This document shows, piece by piece, positions 1 to 64,000 of a stretch of DNA of 64,000 nucleotides. The stretch comes from a bacterium (lineage in GTDB: Bacteria; CAIWAD01), in assembly GCA_030429345.1 (NCBI GenBank), contig JAUIFJ010000003.1:122629-186628 (forward strand), written 5' to 3'. The position numbers were made by a program, and so were the translations under genes. The notes under the pieces were generated by a model. It saw nothing but the letters and a program-made list of their open reading frames with translations, did no database searches and was not told the DNA's origin. Numbering within the stretch: position 1 is the stretch's first letter; the number at the start of each line of letters is the position of its first letter.

Positions 1-427
1 GGATCAGCGGCCGTTCGACCTCGACGGGCAGCCAGACATTGTCCAGCTTCTCGCGCACTTCCTGGATCGCCTGGTCCATGTCCGTGTCCCAGGCGAACTC
101 GATCATCAGCTCGCTCTGCCCGGCACGGCTGGCGCTGGACATGCTGACCATGTTGCCGATGACGGCGAGGGCCTGCTCCAGGGGGCGTGTCACATACTGT
201 TCCACTTCCTCCGGGGCGGCGCCCTCGAACTCGCTGCGCAGCGTGATACTGGGGTAGCTGATGTCGGGCATCAGCGTCAGGGGCAGGCGGTTGAAGGAGA
301 TCAGGCCGAAGACCAGCACGGCCAGCACCAGCATCGTGACCGCGACGGGACGGTTGACCACGAAGCGGTAGAAGCCCCAGCGGCCTTCCTCGGGCGGTTC
401 CTGCGGACCGCGGCGGGCGGCGGTCAT
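1..427 (-). CDS. RND-family efflux transporter, N-terminal part (cut by window edge)
   Basis: This is the first 142 residues of an AcrB/MexB-like inner-membrane pump that would drive substrate export with the proton gradient. The protein reads from an ATG at 427 leftward off the window. It starts with a short cytoplasmic tail, then a first membrane helix (about residues 22-42, VNRPVAVTMLVLAVLVFGLI) and the start of the periplasmic porter domain (MPDISYPSI, PEEVEQYVTRPLEQAL), all typical of RND permeases. Its ATG overlaps the stop of the upstream adaptor gene by 4 nt (ATGA), so the two are translationally coupled parts of one efflux system. The sequence shown does not reveal substrate class (drug versus metal). 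Confidence 0.9.
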   Translation of the reverse strand, partial: MTAARRGPQEPPEEGRWGFYRFVVNRPVAVTMLVLAVLVFGLISFNRLPLTLMPDISYPSITLRSEFEGAAPEEVEQYVTRPLEQALAVIGNMVSMSSASRAGQSELMIEFAWDTDMDQAIQEVREKLDNVWLPVEVERPLI

Positions 428-1620
428 TCGGCGGAATCCGTGTTTCCGGCATCCGCGGTTTCAGTCCCTGCTTCGGGGGCCTTCGCGTCCGCAAGCCCGG
501 AAGCCGGATCCTCGTTGATCACGCGGACCGGGCTCTTGTCCTTGAGGCTGTTCTGTCCCACAAGCACCAGCTGCTCGCCCTCGTCGATGCCGCTCAGCAC
601 CTCGATGCGCTCCTCGTCCTCGAAACCGCGCTGAAGCACACGCCGGTGGGCCTTGTCCTCATCGTCCACCACGAAGGCGACGACCCGGTTGCGTTCGTAG
701 AGCAGGCTTCGCTTGGGAATCAGCACCGCGTTCTCACGCGTGCCGGCGACGATGGCGAAACTGGCGTACATGCCGCTGCGCAGGCGGGTCTGCGGATCCT
801 CGATGCCGACGGTGACACGGATCGTTCCGCTGGTCGGATCGACAACCGGGCTGATGCGCTTGATCCAGCCGCGGAAGGGATCCTCGCCGGCGGCCCGGGC
901 CTCGACCTCGACCGGCAGGTTGGGACGGATGCGGGCCAGGTCCTTCTCCGGCAGATCCAGTTCGGCGATCAGTTCGCGATCGTCGAGCAGCCGGAAAAGG
1001 GGATTGGACCGCTGGATCCAGGCTCCGATGCTCACAAGGCGCTCGCTGACCACGCCGGCGATCGGCGCGGTGATGCGGCTGCGCTCGAAGGCCAGGCGGG
1101 CGGTCTTCCAGTTCAGCGTCGCGCGATCAAGGGCCGTGCGGGACTGGTCCAGCTCCTGGGGACTGACGAGCCCCTTGTCCGCCAGCTGCTGCAGGCGCTC
1201 CCAGTCGCGTTCGGCCTGCTGCATCTCGAGGGAGGTCCGCTCGACCTCGAGCACGATCTCCTCATCGGCCAACACCAGCAAAGTATCCCCGGCGGAGACC
1301 CGGTCGCCGGCCTCGACCCGCAGCTCGGCCACGTGGCCGCTGACCAGCGAGTAGACCTCGATCTGGGATTCGGTGGCCACGACCCCGTCCAGGCGGATGT
1401 AGTCATGAATGCGCCCCCGGCTGACGGGAGTGATTTCCACGGGCACCAGGCGGCTGGAAAGACTGTCCTTTTTCTCGCCTTCGGCCTTGTCTTCCGAGCC
1501 CTCCTGCTTGGCGTCGGCGCTGCAGCCGACAAGGATGGCCAGGAACAGGGCCGACAGCAGCGCCACGGGCCAGCGGCGGGTCCAGGGTCGACGGACAGAC
1601 CCGTTGAAGGGGATGGACAT
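424..1620 (-). CDS. RND efflux periplasmic adaptor (membrane fusion) lipoprotein
   Basis: A 398-aa HlyD/AcrA-type adaptor linking the inner-membrane pump to an outer-membrane channel. The chosen ATG at 1620 has GGAG about 8 nt upstream and gives a clean lipoprotein signal ending in LVGC (Cys33); the open frame extends further upstream but without a signal. After an acidic linker come a lipoyl-like half (VSGHVAELRVEAGDRVSAGDTL), a coiled-coil hairpin rich in E/Q/R (about residues 125-165), the second lipoyl half (ITAPIAGVVSERLVSIGAWI), a beta-barrel and a membrane-proximal domain ending near VLVGQNSLKDKSPV. The C-terminus is A/E/D-rich. It is the first gene of the operon with the RND pump, overlapping it by 4 nt. 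Confidence 0.9.
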   Translation of the reverse strand: MSIPFNGSVRRPWTRRWPVALLSALFLAILVGCSADAKQEGSEDKAEGEKKDSLSSRLVPVEITPVSRGRIHDYIRLDGVVATESQIEVYSLVSGHVAELRVEAGDRVSAGDTLLVLADEEIVLEVERTSLEMQQAERDWERLQQLADKGLVSPQELDQSRTALDRATLNWKTARLAFERSRITAPIAGVVSERLVSIGAWIQRSNPLFRLLDDRELIAELDLPEKDLARIRPNLPVEVEARAAGEDPFRGWIKRISPVVDPTSGTIRVTVGIEDPQTRLRSGMYASFAIVAGTRENAVLIPKRSLLYERNRVVAFVVDDEDKAHRRVLQRGFEDEERIEVLSGIDEGEQLVLVGQNSLKDKSPVRVINEDPASGLADAKAPEAGTETADAGNTDSAE

Positions 1621-2392
1621 GAGGATACTCCGGTGTATTGCTGTTCGGAACCTGATCGCGCATGAATCGGATCTGCCCCATAGACCGGGGCCGTGGGAAT
1701 GGGTTTCGTTCGCCGTCCGAATTCGGACAGGAGAAAATGGCTCTTCCGTGGCAGGCCATGAAAGCAAATTTCTCATGGCTGCCGAGGGATTCCGACAGGA
1801 TCAAAGCTGCACAGGCTCTGGTCTCCCGAAAGAGCTTCCGGAAGCGACGGAAGGACAAGATCCATACATCAATAAAGCAGCGCTGGCAATGCCTTCCGAT
1901 TCCCGGCTGGTGCGAATACATGGCAGCGCATTGTGTGTCAGCGGGTCAAAACATGGCTGAAGGTGCATGGAAACAGGGCGCGTGTTCGTTGGATCACGGG
2001 ATTTCACGCATAATGTATGCCGCGGCTGCGCCTTTCCAAAGATCCTGTGTGAAAAAGTTAACCCGCTGTTTGTTCCTGCGGCTCATGGCCTGTTCGTCCA
2101 GGATTTCTTAACAAGGAAGGTGGCCTCGTGGCACAAAGGGCAGCAGGCCGGCAGCCCCTATCTTCTTGATATTAATCTTTTTACGAGATCCCGTTTATCA
2201 AGCGCCAAAAACTGGCACAGGCCTTGCCTATTCCAGAATCGAGTTCAGGTTACTGGAATCGGGGCCTGGTCTGGAGACTGACTTTGCCGGAACCCATTGT
2301 CAGCACTCGCAGGCCCCATTTCATTTCTTTCGTCTTCTCTTTGTCTGGAACCAAATCCGATTTGGCGCCCCTGGACATACTTCCCATCCGGA
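1621..2392. other. Intergenic region without a convincing gene
   Basis: About 770 bases between the efflux operon and an orphan terminator. Open frames here (up to about 150 codons) lack a ribosome site, family motifs or GC-rich third positions. Base composition is visibly more AT-rich than the neighbouring genes. It must contain the promoter of the minus-strand efflux operon, but I could not pick -35/-10 boxes with confidence. Confidence 0.4.
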
Positions 2393-2422
2393 CCCCGGTG
2401 CTCCCCTGTGCCGGGGTTTTTT
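2393..2422 (+). terminator. Rho-independent terminator with no obvious upstream gene
   Basis: CCCCGG at 2393-2398 pairs with CCGGGG at 2411-2416 and is followed directly by six T (2417-2422), the classic intrinsic-terminator form on the plus strand. No credible plus-strand coding gene precedes it. It may end a small non-coding transcript, or it may be relic sequence. Confidence 0.55.
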
Positions 2423-2440
2423 GTGTCCGCGAGAAGGAGG

Positions 2441-2643
2441 GTGCCAGGGACGGTGCCACGCACGGTGCCAGGGACGGTGCCAGGGACGGTGCCAGGGACA
2501 GTGCCAAGGACGGTGCCACGCACGGTGCCAGGGACAGTGCCAGGGACAGTGCCACGGACGGTGCCAGGGACGGTGCCACGCACGGTGCCAAGGACGGTGC
2601 CACGCACGGTGCCAGGGACGGTGCCAGGGACAGTCCTTGGCAC
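2441..2643. repeat. 12-bp tandem repeat array capped by an inverted copy
   Basis: Sixteen contiguous 12-bp units of the form GTGCCAnGGACn or GTGCCACGCACG run from 2441 to 2632. They are followed by GTCCTTGGCAC (2633-2643), the reverse complement of the unit start, so the last unit plus cap folds into an 11-bp hairpin with one mismatch. All six frames stay open through it, which creates spurious V-P-G-T type ORFs. It lies just downstream of the minus-strand gene at 2716. Confidence 0.9.
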
Positions 2644-2715
2644 TGAACCAAGACGAACCGCCGGAAACGATCAGGATCGATCCCGGCGGTCGTCGGCTTG
2701 TCACACAGATTTGCC

Positions 2716-4035
2716 CTATTTCACCAGCAGCATGGTCCGTTCCTGGCGGAAGTTGCCGCTCTGCAGGCTGTATACATAGAGCCCGCTGGGAAGATCCTCG
2801 GCAAGGAAAGTGACCTGGTGTTCGCCCGGGGGTTGGCGACCCTCGACGAGCGTCGTCACATGCTGGCCCAGCATGTTGTAGACGGCGAGACGCACGGGAT
2901 GCCCTGCAGCCGATCCGGCAACCGGCAGGGAGTAGCGGATGGTCGTCACCGGATTGAAGGGGTTCGGCGCGTTGGGCAGCAGGCGGAACTCGGCGGGCAT
3001 GCCGGGCCGTTCGGCCACGTCCACCTGCAGATCGCGGCGTACAAGGGCCGAGTCCGTGTCCCACTGGGCGGCGTAGAGCTGGCCCTCGTGCACGCAGAAG
3101 CTCTTCACCCAGTGTGCAAGGGGCTCGCCGTCGCTGATATCGCTCCAGCTGCTGCCGCTGTCATCGGAGACATAGGCCGAATCGTCCTGGGCCGTCGAGG
3201 CGAAGAGGCTGCCGCCATAGGTGTCGATGGTCATGATCGGTGTCACATTGAACTGGTTCCAGGTGGCGAAGCCCGAGTCGACGCGCTGCCAGCTATCGCC
3301 GCCGTCGGCACTGCGGAATACGCCGTTGCTGCTGGCAACGAACAGCGCGCTGCCGTCGCTGCACAGGCGGTTTGTCACCCACCCGGCCACCTCCGCCGGA
3401 TACCCCTCATTGGCCGGCGTCTGCCAGCTGGCGCCGTCATCGCTCGTCGCATGCACTCCCTGGCTAAGGGTAGCGGCATAGAGCACTCCTCCGTGCGAAC
3501 ACATGCCCGTGACCTGATCGCCATGGGCCGATCCCAGCGGACCTTCGATACGAGACCACGGGCCAGCCGCGGCAGACTTCGTATACAGGCCGTAGGTGGG
3601 CCAGGCCATGCTGGCGTACAGGCGGTCATCGTCCTGGAACAGCAGGTTGGCGGCATAGGAGGATTCCATGCCCGTCGAATCCACCTGCCAGCTGTCGCCG
3701 CCATCCGGAGACATGTAGACGGCCATCAGCGAGCTCGAAATGAAGATGTTCTCTCCATGAAAGACCACATCGTAGTTGGCATTACCCGGATTGAGAATGA
3801 AGCCCTCGGTCATGTCCGTCCAGGAATCGCCGCCGTTGGCGGTGCGATACAAACCGCCATTGGACACAGCGTAGAGCTCGCCTCCATGACTGACCAGGTT
3901 GTTGACTCCGTAGTAGATCGAGGGCGGAGTCACATACTCCCATTCGGCCCGGGCCGATCCGGCAAAGGCCAACAGCAGGCAGAAGCCGGCAAGACTGAGC
4001 AGGATGTCGCGTATGGATTGCATGGTGGTGCGCAT
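2716..4035 (-). CDS. Secreted BNR/sortilin-like beta-propeller protein with C-terminal sorting domain
   Basis: A 439-aa exported protein. The ATG at 4035 follows GGAGGG by 4 nt; a second in-frame ATG lies 12 nt inside. A signal peptide ends at AGSARA. Residues 30-345 contain repeated Asp-box-like units ([39 protein letters not shown]), the hallmark of BNR/sialidase-like propellers, here probably a non-enzymatic surface protein. Residues from about 351 form a FlgD-like/Type IX-type domain ([23 protein letters not shown], final LLVK) found on secreted FCB-group proteins. A weak hairpin (2658-2664 with 2683-2689) lies downstream. A sigma-54-like box sits about 90 nt upstream. Confidence 0.85.
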
Positions 4036-4124
4036 GGGTCCCTCCGTTTTGGCCCCAAGATCCCCCCAGTGTGGCGCATCGCATATACGGCATTTGCGCT
4101 ATTAGAAACTCCTTCCTTCGAAGA

Positions 4125-4140
4125 AGCAATGGAGTGGCCC
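4125..4140 (-). promoter_or_regulatory. Candidate sigma-54 (-24/-12) promoter
   Basis: On the minus strand the site reads GGGCCACTCCATTGCT. GG and GC are separated by exactly 10 nt and the -12 part (TTGCT) matches the consensus TGGCACGNNNNTTGCW, while the -24 part is weak. It lies 90 nt upstream of the secreted propeller gene start at 4035. Confidence 0.35.
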
Positions 4141-4195
4141 GCGATCCGGCGTGGGACGGATGCCGTATGGATTTCCCCGAACAGGAATCCCTGAT

Positions 4196-4211
4196 TGGGA
4201 CTCGCTGAGCC
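4196..4211 (+). promoter_or_regulatory. Weak candidate sigma-54 promoter
   Basis: TGGGACTCGCTGAGCC keeps GG-N10-GC and TGG.AC but has a poor -12 element. It lies 108 nt before the ATG at 4319. It is listed because stronger sites of the same type precede other secreted-protein genes. Confidence 0.2.
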
Positions 4212-4318
4212 GGCAACAGTTCGCGAAGCAGGGAAGACATCGATTCATCGATCCCGCATCCGCCCACGACTGTTGCGTACAGTTGAATCACGCCCGTCAG
4301 GCAAAAAGGAGGAGAACC

Positions 4319-5293
4319 ATGAACACCGCAACGATTCTGACCCTCAGCGGCCTGATGGCCGTATGTGCGTCCAGCGCACTCGCCCAGAATGTCCTGGTCG
4401 TCCGCGACTTCCTGCCCAATGGGGGCGACGCCGTCCAGGAATTCGTCGACCTGGGAGCCACCGTCAGCGAGATACCGACATCCCTCCTGCTCGACACGGC
4501 CCTTTCCCCCTATTGCGTGGTCTACGTGACTGGCATTGACAGCCAGTCCGGCGATGCGGTCGAGACGACCCTGAATGCCGCCGCCGGGCATCTGGAAAGC
4601 TACGTGCAGGGCGGCGGGCTGCTGTTCTACGAGACCGGCAGCAATGGCGCACAGTATACCCTTCCCGGCGGTGTGACAACCTTCGACTTCATGGACTGGG
4701 AAAACTTCGTTCTTCCCGGACATCCGGCAACGCAGGGCCTGCCCGGATTCCTGCCGGCCAACTGCTCGTCCTTCAGCACCCATGCGCTGGACAATCTTCC
4801 TCCCGGCACACAAACCCTGAGCACCGGCAGCTACGGCGGCGCTCCGGCGGTCACCGTGTCCTACAGCATCGGCGCGGGCGAAGTGCTGGCCACCGGGATT
4901 CGCGCCGAGTACGGCATGACCGGCAGCAGCTGCTGGTTCGGCCCCGACGGCCCCGTACAGCTCTGGCGCGCCCTGGCCGAGTATGCCCTCGGCACCTGCG
5001 GGCAGTCCACTTCGGACACGGAAGACCTGCCGAGTCTCTTCGCCCTGGACAACTACCCGAATCCCTTCAATCCGACCACCAGCATTCGCTTCCGGATCCC
5101 GGAGACTGGTGCGGTGGAACTCGGCGTATACAACCTGCGGGGCGAGCTCGTGCGCCAGCTGCACAGCGGGCTGCTTTCCGCCGGAGCGCACACGATGCCC
5201 TTCGACGCCAGCGGCCTGAGCAGCGGCACCTACCTCTACAGCCTCGAGACCGGCGAAGAGCGTATCACGAAGCGTATGCTGCTGGTGAAGTAG
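4319..5293 (+). CDS. Secreted protein with C-terminal sorting domain
   Basis: A 324-aa exported protein. The ATG at 4319 is preceded by a strong AAGGAGG and gives a signal peptide ending SSALAQ. Residues 23-225 (LVVRDFLPNGGDAVQEFVDLGATV, then YVTGIDS, GGGLLFYETGS, GEVLATGIRAEYG) look like a glutamine-amidotransferase/ThuA-like or Omp85-unrelated Rossmann-type fold of the kind found in secreted glycan-related proteins, but I do not recognise a defined family. About the last 80 residues are an NPFNP/FlgD-like domain (DNYPNPFNPTTSIRF, YNLRGELV, SGTYLYSLET, final MLLVK). A strong terminator follows. It is divergent from the propeller gene at 2716-4035. Confidence 0.8.
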   Translation: MNTATILTLSGLMAVCASSALAQNVLVVRDFLPNGGDAVQEFVDLGATVSEIPTSLLLDTALSPYCVVYVTGIDSQSGDAVETTLNAAAGHLESYVQGGGLLFYETGSNGAQYTLPGGVTTFDFMDWENFVLPGHPATQGLPGFLPANCSSFSTHALDNLPPGTQTLSTGSYGGAPAVTVSYSIGAGEVLATGIRAEYGMTGSSCWFGPDGPVQLWRALAEYALGTCGQSTSDTEDLPSLFALDNYPNPFNPTTSIRFRIPETGAVELGVYNLRGELVRQLHSGLLSAGAHTMPFDASGLSSGTYLYSLETGEERITKRMLLVK

Positions 5294-5317
5294 CGTCGCA
5301 CATTCTCGACGAATCCC

Positions 5318-5354
5318 GCGCCCCGGCGAGTCGATTGCCGGGGCGCTTCTTTCT
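5318..5354 (+). terminator. Intrinsic terminator
   Basis: GCGCCCCGGC (5318-5327) and GCCGGGGCGC (5337-5346) form a perfect 10-bp stem with a 9-nt loop, followed by TTCTTTCT. It ends the gene stopping at 5293. Confidence 0.85.
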
Positions 5355-5372
5355 CATGGCCGGGCAGTACGG

Positions 5373-5490
5373 GTTCTCGCGCGGAGACGCAGAGGAGCAG
5401 AGACGCGGGGAAATCGATTCAGGAACTGGCCATCCTTCCGGGTCAAAAAGAACACAGCGCCTCTGCGACCCTGCGTCTCCGCGTGAACTC
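5373..5490. repeat. Intergenic inverted-repeat element (GCGGAGACGCAGAG type)
   Basis: The left arm (TCTCGCGCGGAGACGCAGAG near 5375) is repeated inverted near 5461-5490 (CTCTGCGACCCTGCGTCTCC then GCG). It resembles the CACGGAGA-based elements at 10.7, 20.4 and 26.5 kb in design but has its own word. No coding capacity. Confidence 0.6.
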
Positions 5491-5575
5491 TTCTGTCCGG
5501 ATCGCCGATAGACAGGCTAGGCCCTGCTTTCGAGCATTTCTATCTTGCAGGCATCCAATCCAGACAGGAAGCCCC

Positions 5576-6403
5576 ATGAGCGACCCTCAGCCCACCCGTG
5601 TCATCGAACCGCAAAAACGCGACAAGCGCAAGATCAGCCGCCGACTCTACGAGGAGGAAATGATCCGCCTGCAGGTGGAACTGGTCAAGCTGCAGGAATG
5701 GATCAAGGCCAAGGGGCTGAAGGTGGTCGTGCTCTTCGAGGGCCGCGACGCCGCCGGCAAGGGCGGCGTGATCAAGCGGATCACGGAGCGCCTCAATCCG
5801 CGCGTCTGCCGCATCGTCGCCCTGGGCACGCCAAGCGAACGGGAGAAGACCCAGTGGTACTTCCAGCGCTACGTACCCCACCTGCCGGCGGCGGGGGAAA
5901 TGGTGCTCTTCGACCGCAGCTGGTACAACCGCGCCGGCGTCGAGCGCGTGATGGGTTTCTGCACGGACAAGCAGTACACGGAATTCATGCGCAGCTGCCC
6001 GGAGTTCGAGCGCATGCTGATCCGCAGCGGCATCCTGCTGGTCAAGTACTGGTTCTCCGTCTCCGACGAGGAGCAGGAGCGCCGCTTCCAGGCCCGCATC
6101 GACGATCCCACCAAGCGCTGGAAACTGAGCCCGATGGACCTGGAATCCCGCAGCCGCTGGGTCGAGTACTCCCGCGCCAAGGACGAGATGTTCAAGTATA
6201 CGGACATCAAGCAAGCCCCCTGGTACGTGGTCAACGCCGACAGCAAGAAGCGGGCGCGGCTGAACTGCATCCACCACCTGCTGAGCCTGATTCCCTACGA
6301 GGACCTGACCCCGGCCCCCGTCGAGCTGCCGCCGAGGCAGGACGAACAGGCTTATGTGAGACCGCCGATGGATGATCAGACCTTTGTGGAGGAGCGGTAT
6401 TAG
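5576..6403 (+). CDS. ppk2: Polyphosphate kinase 2 (PPK2)
   Basis: A 275-aa PPK2-family kinase, cytoplasmic, transferring phosphate between polyphosphate and nucleotides. Walker A GRDAAGKGG is at about residues 56-64. FDRSWYNRAG at about 112-121 carries the Walker B-type Asp (D113). A lid-like basic stretch (RRFQARIDDPTKRWKLSPMD) follows near 165-185. Length and single-domain form fit the short PPK2 class. The ATG at 5576 starts MSDPQPTR; the ribosome site (AGGA, 9 nt upstream) is modest, and upstream in-frame codons look non-coding. It appears monocistronic. Motifs alone do not decide whether it prefers GDP/ADP synthesis or AMP phosphorylation. Confidence 0.92.
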   Translation: MSDPQPTRVIEPQKRDKRKISRRLYEEEMIRLQVELVKLQEWIKAKGLKVVVLFEGRDAAGKGGVIKRITERLNPRVCRIVALGTPSEREKTQWYFQRYVPHLPAAGEMVLFDRSWYNRAGVERVMGFCTDKQYTEFMRSCPEFERMLIRSGILLVKYWFSVSDEEQERRFQARIDDPTKRWKLSPMDLESRSRWVEYSRAKDEMFKYTDIKQAPWYVVNADSKKRARLNCIHHLLSLIPYEDLTPAPVELPPRQDEQAYVRPPMDDQTFVEERY

Positions 6404-6519
6404 CGGTGGGACAGGGAAACTGATTCGAATGTATCACGTTGAACTGCATTCCAGTGAGCATTCACTTTCCTGCGGCAATTGCTAGACTGATTGAAAGTCC
6501 TCTGTTCCAGGAGTTTCAC

Positions 6520-6981
6520 ATGAAGAAGACTGCCCTTCTATTCACCATGATTGCCCTGATCAGCTTTGCATGCTCCAGTGGAAACGCCCTTCGCCCGAAA
6601 CACGCACAGTCCTACATCCTTGAAATGAGCAGCGTGCAGCTCAGCGGCAACGACTTCCGCGTCGATTCGGATTCCTGGTTCGGCCGGGATCACATCAAGC
6701 TCGAATTCTACGAGAACGGTACCCTCCTGCACACTTCAAAGGTCGACGCCGTCAGCGGCCTGCGGACTCTCGATCCCCCATTGAAGTGGCTCATCGACTT
6801 CAACCCGGCAAACAGCTACTACATGGTGTTGACTCAGGACCGGGGCCTCGCGCAAGGCACCCGTTTCCAGATTCCCAATGCTCCTCGTCCCGGCTACTGG
6901 CCTTTCGCCGAGAACAACGGCAAGATCAATGTCGGACACGCTTCCCACCTGCAATTCCGCGAGACCGTCGTCAAGAAGTAG
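6520..6981 (+). CDS. Small lipoprotein of unknown function
   Basis: 153 aa. The ATG at 6520 has CAGGAG 6 nt upstream and begins a lipoprotein signal (MKKTALLFTMIALISFACSS, lipobox Cys19). The mature part (SYILEMSSVQLSGNDFRVDSDSW onward) is predicted beta-rich with no motif I recognise. It is followed, 67 nt after its stop, by the convergent end of dnaE2. Confidence 0.7.
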   Translation: MKKTALLFTMIALISFACSSGNALRPKHAQSYILEMSSVQLSGNDFRVDSDSWFGRDHIKLEFYENGTLLHTSKVDAVSGLRTLDPPLKWLIDFNPANSYYMVLTQDRGLAQGTRFQIPNAPRPGYWPFAENNGKINVGHASHLQFRETVVKK

Positions 6982-7048
6982 CCTTCGCTACCACGCCGTC
7001 GTACACCTGTTCTTCCCAGGCGCGTTCCAGCTCTAGCCGGCCGGCCGA

Positions 7049-10000
7049 TCATGCCGACTTTGACGGGGCATGCTCTTTCTGTGAGACCTGCACCCCCGCC
7101 AGCCCCGCCTCTCTCGCCTTCAGCGCATCCAGCGTCCCCGCGCGTTCCATGTGCTCCACCTGCAGCATCGGGACTTCCGCCTCCAGCTCGACGCGGCCTT
7201 CCAGCAGAAAGGGGCCGCGCTCGCGGCTGAGCAGGACGAAGCGTTCGTAGATGTCCGGGAAGAGCACCGCCTCCCAGGTGCCCGTGGTGTCCTCCAGGCT
7301 TAAGAACTTCATCCAGCGGCGCTCCTTGCGGGTGCGGATGGTCTTGTCGCTGAACTTCCAGCCCAGCATGCGGGCGCGGCCGCCCAGCCTGGCCCCCAGG
7401 TCGGCCCCGCGGATGCATTCCTTTTCCAGGCCGCCGAAGTTGTAGAGTTCCATCGGGTGGAAACGCGGGCTGAAACCGAGCACCCGCCGTTCGTGAAGCC
7501 AGCGTTCCAGCCAGCCGTAATCCTCGATGCCGGAGGGCGGTTCCTCCGGCAAATCCTCGAACAAGGCATCCTGTGCCATCACCCCCCCGCAGGGGCGCCC
7601 CGCGGGCGCCCTCCCGCTGGACGCGGAGGAATCCCTCCCCGCCCGCGCCGAGGGCGGCCGCAGGCCGCCCGTACCGGGGGCGCGCCCCGCCCGGCCCGAA
7701 GGCGAAGCCAGCTGGATCGCCCAGAGCAGCTGGGGCCGCGAATAGCCGAAGGTATCGCAGGCGCCGCACTGGACCAGGGCTTCCAGCTCCTCCTTGTCGG
7801 CATGGATGCGGCGGCGCAGGTCGCGGAAGCTGCGGAAGGGGCCGTCCTCGCGGCGGCTATCGAGCAGGCGGTGCAGGGTCGCGCCGGAGAGGCCGGCGAT
7901 GGCCAGCAGGCCGACGCGCAGCTCGCCGCCGCGGCCCGTGTACTCGCGGGCGCTGCGGTTGACGCAGGGGGGGAGCACGGAAAGGCCCAGGCGGCGCGCC
8001 TCCTGCACGTAGGCTGCCGCGCTGTAGAAGCCGCCGCCGTTGCTCAACACGGCGGCCATGAAGCGCGCCGGGAACCAGGCCTTGAGCCAGGCCACGCGAC
8101 AGGAGAGCACGGCGAAGCTGGCACTGTGGGCCTTGCAGAAGGCGTAGCCGGCGAAGCTCTCGATCTGGCGCCAGACCTCCGCGGCCGTGTCACGGGGAAT
8201 GCCGCGTGATACGGCGCGGGCGGCGAAGCCCTCTTTCAGCTTGAGCATCTCGTCGCGGGAGCGGCCCTTGCCGCTCATGGCGCGGCGCAGCAGGTCGCCC
8301 TCGCCGAGGCTCATGCCGGCCAGGGCGTGGGCCACCTTGATCACATCCTCCTGGTAGACCATCACCCCGTAGGTGTCGCGGAGGATCTCCTCCATCAGCG
8401 GGTGGGCGTACTCCACTTTCGATGGATCACGATGCCTTTCGATGAAGGCCTGCATCATGCCCGACTCGGCGACACCGGGGCGAATGATGCTGCTGGCCGC
8501 CACCAGCAGCTCGTAGTCGGCGCACTGCAGCTTGCGCAGCAGCGCCTGCATGCCCGGGCTCTCGATGTAGAAGCAGCCCATGGTGCGGCCCTCGCGCATC
8601 ATCTCCGCCACGCGCGGATCGGCGCAGATCTCCTCCACGCTTTCCGGCATGCGCCCCTCCAGCCCTTCGCGCTTCAGCTGGCGGCGCAGGTCGCTGTAGA
8701 CGCCCAGGCCGCGCTGGGCCAGCAGGTCGATCTTCAGCAGCCCCAGCTCCTCCACCGGTCCCATGTCCAGCTGTGTGACAACCAGGCCCTTGCCGGCGCG
8801 CTCCAGCGGGCAGAGGTCGGCCAGCGGCCCGGGACTGATCACGATCCCCCCGGCGTGCACCCCCGTGTGACGCGGCAGGCCGACCAGTGCCCGCGCCACC
8901 TGCAGCACGCTCTTCAGCGGCTCCTGCTCCGGGTGCAGGCCGTAGTTCTCCGGCTTCTCGCGCAGCATCGTCTCCCAGTCCTTCGAGACGCCGTGCGGCA
9001 GGTGGCGGGTCAGCGAGCGCAGCTCCTCCCCGCTGATGCCCAGCATCTTGGCTGCCTCGCGCACGGCGCCGCGCAGGGCGTAGGTGTTGACCGTGCCGAT
9101 CATCGCCACGCGCTCGGGGCCGAAATGGCGGTAGACGAAGGCCAGCACCCGGTCGCGGTCGACCCAGCTGAAGTCCAGGTCGATATCCGGCGGGCTCGAG
9201 CGGCAGGGGTTGAGGAAGCGCTCGAAGAAGAGTTTGTGCTGGATGGGGTCGACTTCCGTGAAGCCCAGGCAGTAGGAGACGATCGAGTTGGCGGCGCTGC
9301 CGCGGCCGATCATCGGCAGCTCCTCGCGGCGGGCGTAGCGCACGATCTCGTCGACCACGAGGAAATAGCCGGTGAAGCCCAGCTCGCGGATCGCCGCCAG
9401 CTCTCGGCGCAGGCGCTCCTGGGCGGCCGGGCGTGACGCGCTGCCCTCCGGGTAATGCCGCGCAAGGCCCTCGCGGCAGAGGCGCTCGAGCCAGGCCTCC
9501 GGGTCCGAGACCCCTTCCGGCAGGCGCGGCGAGGGCAGGCGCAGGCCGCCCAGCTCGAGATCGAGGGCGCACTCCTCGCGCATGCGCCGGTCGTGCAGCA
9601 GGGCCTCGGGCAGGCTCGCGAAGTCGCGGCGCACTTCTTCCGGACTGCGCAGCCAGGCGCCCTCGAGGAAGCGGCGGCTGTATCTCAGGCCGTGCAGGTG
9701 ACGGTTCTCGTGGATCGCGCGCAGCCACTGGTGCAGGCGCAGGTCCTCCGGGCGATCGTAGTACACCGGGTAGTGCGGCACGCAGGGCAGGCCCAGCTCG
9801 CGGGAACGCCGCCAGAGCCGGTTGGCGCGGCGGCGGTCCAGGGCCGGGCTGAGGCCGATGTGCACCCGGCGCGCCAGCTCCGCCGGATCACGGAGAGCGT
9901 GTCGCCGGGGAACGCGCTCGCCCTCGGGATGGAAGAGGAAGTCGATGGCCCGCGGATCGGGCAGGATCAGGAAGCAGTCGCGCAGCTCGAGCAGGCTCTG

Positions 10001-10561
10001 GCGCAGGGCCGCGCGCTGGCGGGCCTCGGCGGCGTCGAGGGCCGGCTCGCCGGCGGCGTAGTCCCACTGCTCACCGGGCCGCGGACGAAAGATTGCTCCC
10101 TCGCCGTAGAGCTGCTGCAGCTCGCCGAAGGAAAGCGGAATCGAGGAGTCCCTTTCGCCCCCCGCCTGCTGGGACGCGGCCAGCCGGCGCTCCCGGCCCC
10201 GCCCGGCCCGTTCCGCCAGGCCGTGGGGGGCAGCGTCGCCACCAACCGCCCTCCCCGCATAGGATCCCAGCCAGGGGCCCGGCCCCAGCTGGGCCAGGCT
10301 TACCAGGCGACTCAGCTCGCCGAAGCCCTGGGCGCCGCGGGCCAGCACCACGGCCCCGCCGGCCTCCGGCAGGCGGCAGCCGAGGATCGGCTTGATGCCC
10401 TGCTGCCGGCAGGCCTTCTGGAAGGCCACCATGCCGTAGAGCCCGCGGTTGTCGCACAGCGCCAGCTCGCGGTGTCCCAGCTCGGCGGCCCGCCGGACCA
10501 GCGCTTCCGGCGACTGGGTCCCGCTGCCGAAACTGAAGGCGCTGTGACACTCCAGGGGCAT
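7049..10561 (-). CDS. dnaE2: Error-prone DNA polymerase III alpha subunit (DnaE2/ImuC)
   Basis: A 1170-aa C-family polymerase for SOS mutagenesis and translesion synthesis. The ATG at 10561 (MPLECHSAFSF) follows GAGGGA. The N-terminal PHP domain is degenerate (ECHSAFSFGSG). The palm has PPDIDLDFSWVDRDRVLAFV (catalytic Asp pair near residue 456) and GLLKIDLLAQRGLGV (third Asp near 609). A helix-hairpin-helix region and a C-terminal OB fold (FLSLEDTTGTWEAVLFPDIY) follow. Two G/C/A/R-rich in-frame insertions interrupt conserved regions, around 7570-7700 and 10140-10275. It lies downstream of imuB on the same strand, the usual imuB-dnaE2 cassette order; no imuA is seen. Confidence 0.93.
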   Translation of the reverse strand: MPLECHSAFSFGSGTQSPEALVRRAAELGHRELALCDNRGLYGMVAFQKACRQQGIKPILGCRLPEAGGAVVLARGAQGFGELSRLVSLAQLGPGPWLGSYAGRAVGGDAAPHGLAERAGRGRERRLAASQQAGGERDSSIPLSFGELQQLYGEGAIFRPRPGEQWDYAAGEPALDAAEARQRAALRQSLLELRDCFLILPDPRAIDFLFHPEGERVPRRHALRDPAELARRVHIGLSPALDRRRANRLWRRSRELGLPCVPHYPVYYDRPEDLRLHQWLRAIHENRHLHGLRYSRRFLEGAWLRSPEEVRRDFASLPEALLHDRRMREECALDLELGGLRLPSPRLPEGVSDPEAWLERLCREGLARHYPEGSASRPAAQERLRRELAAIRELGFTGYFLVVDEIVRYARREELPMIGRGSAANSIVSYCLGFTEVDPIQHKLFFERFLNPCRSSPPDIDLDFSWVDRDRVLAFVYRHFGPERVAMIGTVNTYALRGAVREAAKMLGISGEELRSLTRHLPHGVSKDWETMLREKPENYGLHPEQEPLKSVLQVARALVGLPRHTGVHAGGIVISPGPLADLCPLERAGKGLVVTQLDMGPVEELGLLKIDLLAQRGLGVYSDLRRQLKREGLEGRMPESVEEICADPRVAEMMREGRTMGCFYIESPGMQALLRKLQCADYELLVAASSIIRPGVAESGMMQAFIERHRDPSKVEYAHPLMEEILRDTYGVMVYQEDVIKVAHALAGMSLGEGDLLRRAMSGKGRSRDEMLKLKEGFAARAVSRGIPRDTAAEVWRQIESFAGYAFCKAHSASFAVLSCRVAWLKAWFPARFMAAVLSNGGGFYSAAAYVQEARRLGLSVLPPCVNRSAREYTGRGGELRVGLLAIAGLSGATLHRLLDSRREDGPFRSFRDLRRRIHADKEELEALVQCGACDTFGYSRPQLLWAIQLASPSGRAGRAPGTGGLRPPSARAGRDSSASSGRAPAGRPCGGVMAQDALFEDLPEEPPSGIEDYGWLERWLHERRVLGFSPRFHPMELYNFGGLEKECIRGADLGARLGGRARMLGWKFSDKTIRTRKERRWMKFLSLEDTTGTWEAVLFPDIYERFVLLSRERGPFLLEGRVELEAEVPMLQVEHMERAGTLDALKAREAGLAGVQVSQKEHAPSKSA

Positions 10562-10672
10562 GAGGCTTCCCTCAGAGACAGGAGACGCCCCGGCAAAGGG
10601 GCGTCTCGGACACATGAATACCGGGGATCAACCGGTGCTGTTGGACTTCTCGCTGGTACTGGCCGTTCGTCG

Positions 10673-10931
10673 CCTCGCACGGAGAGCACGGAGGAGACGG
10701 AGATCACGGAGTTCAGACAAGAGCGAACTCACACAGTCCTACTGCCGTCAGCCCGCCGCCCCCCGCTGTCATCCCGCGGGATGACAGCAGAGAGGGCCAC
10801 ATGAATGGCAGCAAAGCGGCCGCACGAACAACTATGGCCCTGCCCTCTTCTCCTTCTTCTTTCTTCTCCGTGTTCTCCGTCTCCTCCGTGCTCTCCGTGC
10901 GGGGCACCCCGTGCGGGGCACCCCGTGCGAG
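10673..10931. repeat. CACGGAGA-type inverted-repeat element between imuB and dnaE2
   Basis: The left arm near 10673-10712 is built of CACGGAGA-like words (CCTCGCACGGAGAGCACGG). The right arm near 10855-10904 is the inverted counterpart (CTCCGTGTTCTCCG, then CTCCGTGCTCTCCGTGC). A perfect palindrome TGTCATCCCGCGGGATGACA sits between the arms. After the right arm GTGCGGGGCACCCC is directly repeated (10898-10925). The 376-nt gap holds no gene, so it separates an otherwise typical imuB-dnaE2 operon. Confidence 0.7.
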
Positions 10932-10937
10932 TTCTTC

Positions 10938-12098
10938 CTACCCCGTCAAACCGACGCGGACGCTGGTGTTGCCGTAGCGCTGCTTGACTTCGCCCAGGCT
11001 GTGCTCCACGCGGTGCTGGCGCAGGATACGGCCCGCGTGGAAGACATCCAGCTGGGGATCCGGGTTCTCGAGGCGCGAGAACTGCAGCTGCAGGGCCTGG
11101 ACACGGGCGCGGCGCTCTTCCAGGCAGCGCTCCAGCAGCAGCTTCGCCGTGGCGCGCATGCCCTGCAGGGCCGGTTGGCCGGGAACGCGGCGGATCTTTT
11201 CCCCGCGCAGCAGGCGGCGACCGTCGCTGAAAGAGAGTTCCAGGAAGACATAGCCGCTACGGCGGCCGCGCTGGCGCAGGCGATCGGCGGCGTCTTCCAC
11301 CAGTTCGAAGAGCTGCGCCGCCAGGGCGCGCTCATCGGTGGTATCACGGCCCAGCCGGCGCTCGACCACCAGGCGCTTCTCGCTTTCGCGCACCTGGAAA
11401 TCCGTGCGCACCCGGTTCAGCTCGCGGACCAGGTGCCGGCCGCCTTCGCCGAAGACCTTCTGCAGGAAAGCGGGCGCCACCGCGCGGGCCTCGCCAAGGG
11501 TGTGGATGCCCATCTCCCCCAGGCGCTCGCGCAGGGCCGTGTCGACCCCGGGCAGCCAGGAAACGGGGAAGGTGCGCAGCAGGCGGTCCTCCTCCTGCGG
11601 TTCGAGGCGGCAGACCTCCCCGGTCGTGGCGCGGCGGGCGATGAAGGAAGCCGCCAGCGCGCTGCCGCCAATGCCGATCGCTCCCTCGAGCTGCAGCTCG
11701 GCCAGTTCCTTGAGAATGCGCCGGCCAAGGGCCAGGGGATCCGGATGCAGCAGGGAGCAGCCCGCCAGGTCGATCTGGAAACGGGAGAGGCCCTGGCGCT
11801 CCGCTTCCGGCGTCCGCTCGCGCAGCAGGGCCAGCACCCGGTCGGAAAGGGAACGCTGACGCTCCTGGCTGCCGCGCACCACCAGCAGCTCCGGCGCCCG
11901 GCGGCGGGCATGGGCCAGCAGCATGCCGGCCTGCAGTCCCTCTTCGGCCGCGGCCGGCGATACGCCCAGCAGCTGGCTGCGATCGTGCTCTCCGCTGGCG
12001 ATGACGAAGCACTTGTCCTTGAGCAGAGGATTGAGCCGGCTCTCGACGGCGGCGCCGAAGTGCGGCAGCCTGAGGTGCAGAATTGCTTGCGCTCCCAT
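10938..12098 (-). CDS. imuB: ImuB-like Y-family polymerase homologue, probably catalytically inactive
   Basis: 386 aa. The ATG at 12098 follows GGGAGGG. The Y-family layout is visible: N-terminal palm (ILHLRLPHFGAAVESRL), finger/palm (LLGVSPAAAEEGLQAGM), thumb with HhH (FPVSWLPGVDTALRERLGEM) and little finger (FQVRESEKRLVVERRLGRDT). The acidic residues for metal binding are absent: the usual D-x-D/F start is LHLRLPHF, and the SxDE-type motif reads FQIDLAGCSLL. This matches ImuB, which acts as a scaffold for DnaE2 and the beta clamp rather than as a polymerase. Its length is shorter than typical ImuB (about 500 aa), so the C-terminal interaction tail is reduced. Upstream inverted repeats may be a LexA-type operator. 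Confidence 0.82.
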   Translation of the reverse strand: MGAQAILHLRLPHFGAAVESRLNPLLKDKCFVIASGEHDRSQLLGVSPAAAEEGLQAGMLLAHARRRAPELLVVRGSQERQRSLSDRVLALLRERTPEAERQGLSRFQIDLAGCSLLHPDPLALGRRILKELAELQLEGAIGIGGSALAASFIARRATTGEVCRLEPQEEDRLLRTFPVSWLPGVDTALRERLGEMGIHTLGEARAVAPAFLQKVFGEGGRHLVRELNRVRTDFQVRESEKRLVVERRLGRDTTDERALAAQLFELVEDAADRLRQRGRRSGYVFLELSFSDGRRLLRGEKIRRVPGQPALQGMRATAKLLLERCLEERRARVQALQLQFSRLENPDPQLDVFHAGRILRQHRVEHSLGEVKQRYGNTSVRVGLTG

Positions 12099-12115
12099 GA
12101 GCCCTCCCGTTGTTT

Positions 12116-12173
12116 TGTTCACACTCTACTGAACATCTGATCCCGAGTCAAGAACAAAACTCGCTCTTTGTTC
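12116..12173 (-). promoter_or_regulatory. Candidate operator: two GAAC/GTTC inverted repeats upstream of imuB
   Basis: TGTTC (12116-12120) and GAACA (12131-12135) form one inverted repeat. GAACAAA (12152-12158) and TTTGTTC (12167-12173) form another, perfect over 7 bp with an 8-nt spacer. They sit 18-75 nt before the imuB start. LexA binds GAAC/GTTC-type dyads in several phyla and usually controls imu cassettes, so SOS control is plausible. The spacing differs from the Gram-positive GAAC-N4-GTTC form. Confidence 0.45.
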
Positions 12174-12320
12174 AGCACCATCTGAAGGAATCAGCCAACC
12201 GCCGCTCCCCCGATGACAGACGCAAAATTCGCAAGGGGTGGGACATTTCTAGGGGCGGAAGGCTCTCCTTATCTTATGGCTGGTTCAGCGCACGCAATCG
12301 AACAGCGTATCCACTTGCGT

Positions 12321-12465
12321 GCGTCATCCCGTGGCTTGACCACGGGATCGGTATCCATGCCGAAGGCCGGAGGGCTGGCAACGCAAACCTGTGTGCAGGA
12401 GGTTGCCGCAGCCACCTGTCTGCGACGCGGACAAGGATTCCGCGGTCAAGCCGCGGTATGACAGC
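12321..12465. repeat. Pair of CCCGTGG/CCGCGG palindromes (REP-like)
   Basis: GTCATCCCGTGG...CCACGGGATC (palindrome 12328-12346, loop CTTGA) and CCGCGGTCAAGCCGCGG followed by TATGACAG (12440-12456) lie in opposite orientation. The second is preceded by CTGTCTGCGACGCG, also found before the palindrome at 20566-20584. The rest of the 406-nt gap between imuB and the next gene holds only the candidate operator. Confidence 0.7.
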
Positions 12466-12504
12466 CGGTGAAGCACGAGCCTTTCAGCTGAGAGACATCT
12501 CCTT

Positions 12505-13248
12505 TTGCACGACGAACTCATCGATCAGATGGAACAGGTCCAGCGCCGCCACTTCTGGTTCCGCGCGCGGGCGGAAATCCTGCTGGACCTGCTGACGCCG
12601 CTCGCCGAAGACGGACGGCGCGTGCTCGATGTGGGCTGCGGCACCGGCCTGCTGCTGGCGAGCCTTCCGGCGGGCAGCCGCCTGGCCGGACTGGACAGCA
12701 GCGAGCGCGCCCTGTCACACGCCCGCCGCAGGCTGGGAGAAAGCGCCGACCTGCGCAGCGGCTCCCTGCCGGCGCAGATTCCCTTCGAAGAGAACAGCCA
12801 GGACCTGATCACGCTGACCGACGTGCTCGAACACATCGAGGACGACCGCGCGACCCTCGTCGAGCTGCGACGCCGCCTGGCTCCCGGCGGCCGCCTGCTG
12901 CTCACTGTGCCGGCCTTCTCCTTTCTCTGGAGCCGCCACGACGAGGAGCACGGCCACTTCCGCCGCTACCGCGCCCCGGCCCTGCGCCGGCTGCTGGAGG
13001 ACAGCGGCTTCCGCGTGGAGCGGCTGGGCTATTTCAACTTCCTGCTCTTTCCCATGGTGCTCGCCGTGCGCGCGCTCAAGAAGATCACCGGGGACCGGGG
13101 CGGAGACATGGAGATTCCCGGGGCGCCGCTCAACGCCCTTCTGTATACCATCTTCCGCAGCGAACGGATCTGGCTGCGCCGGGGAAGCTTTCCCTGGGGC
13201 GTCTCCCTGCTCGCTGTCGCACGACGAGAGGAGGACACATGCAGCTGA
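12505..13248 (+). CDS. Class I SAM-dependent methyltransferase
   Basis: 247 aa if started at the TTG at 12505 (GAGAG 9 nt upstream); the ATG at 12529 is an alternative. The Rossmann methyltransferase motif I VLDVGCGTGLL is near residues 40-50, the acidic ribose-binding end of beta-2 is GLDSSERAL, and motif IV-like ITLTDVLEHIEDD is near 105. A HFWF segment near the N-terminus and a C-terminal FFN/FLL hydrophobic stretch (about 180-195) resemble methyltransferases of the UbiG/cyclopropane type acting on lipid or glycan-linked substrates. The substrate is unknown. It overlaps the next gene by 10 nt. Confidence 0.8.
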   Translation: MHDELIDQMEQVQRRHFWFRARAEILLDLLTPLAEDGRRVLDVGCGTGLLLASLPAGSRLAGLDSSERALSHARRRLGESADLRSGSLPAQIPFEENSQDLITLTDVLEHIEDDRATLVELRRRLAPGGRLLLTVPAFSFLWSRHDEEHGHFRRYRAPALRRLLEDSGFRVERLGYFNFLLFPMVLAVRALKKITGDRGGDMEIPGAPLNALLYTIFRSERIWLRRGSFPWGVSLLAVARREEDTCS

Positions 13249-13574
13249 TCTGTACCGCCACCTGCGGAACCTGCCGCAAGGCGGTCGCCCTGCTCAAGGA
13301 GAAGGGCATCGACTTCGAGTATCGCGACTACAAAAAGGACCCCCTGAGCCCGACGGAGATCCGTCGCCTGCTCAAGGCCCTGGACCTGCACGCCCGCGAC
13401 CTGCTGCGGCCCCGTGATCCAGCCTACCGCAGCCTGGGGCTGAAGGGCACCGAAAGCGACCGCGTGCTGGTGCCGCTGCTCAGCGAATACCCCGGACTGA
13501 TGCAGCGTCCCATCGGCTGGAAGGGGAACCATGCCGTGGTCGGGCGCCCGATCGAGGAACTGCTCGAGCTCTGA
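13239..13574 (+). CDS. ArsC/Spx-family thioredoxin-fold protein
   Basis: 111 aa. The ATG at 13239 follows GAGGAGG and overlaps the methyltransferase stop. The family signature is an N-terminal beta strand then CGTCRKA (Cys pair at residues 9 and 12), followed by FEYRDYKKDPLSPTEIRRLL and the RPIGWKGNHAVVGRP segment, typical of arsenate reductase (ArsC)/Spx/MgsR proteins. The CxxC form suits a redox-active reductase or regulator. A separate arsenic operon is not present, so I do not assign arsenate reduction. Confidence 0.85.
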   Translation: MQLICTATCGTCRKAVALLKEKGIDFEYRDYKKDPLSPTEIRRLLKALDLHARDLLRPRDPAYRSLGLKGTESDRVLVPLLSEYPGLMQRPIGWKGNHAVVGRPIEELLEL

Positions 13575-13696
13575 ATGTCCAGCGCGAGTGACACTGTGAC
13601 ACAGGGGCGGGGCGAAGGGCGAGAAAATCCTGTCGCCTGCGCCTCGACCTGCCTATCTTGCCCCACAGCGCGGCCCGCGGGCCGGGAAAGGATGAC

Positions 13697-13948
13697 ATGC
13701 CCGAACTGAAGGTCTACTCCACCGACTGGTGCGGCGACTGCCGCGCGCTCAAGCGCTTCCTCGACAGCGAGAAGGTGCCGTATACGGAGATCAACATCGA
13801 GAACGATGCCCGGGCCGAGAAGGAGCTGATCGAGAAGACCGGCAAGCGCGGCATTCCCTACATGGTCATCGACGGGGAGTGGATCAAGGGCTATCCCATG
13901 GATGCCGGCGGCTTTCGCACGCTGCTGTCCGGGAAAGGGCTGCTCTGA
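13697..13948 (+). CDS. Glutaredoxin-like protein
   Basis: 83 aa, cytoplasmic thiol-disulfide oxidoreductase. The active site WCGDCRALKRFL is near residues 11-22, the cis-Pro region is RGIPYMVI, and the length is normal for single-domain glutaredoxins. The ATG at 13697 follows GGAAAGGA. It begins a tightly packed run: its TGA shares a base with the next ATG (TGATG at 13946-13950). Unlike the preceding ArsC-like gene it is separated by 122 nt, so a new promoter may lie there. Confidence 0.88.
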   Translation: MPELKVYSTDWCGDCRALKRFLDSEKVPYTEINIENDARAEKELIEKTGKRGIPYMVIDGEWIKGYPMDAGGFRTLLSGKGLL

Positions 13949-14589
13949 TGGAGCTCTATCCCCGCGAGTGGAACGATTTCGGCGACCGCAGTCCGCAGGA
14001 CCTGCCAGCCGGGGCCGCCGATCGTGACCTGCTCGAGAAGAGCGTGAAGCGCACCCTGCTGCACGAAGGCCGCATCGTGCGCCTGGAAGAGGACGTGGTC
14101 GAGCTGGCCGACGGCAGCCCGGCGCGCCGCGAGATCGCCCGCCATCCGGGAGCGGTCGCCGTGCTGGCCTACGACCGCGGGGCCGACGAGCTGGTTTTCG
14201 TACGCCAGTACCGTCACCCGGTGGAAAAGGTCCTGCTGGAGATTCCCGCCGGCAAGCTGGATGCCGGCGAGCTGCCCCTGGACTGCGCACGGCGCGAACT
14301 GGCCGAGGAGACCGGCCTGCGGGCCGCGACGCTGCTGCCCATGCACAGCGTATACACCTGCGTCGGCTTCTCCGACGAGGTCCTGCATTTGTACTACAGC
14401 GAGGACTTCCGCGCCGGCGAGAGCCGCCTGGACGAGGGGGAACGGCTGCACACGGTGCGCCTGCGCCCGGAACAGGCCTTCAGCCTGCTGGCCGCCGGGC
14501 GGATCCGCGACGGCAAGACGCAGATCGCCCTCTACTGGTTCATGGCCTACCGCCGGGGCAGCGCCCTTCCCCCGGAGAGCGCGGAATGA
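13948..14589 (+). CDS. Nudix hydrolase, ADP-ribose pyrophosphatase type
   Basis: 213 aa. A perfect Nudix box GX5EX7REUXEEXGU is present at about residues 102-124 (GKLDAGE...RRELAEETGL). The preceding VRQYRHPVEKVLLEIPAGKLD strand and the overall length match ADP-ribose pyrophosphatases (NudF/YffH-like), which clear free ADP-ribose or nucleotide sugars. It starts at ATG 13948 inside the TGATG overlap with the glutaredoxin gene and ends in an ATGA overlap with recJ, so it is part of one operon. Confidence 0.9.
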   Translation: MELYPREWNDFGDRSPQDLPAGAADRDLLEKSVKRTLLHEGRIVRLEEDVVELADGSPARREIARHPGAVAVLAYDRGADELVFVRQYRHPVEKVLLEIPAGKLDAGELPLDCARRELAEETGLRAATLLPMHSVYTCVGFSDEVLHLYYSEDFRAGESRLDEGERLHTVRLRPEQAFSLLAAGRIRDGKTQIALYWFMAYRRGSALPPESAE

Positions 14590-16247
14590 GCGCCGGCTCC
14601 TCCATCCGCAGGCCGCGCTGGATCCTTTCCGATCCCGCGGGCGATGCCCCGCTGCTGACGCGCCTGCGCGCCCTGCGCGGCCTGGACGAGGAGCCCGACC
14701 AGCTGCACGACCCCTTCGCCATGCTCGACATGGACCGCGCCGTCGAGCGCATCCGCAAGGCCCTGCGCGACCGGGAACGCATCCTGCTCTTCGGCGACTA
14801 CGACGCCGACGGCGTGACCGGCACGGCCCTGCTCTACTCCTGGCTGCGCGGCCTGAAGGCCGCTGTCGGCTTCCAGCTGCCCGACCGCGTGCGCGACGGC
14901 TACGGCCTGAAGGCGGAGATGATCGATCCCGTCATTCGAAAGGGCACGCAGCTGCTGATCACGGTGGACAACGGCACCAGCGCCAATGCGGCCCTCGAAC
15001 GGGCGGCAGAGGCGGGCATCGACACCATCGTCGTCGACCACCATCGCCAGACCGGCGAACTGCCACCTGCCGAGGCGGTGCTCAATCCCAACCGCCTCGA
15101 ATGCGACTACCCCTTCAAGGGCCTGGCCGCCGTCGGCGTGGCCTTCAAGCTGCTGCAGGCCCTGCAGGCCGAGGACCGCATTTCCTACCTGGACCTGGTG
15201 GCCATCGGCACCGTGGCCGACATGGCTCCCCTGCGCGGCGAGAACCGTCCGCTTGTGAGACGCGGCCTGCGCGTGCTCAACGAAAGGCCCCGCCCCGGCA
15301 TCCGCGCCCTGCAGGAGTGGATGCGCCTCAAGGGCCGGCCGATCACGGCCAAGACCATCGGCTGGCAGCTCGGGCCGCGCATCAACTGCGCCGGCCGGCT
15401 CGAAAAGGCCGATCTTGCGCTCAAGGCCCTGCTGGCGGAAAGCGACGAAGAGGCTCGCCAGTACGGTCGCCGCCTCGAGGCGATCAATGTGAGACGCCAG
15501 GACATCCAGCAGCAGGCCCTGGCCGTCACCGAGGCCGAGCTCAAGCGCACGCAGGAGCTGGAGCCGGCGATCGTCGTCATCGGCGAGGACTGGCACCTGG
15601 GCGTGATCGGCCTGATCGCCGGCCGCGTCAGCAACCTGTATCACCGTCCCGTGATCGCCCTGACCCGCGTGCTCGGCAACGGCGTGCTCAAGGGCAGCGC
15701 CCGCAGCCTGGGAGGCTTCGACATCACGGAGGCCATCGGCCGCCAGCGGCACCTGCTGGAGGATTTCGGCGGACACGCCGAGGCCGCCGGCCTGACGCTT
15801 CGCGAGGAGAACCTGCAGGCCTTCATCGACGGCTTCACCGCCTACGCCCGCGAGACCATCACCGCGGAAGCCGCTCCCGAACTGCGTATCGACGCGGAAG
15901 TGCAGCCCGCCGAACTGGATCTGGACCTGGTCGAGCAGATCGCCGCCATGGCTCCTTTCGGCAACGGCAACCCCTACCCGCTGCTGCTGCTGCGCGATGC
16001 GGCTGTCACACGCCGATTCACCTTCAGCGAGGACCGGCACCTGAAGCTCTGGGTCGAGGCGCCCGACAGCGCGCGCAGGGAGCCATTGGAGGTCGTCTGC
16101 TGGAACGAGGGCAGACGCGCGAAGGACTTCCCCTACGGCGCCCGCATCGACCTGGTCTTCGAACCGGAAAGCAACGAGTGGAACGGTCGCCGCAACCTGC
16201 AGCTCGTCTACAGGGACAGCCGCCCTTCCGGAGAGGAACGGGCATGA
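14586..16247 (+). CDS. recJ: Single-stranded-DNA exonuclease RecJ
   Basis: 553-aa 5'-3' ssDNA exonuclease of the DHH family, used in recombination and mismatch repair. Motifs: FGDYDADGVTG (residues 70-79), ITVDNG (125-130), VVDHHRQTGELPPAEAVLNPN (DHH 151-153) and AIGTVADMAPL. DHHA1 follows near residue 355 onward (NGVLKGSARSLGGFDI, GGHAEAAGLTL), then an OB-type C-terminal domain. Length is normal. It overlaps its neighbours by 4 nt on both sides (ATGA). Confidence 0.95.
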   Translation: MSAGSSIRRPRWILSDPAGDAPLLTRLRALRGLDEEPDQLHDPFAMLDMDRAVERIRKALRDRERILLFGDYDADGVTGTALLYSWLRGLKAAVGFQLPDRVRDGYGLKAEMIDPVIRKGTQLLITVDNGTSANAALERAAEAGIDTIVVDHHRQTGELPPAEAVLNPNRLECDYPFKGLAAVGVAFKLLQALQAEDRISYLDLVAIGTVADMAPLRGENRPLVRRGLRVLNERPRPGIRALQEWMRLKGRPITAKTIGWQLGPRINCAGRLEKADLALKALLAESDEEARQYGRRLEAINVRRQDIQQQALAVTEAELKRTQELEPAIVVIGEDWHLGVIGLIAGRVSNLYHRPVIALTRVLGNGVLKGSARSLGGFDITEAIGRQRHLLEDFGGHAEAAGLTLREENLQAFIDGFTAYARETITAEAAPELRIDAEVQPAELDLDLVEQIAAMAPFGNGNPYPLLLLRDAAVTRRFTFSEDRHLKLWVEAPDSARREPLEVVCWNEGRRAKDFPYGARIDLVFEPESNEWNGRRNLQLVYRDSRPSGEERA

Positions 16248-17176
16248 CCGCGCAGCCGGAAGCCGCCGCGGCCGACGAGCGCCTGCGCGAGGACTTCCTG
16301 CTGGCCTGCCGCTTCGACCGCGGCCTGGGCGACAACAGCCTGGACGCCTACGCCGGCGACCTGCGGCGCTACCTGGACTGGCTGTCCGACAGGAGCACGC
16401 CGCTCCACTCTGTCACACGCGAACTGCTGGGGGAGCACCTGGCCTACCTGCGCGACCTGGGGCTGGCCGCCCGCAGCCGCAGCCGGACGCTGAGCGTCCT
16501 GCGCAGTTTCCACGGCTGGCTGGCCGCCGAGGGCCGCCTGCCTGCCGACCCCGCCGAACTGCTCCGCTCGCCGCGCCTCAGCCGCGAGCTGCCGGATGTC
16601 TTCAGCCGCGAGGAGCTGCTGCGCCTGCTGGAGGCCGCGCGACAGGGCCGGCCCGAACTGGCCCTGCGCAACACGGCCCTGCTCGAGTGCGCCTGGGGAG
16701 CGGGCCTGCGCGTCAGCGAGCTGGTGGGACTGGAACAGCGCAACCTGCTGCCGGCCGAAGGCCTGCTGCGCATCTTCGGCAAGGGCGCCAAGGAACGCAT
16801 CGTGCCGCTCGGGGCGCCGGGCTGGAAGGCCCTGGAGGCCTGGAACAGGCAGGGGCGTTCCCTGCTGCTGCGCAAGGCGCGTGATCCAAAGGCTTCCGCG
16901 GACCGCGTCTTCCTCAATGTGCGCGGCGGTCCTTTGAGCCGCATGGGCTTCTGGAAGGTGCTGCGCAAGCTGCTGCTCGAGGCCGGCCTGCCGAAGGAGC
17001 TGCATCCGCACAGCCTGCGTCACAGTTTCGCCACGCATCTGCTGGAGGGCGGCGCCAGCCTGCGCGCGGTCCAGGAGATGCTGGGACACAGCGACATCGA
17101 GACCACGCGCATCTACACCCACGTGGACCGGGCCTTCCTCAAGGAGGAGCACCGGCACCACCATCCAAGGGCCTGA
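16244..17176 (+). CDS. xerD: Tyrosine site-specific recombinase, XerC/XerD type
   Basis: 310 aa. An N-terminal SAM-like core-binding domain (residues 11-105) and a C-terminal catalytic domain are present. All catalytic residues are visible: R156 (GLRVSEL), K183 in GKGAKER, H256-x-x-R259 (HPHSLRHSFATHLL), H282 (GHSDIETTRIY) and Tyr291. The short form and lack of an integrase-type N-terminal arm fit Xer recombinases that resolve chromosome dimers at dif rather than phage integrases. It starts with ATG overlapping the recJ stop (ATGA). Whether this is XerC or XerD cannot be settled without the other paralogue. Confidence 0.9.
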   Translation: MTAQPEAAAADERLREDFLLACRFDRGLGDNSLDAYAGDLRRYLDWLSDRSTPLHSVTRELLGEHLAYLRDLGLAARSRSRTLSVLRSFHGWLAAEGRLPADPAELLRSPRLSRELPDVFSREELLRLLEAARQGRPELALRNTALLECAWGAGLRVSELVGLEQRNLLPAEGLLRIFGKGAKERIVPLGAPGWKALEAWNRQGRSLLLRKARDPKASADRVFLNVRGGPLSRMGFWKVLRKLLLEAGLPKELHPHSLRHSFATHLLEGGASLRAVQEMLGHSDIETTRIYTHVDRAFLKEEHRHHHPRA

Positions 17177-17179
17177 GCC

Positions 17180-18400
17180 GTGATCCATGCCGCCCTCCTG
17201 CTGCTCGCCGCGCCCGTCCTCGCCCAGGGAACGAACTCTGTGATCCACGAACAGTCCTGCCGGGTCGAATTCCGCGTCCAGGTGCCGGAAGGCACTCCGA
17301 CCCTCTACATGCCCGGCAACCTGGAGGCCCTCGGCCCCTGGGACCCGGCAGGCCAGGCCCTGGAGGGCGTGGGCACGGAACGCGCTCTCGTGCTGCACCT
17401 GCCCCGCGGTACGGATCTGGCCTACAAGTTCACCCTGGGCAGCTGGGAGCGGGAGGCCGTCGACGAGAGGATGGCGCCCTGGCCCGACCAGCGCCTGCAG
17501 GTGAGCGGGGACACCCTGGTCCGCCACGCGATCACGGGCTTCAAGCCGGATCCCCTGGTCCTGCTGGCGGATCCCGGGGGCAGCGGCATCCGCGGGCGTC
17601 TCGAAACCTGGCCGGATCGCGCATCGGCCTTCCTGGACGAGAAACGGCATGTGACCGTCTGGCTGCCTCCCGCGTATGACCGGGATCCGCAGCGCCGTTT
17701 TCCCGTCGTCTACATGAGCGACGGCCAGAACCTCTTCGACCCGCGCCTCTCGCCGACGGGAGTCGACTGGGGAGTCGACGAGGCGATCGTCGCCGGCGCG
17801 GAGGCCGGAGGCATCGAGGCGGCGATCGTGGTCGCCGTCTGGAACACGGCGCAGCGCTACAGCGAGTACAGTCCCTGGCACGAGGCGCCGGCCTATGCCC
17901 GTTTCCTGCTCGAGGAGCTCAAGCCCGCCGTCGACCGGGCTTTCCGTACACGCCCCGGCCCGGAAAGCACTTTCGCCATGGGCAGCTCCATGGGCGGGCT
18001 GCTGGCCTGGCACCTGGCGCTGCGCCACCCGCAGGTCTTCGGCGCCGCGGCCTGCCTGTCGACGGCGACGATCTATTCCCCCGCCTATCACCAGCGGCGC
18101 CTGGGGCAGGAGATCACGGCCGGCGACAGGCCCTACCTGCTGGAGGACATCGAGCAAGGGCGTCTACCATTCCACCGCGGCCGCTTCTATTTCGACTATG
18201 GCACGGAGGGCTCGGACCTTCTGTATCACGAAAGCCATGCCCGGCTGCGGGAGCACCTGCTGGCCCGGGGCCTGGAAGAAGGACGGGACTTCGTGATGCG
18301 TCGCTTCCCGGGCGCGGAACACAGCGAGGCCGCCTGGCGCGCCCGGCTGGACCAGCCGCTCGAGTTCCTGCTGGGGCGGAACCCGCCGGGACGACCATAG
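17180..18400 (+). CDS. Secreted esterase of the Fes/IroE-like alpha/beta hydrolase family with N-terminal starch-binding-like domain
   Basis: 406 aa from a GTG 3 nt after the xerD stop. A signal peptide ends at VLAQ. Residues 28-120 (VEFRVQVPEGTPTLYMPGNLEALGPWDP) look like a CBM20/E-set fold. The alpha/beta hydrolase part has VTVWLPPAYDRDPQRRFPVVYMSDGQNLFD, the nucleophile elbow GSSMGGLLAW, and a late His in RFPGAEHSEAAW, matching the enterochelin-esterase-like family. Substrate (ester, siderophore or glycan acetyl) is not determinable. It is last in the recJ run and a hairpin follows. Confidence 0.82.
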   Translation: MIHAALLLLAAPVLAQGTNSVIHEQSCRVEFRVQVPEGTPTLYMPGNLEALGPWDPAGQALEGVGTERALVLHLPRGTDLAYKFTLGSWEREAVDERMAPWPDQRLQVSGDTLVRHAITGFKPDPLVLLADPGGSGIRGRLETWPDRASAFLDEKRHVTVWLPPAYDRDPQRRFPVVYMSDGQNLFDPRLSPTGVDWGVDEAIVAGAEAGGIEAAIVVAVWNTAQRYSEYSPWHEAPAYARFLLEELKPAVDRAFRTRPGPESTFAMGSSMGGLLAWHLALRHPQVFGAAACLSTATIYSPAYHQRRLGQEITAGDRPYLLEDIEQGRLPFHRGRFYFDYGTEGSDLLYHESHARLREHLLARGLEEGRDFVMRRFPGAEHSEAAWRARLDQPLEFLLGRNPPGRP

Positions 18401-18409
18401 CCCTCAGCC

Positions 18410-18442
18410 GATCACGGCGACCCGGGAATCGGCGCCGTGATC
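18410..18442 (+). terminator. Hairpin after the recJ-xerD-esterase operon
   Basis: GATCACGGCG (18410-18419) pairs perfectly with CGCCGTGATC (18433-18442) around a 13-nt loop, 9 nt after the esterase stop. There is no T-run, so it could be a processing or Rho-assisted end. Confidence 0.5.
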
Positions 18443-18526
18443 CATGGATTCGCGCCCTTCTTCTCCGCGTCGCCGCGTGGAACCCTGGCGCACGGACCCG
18501 TTCGATACGTACAAAGGAAATCACCT

Positions 18527-19036
18527 ATGGTACCCGCCGCGATGCGTCCGAAATTCGTCATCCACAGCGCCATGCCCCCGCAGGCCGTGCTGGATCACAT
18601 GGACCGCTTCCTGGCCTCGCGGGATCTTCCCGTCGAGGGCCGCGTGCTCAGCCGGCACATGTGCATGACCGTCCCCAGGGAAGAACGGCACTTCTGGTCG
18701 CCCAGCCTGGATGTGGACGTGGTCGCGGAAGAGGGCGGCTCGCTGCTGCGCGGCTATTTCGGCCCGCAACCCAATGTCTGGACCATGTACCTGGCCATGT
18801 ACGCCGTCCTGATCCTCGTCGCCGGCGCGGCGGTGCTGATCGCGATCTCGCAGTGGATCCTGGGCATGGCGCCCAGCGTGCTGCTGGCGCTTCCCCTCTG
18901 CCTGGTGCTGGCCGCGATCCTCTACCTGGCTTCGCTCAGCGGCCAGCGCATCAGCGCCAGCCAGATCGAACAGATCCGCTCGGTCCTGGATGCGGAGCTG
19001 CACAAGCTGGAAAAGAGCGCCCCGCCTGCCCCCTGA
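18527..19036 (+). CDS. Small integral membrane protein of unknown function
   Basis: 169 aa. The ATG at 18527 follows AAAGGAA. The N-terminal half is soluble (about residues 1-85). Two adjacent membrane helices follow (about 86-112, YLAMYAVLILVAGAAVLIAI; about 115-137, VLLALPLCLVLAAILYL), then a C-terminal amphipathic helix. No family recognised. The open frame extends 30 codons upstream without a better ribosome site. Confidence 0.7.
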   Translation: MVPAAMRPKFVIHSAMPPQAVLDHMDRFLASRDLPVEGRVLSRHMCMTVPREERHFWSPSLDVDVVAEEGGSLLRGYFGPQPNVWTMYLAMYAVLILVAGAAVLIAISQWILGMAPSVLLALPLCLVLAAILYLASLSGQRISASQIEQIRSVLDAELHKLEKSAPPAP

Positions 19037-19150
19037 AGCTGCCGGAAGTTGAACACCCGCGTTATGGTTTCCCTGAAGCCTACACTCTGCGCAGGTCCGA
19101 ACTCCTGTCCCTACAGTCAATTGTCCCCGTCTGAAAGCGCCTCTCCGAGT

Positions 19151-19166
19151 GGGCACGACCTTTGCA
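19151..19166 (+). promoter_or_regulatory. Strong candidate sigma-54 promoter
   Basis: GGGCACGACCTTTGCA matches TGGCACGNNNNTTGCW at every defined position except the first T. GG at 19152-19153 and GC at 19164-19165 are 10 nt apart. It lies 126 nt before the secreted protein start at 19292. Confidence 0.6.
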
Positions 19167-19291
19167 CAAAGCTGAGTCAGCAAAATTCTTTCCGCACACC
19201 ATGACTCTTCCAGCGAAGCCGCTGCTTTGCATGCAAAGCGACAGGGGATGGCTCGTCGATTCGGCCGCGCTGGATGCACAGGAGGTTCTCC

Positions 19292-20329
19292 ATGACCATT
19301 GGCACGTTTTTGAACGCCGGGCTCGCTCTCGGCACTCTCGCCGTCGCTCTGCAGGCGCAGCCTGTCTTCACCGGCGACGCGGACGCGGACTTCATGGGCC
19401 TGCCCGGCCTGCTCACCATCAATGATCCCAACGGCAACGACGTCGGCATTCCCAACGGAGCTCCCGCGGGAACGATCTCCGGCTGGGACATCAACCGCAT
19501 CCACATGTATTACGACCACGGCAGCGACATCATGTATGTCGGCCTGAACTGCTTCGGCCAGGTCTGCGGCGACGCTGACGGCGACGGCGACGGCGACACG
19601 GAGGCCCAGTGGTTCCTGGACAACCTCGGCGTGGATCACCCCGACTACGGCGGCACCGAGTTCTTCTCGCTGATCTTCGACAGCAATACCAACGGTACGC
19701 TGGACAGCGGAGTCGAGCCGATCATCGGCATTCCCGGCAACGGCAACTTCAATAACCTGCAGGCCGCGGTCTTCACCGGCACGCCCTTCGCTCCCGGCTT
19801 CGCTTTCGGCGCGCCGCTGGCCAACATGGTGACGGCCTTCGCCAGCCCCCACCCCGGCGCCACGGACCTGGAGCTGGCGATCCACGACTTCTCCACGCTG
19901 CCCGGCTTCAGCTTCATGCCGGGCGAGGCCTTCGCTTTCGGCGTGAACGTGGCCAACGGCTCCATCGACGACGACGGCGTCGGCGAGGATTTCGTCCCCG
20001 GCGCCGGCGCGATCACGACCATCGAGCTGCCCCCCGGGGAAAGCGCGGATGCCAGCGACCTGCCCACCGGTTTCCGCCTGGAGCACAATGTGCCCAACCC
20101 CTTCAATCCCTCGACCCTGCTGAGCTTCAGCATGGAGGAAACGGCCTTCGCCACCCTGGCCGTGTATGACATGCGCGGCGCCCTGGTCCGCACCCTGCAC
20201 AGCGGCCTGCTGCAGGGCGGCGAGCACACGCGGCTCTTCGACGCCGCCGGCCTGGCGAGCGGCGTCTACATCGCCCGCCTGAGCAGCGGCGAGCAGAGCC
20301 GGTCGATTCGCATGACGCTGGTCAAGTAG
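19292..20329 (+). CDS. Secreted protein with C-terminal sorting domain
   Basis: 345 aa. The ATG at 19292 has AGGAGG 6 nt upstream. The signal peptide ends VALQAQ. The mature part contains Asp/Gly-rich calcium-binding-like stretches (GDADADF, GDADGDGDGDTEAQW, DSNTNGTLDSGVE) in a predicted beta-sandwich. Residues from about 262 form the NPFNP/FlgD-like sorting domain (EHNVPNPFNPSTLLSF, YDMRGALV, SGVYIARLSSG, final TLVK). A strong terminator follows. The function of the N-terminal part is not recognised; its pattern resembles surface proteins with EF-hand-like loops. Confidence 0.82.
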   Translation: MTIGTFLNAGLALGTLAVALQAQPVFTGDADADFMGLPGLLTINDPNGNDVGIPNGAPAGTISGWDINRIHMYYDHGSDIMYVGLNCFGQVCGDADGDGDGDTEAQWFLDNLGVDHPDYGGTEFFSLIFDSNTNGTLDSGVEPIIGIPGNGNFNNLQAAVFTGTPFAPGFAFGAPLANMVTAFASPHPGATDLELAIHDFSTLPGFSFMPGEAFAFGVNVANGSIDDDGVGEDFVPGAGAITTIELPPGESADASDLPTGFRLEHNVPNPFNPSTLLSFSMEETAFATLAVYDMRGALVRTLHSGLLQGGEHTRLFDAAGLASGVYIARLSSGEQSRSIRMTLVK

Positions 20330-20351
20330 CCCGCGTCTCCCATTGGATCAC

Positions 20352-20388
20352 AAAAGGGACGGTTCGCCTTTGCGGACCGGCCCTTTTT
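20352..20388 (+). terminator. Intrinsic terminator
   Basis: AAAAGGG (20352-20358) pairs with CCCTTTTT (20381-20388), with additional GGT/ACC pairing inside, and ends in five T. It lies 23 nt after the secreted-protein stop. Confidence 0.85.
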
Positions 20389-20410
20389 CCATTGCAGGCG
20401 TTTATCCGGG

Positions 20411-20690
20411 AAGACCTCGCACGGAGATCACGGGGAAGACGGAGAACACGGAGAAGAAGGAGTTGCGGGTGGACAGAGGAAGTGGAATGGAGGGGTGTAG
20501 ACTCGCAGTCCTGTCTGAGGGGCGGGGTGCCGACTCGCAGTCCTGTCTGCGACGCGAATCAGGATCCCGTGGTCAAGCCACGGGATGACAGTCGTGGGGC
20601 GGGGTGTCGGAGCGGGAAGCATTCCTCCCAACCATTTCTTCCCCGTGCTCTCTGCCTTCTCCGTGCTCTCCGTGCGAGAACGAACACAGA
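20411..20690. repeat. CACGGAGA-type inverted-repeat element with nested palindrome
   Basis: The left arm AAGACCTCGCACGGAGATCA (from 20411) and the right arm near 20640-20690 (CTCCGTGCTCTCCGTGCGAG) are inverted copies. Between them are two copies of GACTCGCAGTCCTGTCTG and the palindrome CCCGTGGTCAAGCCACGGG (20566-20584) followed by ATGACAG. This fills the gap between the secreted protein and the peptide transporter. No gene. Confidence 0.7.
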
Positions 20691-20706
20691 ATGGCAGTGG
20701 AGCTTC

Positions 20707-22041
20707 CTACTCCGGCACTTGCAGGACTTCCCGCTCCCGGAAGCGGCTGGCGTAGAAGATGTAGCACAGGAGGGCCAGGCCCATCAGGGCGGCGAAGAAG
20801 AGGTAGTAGTGGACCTCGTCCAGGCGGCTGGCGCCCGTCACGTCGAGCAGGGCGAAATTGATTCCCGCCACCAGCAGGTTCCCCGCGCTGATGCTGAGGA
20901 AGAAGAGAGCCATCACGATCGACTTGAGCGTGCGTGGTGCCTGCGTATAACTGAACTCCAGGCAGGTCACCGAGACCAGCACCTCGCCGGCAGTGATCAG
21001 GATCCAGGCCGGCAGCTGCCAGAGGATCGACAGCTGGACGCTCGTCAGCCGCCACTCGATGAGCGCCGACCACAGGAAGGCCGCCGCCGAAAGCAGGAAG
21101 CCCAGCCCGATGCGGCGCAGCGCGCCGAAGGGCAGGTGCTTCGTCACACGGGGATAGAGCGCCACGCTGAAGAGCGGCACGAAAAGCAGGATCAGCACGG
21201 GATTCAGGGCCTGGATCTGCGAAGGCAGGAAGGACAGCCCCGCCACCTGCAGGTCCATTCGCCTGGCCTGCAGGACCCAGGCGCTGCCGGTCTGGTCGTA
21301 GAGCGCCCAGAAGACGGCTACGAAGACAAACAGTCCGCAGAGCCCCAGCAGGGCCCGTCGCCCTTCCGCAGAAAGGGCCTCGCGCAATACGGCCCGGCCG
21401 CGCGGCGGAACGTGGACGAAGCGCTTGCGGCCCAGCCAGAAGAGCCAGGTGGCCAGGGCCATCAGCAGGCCCGGCAGGCCGAAGGCGGCCCAGGCGCCGA
21501 CCGTCGCCAGCAGCCAGGGCGTCAGCAGGGTCGCGGCAAAGCTGCCCAGGTTGATGGCGAAGTAGAAGGCGCTGAAAACCGCTGTCAGGCGGTGCCGGTT
21601 GCCGGGGCCGAACTGGTCGCCCACGTGGGCCGACACGCAAGGCTTGATGCCGCCGGCGCCCACGGCAATCAACCCCAGCCCGAGGCCCAGGCCGAGCCGC
21701 GTCTCGTCCAGCGCCAGGCAGGCATGCCCCAGGCAGTAGACCAGCGAGAGCAGCAGGATCGTGCGGTACTTGCCCCAGAGGATGTCCGAGAGCAGCGCCC
21801 CCGCCAGGGGCGTGAAGTAGACCGCGGAATTGAAGGCGTGATACCAGCCCCGCGCTTCCGCTTCCCCCATGGGGGCCGGGCGGCCGGCGGCATCCAGCAG
21901 GTGGGTTGTCATGAAGACGACGAGGATCGCCTTCATGCCGTAGAAGCTGAAACGCTCCGCGGCCTCGTTGCCGACGATGTAGGGAATGCCCCCCGGCATT
22001 CCGCTGCCGCGGGAAGGGCCGCTGCGGTAGCCTGCGCTCAC
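20707..22041 (-). CDS. POT/PTR-family proton-dependent oligopeptide transporter
   Basis: 444 aa, about 12-14 membrane helices. Start chosen at the GTG at 22041, which overlaps the upstream stop (GTGA); a downstream ATG at 21999 is possible. N-terminal ERFSFYGMKAILVVFMTTHL carries the conserved ExxERFxYYG-like motif (here EAAERFSFYG). GALLSDILWGKYRTILLLSLVY and GAGGIKPCVSAHVGDQF match the PTR2 signatures. It imports di/tripeptides across the inner membrane with protons. It is third in an apparent operon glnS, thiamine-binding protein, POT. Confidence 0.9.
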   Translation of the reverse strand: MSAGYRSGPSRGSGMPGGIPYIVGNEAAERFSFYGMKAILVVFMTTHLLDAAGRPAPMGEAEARGWYHAFNSAVYFTPLAGALLSDILWGKYRTILLLSLVYCLGHACLALDETRLGLGLGLGLIAVGAGGIKPCVSAHVGDQFGPGNRHRLTAVFSAFYFAINLGSFAATLLTPWLLATVGAWAAFGLPGLLMALATWLFWLGRKRFVHVPPRGRAVLREALSAEGRRALLGLCGLFVFVAVFWALYDQTGSAWVLQARRMDLQVAGLSFLPSQIQALNPVLILLFVPLFSVALYPRVTKHLPFGALRRIGLGFLLSAAAFLWSALIEWRLTSVQLSILWQLPAWILITAGEVLVSVTCLEFSYTQAPRTLKSIVMALFFLSISAGNLLVAGINFALLDVTGASRLDEVHYYLFFAALMGLALLCYIFYASRFREREVLQVPE

Positions 22042-22358
22042 GCCTTCCCGCCGGCGGCCGGCGGAAGCTTCTCCTCCACGCTGCGCACCTTGTCGCGCAT
22101 GCTCTGCGCGCGGTCCTGGCGGGTGCCCAGGCGGATGCTGGTCGTGATACGCGGCGCGCCCATGCGCAGCATTTCCTCGTGACACTCCTTGACCGCGGCC
22201 ATCACCGCGTCCCAGTCGCCCTCGATGTTGGTGCCGTAGGCGTGCAGCTCGCGCTTCAGGCCGTGCTTCTGGATCACGGTCTCGCAGGCCGCCACGTAGG
22301 ACGAGAGGCTCGTGCCCACGCCGATGGGAATGATGCACAGGTCCAGGATGATCTTCAT
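22038..22358 (-). CDS. MTH1187/YkoF-type thiamine-binding-like protein
   Basis: 106 aa. It matches the small MTH1187 (DUF77) family: N-terminal strand MKIILDLCIIPIGVGTSLSSYVA, central HAYGTNIEGDWDAVMAAVKECHEEML, and RITTSIRLGTRQDR. Family members bind thiamine or a related ligand as homotetramers and often accompany transporters. GGGGGAG precedes the ATG at 22358. It sits 34 nt after glnS and overlaps the POT start by 4 nt. Confidence 0.88.
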   Translation of the reverse strand: MKIILDLCIIPIGVGTSLSSYVAACETVIQKHGLKRELHAYGTNIEGDWDAVMAAVKECHEEMLRMGAPRITTSIRLGTRQDRAQSMRDKVRSVEEKLPPAAGGKA

Positions 22359-22392
22359 GCGCTCCCCCGATCGATTTCGTATACAGAGAATG

Positions 22393-24084
<1,692 letters not shown>

Positions 24085-24208
24085 GGGGTCCTCGGAAATG
24101 GTCTGGCGGTTCGACGGCGAAAAAGGCGGAAGGTAAGGAAGATCGAGGGCTGGTTCGCACTGCGGACCCGACTTCCCGCAGGCAATTCCGCCCAGGCGGG
24201 AAAAGAGA

Positions 24209-24236
24209 ACGGGGCGACCCGAATGGACCGCCCCGT
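24209..24236 (-). terminator. Intrinsic terminator
   Basis: ACGGGGCG (24209-24216) and CGCCCCGT (24229-24236) form a perfect 8-bp stem. On the minus strand it is followed by TCTCTTTTC. It ends the lipoprotein gene that stops at 24263. Confidence 0.8.
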
Positions 24237-24262
24237 CAACATCTTGATGGCAGTCCCGCGGA

Positions 24263-25078
24263 CTACTGCTCGCTGGCCGTGAAGGTACCGCCGGTGATGG
24301 TCACCGTGGCCAGGTCCGCGGCGCGGACGGCGGTGAATTCAAAGGTGCCGCTCACCGTTCCGTTGGAAATGGAATCCACCGTCAGGGTTCCACTGCCCAT
24401 GGCGAAGTTCGCCATGAAGAGGTCCAGCGGATTGGTGTTGTCCGGGATAAAGGTCGCCTGGTTGCCGCTGGTCGAAAAGCTGTAGCTGCCGACCGAATCC
24501 CCTAGCACCTGCAACTGGAGCTGGGTGCTGCCGCCGACGGCGGTAATGCCAATGAGGCCGCCGTCCAGGGTCGCGAAGACGAAGTCGCTGAAGTCCATGG
24601 CCGTGCCGTCCACGGTGCAGGACACGGCGCCGCCCGAACTCGAACCGAAACCGTAGTGGTCGCAATCGATCATCGCGCTGATGCGGTTGTAGGTGCGCGA
24701 GCCGTCCTCGTCGGTCAGGACCATGCTGTTGCCGTTGAGCGCGTAAGCCGTTCCGGTGGTTTCGGTGAAGGTCTGGCCCTGGAACTCGAACTCGATGGTC
24801 ACATAGATGCTGTCGGCGTCGTTGGACCAGGTGGCCATGCCGGATTCGAACTGGTCGCAGACCTGGTTGACCAGATCCGCTTCCACGACAAGAAACTCGC
24901 CGTTGGCGGAAAGCTGGGCCGTCTCTTCCTCGACTCCGGCCATTGTGTACTGCCAAACACCCGACAGGGAGCCGCCGCTGCCGCCGTTGTCGTCATCGTC
25001 ATCATCGTCAAAACAGGCATTGAGGCTCAGGGTCAACAGCCCGGCCAGAAACAGGATCGCAAGCTTGCGTGCTTTCAT
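24263..25078 (-). CDS. Lipoprotein of unknown function (beta-rich)
   Basis: 271 aa with lipoprotein signal MKARKLAILFLAGLLTLSLN-AC (Cys22), immediately followed by seven Asp and a Gly/Ser linker. In Bacteroidota such acidic residues after the Cys can direct surface export. The first half (SGVWQYTMAG, AYALNGNSMVLTDEDGSRTYNRI) looks like a lipocalin-like DUF domain measuring an ingredient test of the form seen in many FCB lipoproteins; the second half (AMDFSDFVFATLDGGLIGITAVGG) resembles DUF6252-type repeats. Function unknown. A weak sigma-54-like site lies 59 nt upstream. Confidence 0.75.
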   Translation of the reverse strand: MKARKLAILFLAGLLTLSLNACFDDDDDDDNGGSGGSLSGVWQYTMAGVEEETAQLSANGEFLVVEADLVNQVCDQFESGMATWSNDADSIYVTIEFEFQGQTFTETTGTAYALNGNSMVLTDEDGSRTYNRISAMIDCDHYGFGSSSGGAVSCTVDGTAMDFSDFVFATLDGGLIGITAVGGSTQLQLQVLGDSVGSYSFSTSGNQATFIPDNTNPLDLFMANFAMGSGTLTVDSISNGTVSGTFEFTAVRAADLATVTITGGTFTASEQ

Positions 25079-25136
25079 TCGTCACTCCATGATGTATTGA
25101 TTGGTTGCTGTCGCTTGATACTGCGTGAAGGGATCA

Positions 25137-25152
25137 AGCTAACTCAATCCCA
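25137..25152 (-). promoter_or_regulatory. Weak candidate sigma-54 promoter
   Basis: On the minus strand: TGGGATTGAGTTAGCT. TGG and GCT are spaced correctly, but positions between are poor. It lies 59 nt upstream of the lipoprotein ATG at 25078, divergent from the stronger site at 25374. Confidence 0.25.
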
Positions 25153-25373
25153 ACAATCCGGGCAACAAGATGCCGGAATCAGCCGCAGGCTTCCATACGG
25201 CATTCGTCCCCCTGTATCGACAAGCTGATGGACCGGCTGAAATCAGACAGTGTCCCCTGTCACAGGCTTTTCCGGCTCATCTCCCCCACTCTGGTTGCCG
25301 CGGCGGTGGCTGACCCGTGACCGGGCGCACCCGAATCCCGGGAAAAGGCCCTGCCGGTCCCCGAAAGGGCATC

Positions 25374-25389
25374 TGGCACGCCGCTGGCA
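25374..25389 (+). promoter_or_regulatory. Candidate sigma-54 promoter
   Basis: TGGCACGCCGCTGGCA matches TGGCACGNNNNTTGCW at all defined positions but one (TG instead of TT before GC). GG-N10-GC spacing is exact. It lies 92 nt upstream of the secreted-protein ATG at 25481. The rest of the 402-nt divergent intergenic region shows nothing else. Confidence 0.5.
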
Positions 25390-25480
25390 GGAGTTCCACG
25401 CAGAAACCAGGGCGCTCACGGGGATCCGTGACACGCCGCACATAGATCCGGCGGCAGCCGGGCAAGACACGGAGGCGACA

Positions 25481-26392
25481 ATGAATCGCACGAAACAGAT
25501 CACGCTGACGGCGCTGCTGGCGCTGACGGCGACAGCCGGAGCGGCCCAGTTGCAGCTGGGACTGCGCGGCGCGGTGGTGGCACCCCTGGAACTGGGGCCC
25601 AAGGACAGCATCGAGAGTTTCTACAGCTATGGAGAGCCGAACCACTCGAGCGCCAACACGGGCTACGAGCAGAGCAACGTGATGACGATCCTGCCTGTCG
25701 TACAGGCGGACGGCGTCAACGGACTGGTGTTCATTTTCGATGAGCCGGGCGACGGCAGCAACGGCGAGATCGACTTCACCCTGAGCGGCCTGAAGGGCGC
25801 TTCCCTGATCGTCGAGGATGACGGCGAGTTCAGCCACGGCGATCGCTACGCCTATAATCCATACACGGAACAGGGGCGGATCCACTGCCGCTGGTTCCCC
25901 TGCTGCACCGACGGCGCGGCCTTCCGCTTCGAGGAAGAGCTGCCCGGCGTACTCCACCTGGACACCGCCCTGTCCTACAACCTCGATCATGCCCGGATCG
26001 TCGGTGTAGACCCGGAAAGCGGCGAAAGCCTGATCCTGGACGACCTGCCCTTGTCACTCGCCCTGACGCTGGACTTCATCGACACACCGCCGGAAGACGA
26101 CGGCGACGGGGAGGGCAAGAACCCGCTCGACGCGGCGGTGCTGCTGCCCGCGACGCCCAATCCCTTCAATCCGGCCACGACCCTGCGCTGGCAGCTGCCC
26201 GAGGCGGGCTATTCCCGGCTGGAAGTCTTCGACATCCTTGGGCGGCGCGTGGCCCTGCTGCACGAGGGACGCCTGGAGGCCGGCGAACACAGCACGGTCT
26301 TCGAGGCCGGCGGCCTGGCGAGCGGCAACTACTTCCTGTGCCACAACGGTCCGGCCGGCCGTGAGACACAGATCCTGACCCTGCTGAAATAG
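25481..26392 (+). CDS. Secreted protein with C-terminal sorting domain
   Basis: 303 aa. The ATG at 25481 follows GGAGG. The signal peptide ends TAGAAQ. The middle region is predicted beta-rich (NGLVFIFDEPGDGSNGEIDFTL, GASLIVEDDGEF) with a Cys pair CRWFPCC and no family I can name. The last about 80 residues are the sorting domain (PATPNPFNPATTLRW, FDILGRRVALLHEG, SGNYFLCHN, final TLLK). The gene is followed by a strong terminator. Confidence 0.8.
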   Translation: MNRTKQITLTALLALTATAGAAQLQLGLRGAVVAPLELGPKDSIESFYSYGEPNHSSANTGYEQSNVMTILPVVQADGVNGLVFIFDEPGDGSNGEIDFTLSGLKGASLIVEDDGEFSHGDRYAYNPYTEQGRIHCRWFPCCTDGAAFRFEEELPGVLHLDTALSYNLDHARIVGVDPESGESLILDDLPLSLALTLDFIDTPPEDDGDGEGKNPLDAAVLLPATPNPFNPATTLRWQLPEAGYSRLEVFDILGRRVALLHEGRLEAGEHSTVFEAGGLASGNYFLCHNGPAGRETQILTLLK

Positions 26393-26412
26393 CTCCACGT
26401 GAGCCAACACAA

Positions 26413-26444
26413 GGGGCCGTCCATCCGGGGGGAGGGGCGGCCCC
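26413..26444 (+). terminator. Intrinsic terminator-like hairpin
   Basis: GGGGCCG (26413-26419) pairs with CGGCCCC (26438-26444), followed by a short GCTTT. It lies 20 nt after the stop of the secreted protein. Confidence 0.6.
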
Positions 26445-26470
26445 GCTTTGGCTTCGTACCTGGTCATGAA

Positions 26471-26578
26471 ATTCAAGACCTCGCACGGAGATCACAGAGA
26501 ATACGGAGACCGCAGAGTAAGAATTTATTCTTCTTCGTGGCCTCTGTCTTCTCCGTGTTCTCCGTGCGAGGTCTTCAC
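26471..26578. repeat. CACGGAGA-type inverted-repeat element, compact form
   Basis: AAGACCTCGCACGGAGATCA (from 26474) is mirrored by CTCCGTGTTCTCCGTGCGAG followed by GTCTT (to 26577). The arms are about 36 nt and the centre is AT-rich (AAGAATTTATTCTTCTT). It reaches the stop codon of the minus-strand gene at 26575 and may act as its transcription end. Confidence 0.75.
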
Positions 26579-29211
26579 TCGACAAAGAACCTGCTGACCG
26601 CTCCTTCGGCGAAGTCGTAGCCCAGGTCCTGCAGGGTGTCGCCTTCGATGGAGCACAGGAGCACGCGGCCGTTGTGGCCGATGCGCTCCGGGTCGCTGCC
26701 GCGCAGCCACCAGTGGCGGATCAGGCCGTCCTCCATGCTGTCGAGGAAATGCAGCTCCCAGGCGCCCGGGTCCAGGCGCAGGGTGTCGCGGTGGACGACG
26801 CCGCTCTCGAAGGTATCACGGGACTGCCGCAAACGACCGGCGGCGTCGAGCAGCAGCCAGGAGTTGTCGTCGGCGCGGCCGAAGGGCGGCGCGTCGAAGT
26901 GGATCACGAGGTCCCGCGGCATGCGCAGCGGGGCGGGGCAGGCGCTGGCCAGGCGGTTGTCTCCGGGCCATCCGTCCTTGCCCTCGAGCGGCCAGGCCTC
27001 GACAAGAAAGCGCGCGCCCTCCTCCATGGCGCTCCAGTCGCAGGGCGGCAGCCGCACTTCCTCGACAGCGCCCGGCTCCAGCTGTCCGCGCCAGGTCCAG
27101 TCGCGCGCTTCGGCTCCTTCCAGCCCGTAGGACAGGCGGGCCGCCAGGAGGGGAGTGCCGCCCAGGTTGCGCAGGCGGATCACGGGAGAGCCGGAGGGCG
27201 GATTGAAGCGCCGGAACTCCTTGCGCCCGCTGGGCGCCAGGATCTCCTCCACGGCCAGGTCCACCGCGGAGCGCCAGGCGCCGGTCTCGAGAATCTGCTG
27301 GCTGTGGTAGTAGGCCCCGCCCTCCTCGCCCGTGTCCGGCAGCGGCTCCTCGATGGCGTAGTCCACGGAGAGCAGGCTGTCGCCGCCCTGCGCCAGCTCG
27401 TGATCCACCGTGGTGACGAAGCGGCCCGGGCACCAGCCGGCGCGATCGAACTGCCAGGTGCCGCCCTGGGGATGCAACGGATTGTCGCCGCAGTTGGTCC
27501 ACAGGGTCCAGCGGAAGTCCCGTGTGCCATTGACCACCAGGCGGTGCTCCTTCGGGGTCCACTCGCAGCAGTTGTTGGGCCCGTAGTGGCCATGGCCCGA
27601 GATGCGCGAACGGAGCACGATGCGCGCCGCCTCCGGCAGCAGGTCGAGCACGCGGGGCCGCAGCACCTCGTCGCGGTGGATCCTGCCGTAGTTGTGGTTG
27701 CCTTCGGGCCAGATGTTGCGCAGGCGCAGCACGGGGCGCGGCGAGGGGCCTTCGATGAAGGCGAAGCGCAGGTCGAGCAGCTCCAGGCCGTTCCCTGCCT
27801 GCAGGTCCACTTTCCCGCTGAGCAGGCCGGCGTAGTCGCTGACTTCGTAGAGCCAGAGAAAGCCCTCTTCGCCCAGGTCCAGGCCCTTGCCGTAGGGCGT
27901 GATATAGCGCGCCAGCTCGAAGACCTCGCGCTCGATGATCTCTTCCCCTTCCCAGCGCAGGGGCTGCTGGTGCAGCACCGTGTCTGCCGGAAGCGGCCTG
28001 CTCGACAGCAGGCGGCCGTCGGCATCGAAGAGCCGCTCCTCGGCGGCCCAGGCGCGCAGCGTGTCCAGGGGCTGGCGCGGAGCATCGGGATTCCCGTAGA
28101 CGAGCACGCTCAGCGGCGCGGCCCGCAGGCTGTCGCGCACCACCTGCGCCCCCTTCTCCGGCCGGTAGTCCGCCTGGCCGCCGAAGCCGTACAAGCGGCG
28201 TTCCGGTTCGCCCACCAGCCGTCCGTGCCGGGCGCTGCCGCTGGAGTCGCGGGCCCGGCCGTCCTCGCCGTCGAAGGTGTAGTACAATTCCAGTCCGTCC
28301 GGGTCCACGCTGCCGCCCTGCGCAAGGGCGCGGATCTCTTCCCCGTCGAGCGCGCGGCTGTATACGCGCAGTTCGTCCATGGCGCCGTCGTACCAGGAGC
28401 CGTTGGCGTTGCAGTTTCCTCCCAGGATGAAGGAGTCCACGGGGCCGATGGGCTTGACCATGTTCCCCGCCTCGTGCCACAGCTCGCCGTCGCGCCAGAT
28501 CGCCATGCGGCCGCTGCGCAGCTCCCTCGTGAAACACCAGTGGGTCCAGCGCCCTTTCCAGTCCTCCGGCGCGCCCTGCTTCGTCAGGCGGTTGTTGTTG
28601 CCCTGCAGGCGGCCGCCGCCCTCGAAGAAGATCACGCCCGTCCCCCAGGGCAGGTGCAGGTTGAGCACGCGCCCGCCCTGCAGGCAGGCTTCGACAATGC
28701 TGCCGTTGCTCGGCTGGTCCGGAGCGCCGCGGGACCAGAAGGCCAGGCTGAGCGCCGAATCCGCCGGCGCAAGCGCGGAAGGCGGCACCTCGACGAAGGC
28801 GCCTTCGCGGAACTGCAGGTAGCGGTCGCGCTGCCGGGGGCCGGCCCCGGACCAGCCCGACACGCGGTCGTATACGGGCTCAAGCCGGAGCCGCAGCGAA
28901 TCCGGGGCCTCGCCGAGCACGGTGAAGGAGGGCTGCTCGAGCGGCTCTCGGTAGACCTTGCCCGTAGGGTGATGCACGCGCAGGTAGGTGTTGACATCCC
29001 ATTCCCCGCAGTCGTAGCGGTCGCCGGGAGTCGCCGGGTCGCACTTCAGTGTATACAGGGCCAGCACCTTGCGCCACTCCTGCCGCGGCGGAAAGTCGAA
29101 GACGGCGCGGCGCGTCTCGATGGAGTCGAAGGTGAAGGTCTGGACCCAGGTCGTATCACAGGGGGCTTCCGGGGGAAGCGCGAAGAGCAGGGCAAGCAGC
29201 AGGAGTTTCAT
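26575..29211 (-). CDS. Secreted PNGase F-like protein with inserted LamG domain
   Basis: 878 aa. The signal peptide ends PEAPCDT. Residues 25-80 (DRYDCGEWDVNTYLRV) match the N-terminal jelly roll of the peptide-N-glycosidase F family. A laminin-G/concanavalin-like domain (about 130-310: ALSLAFWSRGAP, WTHWCFTRELRSGRMAIWRDGEL, DELRVYSRALDGEEIRAL) is inserted. The family then resumes: YITPYGKGLDLGEEGFLW (about 435) and the C-terminal signature GHGHYGPNNCCEWTPKEH, TNCGDNPLHPQGGTWQFD and RAGWCPG (about 537-600). A further beta domain follows. PNGase F removes N-glycans from glycoproteins. Conservation of its catalytic acids here needs alignment. The start overlaps the upstream DinB-like gene (ATGA). 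Confidence 0.85.
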   Translation of the reverse strand: MKLLLLALLFALPPEAPCDTTWVQTFTFDSIETRRAVFDFPPRQEWRKVLALYTLKCDPATPGDRYDCGEWDVNTYLRVHHPTGKVYREPLEQPSFTVLGEAPDSLRLRLEPVYDRVSGWSGAGPRQRDRYLQFREGAFVEVPPSALAPADSALSLAFWSRGAPDQPSNGSIVEACLQGGRVLNLHLPWGTGVIFFEGGGRLQGNNNRLTKQGAPEDWKGRWTHWCFTRELRSGRMAIWRDGELWHEAGNMVKPIGPVDSFILGGNCNANGSWYDGAMDELRVYSRALDGEEIRALAQGGSVDPDGLELYYTFDGEDGRARDSSGSARHGRLVGEPERRLYGFGGQADYRPEKGAQVVRDSLRAAPLSVLVYGNPDAPRQPLDTLRAWAAEERLFDADGRLLSSRPLPADTVLHQQPLRWEGEEIIEREVFELARYITPYGKGLDLGEEGFLWLYEVSDYAGLLSGKVDLQAGNGLELLDLRFAFIEGPSPRPVLRLRNIWPEGNHNYGRIHRDEVLRPRVLDLLPEAARIVLRSRISGHGHYGPNNCCEWTPKEHRLVVNGTRDFRWTLWTNCGDNPLHPQGGTWQFDRAGWCPGRFVTTVDHELAQGGDSLLSVDYAIEEPLPDTGEEGGAYYHSQQILETGAWRSAVDLAVEEILAPSGRKEFRRFNPPSGSPVIRLRNLGGTPLLAARLSYGLEGAEARDWTWRGQLEPGAVEEVRLPPCDWSAMEEGARFLVEAWPLEGKDGWPGDNRLASACPAPLRMPRDLVIHFDAPPFGRADDNSWLLLDAAGRLRQSRDTFESGVVHRDTLRLDPGAWELHFLDSMEDGLIRHWWLRGSDPERIGHNGRVLLCSIEGDTLQDLGYDFAEGAVSRFFVE

Positions 29212-29684
29212 TCCAGTTCATCCTCGGCGCGGGCCATCAGGTTTTCCAGCTGGTAGCGATGGCGGATCGGGTGCATCACCGCGTGCTCGAGCATGCTGTC
29301 GATGCTGTAGGGCGTGTCCCAGCCGCTGGGATAGGCCGGCGTGTAGAAAGCCTCCTCGTCGGCCTCGTGGAAGTGCTTGCGCCATTCGGCGAGCAGCTCC
29401 TCGATCCAGGCATTCAAGGCAAGCTCCTCCGCCTGCCGGGGAGGCGGAGGCAGGACCGGCTCGATTTCATGCAGCTGCCGGCAGCACCAGGCCAGGTAGC
29501 CTCGCGAGGCGCGCAGCAGGTGGTGGCGCAGGCTTTCCAGGTCGGCATAGTCCGGATCCTCGCTGGCCGGCAGCTTCAATCCACGCGCCTGGCATTCCTT
29601 CCAGGTGGCCAGGAAGGAACGCAATTCACGCTCATGCAGCCGGACCAGCGCCCGCGCTCCCCCGTACTTGTACTCCGGGCTCAT
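29208..29684 (-). CDS. DinB-like four-helix-bundle protein
   Basis: 158 aa from ATG 29684, which has AAGGGGG upstream. An all-helical protein with His residues placed as in DinB/YfiT-type metal-dependent enzymes: SLRHHLLRASRGYLAWC near residues 61-77 and EHAVMHPIRHRYQLENL near the C-terminus. Such proteins bind Ni/Zn and include thiol-dependent transferases. No specific substrate can be given. It is translationally coupled to the PNGase F-like gene, which is unusual and may be incidental. Confidence 0.7.
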   Translation of the reverse strand: MSPEYKYGGARALVRLHERELRSFLATWKECQARGLKLPASEDPDYADLESLRHHLLRASRGYLAWCCRQLHEIEPVLPPPPRQAEELALNAWIEELLAEWRKHFHEADEEAFYTPAYPSGWDTPYSIDSMLEHAVMHPIRHRYQLENLMARAEDELE

Positions 29685-29833
29685 CGGGACCCCCTTTTGG
29701 TTATGGAAGGGCACAAGGTAGGGCAGTGCTGCAACACACTTCGCGCGCCTGTTCGCGGGGAAGCGGGAACTGGAGAGAAGAAACCGCGGGCAGGGTCTTG
29801 GTTCCTAAGTGAACACTTCCTTCATTCTTCGCC

Positions 29834-30503
29834 ATGTCAGGAAAAGCCACACTCAACCAGAAAGAACGACGGGACGCCATTCTCAATGCGGCGGTCCGCG
29901 TCTTTTCCCGCAAGGGCTTCCACGCCGGCACCCTGCGCGAGCTGGCCGAGCAGGCCCAGGTCTCCGAAGCGCTGCTCTACCGCCACTTCCCCGGCAAGCA
30001 GGAACTCTACCAGGCGGTCGGGGAACACCTCATGCAATCCCAAATGGGGGATGCCACCATCCAGGAGAGGCTGCAGCAGCCGCCCTCCACGGAGCGCCTG
30101 GTCACCGTGCTGCGGCTCTTCCTGAAGAACTTCGTCGTACGCAGCGAAGCCGCGCTGATCCGCATGGTGGCCTGGAGCCTGCTGGAAGACGGGGACTTCG
30201 CCCGCGCCCTGGTGGCCGCGGTGAAGGATCTGCTCGAACAGACCCTGGCCCAGGACCTGGCCTGCGCCTACAGCGACGGCGCCCTGCGCTTTCCCTGCGA
30301 GTGCGGCAACCATGCCCTGTGGTTCACCGATCACATCGGCTTCGCCATGACCCTTTGGCGCCTGCCGGATCCGGCGATCACGGTCAGCGACTGCGACTTC
30401 GACGAGCAGATCCGGCTGGCCCTGCGCTTCTGCCTGCGCGGCATGGGCATGGACGAAACGATCATCGACCGCTTTGCCCCTCTATCTAAGGACCAACAGA
30501 TTC

Positions 30504-30511
<8 letters not shown>
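29834..30511 (+). CDS. TetR-family transcriptional regulator
   Basis: 225 aa. The N-terminal HTH is typical: RRDAILNAAVRVFSRKGFHAGTLRELAEQAQVSEALLYRHFPGKQELYQAV (recognition helix near residues 40-55). The C-terminal ligand domain is all-helical and contains an odd Cys-rich stretch (LACAYSDGALRFPCECGNHALWF). Its stop overlaps the ettA start by 8 nt, so the regulator may control an operon with ettA or simply be co-transcribed. Ligand unknown. Confidence 0.9.
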
Positions 30512-32148
<1,637 letters not shown>

Positions 32149-32174
<26 letters not shown>

Positions 32175-32343
32175 GCTTGTCTGCCGGGACGCTTCGCGCT
32201 CGTGCGGCGTATACGAGCAGCAGAAGGGCGAAGAGCCCGTTGAAGGCCTCCCGGGCCAGGGCCTGGTCCTGCCAGGGACCGAGTCTCACGAGCAGCAGCC
32301 AGAGCGCCAGCGCCAGCCAGCTGCATCCTCTCAGCCAATTCAT
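32149..32343 (-). CDS. Possible small membrane protein
   Basis: 64 aa from ATG 32343, with GGAGGG 5 nt upstream. Two hydrophobic segments are visible (LRGCSWLALALWLLLVRLG and LFALLLLVYAARA). It converges on ettA, overlapping its last 26 nt. Support is the ribosome site and the membrane pattern only. The upstream terminator at 32362-32389 means it would need its own promoter or read-through. Confidence 0.4.
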
Positions 32344-32361
32344 CCAACCCTCCGGAAACGG

Positions 32362-32389
32362 GCGGGGGCGGTCCGGTGACCGCCCCCGC
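32362..32389 (-). terminator. Strong hairpin terminator
   Basis: GCGGGGGCGGTC (32362-32373) and GACCGCCCCCGC (32378-32389) pair over 12 bp with a 4-nt loop, directly after the stop at 32394 on the minus strand. It lacks a long T-run (GTTTCC follows). Confidence 0.7.
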
Positions 32390-32393
32390 GTGT

Positions 32394-32726
32394 CTACATC
32401 AACAGAAACCCTGCCGCCAGGCCGGCGACGAAACACAGGGCGATGACCTGGTTCCTGGACAGCCTGTCCAGTCCGCCCAGTTCCTGCAGGATCGCCTTGC
32501 TGTAGGGACCCTGCTGCAGGATGTCCTCCCGCAGGGTGCGCTCCAGGCCTTCCGCGTCCAGGTGTGGATGGTCCACGAGCGCTTCGCGTCCCGCCGCGAG
32601 GACCAGCGGCAGGACCTGCTGCTCGAAGACGGCTTCGCTGCTGCCGTGGGGATGCGGGCTCTGTGCCAGAAGCGGAGCTGCCAGCAGCAGGAGCAGCAGC
32701 AGGCTTCGGTGAATCAGGGGGTGCAT
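32394..32726 (-). CDS. Small exported protein with C-terminal membrane helix
   Basis: 110 aa. N-terminal signal (HRSLLLLLLLAAPLLAQSPH), a helical middle (EAVFEQQVLPLVLAAGREAL, LERTLREDILQQG) and a final hydrophobic helix (VIALCFVAGLAAGFLLM). No family recognised. It lies 8 nt downstream of the lipoprotein gene at 32735, so the two form an operon ending at the hairpin 32362-32389. Confidence 0.6.
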   Translation of the reverse strand: MHPLIHRSLLLLLLLAAPLLAQSPHPHGSSEAVFEQQVLPLVLAAGREALVDHPHLDAEGLERTLREDILQQGPYSKAILQELGGLDRLSRNQVIALCFVAGLAAGFLLM

Positions 32727-32734
32727 GTTTTCTC

Positions 32735-33370
32735 CTAGAAATAGCGTTCGCGCAGCCAGCGCCCGACCAGGTAGCCCGCCGAAGCGGCCGCTCCGCCGCC
32801 GGGCGAGACGAGGCTGGTGGCGATCAGGTCAATCGAAAGAGCCGAGTTGTCCAGGGCCCCCACCAGGTCCGAGTGCCGCTCTTCGGCGATGCTCCAGGTG
32901 GAGAGCAGGATCTCGTAGTGTTCGGGGAAGGTCCGGGCCACCTCGCTGCGGACCAGGTGGCGAGTTGCATCCTTGATGCTCACTCCCTGCCGCATCTGCG
33001 GCAGGAGCGTTTGGCTGGCACGCCAGACGGGTTCCCATTCCGCTTCGCGCAGTCCGCCGCGCTCCAGGCGCTCGAGCAGGCGCAGGCTTTCTTCCGGCAA
33101 GGGAATCCAGCGTCGCAGGTCCCGGTAGTCGAAGGGCCGCCCTGCCCGGGGACGGTATTCCCGGCAGGCCTGCTCCATGCGCTCCCAGTGCTGCTCCATC
33201 CAGGCGTGATGCCGATTGGCGGCCTCGCTCTTCCAGGGCCCGGCTTCCGAAGCCTCGGAGCTGGCTGCCAGGGGCGGAGCGCTGTCCGCTCCGCCGCCCG
33301 CTCCGCCGCAGGCCGCCAGGAAGGCCAGCAGCAGCGCGCCGAGCCACCCTGCGTGTGTGTTGTGTTTCAT
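32735..33370 (-). CDS. Lipoprotein of unknown function
   Basis: 211 aa from ATG 33370, chosen because GAGG lies 7 nt upstream; ATG 33376 is the alternative. Lipobox LAAC (Cys21) is followed by Gly/Ala/Ser linker. The mature part is helical and charged (HHAWMEQHWERMEQACREYRP, LPEESLRLLERLERGGLREAEW) with a C-terminal Gly/Ala stretch ending RWLRERYF. Function unknown. First of a two-gene operon; a good sigma-54-like site sits about 47 nt upstream. Confidence 0.65.
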   Translation of the reverse strand: MKHNTHAGWLGALLLAFLAACGGAGGGADSAPPLAASSEASEAGPWKSEAANRHHAWMEQHWERMEQACREYRPRAGRPFDYRDLRRWIPLPEESLRLLERLERGGLREAEWEPVWRASQTLLPQMRQGVSIKDATRHLVRSEVARTFPEHYEILLSTWSIAEERHSDLVGALDNSALSIDLIATSLVSPGGGAAASAGYLVGRWLRERYF

Positions 33371-33416
33371 GTCCATGCCTCATGCTAGTCCGGGGAACGG
33401 GGTCGCCGGACAGGAA

Positions 33417-33432
33417 GGCAAGGATCGCTCCA
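33417..33432 (-). promoter_or_regulatory. Candidate sigma-54 promoter
   Basis: On the minus strand: TGGAGCGATCCTTGCC. It matches TGG..CG-N4-TTGC of the consensus with exact GG-N10-GC spacing. It lies 41-47 nt upstream of the lipoprotein start. Confidence 0.45.
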
Positions 33433-33565
33433 GTTCCGCGGAAGAGACTCAAAGCGGAAAGGGGCCGAAAAGAGGCAGAACTACACTTCCGGACCGCCCG
33501 AGCTGTCAGGATGGATGACGGGACAGTCTTTCCACAGCGATGCCGGACATTGCTGACAAGGAGAG

Positions 33566-33581
33566 TGGAAAGTCGTATGCT
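33566..33581 (+). promoter_or_regulatory. Weak candidate sigma-54 promoter
   Basis: TGGAAAGTCGTATGCT has TGG.A.G and TGCT at consensus positions and exact spacing. It lies 48 nt before the ATG of the large secreted protein at 33629. Confidence 0.3.
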
Positions 33582-33628
33582 CTTCAGGAACGGCGGCCAC
33601 GCCGCCCCCACAATCCCGGAACCGCCTC

Positions 33629-36442
33629 ATGAACCCTGCCACCACGTCGACACGGATCCTCGCGATCCTGCTCCTTCTGTGTGCCACAGCCCATGCGGAC
33701 ATCCTGCAGGAAAGCGGCAGCCTGCGCGCCTTCATGGCCGGCAGCGAACCCGGCACGGCCTACGACAACTGGATCAGCCACGTCAGCGAGGGCATCGCCC
33801 GCCCCGGCTACAATGCCTACGCTCCCGAGTGGCTCGATCCGCAGACGAACGGCTTCGGCAGCTTTGAAGTCCTGGAGAACGAGGCGCGCAGGGATTCGGT
33901 GCTGGGAACCTTCCGGGAGCTGGCCCCGCTGCTGCTGCAGGGACTGGCCGCGGAGGCGGAAACGCTGCTGCAGGAGGGGCCCTTCATGGCCTACGAGCTG
34001 GTGGCCTTCGACGACAGCGAGAGCGGCAGGCTGTACTACATCCTGCGAGAAAGGCTCAACACGGACTATGTCGACCCCGGCCTCAGCCCCCAGCTGGCCG
34101 ATGACGTGATCGGCAGCTTCGATCACGGCTGGGGCATCTATGTGTTCCAGCCCCTGGCCGAGCGTCCGCGGGCCATCGTCCAGGCGCCGCATCCCTGCGA
34201 CGACTATCCCAGCCCCTATACTGCCCTGGCGCTCTTCCAGCGCCTGGACGCCGGCGTGCTGATGATCAACGGCGCGGGGCGCGAGGTGGCGCACAACGCC
34301 AGCGGCGCCTACAGCAACAATTCCAGTCTCTCGGACCCTTCCCGCAACTGCGAGCACCCCTTCCAGGCCGTGCACGAAAGCCTGGTCGACTTCTGGCAGG
34401 ACCTGGGCCAGGATGAGCTCGTGATCCAGATGCACACCTACGACGACGCCAGCCACCGCGACCTGAAGAGCCTGGTCGTCGTAGGCGGCCGCAACAACCG
34501 CATCCACAATCCGCCGCTCTTCGACCCCGGCGGCGGCCGCAAGGGGCTGCTCGGCAACCTGGGACAGCCGGTCTTTGCCGCCGACGCCCTGGGCTGGCCG
34601 CACGCGGAATGGCCGCTGCAGGAATACATGGCCTCCAACGCGCTCTATCCCGTATACGTGGACGGCGGCATTCCCGACTCGCTGATCCGCATTCCGACCT
34701 CGGCCAGCCTTTGGGGACACCCCGGCAGCTGCCAGTTCAATTACATCTATCCCGAGAGCGGCGAAGACTATCCGGAATGCAACGGCGTCGAGCGGGCGCT
34801 GCACGTGGAAATCGACGAGCTGCCGACCCCGGCCCACGAAGAGGGCTTCGATGCCTTCTACGCGCTGGGTGACACCAGCGTCGCCGTCTGGGAGCACTTC
34901 GTCCACCACCTGGCCTTCAGCCAGCCCTTCTTCGAGAGCCTGGTCGAGGCCCACGACAGCCTCGGCGTCTTCGAGGACCTGGAAGGCCCGACGACCCCTG
35001 AAGACCTGGCCCTGCGCGGATTCACCGCCAGCAGCCTGCGCATCGGCTGGACGCCGAGCCGCTCGACCTGGTTCGGCAGCTACGAGGTGCTGATCGACAC
35101 GGGCAGCGTGATCGGCCCGACGCCGGAAGTGCGGGACCTGGAAGTGCACGAGGAGCTCTGCTGGCCGGGCACGCGGCTGGTCTGGATCGACGGTCTCGAG
35201 CTGGGGCAGGTCTACACCCTGGCCCTTCGCGCGCGGGACAGCCAGGGCCGCAGCAGCGACCTGAGCAATGCGGTCAGCGGCATGCCCGACGACCTGGATC
35301 CGCCGGAGATCGTCGTGCCCCGGCAGCCGGCGGCCTTCGGCGGCACTCCGCCGACCCTGCTGGCGCGCATCCAGGACGAGACCGGCGTCTCGCTGGCGCA
35401 GCTGGAGTGGAGCCTGGACGAGGTCGAATGGGCGAGCTACGTGATGGAGCTTTCCGGCGGCACCTTGTATACGGCGGAACTGCCGGCGCTGGAGGCGGGC
35501 ATGACGGTGTATTACCGCGTTCTGGCCACCGACCAGTCGGGCAACGACAACAGCGCCCAGAGTCCCGTATACAGCCTGACTGTGCTGCAGGACCTGATGG
35601 CGCTGGATTTCGAGGAGCCCGGCGATTTGTGGCACGAAGCCATCGGCACCGCGATCGACCAGTGGCACCGGAGCACGGAGGACTCCTGGGACGGCGCGAC
35701 CAGCTGGAAGTTCGGGGACACGGGAGCGGGGAACTACGCCGACGATGCCGGCGGCTGGTTGTATACACCGCAATGGGTCGTGCCGGTGGGCGCGGTCGAG
35801 CCCGCCCTGCAGGTGCTGCTGCGCGTGGACGCGGAGGCCTCCGCCAGCCAGCCCGACAGCTGCTATGACGGCCTCGTGATCCAGCAACGGCTGGAAGAGG
35901 GCGAATGGGACACCTGCGAGTTGCTGCCCGGCTGGACCCATTTCCTGCGCGGCGGCAGCGACGTGGTTCTCGACTGGCCGCAGGCCATGCTCAGCGGCTC
36001 GCAGGACTGGCAGCCCTGGACCCTCTCGCTTCCGGAAGACACGCGCCGCCTCCAGCTGCGTTTCGGCTTCGTCTCCGACGGCAGCGTCAACGCCGAAGGC
36101 ATCTACCTGGATGCCCTGCGCCTGGGAGCGCAGATTCCGGAGAACCCGGCGACGGCCACCGAACTGCGGCTGAGCCTGCTTCCCGGCCATCGCCTCGAGT
36201 TGTCCTGGCTGCCGGTCTGGCAGGCGGAAGGCTATCGCCTCTACCACAGCGCCGAGGCCTATGGCGGGCCGGGCGAGATCTTCCACGAAACCACGGACAC
36301 GGAACTCCTGCTGGACCTGGACTGCTGCACGGAGCAGCAGTTCTATCGCGTGGAAGCCCTGCTTCCTCCTGCCCGCATTCTTCGCCCCGCGGCAGGCCCC
36401 CGGCAGCGCAACCGGGACACTTCCGCAAGCTGGAAACCCTAG
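33629..36442 (+). CDS. Large secreted multidomain protein with FnIII-like and jelly-roll modules
   Basis: 937 aa with a signal peptide ending ATAHA. Residues about 30-440 form a novel-looking domain with conserved-type polar motifs (VQAPHPCDDYPSPYTALALF, MINGAGREVAHNASG, NCEHPFQAVHESLVDFW, VIQMHTYDDASHRDL); the His/Asp-rich set suggests a metal-dependent hydrolase, possibly in the N-formylglutamate-amidohydrolase/M14-like range. FnIII-like segments follow near 455-650 and 825-915. Between them is a MAM/immune-inhibitor-A type beta domain (LDFEEPGDLW, GGWLYTPQWVV, YDGLVIQQRLE). Unlike other exported proteins here it has no NPFNP tail. It overlaps the convergent glycosylase gene by 4 nt. Confidence 0.75.
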   Translation: MNPATTSTRILAILLLLCATAHADILQESGSLRAFMAGSEPGTAYDNWISHVSEGIARPGYNAYAPEWLDPQTNGFGSFEVLENEARRDSVLGTFRELAPLLLQGLAAEAETLLQEGPFMAYELVAFDDSESGRLYYILRERLNTDYVDPGLSPQLADDVIGSFDHGWGIYVFQPLAERPRAIVQAPHPCDDYPSPYTALALFQRLDAGVLMINGAGREVAHNASGAYSNNSSLSDPSRNCEHPFQAVHESLVDFWQDLGQDELVIQMHTYDDASHRDLKSLVVVGGRNNRIHNPPLFDPGGGRKGLLGNLGQPVFAADALGWPHAEWPLQEYMASNALYPVYVDGGIPDSLIRIPTSASLWGHPGSCQFNYIYPESGEDYPECNGVERALHVEIDELPTPAHEEGFDAFYALGDTSVAVWEHFVHHLAFSQPFFESLVEAHDSLGVFEDLEGPTTPEDLALRGFTASSLRIGWTPSRSTWFGSYEVLIDTGSVIGPTPEVRDLEVHEELCWPGTRLVWIDGLELGQVYTLALRARDSQGRSSDLSNAVSGMPDDLDPPEIVVPRQPAAFGGTPPTLLARIQDETGVSLAQLEWSLDEVEWASYVMELSGGTLYTAELPALEAGMTVYYRVLATDQSGNDNSAQSPVYSLTVLQDLMALDFEEPGDLWHEAIGTAIDQWHRSTEDSWDGATSWKFGDTGAGNYADDAGGWLYTPQWVVPVGAVEPALQVLLRVDAEASASQPDSCYDGLVIQQRLEEGEWDTCELLPGWTHFLRGGSDVVLDWPQAMLSGSQDWQPWTLSLPEDTRRLQLRFGFVSDGSVNAEGIYLDALRLGAQIPENPATATELRLSLLPGHRLELSWLPVWQAEGYRLYHSAEAYGGPGEIFHETTDTELLLDLDCCTEQQFYRVEALLPPARILRPAAGPRQRNRDTSASWKP

Positions 36443-37095
36443 GACTTGCTCGAAGCGACGGAGTCGTCCTGCCAATGGCTGATGCGCCATAGATAGAGGC
36501 TGGCCACGCTCCGGTAGGGGGCCCAGACCGCGGCGCGCAGCTCCGCCTCTTTCGGACGGATGCTCTCGCGCCCGTCGACCCGGCAGAGGCCGGCGCGCAG
36601 GGCCAGATCGTCCCCGCTGAAGATGTCCGGCCGCCCCAGCGAGAAAAGCAGGAACATCTGCGCCGTCCAGCGGCCGATGCCGGTGACGGCCGTCAGGGCC
36701 TGGATAATTTCTTCCTCCCCGCTGCGCGAGAAGACCATTCCCTTGATCGGCGGCTTCCGCCAGGCCTCGGCCAGGGCGCGCAGGTAGCGCCGCTTCTGGC
36801 GACTGATTCCCGCCCCCTGCAGCGCCTCGTCTTCCAGCCGATCGAAATCCTGCGGCTTCGGCCGCCCGGGCGCATCGCAGAGCTCGAAGCACTGGCGGAT
36901 CATGCTCGCCGCCGCCTTGTTCGAGACCTGCTGGGCAATGATCGCCCGGCAGAGCGCGCGGAAAAGCGGCCGCTGGGGGCGGTACTCCAGCGGGCCGATC
37001 CGCGCGAACCAGGGCTTCAGCTTCGGGTCCCTTCTTCCCAGTTCCCTCAGCACCTCTTCAGGAATGCGGCCTTTCTTCAGGAGTGTCTCGCTCAT
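36439..37095 (-). CDS. DNA-3-methyladenine glycosylase, HhH-GPD (AlkA-like)
   Basis: 218-aa base-excision repair enzyme. The HhH motif LTAVTGIGRWTAQMFLLFSLG (about residues 134-154) is followed by the catalytic-Asp region DIFSGDDLALRAG (Asp162 or Asp163). The N-terminal AIIAQQVSNKAAASM segment (about 51-65) is typical. The AlkA N-terminal TBP-like domain is absent, as in short AlkA/MagIII-type enzymes; there is no [4Fe-4S] cysteine loop, so it is not EndoIII/MutY. It is convergent with the secreted protein at 33629. Confidence 0.9.
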   Translation of the reverse strand: MSETLLKKGRIPEEVLRELGRRDPKLKPWFARIGPLEYRPQRPLFRALCRAIIAQQVSNKAAASMIRQCFELCDAPGRPKPQDFDRLEDEALQGAGISRQKRRYLRALAEAWRKPPIKGMVFSRSGEEEIIQALTAVTGIGRWTAQMFLLFSLGRPDIFSGDDLALRAGLCRVDGRESIRPKEAELRAAVWAPYRSVASLYLWRISHWQDDSVASSKS

Positions 37096-37235
37096 GGTCT
37101 GTGTTCCCTCGATGTGGGCATTTGCCCCTGAGTGGCCGGCTCAGATCCACCACTGTCTTCGGCGGCTGAAACTCTGCACGGATTTCCGAATCGCAAGGCT
37201 CAATAGAAACAGCATCTTGTCTGGATAGACATTTC

Positions 37236-37251
37236 TGGCACGACAAATGCA
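37236..37251 (+). promoter_or_regulatory. Strong candidate sigma-54 promoter
   Basis: TGGCACGACAAATGCA matches the -24/-12 consensus at all defined positions except one T. It lies 45 nt upstream of the first paralogous lipoprotein (ATG 37296). Confidence 0.6.
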
Positions 37252-37295
37252 ATCCCTCTTCCCGAATGCAAAACCTGCAACGGGAAGGACAAACA

Positions 37296-37937
37296 ATGCG
37301 CGACAAGAAAAGGAAACTCCTGGTTCTGATCGGCCTGGGCCTTCTCGGCAGCCTGATCGGCTGTTCCAATGAAGGCACCGCCCCCCAGGACACGGAGATT
37401 ACCTATACCGCGGACCAGATCGAGTTCATCAATCCGATGGAGATCAGCAAGGACCTGCCGACGGCGGGCGGATCCCGCTTCGGAGGAGGCTCGGGCGAAC
37501 CGGCCGTCTTCTTCCCCTGGATGCCGGACGCCGTGCGCTTCATGCTGAACCCGGGCGAGAACACGAGCATCGACCAGAACTATTTCAAGTTCCGCGCCAT
37601 GGGAGACGCGGTCGAGCAGCCGACCTTGATCCAGGGCATCTGGCTCGGGCCACGCGGCATCTGGGGCTATGACATGAGCCCGCACGGAATGAATTTCAAT
37701 TCGCCCGTGCAGTTCATGATCGATGTGTCGCCGCTGCTGGCCCTGGACCTGCCGCAGGATCGCCTGCTGATGCTCCACGACAACGAGGACGGCACCTTCG
37801 TGCCCGTCCAGGCCGAGATCGTGCCCTACGATTCCGCGGAAAACAATTCGCGCTACTTCATGCGCGGCACACTGAACCACTTCTCGAAGTACGTCATCGG
37901 CATCGGGCCCCCGCCCGGCGGCCAAGGCGACAACTAA
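37296..37937 (+). CDS. Lipoprotein, paralogue 1 of 3 (ZU5-like)
   Basis: 213 aa. The ATG at 37296 follows GGAAGGA. Lipobox LIGC (Cys23). The mature part has IWLGPRGIWGYDMSPHGMNFNSPVQFMIDV, LLMLHDNEDGTFVPV and ends HFSKYVIGIGPPPGGQGDN. The GP-G-xF-PV pattern recalls ZU5-type domains. Two neighbours at 38210 and 39465 share the same architecture and ending, so this is a local gene family. Function unknown, outer-membrane or periplasmic location likely. The 64-bp segment starting at the stop is duplicated after paralogue 2. Confidence 0.8.
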   Translation: MRDKKRKLLVLIGLGLLGSLIGCSNEGTAPQDTEITYTADQIEFINPMEISKDLPTAGGSRFGGGSGEPAVFFPWMPDAVRFMLNPGENTSIDQNYFKFRAMGDAVEQPTLIQGIWLGPRGIWGYDMSPHGMNFNSPVQFMIDVSPLLALDLPQDRLLMLHDNEDGTFVPVQAEIVPYDSAENNSRYFMRGTLNHFSKYVIGIGPPPGGQGDN

Positions 37938-37959
37938 GCCCATCCTCATCCTGTGCTGC

Positions 37960-37997
37960 GGGGCGAAGGCCGAAAGGTCTTCGCCCCGATCCTTTTT
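37960..37997 (+). terminator. Intrinsic terminator, identical to that at 38817
   Basis: GGGGCGAAG (37960-37968) pairs with CTTCGCCCC (37979-37987), followed by GATCCTTTTT. It is part of a 64-bp segment (37934-37997) repeated without difference at 38791-38854. Confidence 0.9.
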
Positions 37998-38165
37998 CAG
38001 GCAGCCGCCGCCCCTCTCTCTTTCTGCAGGGTTTCATCTGCCAGGAAAGGCTAGCCCCCAATTGGTGCAATTCCACTCCCTGGCGGCGCAATTCCCCCAA
38101 GCCCCCCGAGCAAACTCTTCGCCCAATCAAGGCTATGCTATTGTTTTCACTTTATCTGTAATTTT

Positions 38166-38181
38166 TGGCACAATACCTGCG
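38166..38181 (+). promoter_or_regulatory. Candidate sigma-54 promoter
   Basis: TGGCACAATACCTGCG has a perfect -24 element and TGC at -12, with GG-N10-GC spacing. It lies 29 nt upstream of the ATG at 38210. AT-rich sequence precedes it. Confidence 0.5.
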
Positions 38182-38209
38182 TTTCCCGCAGCATCAACTA
38201 GAGGCATAC

Positions 38210-38794
38210 ATGAAACGGCAATCCGCAACTCACTGGTTCGCCACAACGCTTATCGCCCTGCTCATCGGCTGCTCGCAAAGCCCGGTGGTCGAAGAGTCCG
38301 AAACGACGGTCTACCAGGCCGGAGAAATCGATCTGCTGCAGATCGATACCCTTCCCCAGGACAAGGCCGCGACGGTCTTCGACGACGACTTCGATCCCTT
38401 CCAGCCCTACACGGTCAGCTTCCTGCTGGAGGCTTCTGATCGCCTGCGCCTTGAAGAGCATGCTCTGGGGTTCTACGCGGCCCGCAACAGCGTGGCGCAG
38501 GACACGGAGATCGACGGCCGCTGGCTGGGCCCGGAGGGCCACTTCGGCTATGACATGCAGCCCCACGGGCTGAACTTCAATCGCCCGGTGCGCTTCACGA
38601 TCGATGTGCAGTGGGTGCTGGATCTGGGAATCTACGATCCTTCCCGGCTGGTCCTGCTGTTGGACAACGAGGACGGCACCTATAACCTGATTCCCAGCAA
38701 CCTGCGCAGCGGTAACATCCGCGCCATGCTGCATCACTTCTCGAAGTATGTCATCGGCATCGGGCCGCCTCCGAGCGGGAACGGCCACCGCTAA
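38210..38794 (+). CDS. Lipoprotein, paralogue 2 of 3 (ZU5-like)
   Basis: 194 aa. ATG 38210 (AGAGG upstream). Lipobox LIGC (Cys21). Shared motifs with paralogue 1: RWLGPEGHFGYDMQPHGLNFNRPVRFTIDV, VLLLDNEDGTYNLIP and MLHHFSKYVIGIGPPPSG. It differs in the N-terminal half (SETTVYQAGEIDLLQIDTLPQDKAATVF). The gene plus its 3' terminator appears to be a tandem duplicate of 37296-37997. Confidence 0.8.
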   Translation: MKRQSATHWFATTLIALLIGCSQSPVVEESETTVYQAGEIDLLQIDTLPQDKAATVFDDDFDPFQPYTVSFLLEASDRLRLEEHALGFYAARNSVAQDTEIDGRWLGPEGHFGYDMQPHGLNFNRPVRFTIDVQWVLDLGIYDPSRLVLLLDNEDGTYNLIPSNLRSGNIRAMLHHFSKYVIGIGPPPSGNGHR

Positions 38795-38816
38795 GCCCAT
38801 CCTCATCCTGTGCTGC

Positions 38817-38854
38817 GGGGCGAAGGCCGAAAGGTCTTCGCCCCGATCCTTTTT
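38817..38854 (+). terminator. Intrinsic terminator, duplicate copy
   Basis: Same hairpin and T-run as at 37960-37997, inside the identical 64-bp segment 38791-38854. Confidence 0.9.
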
Positions 38855-39256
38855 TATTCGACAGCTTCCCGAGGTTCCTGACAAGGCGGCATACCTCCTC
38901 GCCGGGATCCGGGCGAATTATTCTTCCGTATACATCTGTATCCTGATCGGCTCCTTCCTTGATCCGAACTCCCGGCCGAGTGCGCCGGCTTTGAAAGCGA
39001 CGTCCGGCCACGGACGGATCCCCGCCAGTGGAACCTTTCCAGTCCCCCGGAAGAAGAACACCGCTATTCATAGGGCAGCAAGAATTTTTCAGACCTCCTG
39101 AACCCCCGCTCATGGCTGTCGCTGACGCCTCCTGCCATTCGCACTCTGGAATATCCTGCTTCAACTCGCACCCGGCGGACCGATTCTGAACGCTTGCAGG
39201 GGAATCCAGCTTTGCAGACCGTTGAGATCCCTTCGTCGATGCCCTTTCCCCCGGCC
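38855..39256. other. Intergenic region without visible gene
   Basis: About 400 bases between paralogues 2 and 3 with mixed composition. No ribosome site with a plausible coding frame was seen on either strand, and no clear repeat. Confidence 0.5.
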
Positions 39257-39272
39257 TGGCCAGGCCCTTGCC
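39257..39272 (+). promoter_or_regulatory. Candidate sigma-54 promoter, distant
   Basis: TGGCCAGGCCCTTGCC matches TGGC..G-N4-TTGC with exact spacing. It is 193 nt upstream of the TTG start at 39465, so a long leader would be needed. Confidence 0.3.
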
Positions 39273-39407
39273 AGGATTTGCCTGTAAATGCCAACTAATG
39301 ACAAAAGGGCTTGCGACTCACCGCCGGAGACCAGATAATAAAGGACTGGCGGGACATTCCCCTTCCCCCTTGGAGAGTGTCTCACATTTGCCAGGAATGC
39401 CAATTGG

Positions 39408-39440
39408 AACCCGGGCGCCGGCCCCCCCGGCGTCCGGGTT
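39408..39440 (+). promoter_or_regulatory. GC-rich hairpin in the leader of paralogue 3
   Basis: AACCCGG (39408-39414) and CCGGGTT (39434-39440), extended inside by CGCCGG/CCGGCG, form a strong stem ending about 10 nt before the ribosome site GAAAGGA. It could hide or attenuate translation of the following gene. It is not present before the other two paralogues. Confidence 0.4.
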
Positions 39441-39464
39441 CCGGTACACAGAAAGGAAAACCCC

Positions 39465-40061
39465 TTGAAAACACTCACCCGCCTCCTTCTGCTGCCGCTA
39501 GGTCTTGGACTGCTGGCTTCCTGCTCGACGCAGGATGGCACCGCCCCCACGGATGAACGCACGACCATCGACGCGAACCAGGTCCGCCTGGTCAATACCT
39601 TCGACCTGCTGGCCAAGGCCGATCGCATCGCCAGCGGCAACCTGACCACAGATGCCCAGCATGACTTCGAGCTGGACAATGCCAGTCTGTCCACCTTCAG
39701 TGACGGCTTCCTCAGCTTCAAGGCCGAAGCCGGCAGCCTGCCGGAGGCCGATGTGGCGATCCACGCCGACTGGATGGGCGAAGACGGCTATTTCGGCTAC
39801 GACTTCGGACCGGACGGCTACCAGTTCAGCCAGGGCGTCGAGGTTTCCTACAAGGTCGACGCCATCGTCGCCGCCGGCCTGCTGGAAGACGGCAGCCAGC
39901 TGAAGCTCTACTGGGACATGGAAAACGGCCACTTCGAGGAAGTGCCCGCCGACCTGGTGTTCGACGAGGACGGATCGGCCCGCCTGCAGGCGACCCTCTA
40001 CCACTTCTCGAAGTGGGTCATCGGCATCGGACCTCCTCCCGGCGGTGAAACCGACGACTAG
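39465..40061 (+). CDS. Lipoprotein, paralogue 3 of 3 (ZU5-like)
   Basis: 198 aa from a TTG at 39465 (GAAAGGA 7 nt upstream) giving MKTLTRLLLLPLGLGLLASC, lipobox Cys20. It carries the family signature in a more diverged form: WMGEDGYFGYDFGPDGYQFSQGVEVSYKV, LKLYWDMENGHFEEVP and YHFSKWVIGIGPPPGGETDD. An intrinsic terminator follows. Function unknown. Confidence 0.8.
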   Translation: MKTLTRLLLLPLGLGLLASCSTQDGTAPTDERTTIDANQVRLVNTFDLLAKADRIASGNLTTDAQHDFELDNASLSTFSDGFLSFKAEAGSLPEADVAIHADWMGEDGYFGYDFGPDGYQFSQGVEVSYKVDAIVAAGLLEDGSQLKLYWDMENGHFEEVPADLVFDEDGSARLQATLYHFSKWVIGIGPPPGGETDD

Positions 40062-40087
40062 GCCGTATCTGATCAAAAAGAACAAGG

Positions 40088-40119
40088 CCCCGCATCCGGT
40101 GGATGCGGGGTCTTTTCTC
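40088..40119 (+). terminator. Intrinsic terminator on the left border of the R-M island
   Basis: CCCCGCATCC (40088-40097) and GGATGCGGGG (40101-40110) form a perfect stem followed by TCTTTTCTC. Its stem and T-run are nearly identical, in opposite orientation, to the terminator at 46481-46515. Confidence 0.9.
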
Positions 40120-40188
40120 TCGGGGGGGGGCAATTTCGTGTTGTCGGAAAAGGGGACGCGCCCTCATCGACGGGGGGACGACCTCTTC

Positions 40189-40380
40189 TGGTTTGATTAC
40201 CGAATTGGGTTGGTTACCGAATCTGGTTTGGTTACCGAATTGGATCGGGTCACCGAATCGGGTTGGTCACCGAATCGGGTTGGTCACCGAATCGGGTTGG
40301 TCACCGAATCGGGTTGGTCACCGAATCGGGTTGGTCACCGAATCGGGTTGGTCACCGAATCGGGTTGGTCACCGAATCTG
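40189..40380. repeat. 17-bp tandem repeat array
   Basis: About seven exact copies of a 17-bp unit TTGGTCACCGAATCGGG from 40263 to 40380, preceded by degenerate copies (TTGGTTACCGAATCTGG type) from about 40189. The last unit runs into the left end of the MITE-like element at 40378. A single related unit (TTTGGTTACCGAATCT) also precedes the element copy at 46059. The unit length is not a multiple of three and no gene crosses it. Confidence 0.9.
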
Positions 40381-40578
40381 CAGGTTTCACCTGCAGCTGT
40401 TTTTGGTCAGCCCTTGCAGGGCTGATTCATTTGTAGGTTGGCAGGCAAGGGATCCGGTGTTTGTGATGCAGATAGCCACGATCGCAGACCTCTGCCCGAT
40501 GGTCTGATTCATCGGACACCTTCCAATCAAACGGCCCTGCAAGGGCCGACCAGAATCAGCTGCATGTGAAACATGCAG
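40378..40578. mobile_element. MITE-like element, copy A
   Basis: 201 bp bounded by the palindromes CTGCAGGTTTCACCTGCAG (left) and CTGCATGTGAAACATGCAG (right). The left about 47 bp and the reverse complement of the right about 47 bp align with few mismatches, including GCCCTTGCAGGGC, giving long terminal inverted repeats. The centre is structured (CCGATG...CATCGG). Two further copies lie at 46059 and 46245. No coding capacity, so a transposase would have to act in trans. The 38-bp array begins at the very next base. Confidence 0.75.
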
Positions 40579-40990
40579 ACCACCGGTTCCCGAACCAACA
40601 CCGGATCCACCCATGGACCACCGGTTCCCGAACCAACACCGGATTCACCCATGGATCACCGGTTCACGACCCAACACCGGATTCACCCATGGATCACCGG
40701 TTCACGACCCAACACCGGATCCACCCATGGATCACCGGTTCCCGAACCAACACCGGATTCACCCATGGATCACCGGTTCCCGAACCAACACCGGATCCAA
40801 CCATGGATCACCGGTTCCCGAACCAACACCGGATTCATTCACGGACCACCGGTTCCCGAACCAACACCGGATCCACCCATGGACCACCGGTTCCCGAACC
40901 AACACCGGATCCAACCATGGACCACCGGTTCCCGAACCAACACCGGATCCACCCATGGATCACCGGTTCCCGAACAATCGCCGGATTGGG
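40579..40990. repeat. 38-bp tandem repeat array
   Basis: Eleven consecutive 38-bp units (starts at 40579, 40617, 40655 and so on to 40959), each with ACCGGTTCCCGAACC and CACCGGAT cores and small variations. The last unit degenerates after about 40975, 20 nt before the stop codon of the Type ISP gene (40996). There are no unique spacers, so it is not a CRISPR array. Confidence 0.9.
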
Positions 40991-40995
40991 TCTGG

Positions 40996-43900
40996 TCAGG
41001 ATGTTCGTTCATTCAATGCCGGCAATCCGGCGACGATGCGGTTGGTCTCCACCGACACCCGTACGACTTTCCGGATCAGGTCGACGATGTAGCGCGGGTC
41101 CTGTTGTTCGCGGCACCAGGCATTGGGATCGTTGCGGATGCCGCTCTTCTTGTCCACGGTCACCTGGTAGCGCTCGAGAATCCACTCGATGGCGGACTTT
41201 CCGTTGACCACGTAATCGTAGGCCTCCAGCGGAATGCCGCTCAGGGTCAGCCGGCTGTTGTAGATGATGCGGGTCTTGTCCCACTTGCGGCCGGCCGCCT
41301 TCTCCTCGGCGCTCGGCCGGGCGAAGGTCATTTTCTTCACCTGGTAGAACTCCCAGGGATCCAGGTCCAGCTGCTGCTTCTCCTCCACCACGGCGGGGTG
41401 CGGCTCCACCGTTTCGTAGTCCACATGCCAGCGCGCCAACTCGCGCCCGGCCTCCATGAAGGCTTCGTAGTCGGCCCGCTCCTGCGTCAGCGGAATCCGC
41501 GGCAGCATCTTCTTCAGATCCGCGGCAAAGCGCCGGCGGTACTCCTCCGAATGGAGGATGCCGTATACATAGTAGAAGATGTCCTCCTTCTCCACGCCCT
41601 CCCCATACACCCGCCGAAACTCGGCCAGGATGCCATCCGTTATCCCCGAACGCCTCCGATAGCCGTCGACAATCTCGACGCCTTCCTCCTCCACGGACAG
41701 ATCCAGTTCCCCACTGGTGGGAGTGGCTTTCTCGTAGACATACAGCGGGAAGCACTGACCCTTTGAAATACACTCAAGGTCCACAATTGAACTAGACATC
41801 AGCACCGAGAATCCTTTTGTAGCACCGATCCCAGTTGTAGCGAACACAAGATTCACGAGTTCGCTTGTAGGATACATCTTGGGTAGTTGATAGGTACGAT
41901 TGTTGAACTGTTGATTGAAGTAGCACGATTGCTTCTGAAAAGGCCGATACATTCCCAACCGTATTCCTTCTGCATCAAACTCCCCACACTTCCCACGGAT
42001 TAGGTCTTCCCTTATCTCATGTGTCCAACTAATCCTCTTGGGGTCATCCAGATAAAACCCATTTGCAAGATCTCTTCGTTCCGCAGAAGGACTCGATTTG
42101 GCAGCAATTTCGAATGCCTCCACTTGCGCGTTGAAAACTTCGATCATCGCCTTCATTCTTGCCGAAAGCGAAGACTCCGAATAATTGTAGCACCAGGCAT
42201 CTCGATTGGTCTTCAGCCCACTCGAGTAAGTCTCGAATACAGAATTCAACTCACTTGATTTTTTGTCGCCAAGTTGAATAAAATTCATAAACGCGGGGTC
42301 TCGCTGGTTGATCCAGTCCGCCTCCGCGTTGGGGTGAATCCGTTGCCATTTCCCTGCGCGCTTCAACCCTTCCAGACTTTGCACTTCGGCAATGAGATCA
42401 AGCTTCTCTGCGCGGCTGAGGTAGTCGCCGATGTCGTGGTAGTACAACTTCCCGGGACCTTTGTGTACCGGGTTTCTAACGAGAATGGAAATGGCGACCG
42501 GAGTGCGCGTGCCTTGGCCGAACACATTGTCTTTCTCTTTGCGCCTCTGCTCACCCGAAGTCCGGGCATTGCCCCGCAAGTTGAAGATGTATACGGACGA
42601 GAACTCATCGGCAAGACATGAACGAAGCCCCGCGCTGGCATTCCCGTCAATGAATGCTCCATTGGTGACGAAGCCAATGACGCCTTGCTTTCCAATGCGA
42701 TCGCTGGCCCAGCGAATGGCGCGGATGTAGGAATCGTACAGGGAGTTTTTGAGTGTGGCCGTCGATCGGGCAGCGTAGGTTTCTGTGATGCGTCGATCGA
42801 GGATCGGGTAGGGCACCGGATTCTCGTTTACCGAGTAGGGCGGATTGGCGATCACCACGCGGATCGGGGCCTTCTTCTGGCGTGTGACGCGTTCGTTGTT
42901 CACTGGGAACATCGCGTCTTCCATGTCGGCCTGCGAACCCGCAGCCTCGGTGAGCTGGAAGGTGTCCGTCAGCACGATGCCGTCGAAAGGGGTGTACTCC
43001 GGAATCGCCGGCGGGGAGCCCTTGCCCTTGCGCTCTGCCTCGAGGGCCTCCTGCCGCAGGGTGTGGAAGGTCTCCTCGATGTTGATCGCGGCGATGTAGT
43101 AGGCCAGCAGCACGATCTCGTTGGCGTGGAGCTCTTCGCAGAACTTGCGCTCCAGGTCCCCGGGGCGGATCAGGCCGCTTTGCAGGAGCCGGGTGATGAA
43201 GGTCCCCGTGCCGGTGAAAGGGTCGATAATGTGCACATCCCTGGCGCTCAGGGAGGAGTGGAACTCCTCGCGGAGCACATCCTCCACCGAATGGAGGATG
43301 AAGTCCACGACTTCGACCGGAGTGTAGACGATGCCCAGTCGCTCGGCCATCTTCTTGAAGGCCGTGGCGAAGAACTTGTCGTAAAGCTCGAGGATCACCT
43401 TCTGCTTGCCTTCGGCGTTGTCGATGCCCGCGGCGCGGGTGCGGACGGAAGCGTAGAATTTCTCCAGGCCGGCCGTCTCCTTCTCGAGAGCCTGGTCCTG
43501 CAGGGCGTCCAGCATGGACTGCATGGCCTGGCTCACCGGATTCAGGTCGGAAAAGGCATAGTCGGCAAAGAGCGCGTCGAAGACCGGCCGAGTGATCAGG
43601 TGTTGGCTCAGCATCTCGATCGCCTCGTCAGAGGAGATCGCCGGGTTGATGTTGCGCCGCAGCCCCCCCAGGAACTGCTCGAAGGCCTTCGCGTGCCGAG
43701 GCTGCCCCTGCTCGAGCAGGAGGCGAATGCGGTCCGTGTGCCGCTGCGCGATGCGTGCCACATCCTCGGCCCACTTGTGCCAGTAGCGGCGCTCCCCGCA
43801 TTTCCGGACAATGCGCGCATAGAGCGCATCCTTCCACTCCTGCAGGTTGTGGAAGAAATCGAAACTCTGCTGCTGCGGCGCGCGCACCTCGGGCGAATCC

Positions 43901-45924
43901 GACTCCGTTCCGGGAAGCCCTCCTTCGCCGATGCCGATCACGCCGATCTGCGAAGGCGCTTTCCTGTTCAATTCGATCTGGTTGATCGTGGCGTTGAAGC
44001 GGTCGTCGTGGGAGCGCAGCGCCTGCAGCACCTGCCAGACGATGGCGTACTTGCGGTTGTCCTTCAGCGCTTCTTCCGGAGCCAGGCCAGCGGGGATGCC
44101 GATCGGCAGGATGATGTAGCCGTACTGCTTGTCCGGCGCCTTGCGCATCACGCGGCCGACGGATTGTACGACATCCACCACCGAGTTGCGCGGATTGAGG
44201 AAGAGCACGGCGTCCAGGCTCGGCACATCCACGCCTTCGGAAAGGCAGCGTGCATTGGAGAGAATGCGGCAACGGTCCGCCGGGCCGGGCTCCTTCAGCC
44301 AGTCCAGCTTGCCGTGGCGCGTCAGGGCATTCATCGTGCCGTCTACATGGTCCAGCTCGACCGACAACAGGTTGGCCTCGGAGCGGTGCTCCCGGCGATA
44401 GGTCGCCACCAGCTGGGCGAAGTACTCGCAGAAGGCCTGCGAATCCTTGATCGAGCGGGAAAAGGCGACCGCCGTGCGCATCGGCGCCAGGTCCCCGTAG
44501 AGCTCGGCCTCGTCGGCCGTCGTGTGATCGAACTTCTTCGCCAGCCCGTTCCAGCAGCCCGTCACGCGCACGGCGTCGTCCAAAGTCAGCGAGTTGTCCG
44601 AGTCCGTGATCTGTTTCTGGAAGGTCTTCGAGGCATAGGCCTCGTCCACCGCGAGCACCAGCACCTTGTAGTCGGTGAGCAGGTTCTTCTCGACCGCCTC
44701 GCCGAAGCCCAGGCGGTGGAACTCGGGGCCGTAGAGCGCCTCGTCGTCCATGGAGCACAGAGTGGCTTCGGCGTCCTCCGCCCGGCCCTTGGTTTCGTCC
44801 CCGTAGACGCGCGGGGTGGCCGTCATGTACAGGCGCTTCGCTGCCCGAATGTAGTCGGCGTCGTGGATGCGGACGAAGTGCGACTCGTCCTGGTCCGACA
44901 GGGTCACGCCGGTCGTGCGGTGCGCCTCGTCGCAGATCACCAGGTCGAAGTCGGGCAGGCCCCGGGCCTGGGCCTCGTGGACAGCGTGGATCGACTGGTA
45001 GGTCGAAAAGAGAACCGTGGTGCCCCGGTTGGTCTTCGATTGCTTGCGCCTGCGGATCTTGCGCTGCAGGGCTTCCCATTGCAACACCAGCGAGCGCGTC
45101 TGCGTCGTCGCCGGAAAGGCCAGGTCCGAGAGATCGATTTCCGCCGTGTCGCTACCCTTGCGTTTCCGTCGTCCGATGTTGGCGTCGGAGCACACCGCCA
45201 GGGCATGAATCGGTTTGCGGGAAAAGGCGGTCCATTCGCGCAGGGTCTGGGCGAGCAGGGCCAGGGAAGGAACCAGGAAGAGGACCGTCCCGCCCAGCGC
45301 AATCTCTTCGGCGATCGCCAGCGAGGTGTAGGTCTTCCCGGTGCCGCAGGCCATGATCAACTTGCCCCGCTCGGATTCCCGGAAGCCCTGTGTCACATCC
45401 TTCAGGGCCTGCAGCTGATGCGGGCGCGGCTCGCGCCTCTTCATGAGCTTGAGCTTGTGGATCGCCTTCAGCGAAAAGGTGGACCAGTCCACGGGCGAGG
45501 CGTCCAGGTCCTGCACGCGGAGCTTCTGGATCGGCTTGCTCTGGTCCTTGATCGTATGGTCTACATTCTTCCCCCACTTGTCCGTGGTGGAAACGATGAT
45601 GCCCGAACTGAACTGCTTCTTGCCAAGCACCGCCAGGAAGGAATCGATGTCCCCCTTGGCCAGCTGATGCTCGGGCAGGAAGAACTTGCACTGGATGCCG
45701 ACGATTTCCCCGGTGGCTTCCTCCTCGGCGACAATGTCGATGCCGATATCGCCGACCTCCCCCTTGCGGGGCCATTCATTCCAGAGCCACACCTTGGAGA
45801 AGCGTTCCGCGTACTGCGGATCAATTTCCAGGTAGCGGACGATCAGTCGCTCGAACCTGTCCCCCAGGTCGCGGTTGTTCAGCGCCGCGTCCCGGAACTC
45901 CGCCAGAATGTCATGGATGCTCAT
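40996..45924 (-). CDS. Type ISP restriction-modification enzyme (nuclease-helicase-methyltransferase-TRD)
   Basis: 1642-aa single-chain R-M enzyme of the LlaGI/LlaBIII kind, which methylates an asymmetric adenine site and, when the site is unmodified, translocates and cuts on head-to-head encounter. Visible order: Mrr-like nuclease (GDIGID, D59/D63; IQCK, Q78/K80); SF2 helicase (Walker A ACGTGKT about 190, DEAH VICDEAHRTTG about 330, QSVGRVMRKAP); coupler; N6-adenine methyltransferase (motif I DPFTGTGTFITRLL about 899; motif IV NPPYS about 1026); target recognition region about 1075-1390; Type ISP C-terminal domain (about 1420-1640). Length is normal and the frame intact. The recognition region is markedly AT-richer. 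No partner gene is needed or present. Confidence 0.93.
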   Translation of the reverse strand: MSIHDILAEFRDAALNNRDLGDRFERLIVRYLEIDPQYAERFSKVWLWNEWPRKGEVGDIGIDIVAEEEATGEIVGIQCKFFLPEHQLAKGDIDSFLAVLGKKQFSSGIIVSTTDKWGKNVDHTIKDQSKPIQKLRVQDLDASPVDWSTFSLKAIHKLKLMKRREPRPHQLQALKDVTQGFRESERGKLIMACGTGKTYTSLAIAEEIALGGTVLFLVPSLALLAQTLREWTAFSRKPIHALAVCSDANIGRRKRKGSDTAEIDLSDLAFPATTQTRSLVLQWEALQRKIRRRKQSKTNRGTTVLFSTYQSIHAVHEAQARGLPDFDLVICDEAHRTTGVTLSDQDESHFVRIHDADYIRAAKRLYMTATPRVYGDETKGRAEDAEATLCSMDDEALYGPEFHRLGFGEAVEKNLLTDYKVLVLAVDEAYASKTFQKQITDSDNSLTLDDAVRVTGCWNGLAKKFDHTTADEAELYGDLAPMRTAVAFSRSIKDSQAFCEYFAQLVATYRREHRSEANLLSVELDHVDGTMNALTRHGKLDWLKEPGPADRCRILSNARCLSEGVDVPSLDAVLFLNPRNSVVDVVQSVGRVMRKAPDKQYGYIILPIGIPAGLAPEEALKDNRKYAIVWQVLQALRSHDDRFNATINQIELNRKAPSQIGVIGIGEGGLPGTESDSPEVRAPQQQSFDFFHNLQEWKDALYARIVRKCGERRYWHKWAEDVARIAQRHTDRIRLLLEQGQPRHAKAFEQFLGGLRRNINPAISSDEAIEMLSQHLITRPVFDALFADYAFSDLNPVSQAMQSMLDALQDQALEKETAGLEKFYASVRTRAAGIDNAEGKQKVILELYDKFFATAFKKMAERLGIVYTPVEVVDFILHSVEDVLREEFHSSLSARDVHIIDPFTGTGTFITRLLQSGLIRPGDLERKFCEELHANEIVLLAYYIAAINIEETFHTLRQEALEAERKGKGSPPAIPEYTPFDGIVLTDTFQLTEAAGSQADMEDAMFPVNNERVTRQKKAPIRVVIANPPYSVNENPVPYPILDRRITETYAARSTATLKNSLYDSYIRAIRWASDRIGKQGVIGFVTNGAFIDGNASAGLRSCLADEFSSVYIFNLRGNARTSGEQRRKEKDNVFGQGTRTPVAISILVRNPVHKGPGKLYYHDIGDYLSRAEKLDLIAEVQSLEGLKRAGKWQRIHPNAEADWINQRDPAFMNFIQLGDKKSSELNSVFETYSSGLKTNRDAWCYNYSESSLSARMKAMIEVFNAQVEAFEIAAKSSPSAERRDLANGFYLDDPKRISWTHEIREDLIRGKCGEFDAEGIRLGMYRPFQKQSCYFNQQFNNRTYQLPKMYPTSELVNLVFATTGIGATKGFSVLMSSSIVDLECISKGQCFPLYVYEKATPTSGELDLSVEEEGVEIVDGYRRRSGITDGILAEFRRVYGEGVEKEDIFYYVYGILHSEEYRRRFAADLKKMLPRIPLTQERADYEAFMEAGRELARWHVDYETVEPHPAVVEEKQQLDLDPWEFYQVKKMTFARPSAEEKAAGRKWDKTRIIYNSRLTLSGIPLEAYDYVVNGKSAIEWILERYQVTVDKKSGIRNDPNAWCREQQDPRYIVDLIRKVVRVSVETNRIVAGLPALNERTS

Positions 45925-46058
45925 GGTGCCTGTCCCGTCAAGTCAATCCACATGCAGTTGTGCCACTGCGATCATGCCATCGCTTCCGCATCTCGTTGTG
46001 CAGAATAATGTTTGCAACGGAAATGCGGGTCACTCCTCTTCCGGTTTGGTTACCGAAT

Positions 46059-46240
46059 CTGCAGGTTTCACCTGCAGCTGTTTTTTGGTCAGCCCTTGCA
46101 GGGCTGATTTATTTGAAGGGGGACTGGCAGGGGATCAAATGTATGTGATGCAAATCGCCACGATCGCAGACCTCTGCCCGATGGTCTGATTCATCGGACA
46201 CCTTCCAGTCAAACGGCCCTGCAAGGGCCGACCAGAATCA
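46059..46240. mobile_element. MITE-like element, copy B (right end truncated)
   Basis: Starts with CTGCAGGTTTCACCTGCAG and follows copy A closely through GGCCCTGCAAGGGCCGACC, but lacks the right-terminal palindrome. It is joined by GAAT to copy C. A 17-bp-array-like unit precedes it. Confidence 0.75.
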
Positions 46241-46244
46241 GAAT

Positions 46245-46446
46245 CTGCAGGTTTCACCTGCAGCTGTTTTTTGGTCAGCCCTTGCAGGGCTGATTCATTT
46301 GAAGGGGGACTGGCAGGGGACCAAAAGTTTGTGATGCAAATCGCCACGATCGCAGACCTCTGCCCGATGGTCTGATTCATCGGACACCTTCCAGTCAAAC
46401 GGCCCTGCAAGGGCCGACCAGAATCAACTGCATGTGAAACATGCAG
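46245..46446. mobile_element. MITE-like element, copy C
   Basis: 202 bp, complete, from CTGCAGGTTTCACCTGCAG to CTGCATGTGAAACATGCAG. It is nearly identical to copy B and close to copy A. Copies B and C form a head-to-tail pair between the start of the Type ISP gene and the histidine-kinase terminator. Any promoter of the R-M gene must lie in or beside this pair (gap 45925-46540). Confidence 0.8.
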
Positions 46447-46480
46447 CCCCATCAAAACCACCACCCGCGTCCCATTCCAC

Positions 46481-46515
46481 GAAGAGAGAAAACCCCGCAT
46501 CCTGCGGATGCGGGG
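46481..46515 (-). terminator. Intrinsic terminator of the hflK-to-kinase operon
   Basis: CCCCGCATCC (46493-46502) and GGATGCGGGG (46506-46515), followed on the minus strand by TTTTCTCTC. The stem is the same as at 40088-40110. Confidence 0.9.
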
Positions 46516-46540
46516 CCATTGATTTCGTATACGGATCGTC

Positions 46541-48244
46541 TCAGAGCAGCTGGTAGGGAAAACGGATCACGAAGGTGGTCCCTTCCCCCGGCTCGCTCTG
46601 CAGATCCATTTCGGCCTCGTGCTTCTCGACGACCATGCGGACCAGGGTCAGGCCCAGGCCGCTGCCGCGGCCGTCCTCCTTTGTCGAGAAGTAGGGGTCC
46701 CAGACGCGCTTCAGCAGTTCGTCCGGAATGCCGCAGCCCGTGTCGGCGACCTTGAGCTCGAGCCACTCGCTTGTCACACGGGTCTCGATGCGGATCTTGC
46801 CCTCGCCCTTGTCCTCCACCGCGTGCGCGCTGTTGATCACCAGGTTCATCAGCAGCTGCTGGATGTAGTCCTTGTCCCCCTCCAGCAGGGGCAGGCCGTC
46901 CTCCAGTTCCAGGTCGATCTGGAAGCGCTGCCCCGGCGTGATACTCCCGCCCTCCTCGTCGAAGAGGCCGCAGTAGAAGTTCTTGATCCGGCCGCCGGTC
47001 TCCTTCAGCAGCTGGAGCACATCCTCCACCTCCTGGTTCAGGTCGACGGGCTGCTTCTTCATCGAAAGCGGCTTGGACAGGGTGTTCAGGTTGCTGGCAA
47101 TGCGCGAGATGCGGTCGGTCATCTGGTTGATCACCGCCATGTCCTCGCCCAGCTTGTCGCGCAGCTTGGGCTCCTTGGCCAGCTGGAGCTTCATCAGTTC
47201 CAGCCGCCCCTTGACCGGCGTCAGCGCGTTCTTGATCTCGTGGGCGATCGAGCCGGCCATGCGGGCCAGCATGTCGCTCTTCTCCTTCTCCAGCAGCTGC
47301 TGTTCCATGCGCTTCTGCAGCGTCACATCGCTGATCACCAGGCCCTGGCGGCCCTTGCGCATTTCCGAATCCGGCAGCGGGAAGGGGAAGAGGCGGAAGA
47401 CCCGCCCCTGGCGATCGAAATCGAAGCCCGCCTCCTTGCCCGCGCTGCCCGTGAACTGGATGCGGTCCATGATCTTCTGTTCGATGCAGAAGGCGCTGCC
47501 GGTCCATTCCAGGTAGGGATTCTGGTCCAGCAGTTCGTCGCTCAGCCGGTTGCTGAAATGCACATGCCCCTTCTCGTCGATCACCAGCAGCATCACCGGC
47601 ACCGAATCGACGATGCTCTGGTGATAGGCCTGCAGGTCGCGGACTTCCTTGTAGCGGCGGCGCTCCTGGCGGCGCAGATGGATATGCGTCAGAATGATCG
47701 AGCCCAGCTCGCAGAAGACTTCCAGCAGCACCAGCATCTGGTTGGTGAAGACCGAGACCTGGCTCTGGTTGTGGACATAGATCGCGCCGACAATGCGGTC
47801 CTGCAGTTTCAGCGGCACGCAGAGGCTGCTCTTCAGGTCGAGCTTGATCACCGACTTGCGGCTGCTCAGGGACTCGTTGTCCTGGATGTTCTCGTTGCGC
47901 GCGCTGACGCCCGTCTCGAGCACCTGGCGCACAATGGAACTGGAAACCAGCTCGTCCGGATTCTCGTAGGACTTGCCCTTGCGGTCCAGGGCCTGGGCGT
48001 AGCCGTAGCTGCCGTCATCCTGTTCCAGGACGATGGCGCCGAATTCGGCGTCCACCAGGCGGATCGCCGCGCTCAGCAAGCCGGCAAAGACATGGTCCGG
48101 GTCTTCGGCCTGGTTGATCTGGTGCGTGAGTTCAAGAATCTGCTGGAGGTTCTCTTCGGCGAATCCGCTGCCGGATGTCTCCATGCGGCGGGATTCCTCT
48201 TCGAGGTTCTCCAGGCTGTCAAACGAATCAAAGAAGTCTTCCAT
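46541..48244 (-). CDS. Soluble sensor histidine kinase (GAF-PAS-HisKA-HATPase)
   Basis: 567 aa from ATG 48244, with GGAG 7 nt upstream and TGATG overlap with the preceding kinase stop. There is no membrane segment. A GAF domain (about residues 35-190), a coiled-coil linker, a PAS-like domain (about 205-310), HisKA with MAGSIAHEIKNALTP (phospho-His335) and a complete HATPase with N (NLVINSAHAVEDKG), G1 (DTGCGIPDE) and G2 (GRGSGLGLTLVRMVVE) boxes. No receiver domain. Being last in an operon with a PP2C and a Ser/Thr kinase suggests an integrated signalling module. A partner response regulator is not in the window. Confidence 0.9.
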   Translation of the reverse strand: MEDFFDSFDSLENLEEESRRMETSGSGFAEENLQQILELTHQINQAEDPDHVFAGLLSAAIRLVDAEFGAIVLEQDDGSYGYAQALDRKGKSYENPDELVSSSIVRQVLETGVSARNENIQDNESLSSRKSVIKLDLKSSLCVPLKLQDRIVGAIYVHNQSQVSVFTNQMLVLLEVFCELGSIILTHIHLRRQERRRYKEVRDLQAYHQSIVDSVPVMLLVIDEKGHVHFSNRLSDELLDQNPYLEWTGSAFCIEQKIMDRIQFTGSAGKEAGFDFDRQGRVFRLFPFPLPDSEMRKGRQGLVISDVTLQKRMEQQLLEKEKSDMLARMAGSIAHEIKNALTPVKGRLELMKLQLAKEPKLRDKLGEDMAVINQMTDRISRIASNLNTLSKPLSMKKQPVDLNQEVEDVLQLLKETGGRIKNFYCGLFDEEGGSITPGQRFQIDLELEDGLPLLEGDKDYIQQLLMNLVINSAHAVEDKGEGKIRIETRVTSEWLELKVADTGCGIPDELLKRVWDPYFSTKEDGRGSGLGLTLVRMVVEKHEAEMDLQSEPGEGTTFVIRFPYQLL

Positions 48245-51200
48245 CAGCTCCGCCTGCTGCGAATCAGATCCTGGCACTGACTGGCCAGGGCTCGAAGCCT
48301 GCCCGCCAGGGGCATGCTTCCGAGCCAGTTGCGTTGTTCTGTCTTCAGGGTATCGGCTGTCTGCTTCAGCACTTTGATGGCCTTGCCCAATTGTTCCCCA
48401 GCCCGGGCCGCCTCTCCGCGGGCCAGCAGCAGTTGCCCGGCCAGCGTGCCCAGGGCCGCCTGCTGCAGGGGCGCCAGCCCTTTCGCCGGCAGCGACTGCC
48501 GCAGGCGCTCAAGAGCCGCCTCCAGCGGCAGGTCCAGGGCCAGGAGCAGTTCGAGCCGCTGGCGCAGGGGCCACATCACCTTCGGCATGTCCTCCAGCAG
48601 CTGCAGCGACCGGGGATCGATCCCGCCTTCCTTCTGCTTCCGTAGTGTACGAAGCCCGGAGCAGAGCGGATCGTCGTCCATGCTGCTGTCTGCCGCGTCG
48701 ATCGAGCACGGGATGCGCGCGGCAAGCCCCAGGGCCAGCCATTCCTGCAGCAGCTCTTTCGCTTCCAGTTCCTGCAGGGCTTCCAGGTGAGCCACGAAGT
48801 GCTCCTCTTCCGGCAGCCGGCCCAGGTCCCATTCGATGAGCAGCCGGCTGTGAATCGCCTCGCGGCGCGCCAGGGGATCCTGCTGGCGCAGGGCCTCCTC
48901 TTCCATCTCGGCCAGGGATTCCAGGGCTGCGGCCATCTCGCCCTGGCGATACTGCAGCTCCGAAAGGGAATAGAGCACGTTCAGCAGCAGGCGGCGATTT
49001 CCCGTGCGCCGGCAGAGGCCGAGCGCTTCCTGAATCGGTCCTTCAGCGTCCGCGATGCGGGCCTGCAGGTAGAAGGCATAGCCCAGGTTGACCTGGATCT
49101 GTGCCTGGATCTCTTCCAGATGCAGTTCGGAGGCCTCGCGCCCGGCCTGCTGCAGGTCGGCGACCGCCTCCTGCCATTCCCCGCGATTGAGATGCCCGAC
49201 CCCCAGGTTCATGCGCAGCAGGGGACGATGGCTGGGATCCGGCCGGGCCTGGGACTCGTCGAGCAGCGCCTTCCACAGACTTTCCGCCCGCTCCGGCCGC
49301 CCCAGGTGAAAGGCGATGGCGGCAATCAGGTTGGCCTGGTAGCTGATCTGTCGATCCCAGGGCCGCTCGACCTGGCGCAGGATCTGCTCGCTTTCGTCCA
49401 GCAGTTCCAGGGCTTCGGGATTCTCTCCGAGCTGCACCCGCAGGTGCGCCAGCTGGGAGAGCGCGCGCAGCCGCTGCCGGGGGGCCTCCGCGCCGATTTC
49501 CCTCAGAAGCAGTTTCAACACCCGGCGGGCAAGGCGAGGCTTTCCCTGCGCCTGGTAGAGGTGCGCCAGCTGCAGGAGGGCGTTGCGGCGCACGGCGGCA
49601 TCCAGCGCCGGCATGCGGAAGAGCCGGCGAATGCTGCGGTAGGCCTCTTCGGGGCGCGCCTGGTCCAGGTAGGCCTGGATCAGGGTCGTGAAGAACTCGG
49701 CGCTGCCTTCCCGTCCTTCCACGTCCTTGGCGGCCAGGGCCTCGATCAGGCGGCTGCGGTCCTCCGGAAAGGCGCCCTCCGCCTGGCGCAGCAGCTCCCG
49801 CCCGCGTTCCCAGGAGATGGCGGCCGGATCCGCATGGGCCAGGTGCCCGAGTCGCACGGGGACCGGGGCTTCTTCCCGGGCCTCGAACCAGTCGAAGAGG
49901 CGCAGATGCGCCTGCTGGCGCTGTGCCGGAGCCACCAGCTCGCCGATCCCGGGTGCGACGGAAGGCACGCCGTCCCCGCGATCCCGCAGCAGGGCTTCGG
50001 CATGCAGCCGCGGCAGGGCCGGGCGCAGGCCGGATTCCTGCAGGCGATCGATCCACAGGGACTGCCCCGCCAGCGGACTCCAGGCCAGGATCTCTTCCAG
50101 CAGCCGCAGGCTCGCTTCGTCCAGGCCGGCCAGGTCCTCTTCGGCGGCGGCCCCGGGTCGTTTCAGTTCGGCGCGGGCCTGCAGGACACCGTCTTCCAGG
50201 GCCAGGCGTCCGTCGAGCCAGTTGAGGCGCAAGAGGTCCAGGCTGAGATCCAGCCGGCCATGCGTCAGATCCTCGATCTCCGCCAGCAGCCCGGGCGCGG
50301 GATCGATGCCCGGCAGCGCGCGGGCCAGGGTCTCCGAGTAGACCTCCCGCGTCGGCAGGGGCACTTCCACCGAAAGGCCCTCCGCATCCGCAGGGGGCGC
50401 CTGGATCGTCACCAGCAAGTGCTGCAGGCCGCGTTCCCGGCACAGGGCGCGCAGGCTCTGCAGCCAGTCGGGCAGCGCCGCGGGATCCAGCTCCGCGTGT
50501 TGCACATCCAGCACCAGCCCCGCCGGTTCGGCCCCCAGGGCGCGGGGCAGGAAATCGAGCAGCTGGTTGAGCCAGCGCCGCAGGCCCGCGGGATCCGCGG
50601 GAAGACCCTTCGCCGATCGAATGCCCTTGGACAGGGCGCTGCCCGCATCCAGTCCCGGATGCCGGAGCAGCGTGCGCCGCGCCCAGGCCTGCAGGTCCAG
50701 GTCCGGACAATCGATCAGCAGCAGCTGCCGCCCCGCCAGCCGCAACTCCTCCAGCAGACCGATCAGCCGGGCCGACTTGCCGCCCCCGGCCGGGCCGTGC
50801 AGAATGCCGCTCTCGCCCCGGACAAGGGCCTCGGATAGGGCGCGGCTCCAGGCCGCCTCCCCTTCCAGGCGCAGGGTGAGCGGGACCAGCTTGGCGCCTT
50901 CCTGCGGCTGTACGTCCAGCAGGGCGTGCATCACCTGGCGAGGGGCGGGACGCTGCTCCGGCTGCCTGGCCAGGCAGGCCTCGATGAGGGGCAGCAGGCT
51001 CGAGGGGCGGGAAGGCGGACGCTCACCGCTGAGAATCGCCTGCAGGCAGGCCTGGGGATCCTCGGGCCAGGGCAGGCGCCCGTTAAGCATCGCCCAGAGC
51101 AGGACGCCCAGGGACCAGACGTCGGAGTGCGCGTGCACCTGGCCTTCCTGGATGCGCTCCGGAGGCATGGTCATCAGCGTGCCGCTGCGATCCGCCCCGG

Positions 51201-51672
51201 CCTCGCTGAGCTCACGGGCCAGGCCCAGGTCGAGCAGCGAGGCCTGACCGGCGTCGAGCAGCACGTTGCCCGGACTGAGGTCGCCGTGCAGCAGGCCCGC
51301 GGCCTGCAGTTCGCTCAGGCCCTGGGCCAGTTGCAGGCCCGTGCTGGCAATGGCGTCCTCGCTGAAGGGGCCGGGAAGCAGATCCTCCAGGGGCTGGCCG
51401 CCGCGGTGTTCCATCACGATCACGCCGATGCCCTTGCCCGTGGGCAGGAACTCCAGCAGGCGGGGGAAGACCGGCGAGACCAGGCGCCGCATCAGCCGGA
51501 CCTCGTCCAGGAAAAGCCCGGCCATCTGCTCGTCGCGGGCGGCCTTGAGCACGACTCGACGGCCCGTGTAGCTGTCCAGGGCCGAGAAGACCCGCGCCGT
51601 GGTGCCCTCGCCCAGTTCGCGGCGATCCGTGTAGCGGGCATCGGCGGCCCGGATCCAGGGCGCTTCCTTCAT
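48244..51672 (-). CDS. Ser/Thr protein kinase fused to P-loop ATPase and TPR array
   Basis: 1142 aa. Residues about 14-255 are a Hanks-type kinase: glycine loop GEGTTARVF (21-29), Lys43, catalytic loop HGDLSPGNVLL (H129-D131) and DLG in place of DFG (Asp148). The APE motif is PPE. Next is a STAND-like ATPase with P-loop GPAGGGKS (293-300) and a LLIDC Walker B-like strand, then a winged/helical region and a long TPR array (about 640-1060: LIQAYLDQARPEEAYRSI, LAHLYQAQGKPRLARRV, NLGYAFYLQARIADAEGPI). This resembles PknK-type regulators. The catalytic Lys/Asp set is retained, so activity is plausible. It overlaps PP2C (ATGA) and the histidine kinase (TGATG). Confidence 0.9.
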   Translation of the reverse strand: MKEAPWIRAADARYTDRRELGEGTTARVFSALDSYTGRRVVLKAARDEQMAGLFLDEVRLMRRLVSPVFPRLLEFLPTGKGIGVIVMEHRGGQPLEDLLPGPFSEDAIASTGLQLAQGLSELQAAGLLHGDLSPGNVLLDAGQASLLDLGLARELSEAGADRSGTLMTMPPERIQEGQVHAHSDVWSLGVLLWAMLNGRLPWPEDPQACLQAILSGERPPSRPSSLLPLIEACLARQPEQRPAPRQVMHALLDVQPQEGAKLVPLTLRLEGEAAWSRALSEALVRGESGILHGPAGGGKSARLIGLLEELRLAGRQLLLIDCPDLDLQAWARRTLLRHPGLDAGSALSKGIRSAKGLPADPAGLRRWLNQLLDFLPRALGAEPAGLVLDVQHAELDPAALPDWLQSLRALCRERGLQHLLVTIQAPPADAEGLSVEVPLPTREVYSETLARALPGIDPAPGLLAEIEDLTHGRLDLSLDLLRLNWLDGRLALEDGVLQARAELKRPGAAAEEDLAGLDEASLRLLEEILAWSPLAGQSLWIDRLQESGLRPALPRLHAEALLRDRGDGVPSVAPGIGELVAPAQRQQAHLRLFDWFEAREEAPVPVRLGHLAHADPAAISWERGRELLRQAEGAFPEDRSRLIEALAAKDVEGREGSAEFFTTLIQAYLDQARPEEAYRSIRRLFRMPALDAAVRRNALLQLAHLYQAQGKPRLARRVLKLLLREIGAEAPRQRLRALSQLAHLRVQLGENPEALELLDESEQILRQVERPWDRQISYQANLIAAIAFHLGRPERAESLWKALLDESQARPDPSHRPLLRMNLGVGHLNRGEWQEAVADLQQAGREASELHLEEIQAQIQVNLGYAFYLQARIADAEGPIQEALGLCRRTGNRRLLLNVLYSLSELQYRQGEMAAALESLAEMEEEALRQQDPLARREAIHSRLLIEWDLGRLPEEEHFVAHLEALQELEAKELLQEWLALGLAARIPCSIDAADSSMDDDPLCSGLRTLRKQKEGGIDPRSLQLLEDMPKVMWPLRQRLELLLALDLPLEAALERLRQSLPAKGLAPLQQAALGTLAGQLLLARGEAARAGEQLGKAIKVLKQTADTLKTEQRNWLGSMPLAGRLRALASQCQDLIRSRRS

Positions 51673-52475
51673 CGGCGGAGGCGGTCCATGTCGATGACGA
51701 GCAGGCCCAGGTTGTCCGGAGCCCCCAGGCGCGTGGCTTCGGCGACCAGGGCGTCGGCGAAATCGGCGGCGTCGCGGTGGCGCAGGGCGAGCCGAAGGAT
51801 GTCCCTGCGCAGCATGCCGCTGTTCCAGAGGCCGTCGCTGCAGAGCAGCAGGCGGTCCCCGTCCTCCAGCCGGAACTTGCGGTGATCCAGCTCGAGGCCC
51901 ACGGTAATCCCGATGCCCCGTGTGACAATGTGCTTGTGGGGGTGATTGAGGCTTTCCTCTTCGGAAAGCTGCATGCTGCTGACCAGGGTATGGTCACGGC
52001 TGAGCTGGATGATGCGGCTCTCGCGCAGCAGGTAGGCCCGGCTGTCTCCTACATGGAGCAGCATGGCGGCGCGTTTCTGGACCAGCAGGCCGCTCAGGGT
52101 GGTGGCGACGCGTGCCTCGCCCAGCTCCTCCTTCAGCCGGTCGAGCCCCTCCTCCAGGACGGCGGCCATCGCGGCGGGATCCGGCCAGCCGCCTGCCGGC
52201 CAGAGGCACTCGTTCTCCTGGAAGAGACGGCGCAGGAAGAGCGTGCCGGCGGTGGCAGAGGCCCGGTCTCCGTGTGACAGGCCGCCCATGCCGTCGCAGA
52301 CGACGAAGGCCCCGCGGCCGCCGCGGATCTGCCAGGCGCACCAGTCCTCGTTGCGCGGACGCACGGCGCCCCGGTCGAGGCGCAGCTCCACGCCGGGGCC
52401 TGAAGCCTGGCGCGGGCCGGGTTTCAGGGAAACGGAATCGCCCAGTTCGGCGGCAGGCCTTGGTTCCTCACTCAT
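51669..52475 (-). CDS. PP2C-family Ser/Thr phosphatase
   Basis: 268 aa from ATG 52475 (AGAGGAA upstream). Metal-binding and catalytic motifs of bacterial PPM phosphatases: VRPRNEDW (Asp44), VVCDGMGGLSHGD (Asp61), LLHVGDSRAYLL, LLCSDGLWNSGM and APDNLGLLVIDMD. It would reverse phosphorylation by the adjacent kinase. It overlaps Sir2 upstream by 8 nt and the kinase downstream by 4 nt. Confidence 0.93.
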   Translation of the reverse strand: MSEEPRPAAELGDSVSLKPGPRQASGPGVELRLDRGAVRPRNEDWCAWQIRGGRGAFVVCDGMGGLSHGDRASATAGTLFLRRLFQENECLWPAGGWPDPAAMAAVLEEGLDRLKEELGEARVATTLSGLLVQKRAAMLLHVGDSRAYLLRESRIIQLSRDHTLVSSMQLSEEESLNHPHKHIVTRGIGITVGLELDHRKFRLEDGDRLLLCSDGLWNSGMLRRDILRLALRHRDAADFADALVAEATRLGAPDNLGLLVIDMDRLRR

Positions 52476-53235
52476 CGCGTGCTTCCTCTGCTGCGCCCTC
52501 TTCCTCGAGCCGAAGAAAGGCCTTCGCGGCATCCTCGCGCCAGCACAGGTCCATGCCGGGGCTGAGCCCTGTATCACCGGGATTGATCTCGACGGCCAGC
52601 CCGCCCGCCGAACGGACCCGGTCACGCATCTCCTGAATGTAGGGAAAGAGCGCGCTCGTGCCCACGAACAATCCCAGTTCGAAAGGTTGCGCCAGGGCCT
52701 GCTGCAGGCGGGAGACCGCCTTGCCCGGCAGGAACTCGTCGAAGAGCACGACCGGCGGACGGATCACGGCCTTGCAGGTCGCGCAGCGCGGCAGCGGCGG
52801 CAGGGTCTTCCAGTCCGGATCCCGCAGGCGGCGCCCGCAGGAGGGGCAGTCCAGCCAGCGCAGGTGCCCGTGGAGCTCGATGGCGTCGCTGCCCGCGCGG
52901 ACATGCAGGCTGTCGACATTCTGTGTGACAAGCACCAGTCCCGGATTCCGCTCCTGCCAGGCGGCCAGGATCCGGTGGGCCGCGTTGGGTTCGGCCTGCA
53001 GGCCGGCCAGCACCAGCTGGCGGATGTACTTCCAGCAGAGGCCGGGGTCCCTGCGCATGCAGTCCGCGGAAAGGGCCTCTTCGATGCGGATCCCCTCCGG
53101 CAGGTTCTCGTCGCCGTAGAGGCCGCCCAGCCCCCTGTATACGGGAAGTCCGGAAGCCACGCTGATGCCGGCGCCGCTGACGACCAGGATCCGTCCCCCC
53201 CGGCGCAGCACGCGCGTGATCGGGCTCAGCTCCAT
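52468..53235 (-). CDS. Sir2-family NAD-dependent protein deacylase
   Basis: 255 aa from ATG 53235. NAD site VVSGAGISVASGLPVYRG (GAGIS 21-25), TQNVDSLH (about 104-111), catalytic His in ELHGHL (His122), zinc ribbon CPSC...CATC (Cys130, 133, 151, 154), and FVGTSALFPYIQEM. The sequence fits class III/U-type sirtuins (CobB-like). It overlaps the RluA-family gene by 10 nt and PP2C by 8 nt, and could tie acylation state to the kinase/phosphatase module, which is inference. Confidence 0.92.
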   Translation of the reverse strand: MELSPITRVLRRGGRILVVSGAGISVASGLPVYRGLGGLYGDENLPEGIRIEEALSADCMRRDPGLCWKYIRQLVLAGLQAEPNAAHRILAAWQERNPGLVLVTQNVDSLHVRAGSDAIELHGHLRWLDCPSCGRRLRDPDWKTLPPLPRCATCKAVIRPPVVLFDEFLPGKAVSRLQQALAQPFELGLFVGTSALFPYIQEMRDRVRSAGGLAVEINPGDTGLSPGMDLCWREDAAKAFLRLEEEGAAEEARDE

Positions 53236-53930
53236 TCCGCGTCCCCGCCTGCGCCGAAGGAGGGCAGGCCCAGTTCCTCCGGTTCCGGCAAGCGGCGGAA
53301 GTCCAGTCGCTCCCCGCCCACCGGGGCCTCGAAGGCCAGGCGCCAGGACCAGAGCGCGATCCGCCTCTCCGGAAGCGGCGAGGGCGCGCCGTAGCGCAGA
53401 TCTCCGAGCAGCGGGTGCCCCAGGGCCGCCAGCTGAACCCGGATCTGGTGCGGGCGGCCGCTGTGCAGGCGGACCTCGACCTCGCTGCGGTCCTTGTATA
53501 CGGCGAGCACCCGGTAGTCGAGCAGCGCCTCGAGGGCTCCGGGGTGTCCCTGCTCGACCCGTCTCACCGTGTTGCGCCGGCGGTCCTTCAACAGCCAGTG
53601 CCTGGCCGAGCCCTGCGGCGCGCCCGTCCAGGCCCCGTGCACGCAGAGCCGGTAGCGCTTCAGCACGCTGCGCTGCCGGAACTGCCGCGAGAGGCGCTCG
53701 GCGCCCTTGCTGGTGCGGGCGAGCACGATCAGCCCTCCGGCGGGCCGGTCCAGGCGGTGGACCAGGCCCAGGAAGACGCGCCCCGGCTTGTCGTACTTCC
53801 GCGCGATATAGGCCTTGCAGTGATCGAGCAGGCTGGCGTCCCCGCTGCTGTCGCCCTGGCTGGGCAGGCCGAAGGGCTTGAGGACCACCAGGCAATGGTT
53901 GTCCTCGTGGATCACATGGAGGGGTGTCAC
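53226..53930 (-). CDS. RluA-family pseudouridine synthase
   Basis: 234 aa from a GTG at 53930 (GTGA overlap with the methyltransferase stop). The catalytic signature LVHRLDRPAGGLIVLART has the nucleophilic Asp61. RYRLCVHGAW, and LHSGRPHQIRVQLAALGHPLLGDLRYG, are typical of RluA/RluD-type enzymes. No S4 domain is present, so it is the short form that acts on rRNA or tRNA. The exact uridine cannot be told. Confidence 0.92.
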   Translation of the reverse strand: MTPLHVIHEDNHCLVVLKPFGLPSQGDSSGDASLLDHCKAYIARKYDKPGRVFLGLVHRLDRPAGGLIVLARTSKGAERLSRQFRQRSVLKRYRLCVHGAWTGAPQGSARHWLLKDRRRNTVRRVEQGHPGALEALLDYRVLAVYKDRSEVEVRLHSGRPHQIRVQLAALGHPLLGDLRYGAPSPLPERRIALWSWRLAFEAPVGGERLDFRRLPEPEELGLPSFGAGGDAEWS

Positions 53931-54829
53931 GCCTCGTCTTCCAGGCCGGCGCCGGCGCGCAGCACGAGGCTGCAGGGAAGGGAGTAGCGGCGCAGGCCCT
54001 CGCGCGGCTCTTCGCGCAGCAGCAGTTCGCGGGCCTGCAGGGGCAGGTCGAAGCGGTCGCGCAGCAGGTTGGCGATCACGGGAGCCGAGTAGCCCATGGA
54101 ATAGGCGTTGAAGACCAGGAAGAGCGGCGAAGGGGACAAAACGGCGGCCAGGGCTTCCAGCAGGCCGGGCACATGGCTCTCGAAGCGGAAGACCTTGCCC
54201 TTGCGGTCCCTGCCGTAGGCCGGAGGATCGAGCACGGCTCCGTCGTAGACGCGTCCGCGGCGCGCCTCGCGCCGGAGGAAGGCCTCGCAGTCGTCGACGA
54301 TCCAGCGCACCGGCCGCTCCTCCAGGCCGGAGGCGGCCTGGTTGCGCCGCGCCCAGGCGACCACGTCCTTCGAGGCGTCCACATGACACACTTCCGCGCC
54401 TTCCGCCGCCATCGACAGGGTGCCGGCTCCGGTATACGCAAAAAGCGAGAGCAGGCGCGGCGGCCTGCCCTCGCTTCGCATGAAGTCCCGTATACGCCGG
54501 CGCGTCCAGCGCCAGTTGGCCTCCTGCTCCGGGAAGAGGCCCGTGTGCTTGAAGGGCGTCAGCTTGAGCCGCAGGCGCAGATCATCGTGCTGCCAGTCCC
54601 ACTCGGCCCCGCCGCGGCGGATCTCCCAGTGGCTGGTGCCGTAGCGCCGCTCCGGGTCGAAGCGGGCTTCTGCGGCCTGCCACTCGGCTTCCGGCAGCCG
54701 ACGGCTCCAGATGGCCGTCGGATCGGGCCGGCTGAGCAGGCGCCCCGCGAAGCGCTCCAGGCGAAAGCCCCCGCCGCTGTCGAGCAGCGTATACGCAGGC
54801 AGCCGGGCTTCCTCGGGGCGCAGCTGCAC
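53927..54829 (-). CDS. RlmI/RlmK-like SAM-dependent methyltransferase
   Basis: 300 aa from a GTG at 54829 (TAGTG overlap with the hflC stop). The EEHI-like N-terminal half has GTSHWEIRRGGAEWDW and FKHTGLFPEQEANW, as in the SAM-dependent 23S rRNA methyltransferase family. Motif I LLSLFAYTGAGTLSMAAEGA, acidic strand VCHVDASK, and the substrate motif VLDPPAYGR are present. The PUA domain of RlmI is missing. The likely role is rRNA (cytosine or guanine) methylation, substrate unproven. Confidence 0.85.
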   Translation of the reverse strand: MQLRPEEARLPAYTLLDSGGGFRLERFAGRLLSRPDPTAIWSRRLPEAEWQAAEARFDPERRYGTSHWEIRRGGAEWDWQHDDLRLRLKLTPFKHTGLFPEQEANWRWTRRRIRDFMRSEGRPPRLLSLFAYTGAGTLSMAAEGAEVCHVDASKDVVAWARRNQAASGLEERPVRWIVDDCEAFLRREARRGRVYDGAVLDPPAYGRDRKGKVFRFESHVPGLLEALAAVLSPSPLFLVFNAYSMGYSAPVIANLLRDRFDLPLQARELLLREEPREGLRRYSLPCSLVLRAGAGLEDEA

Positions 54830-55785
54830 TAGCGCCCCGCTTCGGCGTCCTGCAGCAGGCGGAAGACCTCGCTGCCCGTACCCAGGATCAGCTGGGTCTC
54901 CTTGTCGAAGGTCTTCTCCCAGGTCTCGAGCGTCTTCTGGAAGGAATAGAAGGCGCGGCTCGTCGCGTCGCGGTTGTAGGCCAGGTTGAAGATGGCGGCG
55001 GCCGTCGAGTCGGCCTGGCCTCGAATGGTCTCGTAGTCGCGCTGGGCCTCCGACTGGATGCGCAGCAGCTCGCGCTCGCGCTCGCCGTTGATGCGGAAGG
55101 CCTCGCCCTGGCCCTCGCTGCGGTAGAGGTCGGCGATTCTCTCGCGTTCGGAGATCATGCGCTCGAAGACGCGGCGCTGGACTTCTTCCACATAGTTGAT
55201 GCGCTTGAAGCGGAAATCGAGCACCTCGATGCCCAGCTCGGCGACGCCCTCGCGGGACTTTTCCAGCACTTCGCGCTCGATCTCCGGCCGGCCGACCTCG
55301 ACGCTGAAGACTTCCTGCTCCTCGCCCTGGTCGCGGCCGACATTCTCCTCGATCACGGTGAACTCGCGGTTGCTGCTGCGCACGATCTCCACCAGGTCGT
55401 AGCGGGCGACCGCGTTGCGCACGGCGCCGTCGAGGATGTCGTCGAGGCGGGACTGGGCGCCGCGCTCGTCGCGCAGGCGTTTGTAGTACAACAGGGGATC
55501 CGTGATCCGCCAGCGGCCGTAGGTGTCGATCTCGATGAAGCGCTTGTCGCGGGTCGGCACCTGGTTGGGGTCGCCGTCCCATTCCAGGTAGCGCTTTTCC
55601 AGGCGCACGGGCTGCTGGATCAGGGGGACCTTGACATGCAGGCCCGGTTCGGTGATGGCGTTGCCGACGGGCTTGCCGAACTGCAGGATGATCACCTGCT
55701 CGGTCTCGTCCACCGTATACAATGAAAGCCAGGCCAGGGCGATCAGCAGGACGAGGCCGACGAGGCCGATACTCGCCTTGTTCAT
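54829..55785 (-). CDS. hflC: HflC, band-7/SPFH membrane protease modulator
   Basis: 318 aa. N-terminal membrane helix (residues 5-24), then the SPFH domain (QVIILQFGKPVGNAITEPGLHVKVPLIQ, DKRFIEIDTYGRWRITDP) and the long helical part with RINYVEEVQRRVFERMISERERIADLYRSEG. With HflK it forms the periplasm-facing cage that regulates FtsH. It overlaps hflK by 4 nt (ATGA). Confidence 0.93.
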   Translation of the reverse strand: MNKASIGLVGLVLLIALAWLSLYTVDETEQVIILQFGKPVGNAITEPGLHVKVPLIQQPVRLEKRYLEWDGDPNQVPTRDKRFIEIDTYGRWRITDPLLYYKRLRDERGAQSRLDDILDGAVRNAVARYDLVEIVRSSNREFTVIEENVGRDQGEEQEVFSVEVGRPEIEREVLEKSREGVAELGIEVLDFRFKRINYVEEVQRRVFERMISERERIADLYRSEGQGEAFRINGERERELLRIQSEAQRDYETIRGQADSTAAAIFNLAYNRDATSRAFYSFQKTLETWEKTFDKETQLILGTGSEVFRLLQDAEAGR

Positions 55786-56771
55786 TTTCCACCTCCGATC
55801 GAAAGGCCCTTGCCCGCCTCGAGCATCACCGGCAGGACGTTCTCCACGTTCTCGTCGACGATCAGCTTGCTGCCGGATGCGGTCAGCACGCTCTCCATGG
55901 TCTCCAGGTAGAGACGCTGGCGCGTGACCTGCGGGGCCTTGCGGTACTCGGCGAGCACGGACTCGAAGCGCGCGGCCTCGCCGATGGCCTCGTTGACGCG
56001 TTCCGTGCGATAACCCTCGGCCTGCTGCAGCTTCTGCTCGGCCTCGCCGCGGGCGCGGGGGATCACGCGGTTATAGTCGGCCAGGGCCTCGTTGATCAGC
56101 TTCTCGCGTTCCTGCTGGGCCTCGTTGACCTCGTTGAAGGCCGGCTTGACCGGATTGGGCGGGTTGACATCCTGCAGGATCAGCTGTTCGATGTGTACGC
56201 CGTTCTCGTACTGGTTGCAGAGGTCCTGCAGCCGCACTTCCACTTCGGAAGCGATCTCCTGGCGGCCGACGGTCAGCACCTCGTTGACGCTGCGGTCGCC
56301 GACGATCTCGCGCATGATCGATTCCGTCATGTCGCGCAGGGTCTTGCGCACGTTGCGCACCTTGAAGAGATAGAGGTAGGGGTCCGTAATACGGAACTGG
56401 ACGATCCACTGCACGTCGGCCAGGTTGAGGTCGCCGGTCATCATCAGGGATTCGCTGCCGTATTCGCGCTGGGAATAGCGCGTGCGCACGTCGGCGACCA
56501 GGGTCCGGAAACCGAATTCCTCCTTCAGCTGGCGCTCGACGGGGACTTTTGTCACACGCTCGATCGGGTAGGGCAGCTTGAAGTTCAGCCCGGAGGGCAG
56601 CGTGCGGTTGTAGGCGCCGAAGCGCTGGACCACGCCGACCTCCTCCGGTCCGATGCGGGCCCAGGAGCTGATCAGCAGGGCCAGGGCCAGCAGGCCCGGC
56701 AGCAGGTACTTGAGCCCCGGCCCGTTCAAGCGGGGAAGCTCGATCTGCATGTCCTGGTTGGGTGTATTCAT
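55782..56771 (-). CDS. hflK: HflK, band-7/SPFH membrane protease modulator
   Basis: 329 aa. Membrane helix about residues 21-39 (YLLPGLLALALLISSW), SPFH domain (EEVGVVQRFGAYNRTLPSGLNFKLPYPIERVTKVPVERQ) and C-terminal helices (NEAQQEREKLINEALADYNRVIPRARGEAEQKLQQAEGY). It is the first gene of the operon. The usual Gly/Pro-rich N-terminus of enterobacterial HflK is short here. The HflK signature LMMTGDLNLADVQWIVQFRI is clear. Confidence 0.93.
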   Translation of the reverse strand: MNTPNQDMQIELPRLNGPGLKYLLPGLLALALLISSWARIGPEEVGVVQRFGAYNRTLPSGLNFKLPYPIERVTKVPVERQLKEEFGFRTLVADVRTRYSQREYGSESLMMTGDLNLADVQWIVQFRITDPYLYLFKVRNVRKTLRDMTESIMREIVGDRSVNEVLTVGRQEIASEVEVRLQDLCNQYENGVHIEQLILQDVNPPNPVKPAFNEVNEAQQEREKLINEALADYNRVIPRARGEAEQKLQQAEGYRTERVNEAIGEAARFESVLAEYRKAPQVTRQRLYLETMESVLTASGSKLIVDENVENVLPVMLEAGKGLSIGGGK

Positions 56772-56818
56772 GGGGCGGTCCTCTCTGCCGGCATTGCCGG
56801 CCCGCTATGTGCTGTATA

Positions 56819-56850
56819 CGGCCGGAGAGGGCGCATTCGCCCTCCGGCCG
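56819..56850. promoter_or_regulatory. Perfect GC-rich hairpin upstream of hflK
   Basis: CGGCCGGAG then GGGCG pairs with CGCCC then CTCCGGCCG around CATT, nearly perfect over 13 bp with one bulged A, 48-79 nt before the hflK ATG. There is no T-run on either side, so it may be a leader structure of hflK or an operator rather than a terminator. Confidence 0.4.
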
Positions 56851-56934
56851 CTGAAGTCGGGAATATACACAAGCCGGCCGTGGCATGGCGGCCACGACCC
56901 CTTGGGAACAGGGATATAGACGGGCGAGGGGCGC

Positions 56935-59250
<2,316 letters not shown>

Positions 59251-59356
59251 GGCAGCCTTTCAACAGGGTCCCGCCTCGACTCCAGCTTCAAGGAAAGCCG
59301 ATACGGAACTCCCTGCCTCAATCGGCAGAATTCCGCACAGGATTGAGAAAGCCCCC

Positions 59357-59430
59357 AAAGCCGCCCCAAGTAAAACGGGCCCTCACACTATCGCATGAGG
59401 GCCCAAAACCTCTGACATGATTCAGGAATG
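59357..59430. repeat. Hairpin element, copy 1 (GGGCCCTCA type)
   Basis: GGGCCCTCA...TGAGGGCCC (stem around 59380-59407) with flanks AAAGCCGCC and TCTGAC shared with a second copy at 63808-63882. On the plus strand it looks like a terminator hairpin preceded by AAAACGGG, but no plus-strand gene precedes it. Confidence 0.65.
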
Positions 59431-59450
59431 CCGCAAACCCCCATTCCCTA

Positions 59451-59490
59451 TTCTCCGCGCTCTCTGTCTCCTCCGTGCTCTCCGTGCGAG
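59451..59490. repeat. Single arm of the CACGGAGA-type element
   Basis: CTCCGCGCTCTCTGTCTCCT followed by CCGTGCTCTCCGTGCGAG matches the right arms of the elements at 10673, 20411 and 26471. No opposite arm was found nearby. Confidence 0.6.
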
Positions 59491-59598
59491 AAGGCTGTTC
59501 CCGGCAAAGGCTGGAATCGGCAATTCGTGAAGGGGTCTACCAAGTCCCGTACGAGTTTTTTCATTGAAATTTCTTCACCCTATGCCGATATTTCAAGT

Positions 59599-60759
59599 AT
59601 GATTGAGATCCCTCGCCCCCACAATCTCCAAGATCTGGCAGCCTTGTTCGAGACCTTTCCCATCGTCGCTATCCTCGGTGCCAGACAGGTGGGCAAGACG
59701 ACTCTCGCCCGGCAGTTCGTCCGGGATCAGCCCCATACCTGGTTTGATCTGGAGGATCCGAAAGCCCTGGCCCGTCTGCAGGAACCGCACCTGGCGCTGT
59801 CCCCGCTGGAAGACCTGATCGTCCTGGACGAAATCCAGCGCATGCCGGAGCTCTTTCCCTTGTTGCGGGTGCTGGCAGATCGTCCGGACTCGCAAGCGCG
59901 CTTCCTGCTGTTGGGCAGTGCCTCGCCCGCCCTGCTGAAGCAATCGGGCGAAAGCCTGGCCGGCAGAATCGCGTATCACGAACTGTCGGGGTTCTCCCTC
60001 GAGGAGGTGGGTCCGGATCAGGCGGAGAGGCTGTGGTTCCGTGGCGGCTTTCCCCGCTCCTTCCTGGCGGCATCGCTGAAGAGCTCGCGCGCCTGGCGCG
60101 AACAGTTCCTGCGGACCTTCCTGGAGCGGGATCTTCCCCAACTGGGCGTACGCATTCCGGCACTGACCCTGCGTCGCTTCTGGACGATGTTGGCCCACTG
60201 GCACGGACAGGTCTGGAACGCCAACGAGTTCGCCCGTTCCTTCGGCATGAACGACACGACGATCCGACGCTATCTCGACCTGCTGACAGATGCCCTGGTG
60301 CTGCATCAACTTCAGCCCTGGCAAGAGAACCTGCGCAAGCGCCAGGTCAAATCTCCCAAGGTATACATCGCGGACAGCGGCCTGCTGCACAGCCTGCTCG
60401 ACATCGACGATCCGGATCGGCTGCAACACCATCCGAAGCTGGGCGCATCGTGGGAAGGCTTCGTGATCGATGCGGTCCTGCGCCAGCTGGGCGCACGGCG
60501 GGACGAAGCCTGGTTCTGGGCCACGCACAGCGGCGCGGAACTTGACTTGCTGGTGCAGCGTGGATCACAACGGCTGGGCTTCGAGATCAAGCGCACGGCT
60601 GCACCGCGCACGACGAAATCGATGCACAGTGCCCGGGAGTCCCTCGGGCTCGATCGTATCACCGTGATCCACGCAGGGGAGGAGTCCTTCCCTTTGAAGG
60701 AGGGCATCCATGCCATGGCCTTCACCCGCATCCGAAGCGAGCTGCGGCCGCTGGAATGA
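59599..60759 (+). CDS. AAA+ ATPase with C-terminal DUF4143/PD-(D/E)XK-like domain
   Basis: 386 aa from ATG 59599. N-terminal ATPase: ILGARQVGKTTLARQF (P-loop), LIVLDEIQRMPELF (Walker B) and LLLGSASPALLKQSGESLAGR (sensor). Middle winged-helix: LLTDALVLHQLQPWQEN. C-terminal nuclease-like core GAELDLLVQRGSQRLGFEIKRTAAPR keeps the E-x-K of the PD-(D/E)XK fold. Such DUF4143 ATPases are common, often mobile, single genes, sometimes proposed as toxin- or defence-related. Its role is not established. It lies in a region with gene fragments and a toxin-antitoxin pair. The ATG has no clear ribosome site. Confidence 0.85.
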   Translation: MIEIPRPHNLQDLAALFETFPIVAILGARQVGKTTLARQFVRDQPHTWFDLEDPKALARLQEPHLALSPLEDLIVLDEIQRMPELFPLLRVLADRPDSQARFLLLGSASPALLKQSGESLAGRIAYHELSGFSLEEVGPDQAERLWFRGGFPRSFLAASLKSSRAWREQFLRTFLERDLPQLGVRIPALTLRRFWTMLAHWHGQVWNANEFARSFGMNDTTIRRYLDLLTDALVLHQLQPWQENLRKRQVKSPKVYIADSGLLHSLLDIDDPDRLQHHPKLGASWEGFVIDAVLRQLGARRDEAWFWATHSGAELDLLVQRGSQRLGFEIKRTAAPRTTKSMHSARESLGLDRITVIHAGEESFPLKEGIHAMAFTRIRSELRPLE

Positions 60760-60794
60760 GAATGAAAGACGGGCAACCGTCGGCGACAGGAAGC

Positions 60795-60836
60795 CATGCG
60801 CGCCACCTCTTCGAGAGTGCATTCCAGCTGCAGCAT
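60795..60836 (-). pseudogene. Fragment of dihydrolipoamide dehydrogenase (lpd), copy 1
   Basis: On the minus strand the 14 codons read MLQLECTLEEVARM, the same peptide as in the longer lpd 3' fragment at 61841-62000. Homology ends abruptly on both sides. It is a remnant, not a gene. Confidence 0.6.
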
Positions 60837-60995
60837 GGCCGGGAAGCCGCCTACTGGTGGCAGCTGTAGTACAAGGCGATGTGGTGTCGCAAACCGTTGA
60901 ATGAACTGCTGTCCAAGGTCTACAAGGAAGGAAAGGCCTGGTGCCCTGATCTGGTTGGTTGCCTGCTACGAAAGACCTGAGGCATTCCCCGCACT

Positions 60996-61283
60996 CTAGC
61001 CTGCACGATTCTTGCGCATTTCGGTCTCGAGCCTCTCGGCCAGGAAGACCTTCAACAAGCTCTGGTAGGGCACATCCCGCTTGTTGGCCAGCAGCTTGAG
61101 CTCTTCCAGCAGGTGCTCCGGCAGACGGAGGGAAATGGTTTTCAGGGAAGGCTTCAAATTGGGCAGGACCATCCGTCGCCCTTCCGCCCAATCGATGTAT
61201 TCCGTTGAATCCGCCTCGGACCAGAAGGCCCTTTCGGCGTCCTCCGTCCGATGCTTCGGGACTCGCTTCCTAGGCTTTGGCAT
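60996..61283 (-). CDS. brnA: BrnA-like antitoxin (CopG/RHH type)
   Basis: 95 aa from ATG 61283, which overlaps the toxin stop by 14 nt. N-terminal acidic region (EDAERAFWSEADSTEYIDWAEGRR) and C-terminal ribbon-helix-helix (KTISLRLPEHLLEELKLLANKRDVPYQSLLKVFLAERL) are typical of BrnA. It would neutralise BrnT and repress the operon at the upstream palindrome. Confidence 0.88.
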   Translation of the reverse strand: MPKPRKRVPKHRTEDAERAFWSEADSTEYIDWAEGRRMVLPNLKPSLKTISLRLPEHLLEELKLLANKRDVPYQSLLKVFLAERLETEMRKNRAG

Positions 61284-61572
61284 AACGCAGCCTCTCCTTT
61301 CGCGACATGTCACGCGCCGAAATCACGCGAAGCCGGTTTTCCCGCACCGTGAAGACAATGAACAAGTGCCGTCCCTTGTCCGATTGCCCCAGGACGAAGA
61401 ACCGGGGCTCGCTCTGCGAATGCTGTGCATCGGGCAGGGCAAGCAGTGGCCGATTGAAGAACACCTGCTCGCACTCGGCGCCTGAAACGCCATGTTTCTC
61501 CCAGTTCTTGAGCAGGTTTCCATCATCCCACTGAAAGCCGGTGCAGTTCTTGATAAGGTCCATTGGATCCAT
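61270..61572 (-). CDS. brnT: BrnT-like ribonuclease toxin
   Basis: 100 aa from ATG 61572; ATG 61563 is an alternative. The BrnT signature is clear: FQWDDGNLLKNWEKHGVSGAECEQVFFNRPLL, then RFFVLGQSDKGRHLFIVFTVRENRLRVISARDMSRKERLRY. BrnT is a RelE-fold RNase that halts translation. The toxin precedes the antitoxin, as usual for this family. The pair sits between two lpd fragments. Confidence 0.9.
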   Translation of the reverse strand: MDPMDLIKNCTGFQWDDGNLLKNWEKHGVSGAECEQVFFNRPLLALPDAQHSQSEPRFFVLGQSDKGRHLFIVFTVRENRLRVISARDMSRKERLRYAKA

Positions 61573-61621
61573 TGCCAGGGTGCTGCTCCGGATGGGTCTG
61601 TGGCGTTCATGCAATTGGCAT

Positions 61622-61640
61622 GTATATACTGCAAATATAC
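61622..61640 (-). promoter_or_regulatory. Palindromic operator/promoter of brnTA
   Basis: GTATAT-N7-ATATAC (61622-61627 and 61635-61640) lies 50-68 nt upstream of brnT and overlaps a possible -10 (TATATA on the minus strand, -35 TTGCGT at about 18-nt spacing). RHH antitoxins bind such AT-rich dyads, so auto-repression by BrnA is likely. Confidence 0.5.
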
Positions 61641-61840
61641 CGCGGCACGCAAGGCAAAAGAAGCTGCAGGGAAAGTGGGCTGTCCGGCACGCTTCCGGAT
61701 CAAGGGCATGCAAAGTTTCAAGGCACATCAGCACGAATCTTGAATCGATACTTTCGCGAAGCGAAAGCCCAAAGTGCGCGCTTGCGCGCACACAGCGAAT
61801 CCGCTGCATGCCAGGCCAACATCCTCGAGAGTCACAAACA

Positions 61841-62000
61841 CTATTTGTGCAGCGACCGTCCAAGAGCATCCAGGTGCGCCTCCCAGAGCACCTCGCTCAT
61901 GCTGGGATGGGCGTGGAACATGCGCGCCACCTCTTCCAGGGTGCACTCCAGCTGCAGCATGCTGACGGCTTGGGCGATCTGGTCGGTGGCGTGATTCGTA
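61841..62000 (-). pseudogene. 3' fragment of dihydrolipoamide dehydrogenase (lpd)
   Basis: On the minus strand the frame HATDQIAQAV, MLQLECTLEEVARMFHAHP, SMSEVLWEAHLDALGRSLHK then stop (TAG at 61841-61843) is the C-terminal dimerisation end of an Lpd protein (family pattern ...E.A..E..HAHPT.SE....A...A.GR..H). Only about 50 codons remain and the upstream part is missing. CTTTCGC/GCGAAAG and GTGCGCGC/GCGCGCAC hairpins lie between it and brnT (61751-61791). The rest of the 560-nt gap shows no gene. Confidence 0.75.
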
Positions 62001-62132
62001 ACCGTGCTGAAGGCAGCTTTCTACATGCCCAGAGGGCTTTTTCAGATATTTGCAGGCTTGACCTTCGGGAAGGGGCAAGGCGAGTACCTCGACCCGTTCT
62101 AGTGGAGAGAGCGGCCACTGCAAACAGGGTAA

Positions 62133-63680
62133 TTATTGTTGATATCCGTAGACATCAATAGCAAGAGTTCCGGGTGTTATTCCAAAATCATTAGTAAAGC
62201 TCATTGACTGGCCAGGCCACTGATTGCCAATGAGCCTATCGCTGCTGAGGTCAGTAAGCGTAAGGGACCACAAAAGACCACCGATCCCCATGTGAATGTT
62301 TCCGTCATGCATAATATTTATCCAATAAGTTCCAGGTAATAACTGAAATGGTGTAAAAGTAAACTCTAAATATCTATATGGATAATTAGTTGACCCGCCG
62401 CTAACTCCACCAAAAAATGGTGGAGTTGTTGATAACAAAGCAACAGAAGTGTCGTCTTGGTGGACATCGCCAGCAAATGGAGTAATTGCAGCTGCGCTCT
62501 CAGAACTCCACACACTAAGTACAGGATTAAGATTAATCCAATCGTCGTTGATATTGGTGGCGACACCTTTTAAGCCAGTAATTGTAGTTGGAGCAGCAAC
62601 TTGAAGCTTTGCAAGTGTCCTTTCGTATATGGCATGAGTCATGCTTGCAGCTGAGCCGGCTTTAAGCTGCCCATCAGTGCAAGCATCAGTTTGAAGATTC
62701 CAACAAGAGGCATCAACTCCAGTGTCATCTTGCCTTAAGTTAAAGACAACCGGAGACGCCGGCGTATCCTCCATCACTCCACCACAAGCTATCATCTCTT
62801 CCACCTGGTCATCAAACGCCCAATTAGCATCAGTAATATCGATTCCATCTTGCTCGTATACAATGACAAGCTTGTAGTCAGCATCAGCACCAAAGTCGAT
62901 GTTTCCGTTTACATCGATATAAGGTGCAAGAGCGGCTCCACCAATCTGGCGTTGCTGTGCTTGACCGAGTGTTAACCCTTTCGCCACAGCTTTCTCTTCT
63001 ACGTTATCACCATGAAGAAGAACGATCGCACGGGAGTCGTAGCTCTGAATCACAAGCGAGCTGTCCGGATTCGTGCAATCCGGATCACAGGCTTCCGCCT
63101 GGAGGGAGAACTCCGTGCTGTCCGGAACCTGGGACAGGTTCATGCGGCTGGTCGCGCCGAGTGGCAGGTCCAGCAGGTTTTCTCCGTTGTAGAGTTCCTG
63201 GCTGTATACGCCCTTTTCCGGGACAAGCACTCGTCGCAGCCGTACTTCAGCGCCAGACGCCGCGTCCACCGAGAGCAGTTCGAGTTCCTGCCCATGCGGA
63301 TCGCAGGCGCATTCGGGGTTGATGTAGACGATGATCTTCGCATCCGAGTAGATCTTGACGAAATCCTCCGGCACCGCCTGCGTGGCACTCCAGGAGCTCT
63401 CGTCGCGCCGCACAGTGATGTACTCGCAGTCCTGCTCCGTTTCCACCTTGAACAGCCGCTGCACCAGGGGCGAACCCTCTCCGTGATCCGTCTCGACGCG
63501 CAGGATCTGCGAGGCGCTGCGGGGATGAATCCCGTTGATCGGGTATTTGCCCCCTCCCGCCGGGTTCTCCGCATCAAAACCGGGTGCAAGCTGCGCCGGC
63601 AGGGTGGGGGCCAGGAGGAGCAGGCAGAGAAGGGACCAGGAAAGAAGAGTGCGCACGGAAGTCGGTTCCAGATTGTTCAT
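62133..63680 (-). CDS. Secreted protein of unknown function with mosaic composition
   Basis: 515 aa from ATG 63680; a GTG at 63716 is an in-frame alternative. The signal peptide is LLSWSLLCLLLLAPTLPAQ. The N-terminal about 210 residues are encoded by GC-rich DNA like the neighbours and are beta-rich (VVRRDESSWSA-like, IIVYINPECACDPHG, LDLPLGATSRMNLSQVPDS). From about residue 220 on (below about 63020) the DNA becomes AT-rich, with codons unlike the rest of the window, and encodes a different beta domain (IDVNGNIDFGADADYKLVIVYEQDG, FNLRQDDTGVDASCWNLQTDAC, YLEFTFTPFQLLPGTYWINIMHDG). No sorting domain. No family recognised. Confidence 0.75.
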   Translation of the reverse strand: MNNLEPTSVRTLLSWSLLCLLLLAPTLPAQLAPGFDAENPAGGGKYPINGIHPRSASQILRVETDHGEGSPLVQRLFKVETEQDCEYITVRRDESSWSATQAVPEDFVKIYSDAKIIVYINPECACDPHGQELELLSVDAASGAEVRLRRVLVPEKGVYSQELYNGENLLDLPLGATSRMNLSQVPDSTEFSLQAEACDPDCTNPDSSLVIQSYDSRAIVLLHGDNVEEKAVAKGLTLGQAQQRQIGGAALAPYIDVNGNIDFGADADYKLVIVYEQDGIDITDANWAFDDQVEEMIACGGVMEDTPASPVVFNLRQDDTGVDASCWNLQTDACTDGQLKAGSAASMTHAIYERTLAKLQVAAPTTITGLKGVATNINDDWINLNPVLSVWSSESAAAITPFAGDVHQDDTSVALLSTTPPFFGGVSGGSTNYPYRYLEFTFTPFQLLPGTYWINIMHDGNIHMGIGGLLWSLTLTDLSSDRLIGNQWPGQSMSFTNDFGITPGTLAIDVYGYQQ

Positions 63681-63807
63681 GTCGGGTTGAGCAGAAGCAG
63701 ACAAGCAATCCAGCACTAGAGTCCGGTTTGCCTGGCCGAAACAGCGTTTTGCCCTGGGTCGGATCGGAACCTATGGCCGGCGGGCTGTTCAAGCAAGAGG
63801 AAATCAA

Positions 63808-63882
63808 AGCCGCCACAAGCAAAACGGGCCCTCAAGCAATCGCATAAGGGCCCGAGATATCTGACCAACATTCGGTTGAGTC
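63808..63882. repeat. Hairpin element, copy 2 (GGGCCCTCA type)
   Basis: AAAGCCGCC, CAAAACGGGCCCTCAAGC, ATCGCATAAGGGCCC and TATCTGACC align with the copy at 59357-59430 over about 65 bp. It lies 127 nt upstream of the minus-strand secreted protein start. Confidence 0.65.
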
Positions 63883-63975
63883 CGTAGATTTGTGCAAAAG
63901 CAGCTAAGCCCTTGAAAAAGGAAGGGCCATGGCCTTCTTTAGTGGTGCATAACCAAATCACTAAGGAGGAAAACC

Positions 63976-64000
63976 ATGGCCCAGCAGCATGAAGCCAATT
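63976..64000 (+). CDS. Start of a gene running off the window
   Basis: ATG at 63976 with AAGGAGG 6 nt upstream; the eight codons visible read MAQQHEAN. A hairpin (about 63918-63940, GAAGGGCCATGGCCTTC) lies upstream. Too short to identify; the setting near repeat elements would suit an insertion-sequence gene, but this is a guess. Confidence 0.5.

Follow-up and report, generated by a model that had tools for sequence, protein, structure and literature searches.

The three repeated elements around a restriction-modification gene in the window, i.e., the whole 64,000-nucleotide stretch of DNA that we analyzed, very probably belong to a REPIN-type family mobilized in trans by a Y1/HuH transposase encoded on another contig (C8) of the same genome. 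The copies lie at the positions given by the first-pass annotation, one past the stop of the gene and two ahead of its start, and their terminal palindromes match those quoted there. The inverted repeats that it described are also present, but their length had been set too short, at about 47 bp: the arms of copy 1 are 62 nt long, 84% complementary, and separated by 79 nt, and those of copy 3, the other complete copy, are also about 62 nt long. The copies and the hairpins of copy 1 are as follows.

40378-40578 (+): element copy 1, 201 bp, an inverted pair of two-hairpin arms (REPIN-like), from sequence comparison and covariance-model matches; in contig coordinates, covariance model R1 places its arms at C9:163004-163066 (+) and C9:163146-163208 (-)
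40378-40396 (+): outer hairpin HP1 of the left arm of copy 1 (CTGCAGGTTTCACCTGCAG), with covariation in helix 1
40408-40424 (+): inner hairpin HP2 of the left arm of copy 1 (CAGCCCTTGCAGGGCTG, foot TTGGT), with covariation in helix 2
40532-40548 (-): inner hairpin HP2 of the right arm of copy 1, with covariation
40560-40578 (-): outer hairpin HP1 of the right arm of copy 1 (CTGCATGTGAAACATGCAG), with covariation
46059-46240 (+): element copy 2, 182 bp, truncated, in tandem with copy 3 (186-bp unit)
46245-46446 (+): element copy 3, 202 bp, complete

Each arm is made of an outer hairpin HP1 (CTGCAGGT-TTC-ACCTGCAG), a linker ending in TTGGT, and an inner hairpin HP2, whose sequence in the window copies, on the left arm, is CAGCCCT-TGC-AGGGCTG. 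In an alignment of 27 arms from this genome, the two helices have 98.0% of their cells paired, against 22-46% in slid versions of the same alignment. Two-sided changes affect 6 of the 15 pairs and amount to 40 cells, where shuffling gives a mean of 12.0. They are spread evenly, with three pairs in helix 1 (HP1, 97% of cells paired) and three in helix 2 (HP2, 99%). As the arms were gathered partly through their similarity in HP2, covariation weighs more here than the percentage of pairing, and it suggests that selection acts on the structure, either as a single strand or as RNA. The full element of copy 3 has a folding energy of -104 kcal/mol (z = -8.5 relative to shuffled sequence), and a search of Rfam with the element gave nothing above chance. 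The element folds very stably on either strand, which would also suit sequences that the host retains for its own use, be it to terminate transcription or to provide hairpins at the 3' ends of mRNAs between genes. The copies are intergenic and next to separate terminator-like hairpins, as such a role would have it. However, the neighboring genes already own hairpins of this type, and the linkage to a Y1 gene described below would be left unexplained. We consider a host function improbable as the account of the family, while noting that it is compatible with mobility.

To study the distribution of the family, we searched this genome, a draft assembly, with a covariance model of the arm (E <= 1e-5). 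The 38 places found group into about 15 clusters and lie on 7 contigs. There are 12 short inverted pairs, spanning up to about 205 bp, and HP1 is outermost in all of them; the other arms are solitary or in wider pairs. The arms are dispersed, multi-copy, and extragenic as judged by the nearest ORFs, although some mechanically called ORFs overlap them. Most clusters adjoin ordinary genes, rpoA, lon, phoX, and genes for histidine kinases among them. A search for an empty site by way of the histidine kinase yielded just distant homologues in relatives (38% and 32%), too distant to be of use. The same model found no arm in 59 other genomes, three of them from the same family; no genome of the same genus turned up among the relatives searched.

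When the 201-nt element was used as query, the three window copies were the only full-length matches, and elsewhere the arms alone matched. Elements resemble each other in their middles only if they belong to the same locus. Hence, the genome search with the 200-bp consensus that the first-pass annotation had proposed gives a divided answer: the arms are dispersed, but the full unit with this middle is confined to the window locus, an outcome that the annotation itself had named as speaking against its reading. Since middles are common only within a locus, the dispersed unit is a single arm, or else a doublet whose middle varies, as in REPINs, rather than a MITE with a fixed core. The "undescribed MITE" of the annotation is indeed a small element of mobile type, but is better named a REPIN-type family with two-hairpin arms. 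Two inverted palindromic REPs with a short spacer, which define a REP doublet, are found in the 12 pairs, and their arms covary. By its sequence organization, the family is thus of REPIN/BIME type. We write REPIN-like or REPIN-type, and not canonical REPIN, because the tetranucleotide GT[AG]G was absent from the hairpin feet: the foot of HP2 is TTGGT and that of HP1 is variable. This counts to some extent against a Y1-mobilized REPIN-type family, as does the number of arms, 38 being few for a REP family. The REP types of subclass 2.6 and of class 3 also lack the GT[AG]G foot (PMC6006769). We looked for a conserved target 5' of HP1 and found GAAT before several ends; as many other ends differ, we claim no target site.

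The elements are non-coding, MITE-sized, and hairpin-ended, and were expected in the annotation to need a transposase supplied in trans. A profile search revealed ten matches to PF01797 (Y1) in the genome, among which one gene carries the same ends as the elements.

G000:C8:76109-76592: Y1/HuH transposase gene of about 160 aa, PF01797 match, on a contig other than that of the window

This gene is present in a single copy with intact HuH and Tyr motifs, and the arms of the family lie on both of its sides. Upstream, an arm has its HP2 77 nt before the start; downstream, arms are found from +522 relative to the start, with two inverted pairs right after the stop. A single-copy Y1 gene flanked by the family's own repeat is an arrangement of the REPtron type, and on these sequence grounds the gene on C8 is the likely transposase of the family. 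The same observations bear on a classical MITE derived from a DDE-type insertion sequence, which would have the size and the terminal inverted repeats of these elements. Yet their ends are palindromic hairpins with covariation, the arms are found alone, the middles are not conserved between loci, and matching ends flank a Y1 gene, so that such an origin is extremely improbable. If the family is mobilized by the Y1 enzyme, the biochemistry of IS200/IS605 and TnpA-REP (PMC8266576, PMC6006769) suggests how. The enzyme would bind the arm hairpins on single-stranded DNA, probably that of the lagging strand, cut near the hairpin foot, and join the ends through a phosphotyrosine; the doublet would be excised and reinserted without target duplication.

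The relation among the three window copies seems to be more local. Copies 1 and 3 can be aligned end to end, with differences mostly in the middle, while copies 2 and 3 are duplicated in tandem, with a period of 186 bp and 97% of positions matching, copy 2 lacking the right outer hairpin. Copies 1 and 2 also share a left flank. The sequences next to the copies are as follows (none has an assigned strand).

40199-40378: 17-bp tandem array, 10.5 copies, touching the left end of copy 1
40579-40986: 38-bp tandem array, 10.7 copies, touching the right end of copy 1 (TRF row from 40581)
46035-46058: left flank of copy 2 (CCTCTTCYGGTTTGRTTACCGAAT), 22/24 identical to 40182-40205

The matching segment at 40182-40205 heads the array next to copy 1, and the match scores 38, compared with a maximum of 26 in 2000 shuffles. 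This common 24-bp flank implies that one side was duplicated from the other, or that the gene entered a duplicated cluster. As the common middle occurs nowhere else in the genome, the three copies would be the product of local multiplication. One might thus ask if the whole observation reduces to hairpin-rich intergenic sequence duplicated around the restriction-modification gene, with no mobility involved. The confined middle, the 186-bp tandem duplication, and the shared flank would all fit, but it would be left unexplained why 38 arms are scattered over about 15 clusters and 7 contigs, and why the same arms surround the Y1 gene. Plain duplication, very unlikely overall, fails for the family as a whole, and may hold for the relation among the window copies. 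Concerning the surroundings, the two arrays around copy 1 (40199-40986) are unrelated to each other and may have grown through slippage at hairpins, and a single unit resembling the 17-bp repeat stands before copy 2. Two near-identical, GC-rich, terminator-like hairpins in inverted orientation (40086-40120 and 46483-46517) end the two genes that border the region.

The gene between the copies, and the second gene-bearing locus where copies with a common middle were found, are as follows.

40996-45924 (-): Type ISP restriction-modification gene, 1642 aa, from domain matches, bracketed by the copies
C9:49702-50822 (L028:5703-6823): DUF6364-PIN pair, toxin-antitoxin-like, bracketed by two copies with a common middle

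Domain searches bear out the assignment of the bracketed gene to Type ISP (Type_ISP_C, E = 2e-110; ISP_coupler, E = 4e-51; Mrr_cat_2, E = 8e-42). The chain holds nuclease, helicase, coupler, methylase, and specificity domains together, the methylase matches being weak (Eco57I just under and N6_Mtase at the Pfam cut-off). The G+C content drops to 46% at 41750-42250, compared with 63-65% in most of the gene. This stretch falls in the C-terminal specificity domain and may mark an exchange of the recognition domain.

The first-pass annotation had suggested that element and defense gene travel as one composite unit. In such a unit, the restriction-modification gene would be mobilized along with two copies of the element (likewise the toxin-antitoxin-like pair on C9), with the Y1 enzyme pairing the left end of one copy with the right end of a second. 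The two loci are indeed each bracketed by copies that have the same middle and are in direct orientation, 5.7 kb apart around the restriction-modification gene and 1 kb apart around the DUF6364-PIN pair. Besides tandem neighbors and the arms around the Y1 gene, these are the sole cases of a common middle, and the 24-bp left flank common to copies 1 and 2 is also in line with a unit. Against it, the genome has no second copy of the bracketed unit, most arm clusters are beside ordinary genes, and PADLOC gave no match among ten neighbor proteins. Moreover, homologues of the restriction-modification gene (51-55% identity) are present in two genomes without arms (G003 and G034). Hence, the suggestion was not borne out: a composite unit is unlikely, and the link between the elements and the gene looks incidental. 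Either the doublet multiplied or hopped locally around the gene, or the gene entered a cluster of doublets. Copies in direct orientation would allow the loss of the gene by recombination. We know of no report of REPINs carrying cargo. Since one toxin-antitoxin-like pair is bracketed in a similar fashion, movement of cargo is nevertheless conceivable.

The gene on C8 is one of five encoding IS200-like Y1 proteins in this genome, and the other four (at loci L047, L048, L049, and L050) have products 34-41% identical to its own. The C8 protein has the motifs DHVH, WQ, and Y..NQ..HH. All five proteins have WQ and Y..xQ..HH, with DHVH in four and DHMH in one, and score above the cut-off of the NCBIfam model for IS200 and below that of REP_Tyr_transpos. 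A profile of the five proteins has the TnpA of ISDra2 and ISHp608 among its nearest solved structures (E between 1e-12 and 1e-14). Each gene is flanked on both sides by hairpin repeats of its own, different from those of the others, and genome-wide counts for two of these further families gave 34 and 25 arms. In the classification of Quentin et al. (2018, PMC6006769), subclass 1.2 of TnpA-Y1 has the motifs DH[IV]H, WQ, and Y---Q--HH and a length of about 148 aa; its hosts are mostly Cyanobacteria and Bacteroidetes, and neither REPs nor properties of an IS were reported for it. Our five proteins would belong to this subclass, an assignment made by motifs and not by a tree with reference sequences. 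They also resemble it in the conserved C-terminal part and the low copy number, but differ in the hairpin repeats that flank their genes. Because the transposase carries its motifs, subclass 1.2 would have REP/REPIN families after all, in this genome and in several other phyla. One of the other four genes, that on C44, sits between direct repeats of about 400 bp. A different, class-2-like Y1 gene (LNPVRA) at L052 (C75:130401-130676) is flanked by repeats in which GACTTTTGTGGC, AAAGC, and GTGCACTGTGAGTAGGAGCGTG occur; segments of this repeat sequence are near arms in L031 (C75:230640) and L032 (C75:260850), and L033 has a related stretch.

We then used the five proteins to search other genomes and identified 80 loci in Planctomycetota, Verrucomicrobiota, Chlamydiota, Bacteroidota, Acidobacteriota, Sumerlaeota, and others, a broader range than the hosts listed in the reference classification. 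The Y..xQ..HH motif is present in 77 of these. A repeat between the two flanks (upstream-versus-downstream score of at least 70) was found in 51-53 of the 76 loci with enough flank, depending on how flanks were trimmed, whereas among 328 pseudo-gene control sites taken from the same contigs only 7 (2%) have one. Among 51 such repeats, 34 are inverted and 17 direct, and 45 have at least two hairpins, with a mean of 2.8 compared with 0.65 in shuffled sequence. Three hairpins with TAGC ahead of the middle one are common among them, and 24 have TAG at the foot of a hairpin. Three of the four outside genomes tested have dispersed repeats: a genome from the Tannerellaceae gave 59 matches, inverted pairs among them, one from the Chlamydiae gave 13, and Aeoliella gave 7. 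The fourth, from the Verrucomicrobiota, has no dispersed family and just two matches, both at the Y1 gene, which argues somewhat against the REPIN-type reading. In the genome of L062 (G060), units of about 730 bp bounded by inverted repeats occur at C18:226977-227714 and C29:31593-32319, the latter possibly a further copy of the Y1 unit.

Several known systems resemble this one in part. REPINs with their RAYT/TnpA-REP (Bertels and Rainey 2011, PMC3116915) are likewise inverted palindromic doublets with a variable spacer, mainly extragenic, with a distinct single-copy Y1 gene per repeat family and clusters beside it. However, they have one hairpin per arm with a GTAG foot, more copies, and a class 2 protein (Y...NP), whereas the arms here have two hairpins and the protein is IS200-like (Y..NQ..HH). 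TIRtrons (Di Nocera et al. 2013, PMC3733652) also have Y1 genes flanked by inverted repeats, with self-complementary tracts possible and families of moderate size, but their TIRYT proteins are mostly of subclass 2.1 according to Quentin et al. IS200/IS605 elements share the HuH/Y1 fold family and the hairpins near the ends; in our case the transposase gene is not multi-copy, the ends mostly lack a gene, and the proteins within the genome are as divergent as given above. Finally, the BIMEs of E. coli, mosaics of REPs, are alternating inverted REPs between genes but differ in hairpins and in Y1 subclass.

REPINs and Y1-linked repeats are thus already known. What appears new, in the open-access papers searched, is the link to subclass 1.2, the arms with two to three hairpins, and the five families in one genome; later work on this subclass did not turn up among these papers. 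It is well supported that the Y1 proteins of subclass 1.2 form a lineage of their own among repeat-associated transposases, running multi-hairpin REPIN families across several phyla. The broader proposal, in which pairs of these elements can also move or shelter cargo such as the restriction-modification gene and the toxin-antitoxin-like pair on the same contig, is based for its cargo part on two loci and, taken as a whole, is improbable. Subclass 1.2, whose role was open in the reference classification, would gain a substrate: family-specific multi-hairpin arms, both around the gene and dispersed. This extends REPIN-type families to bacteria far from the Proteobacteria, where REPINs have mainly been studied, and a genome with five pairs of Y1 gene and repeat is a natural set for the study of co-evolution between enzymes and their repeats.
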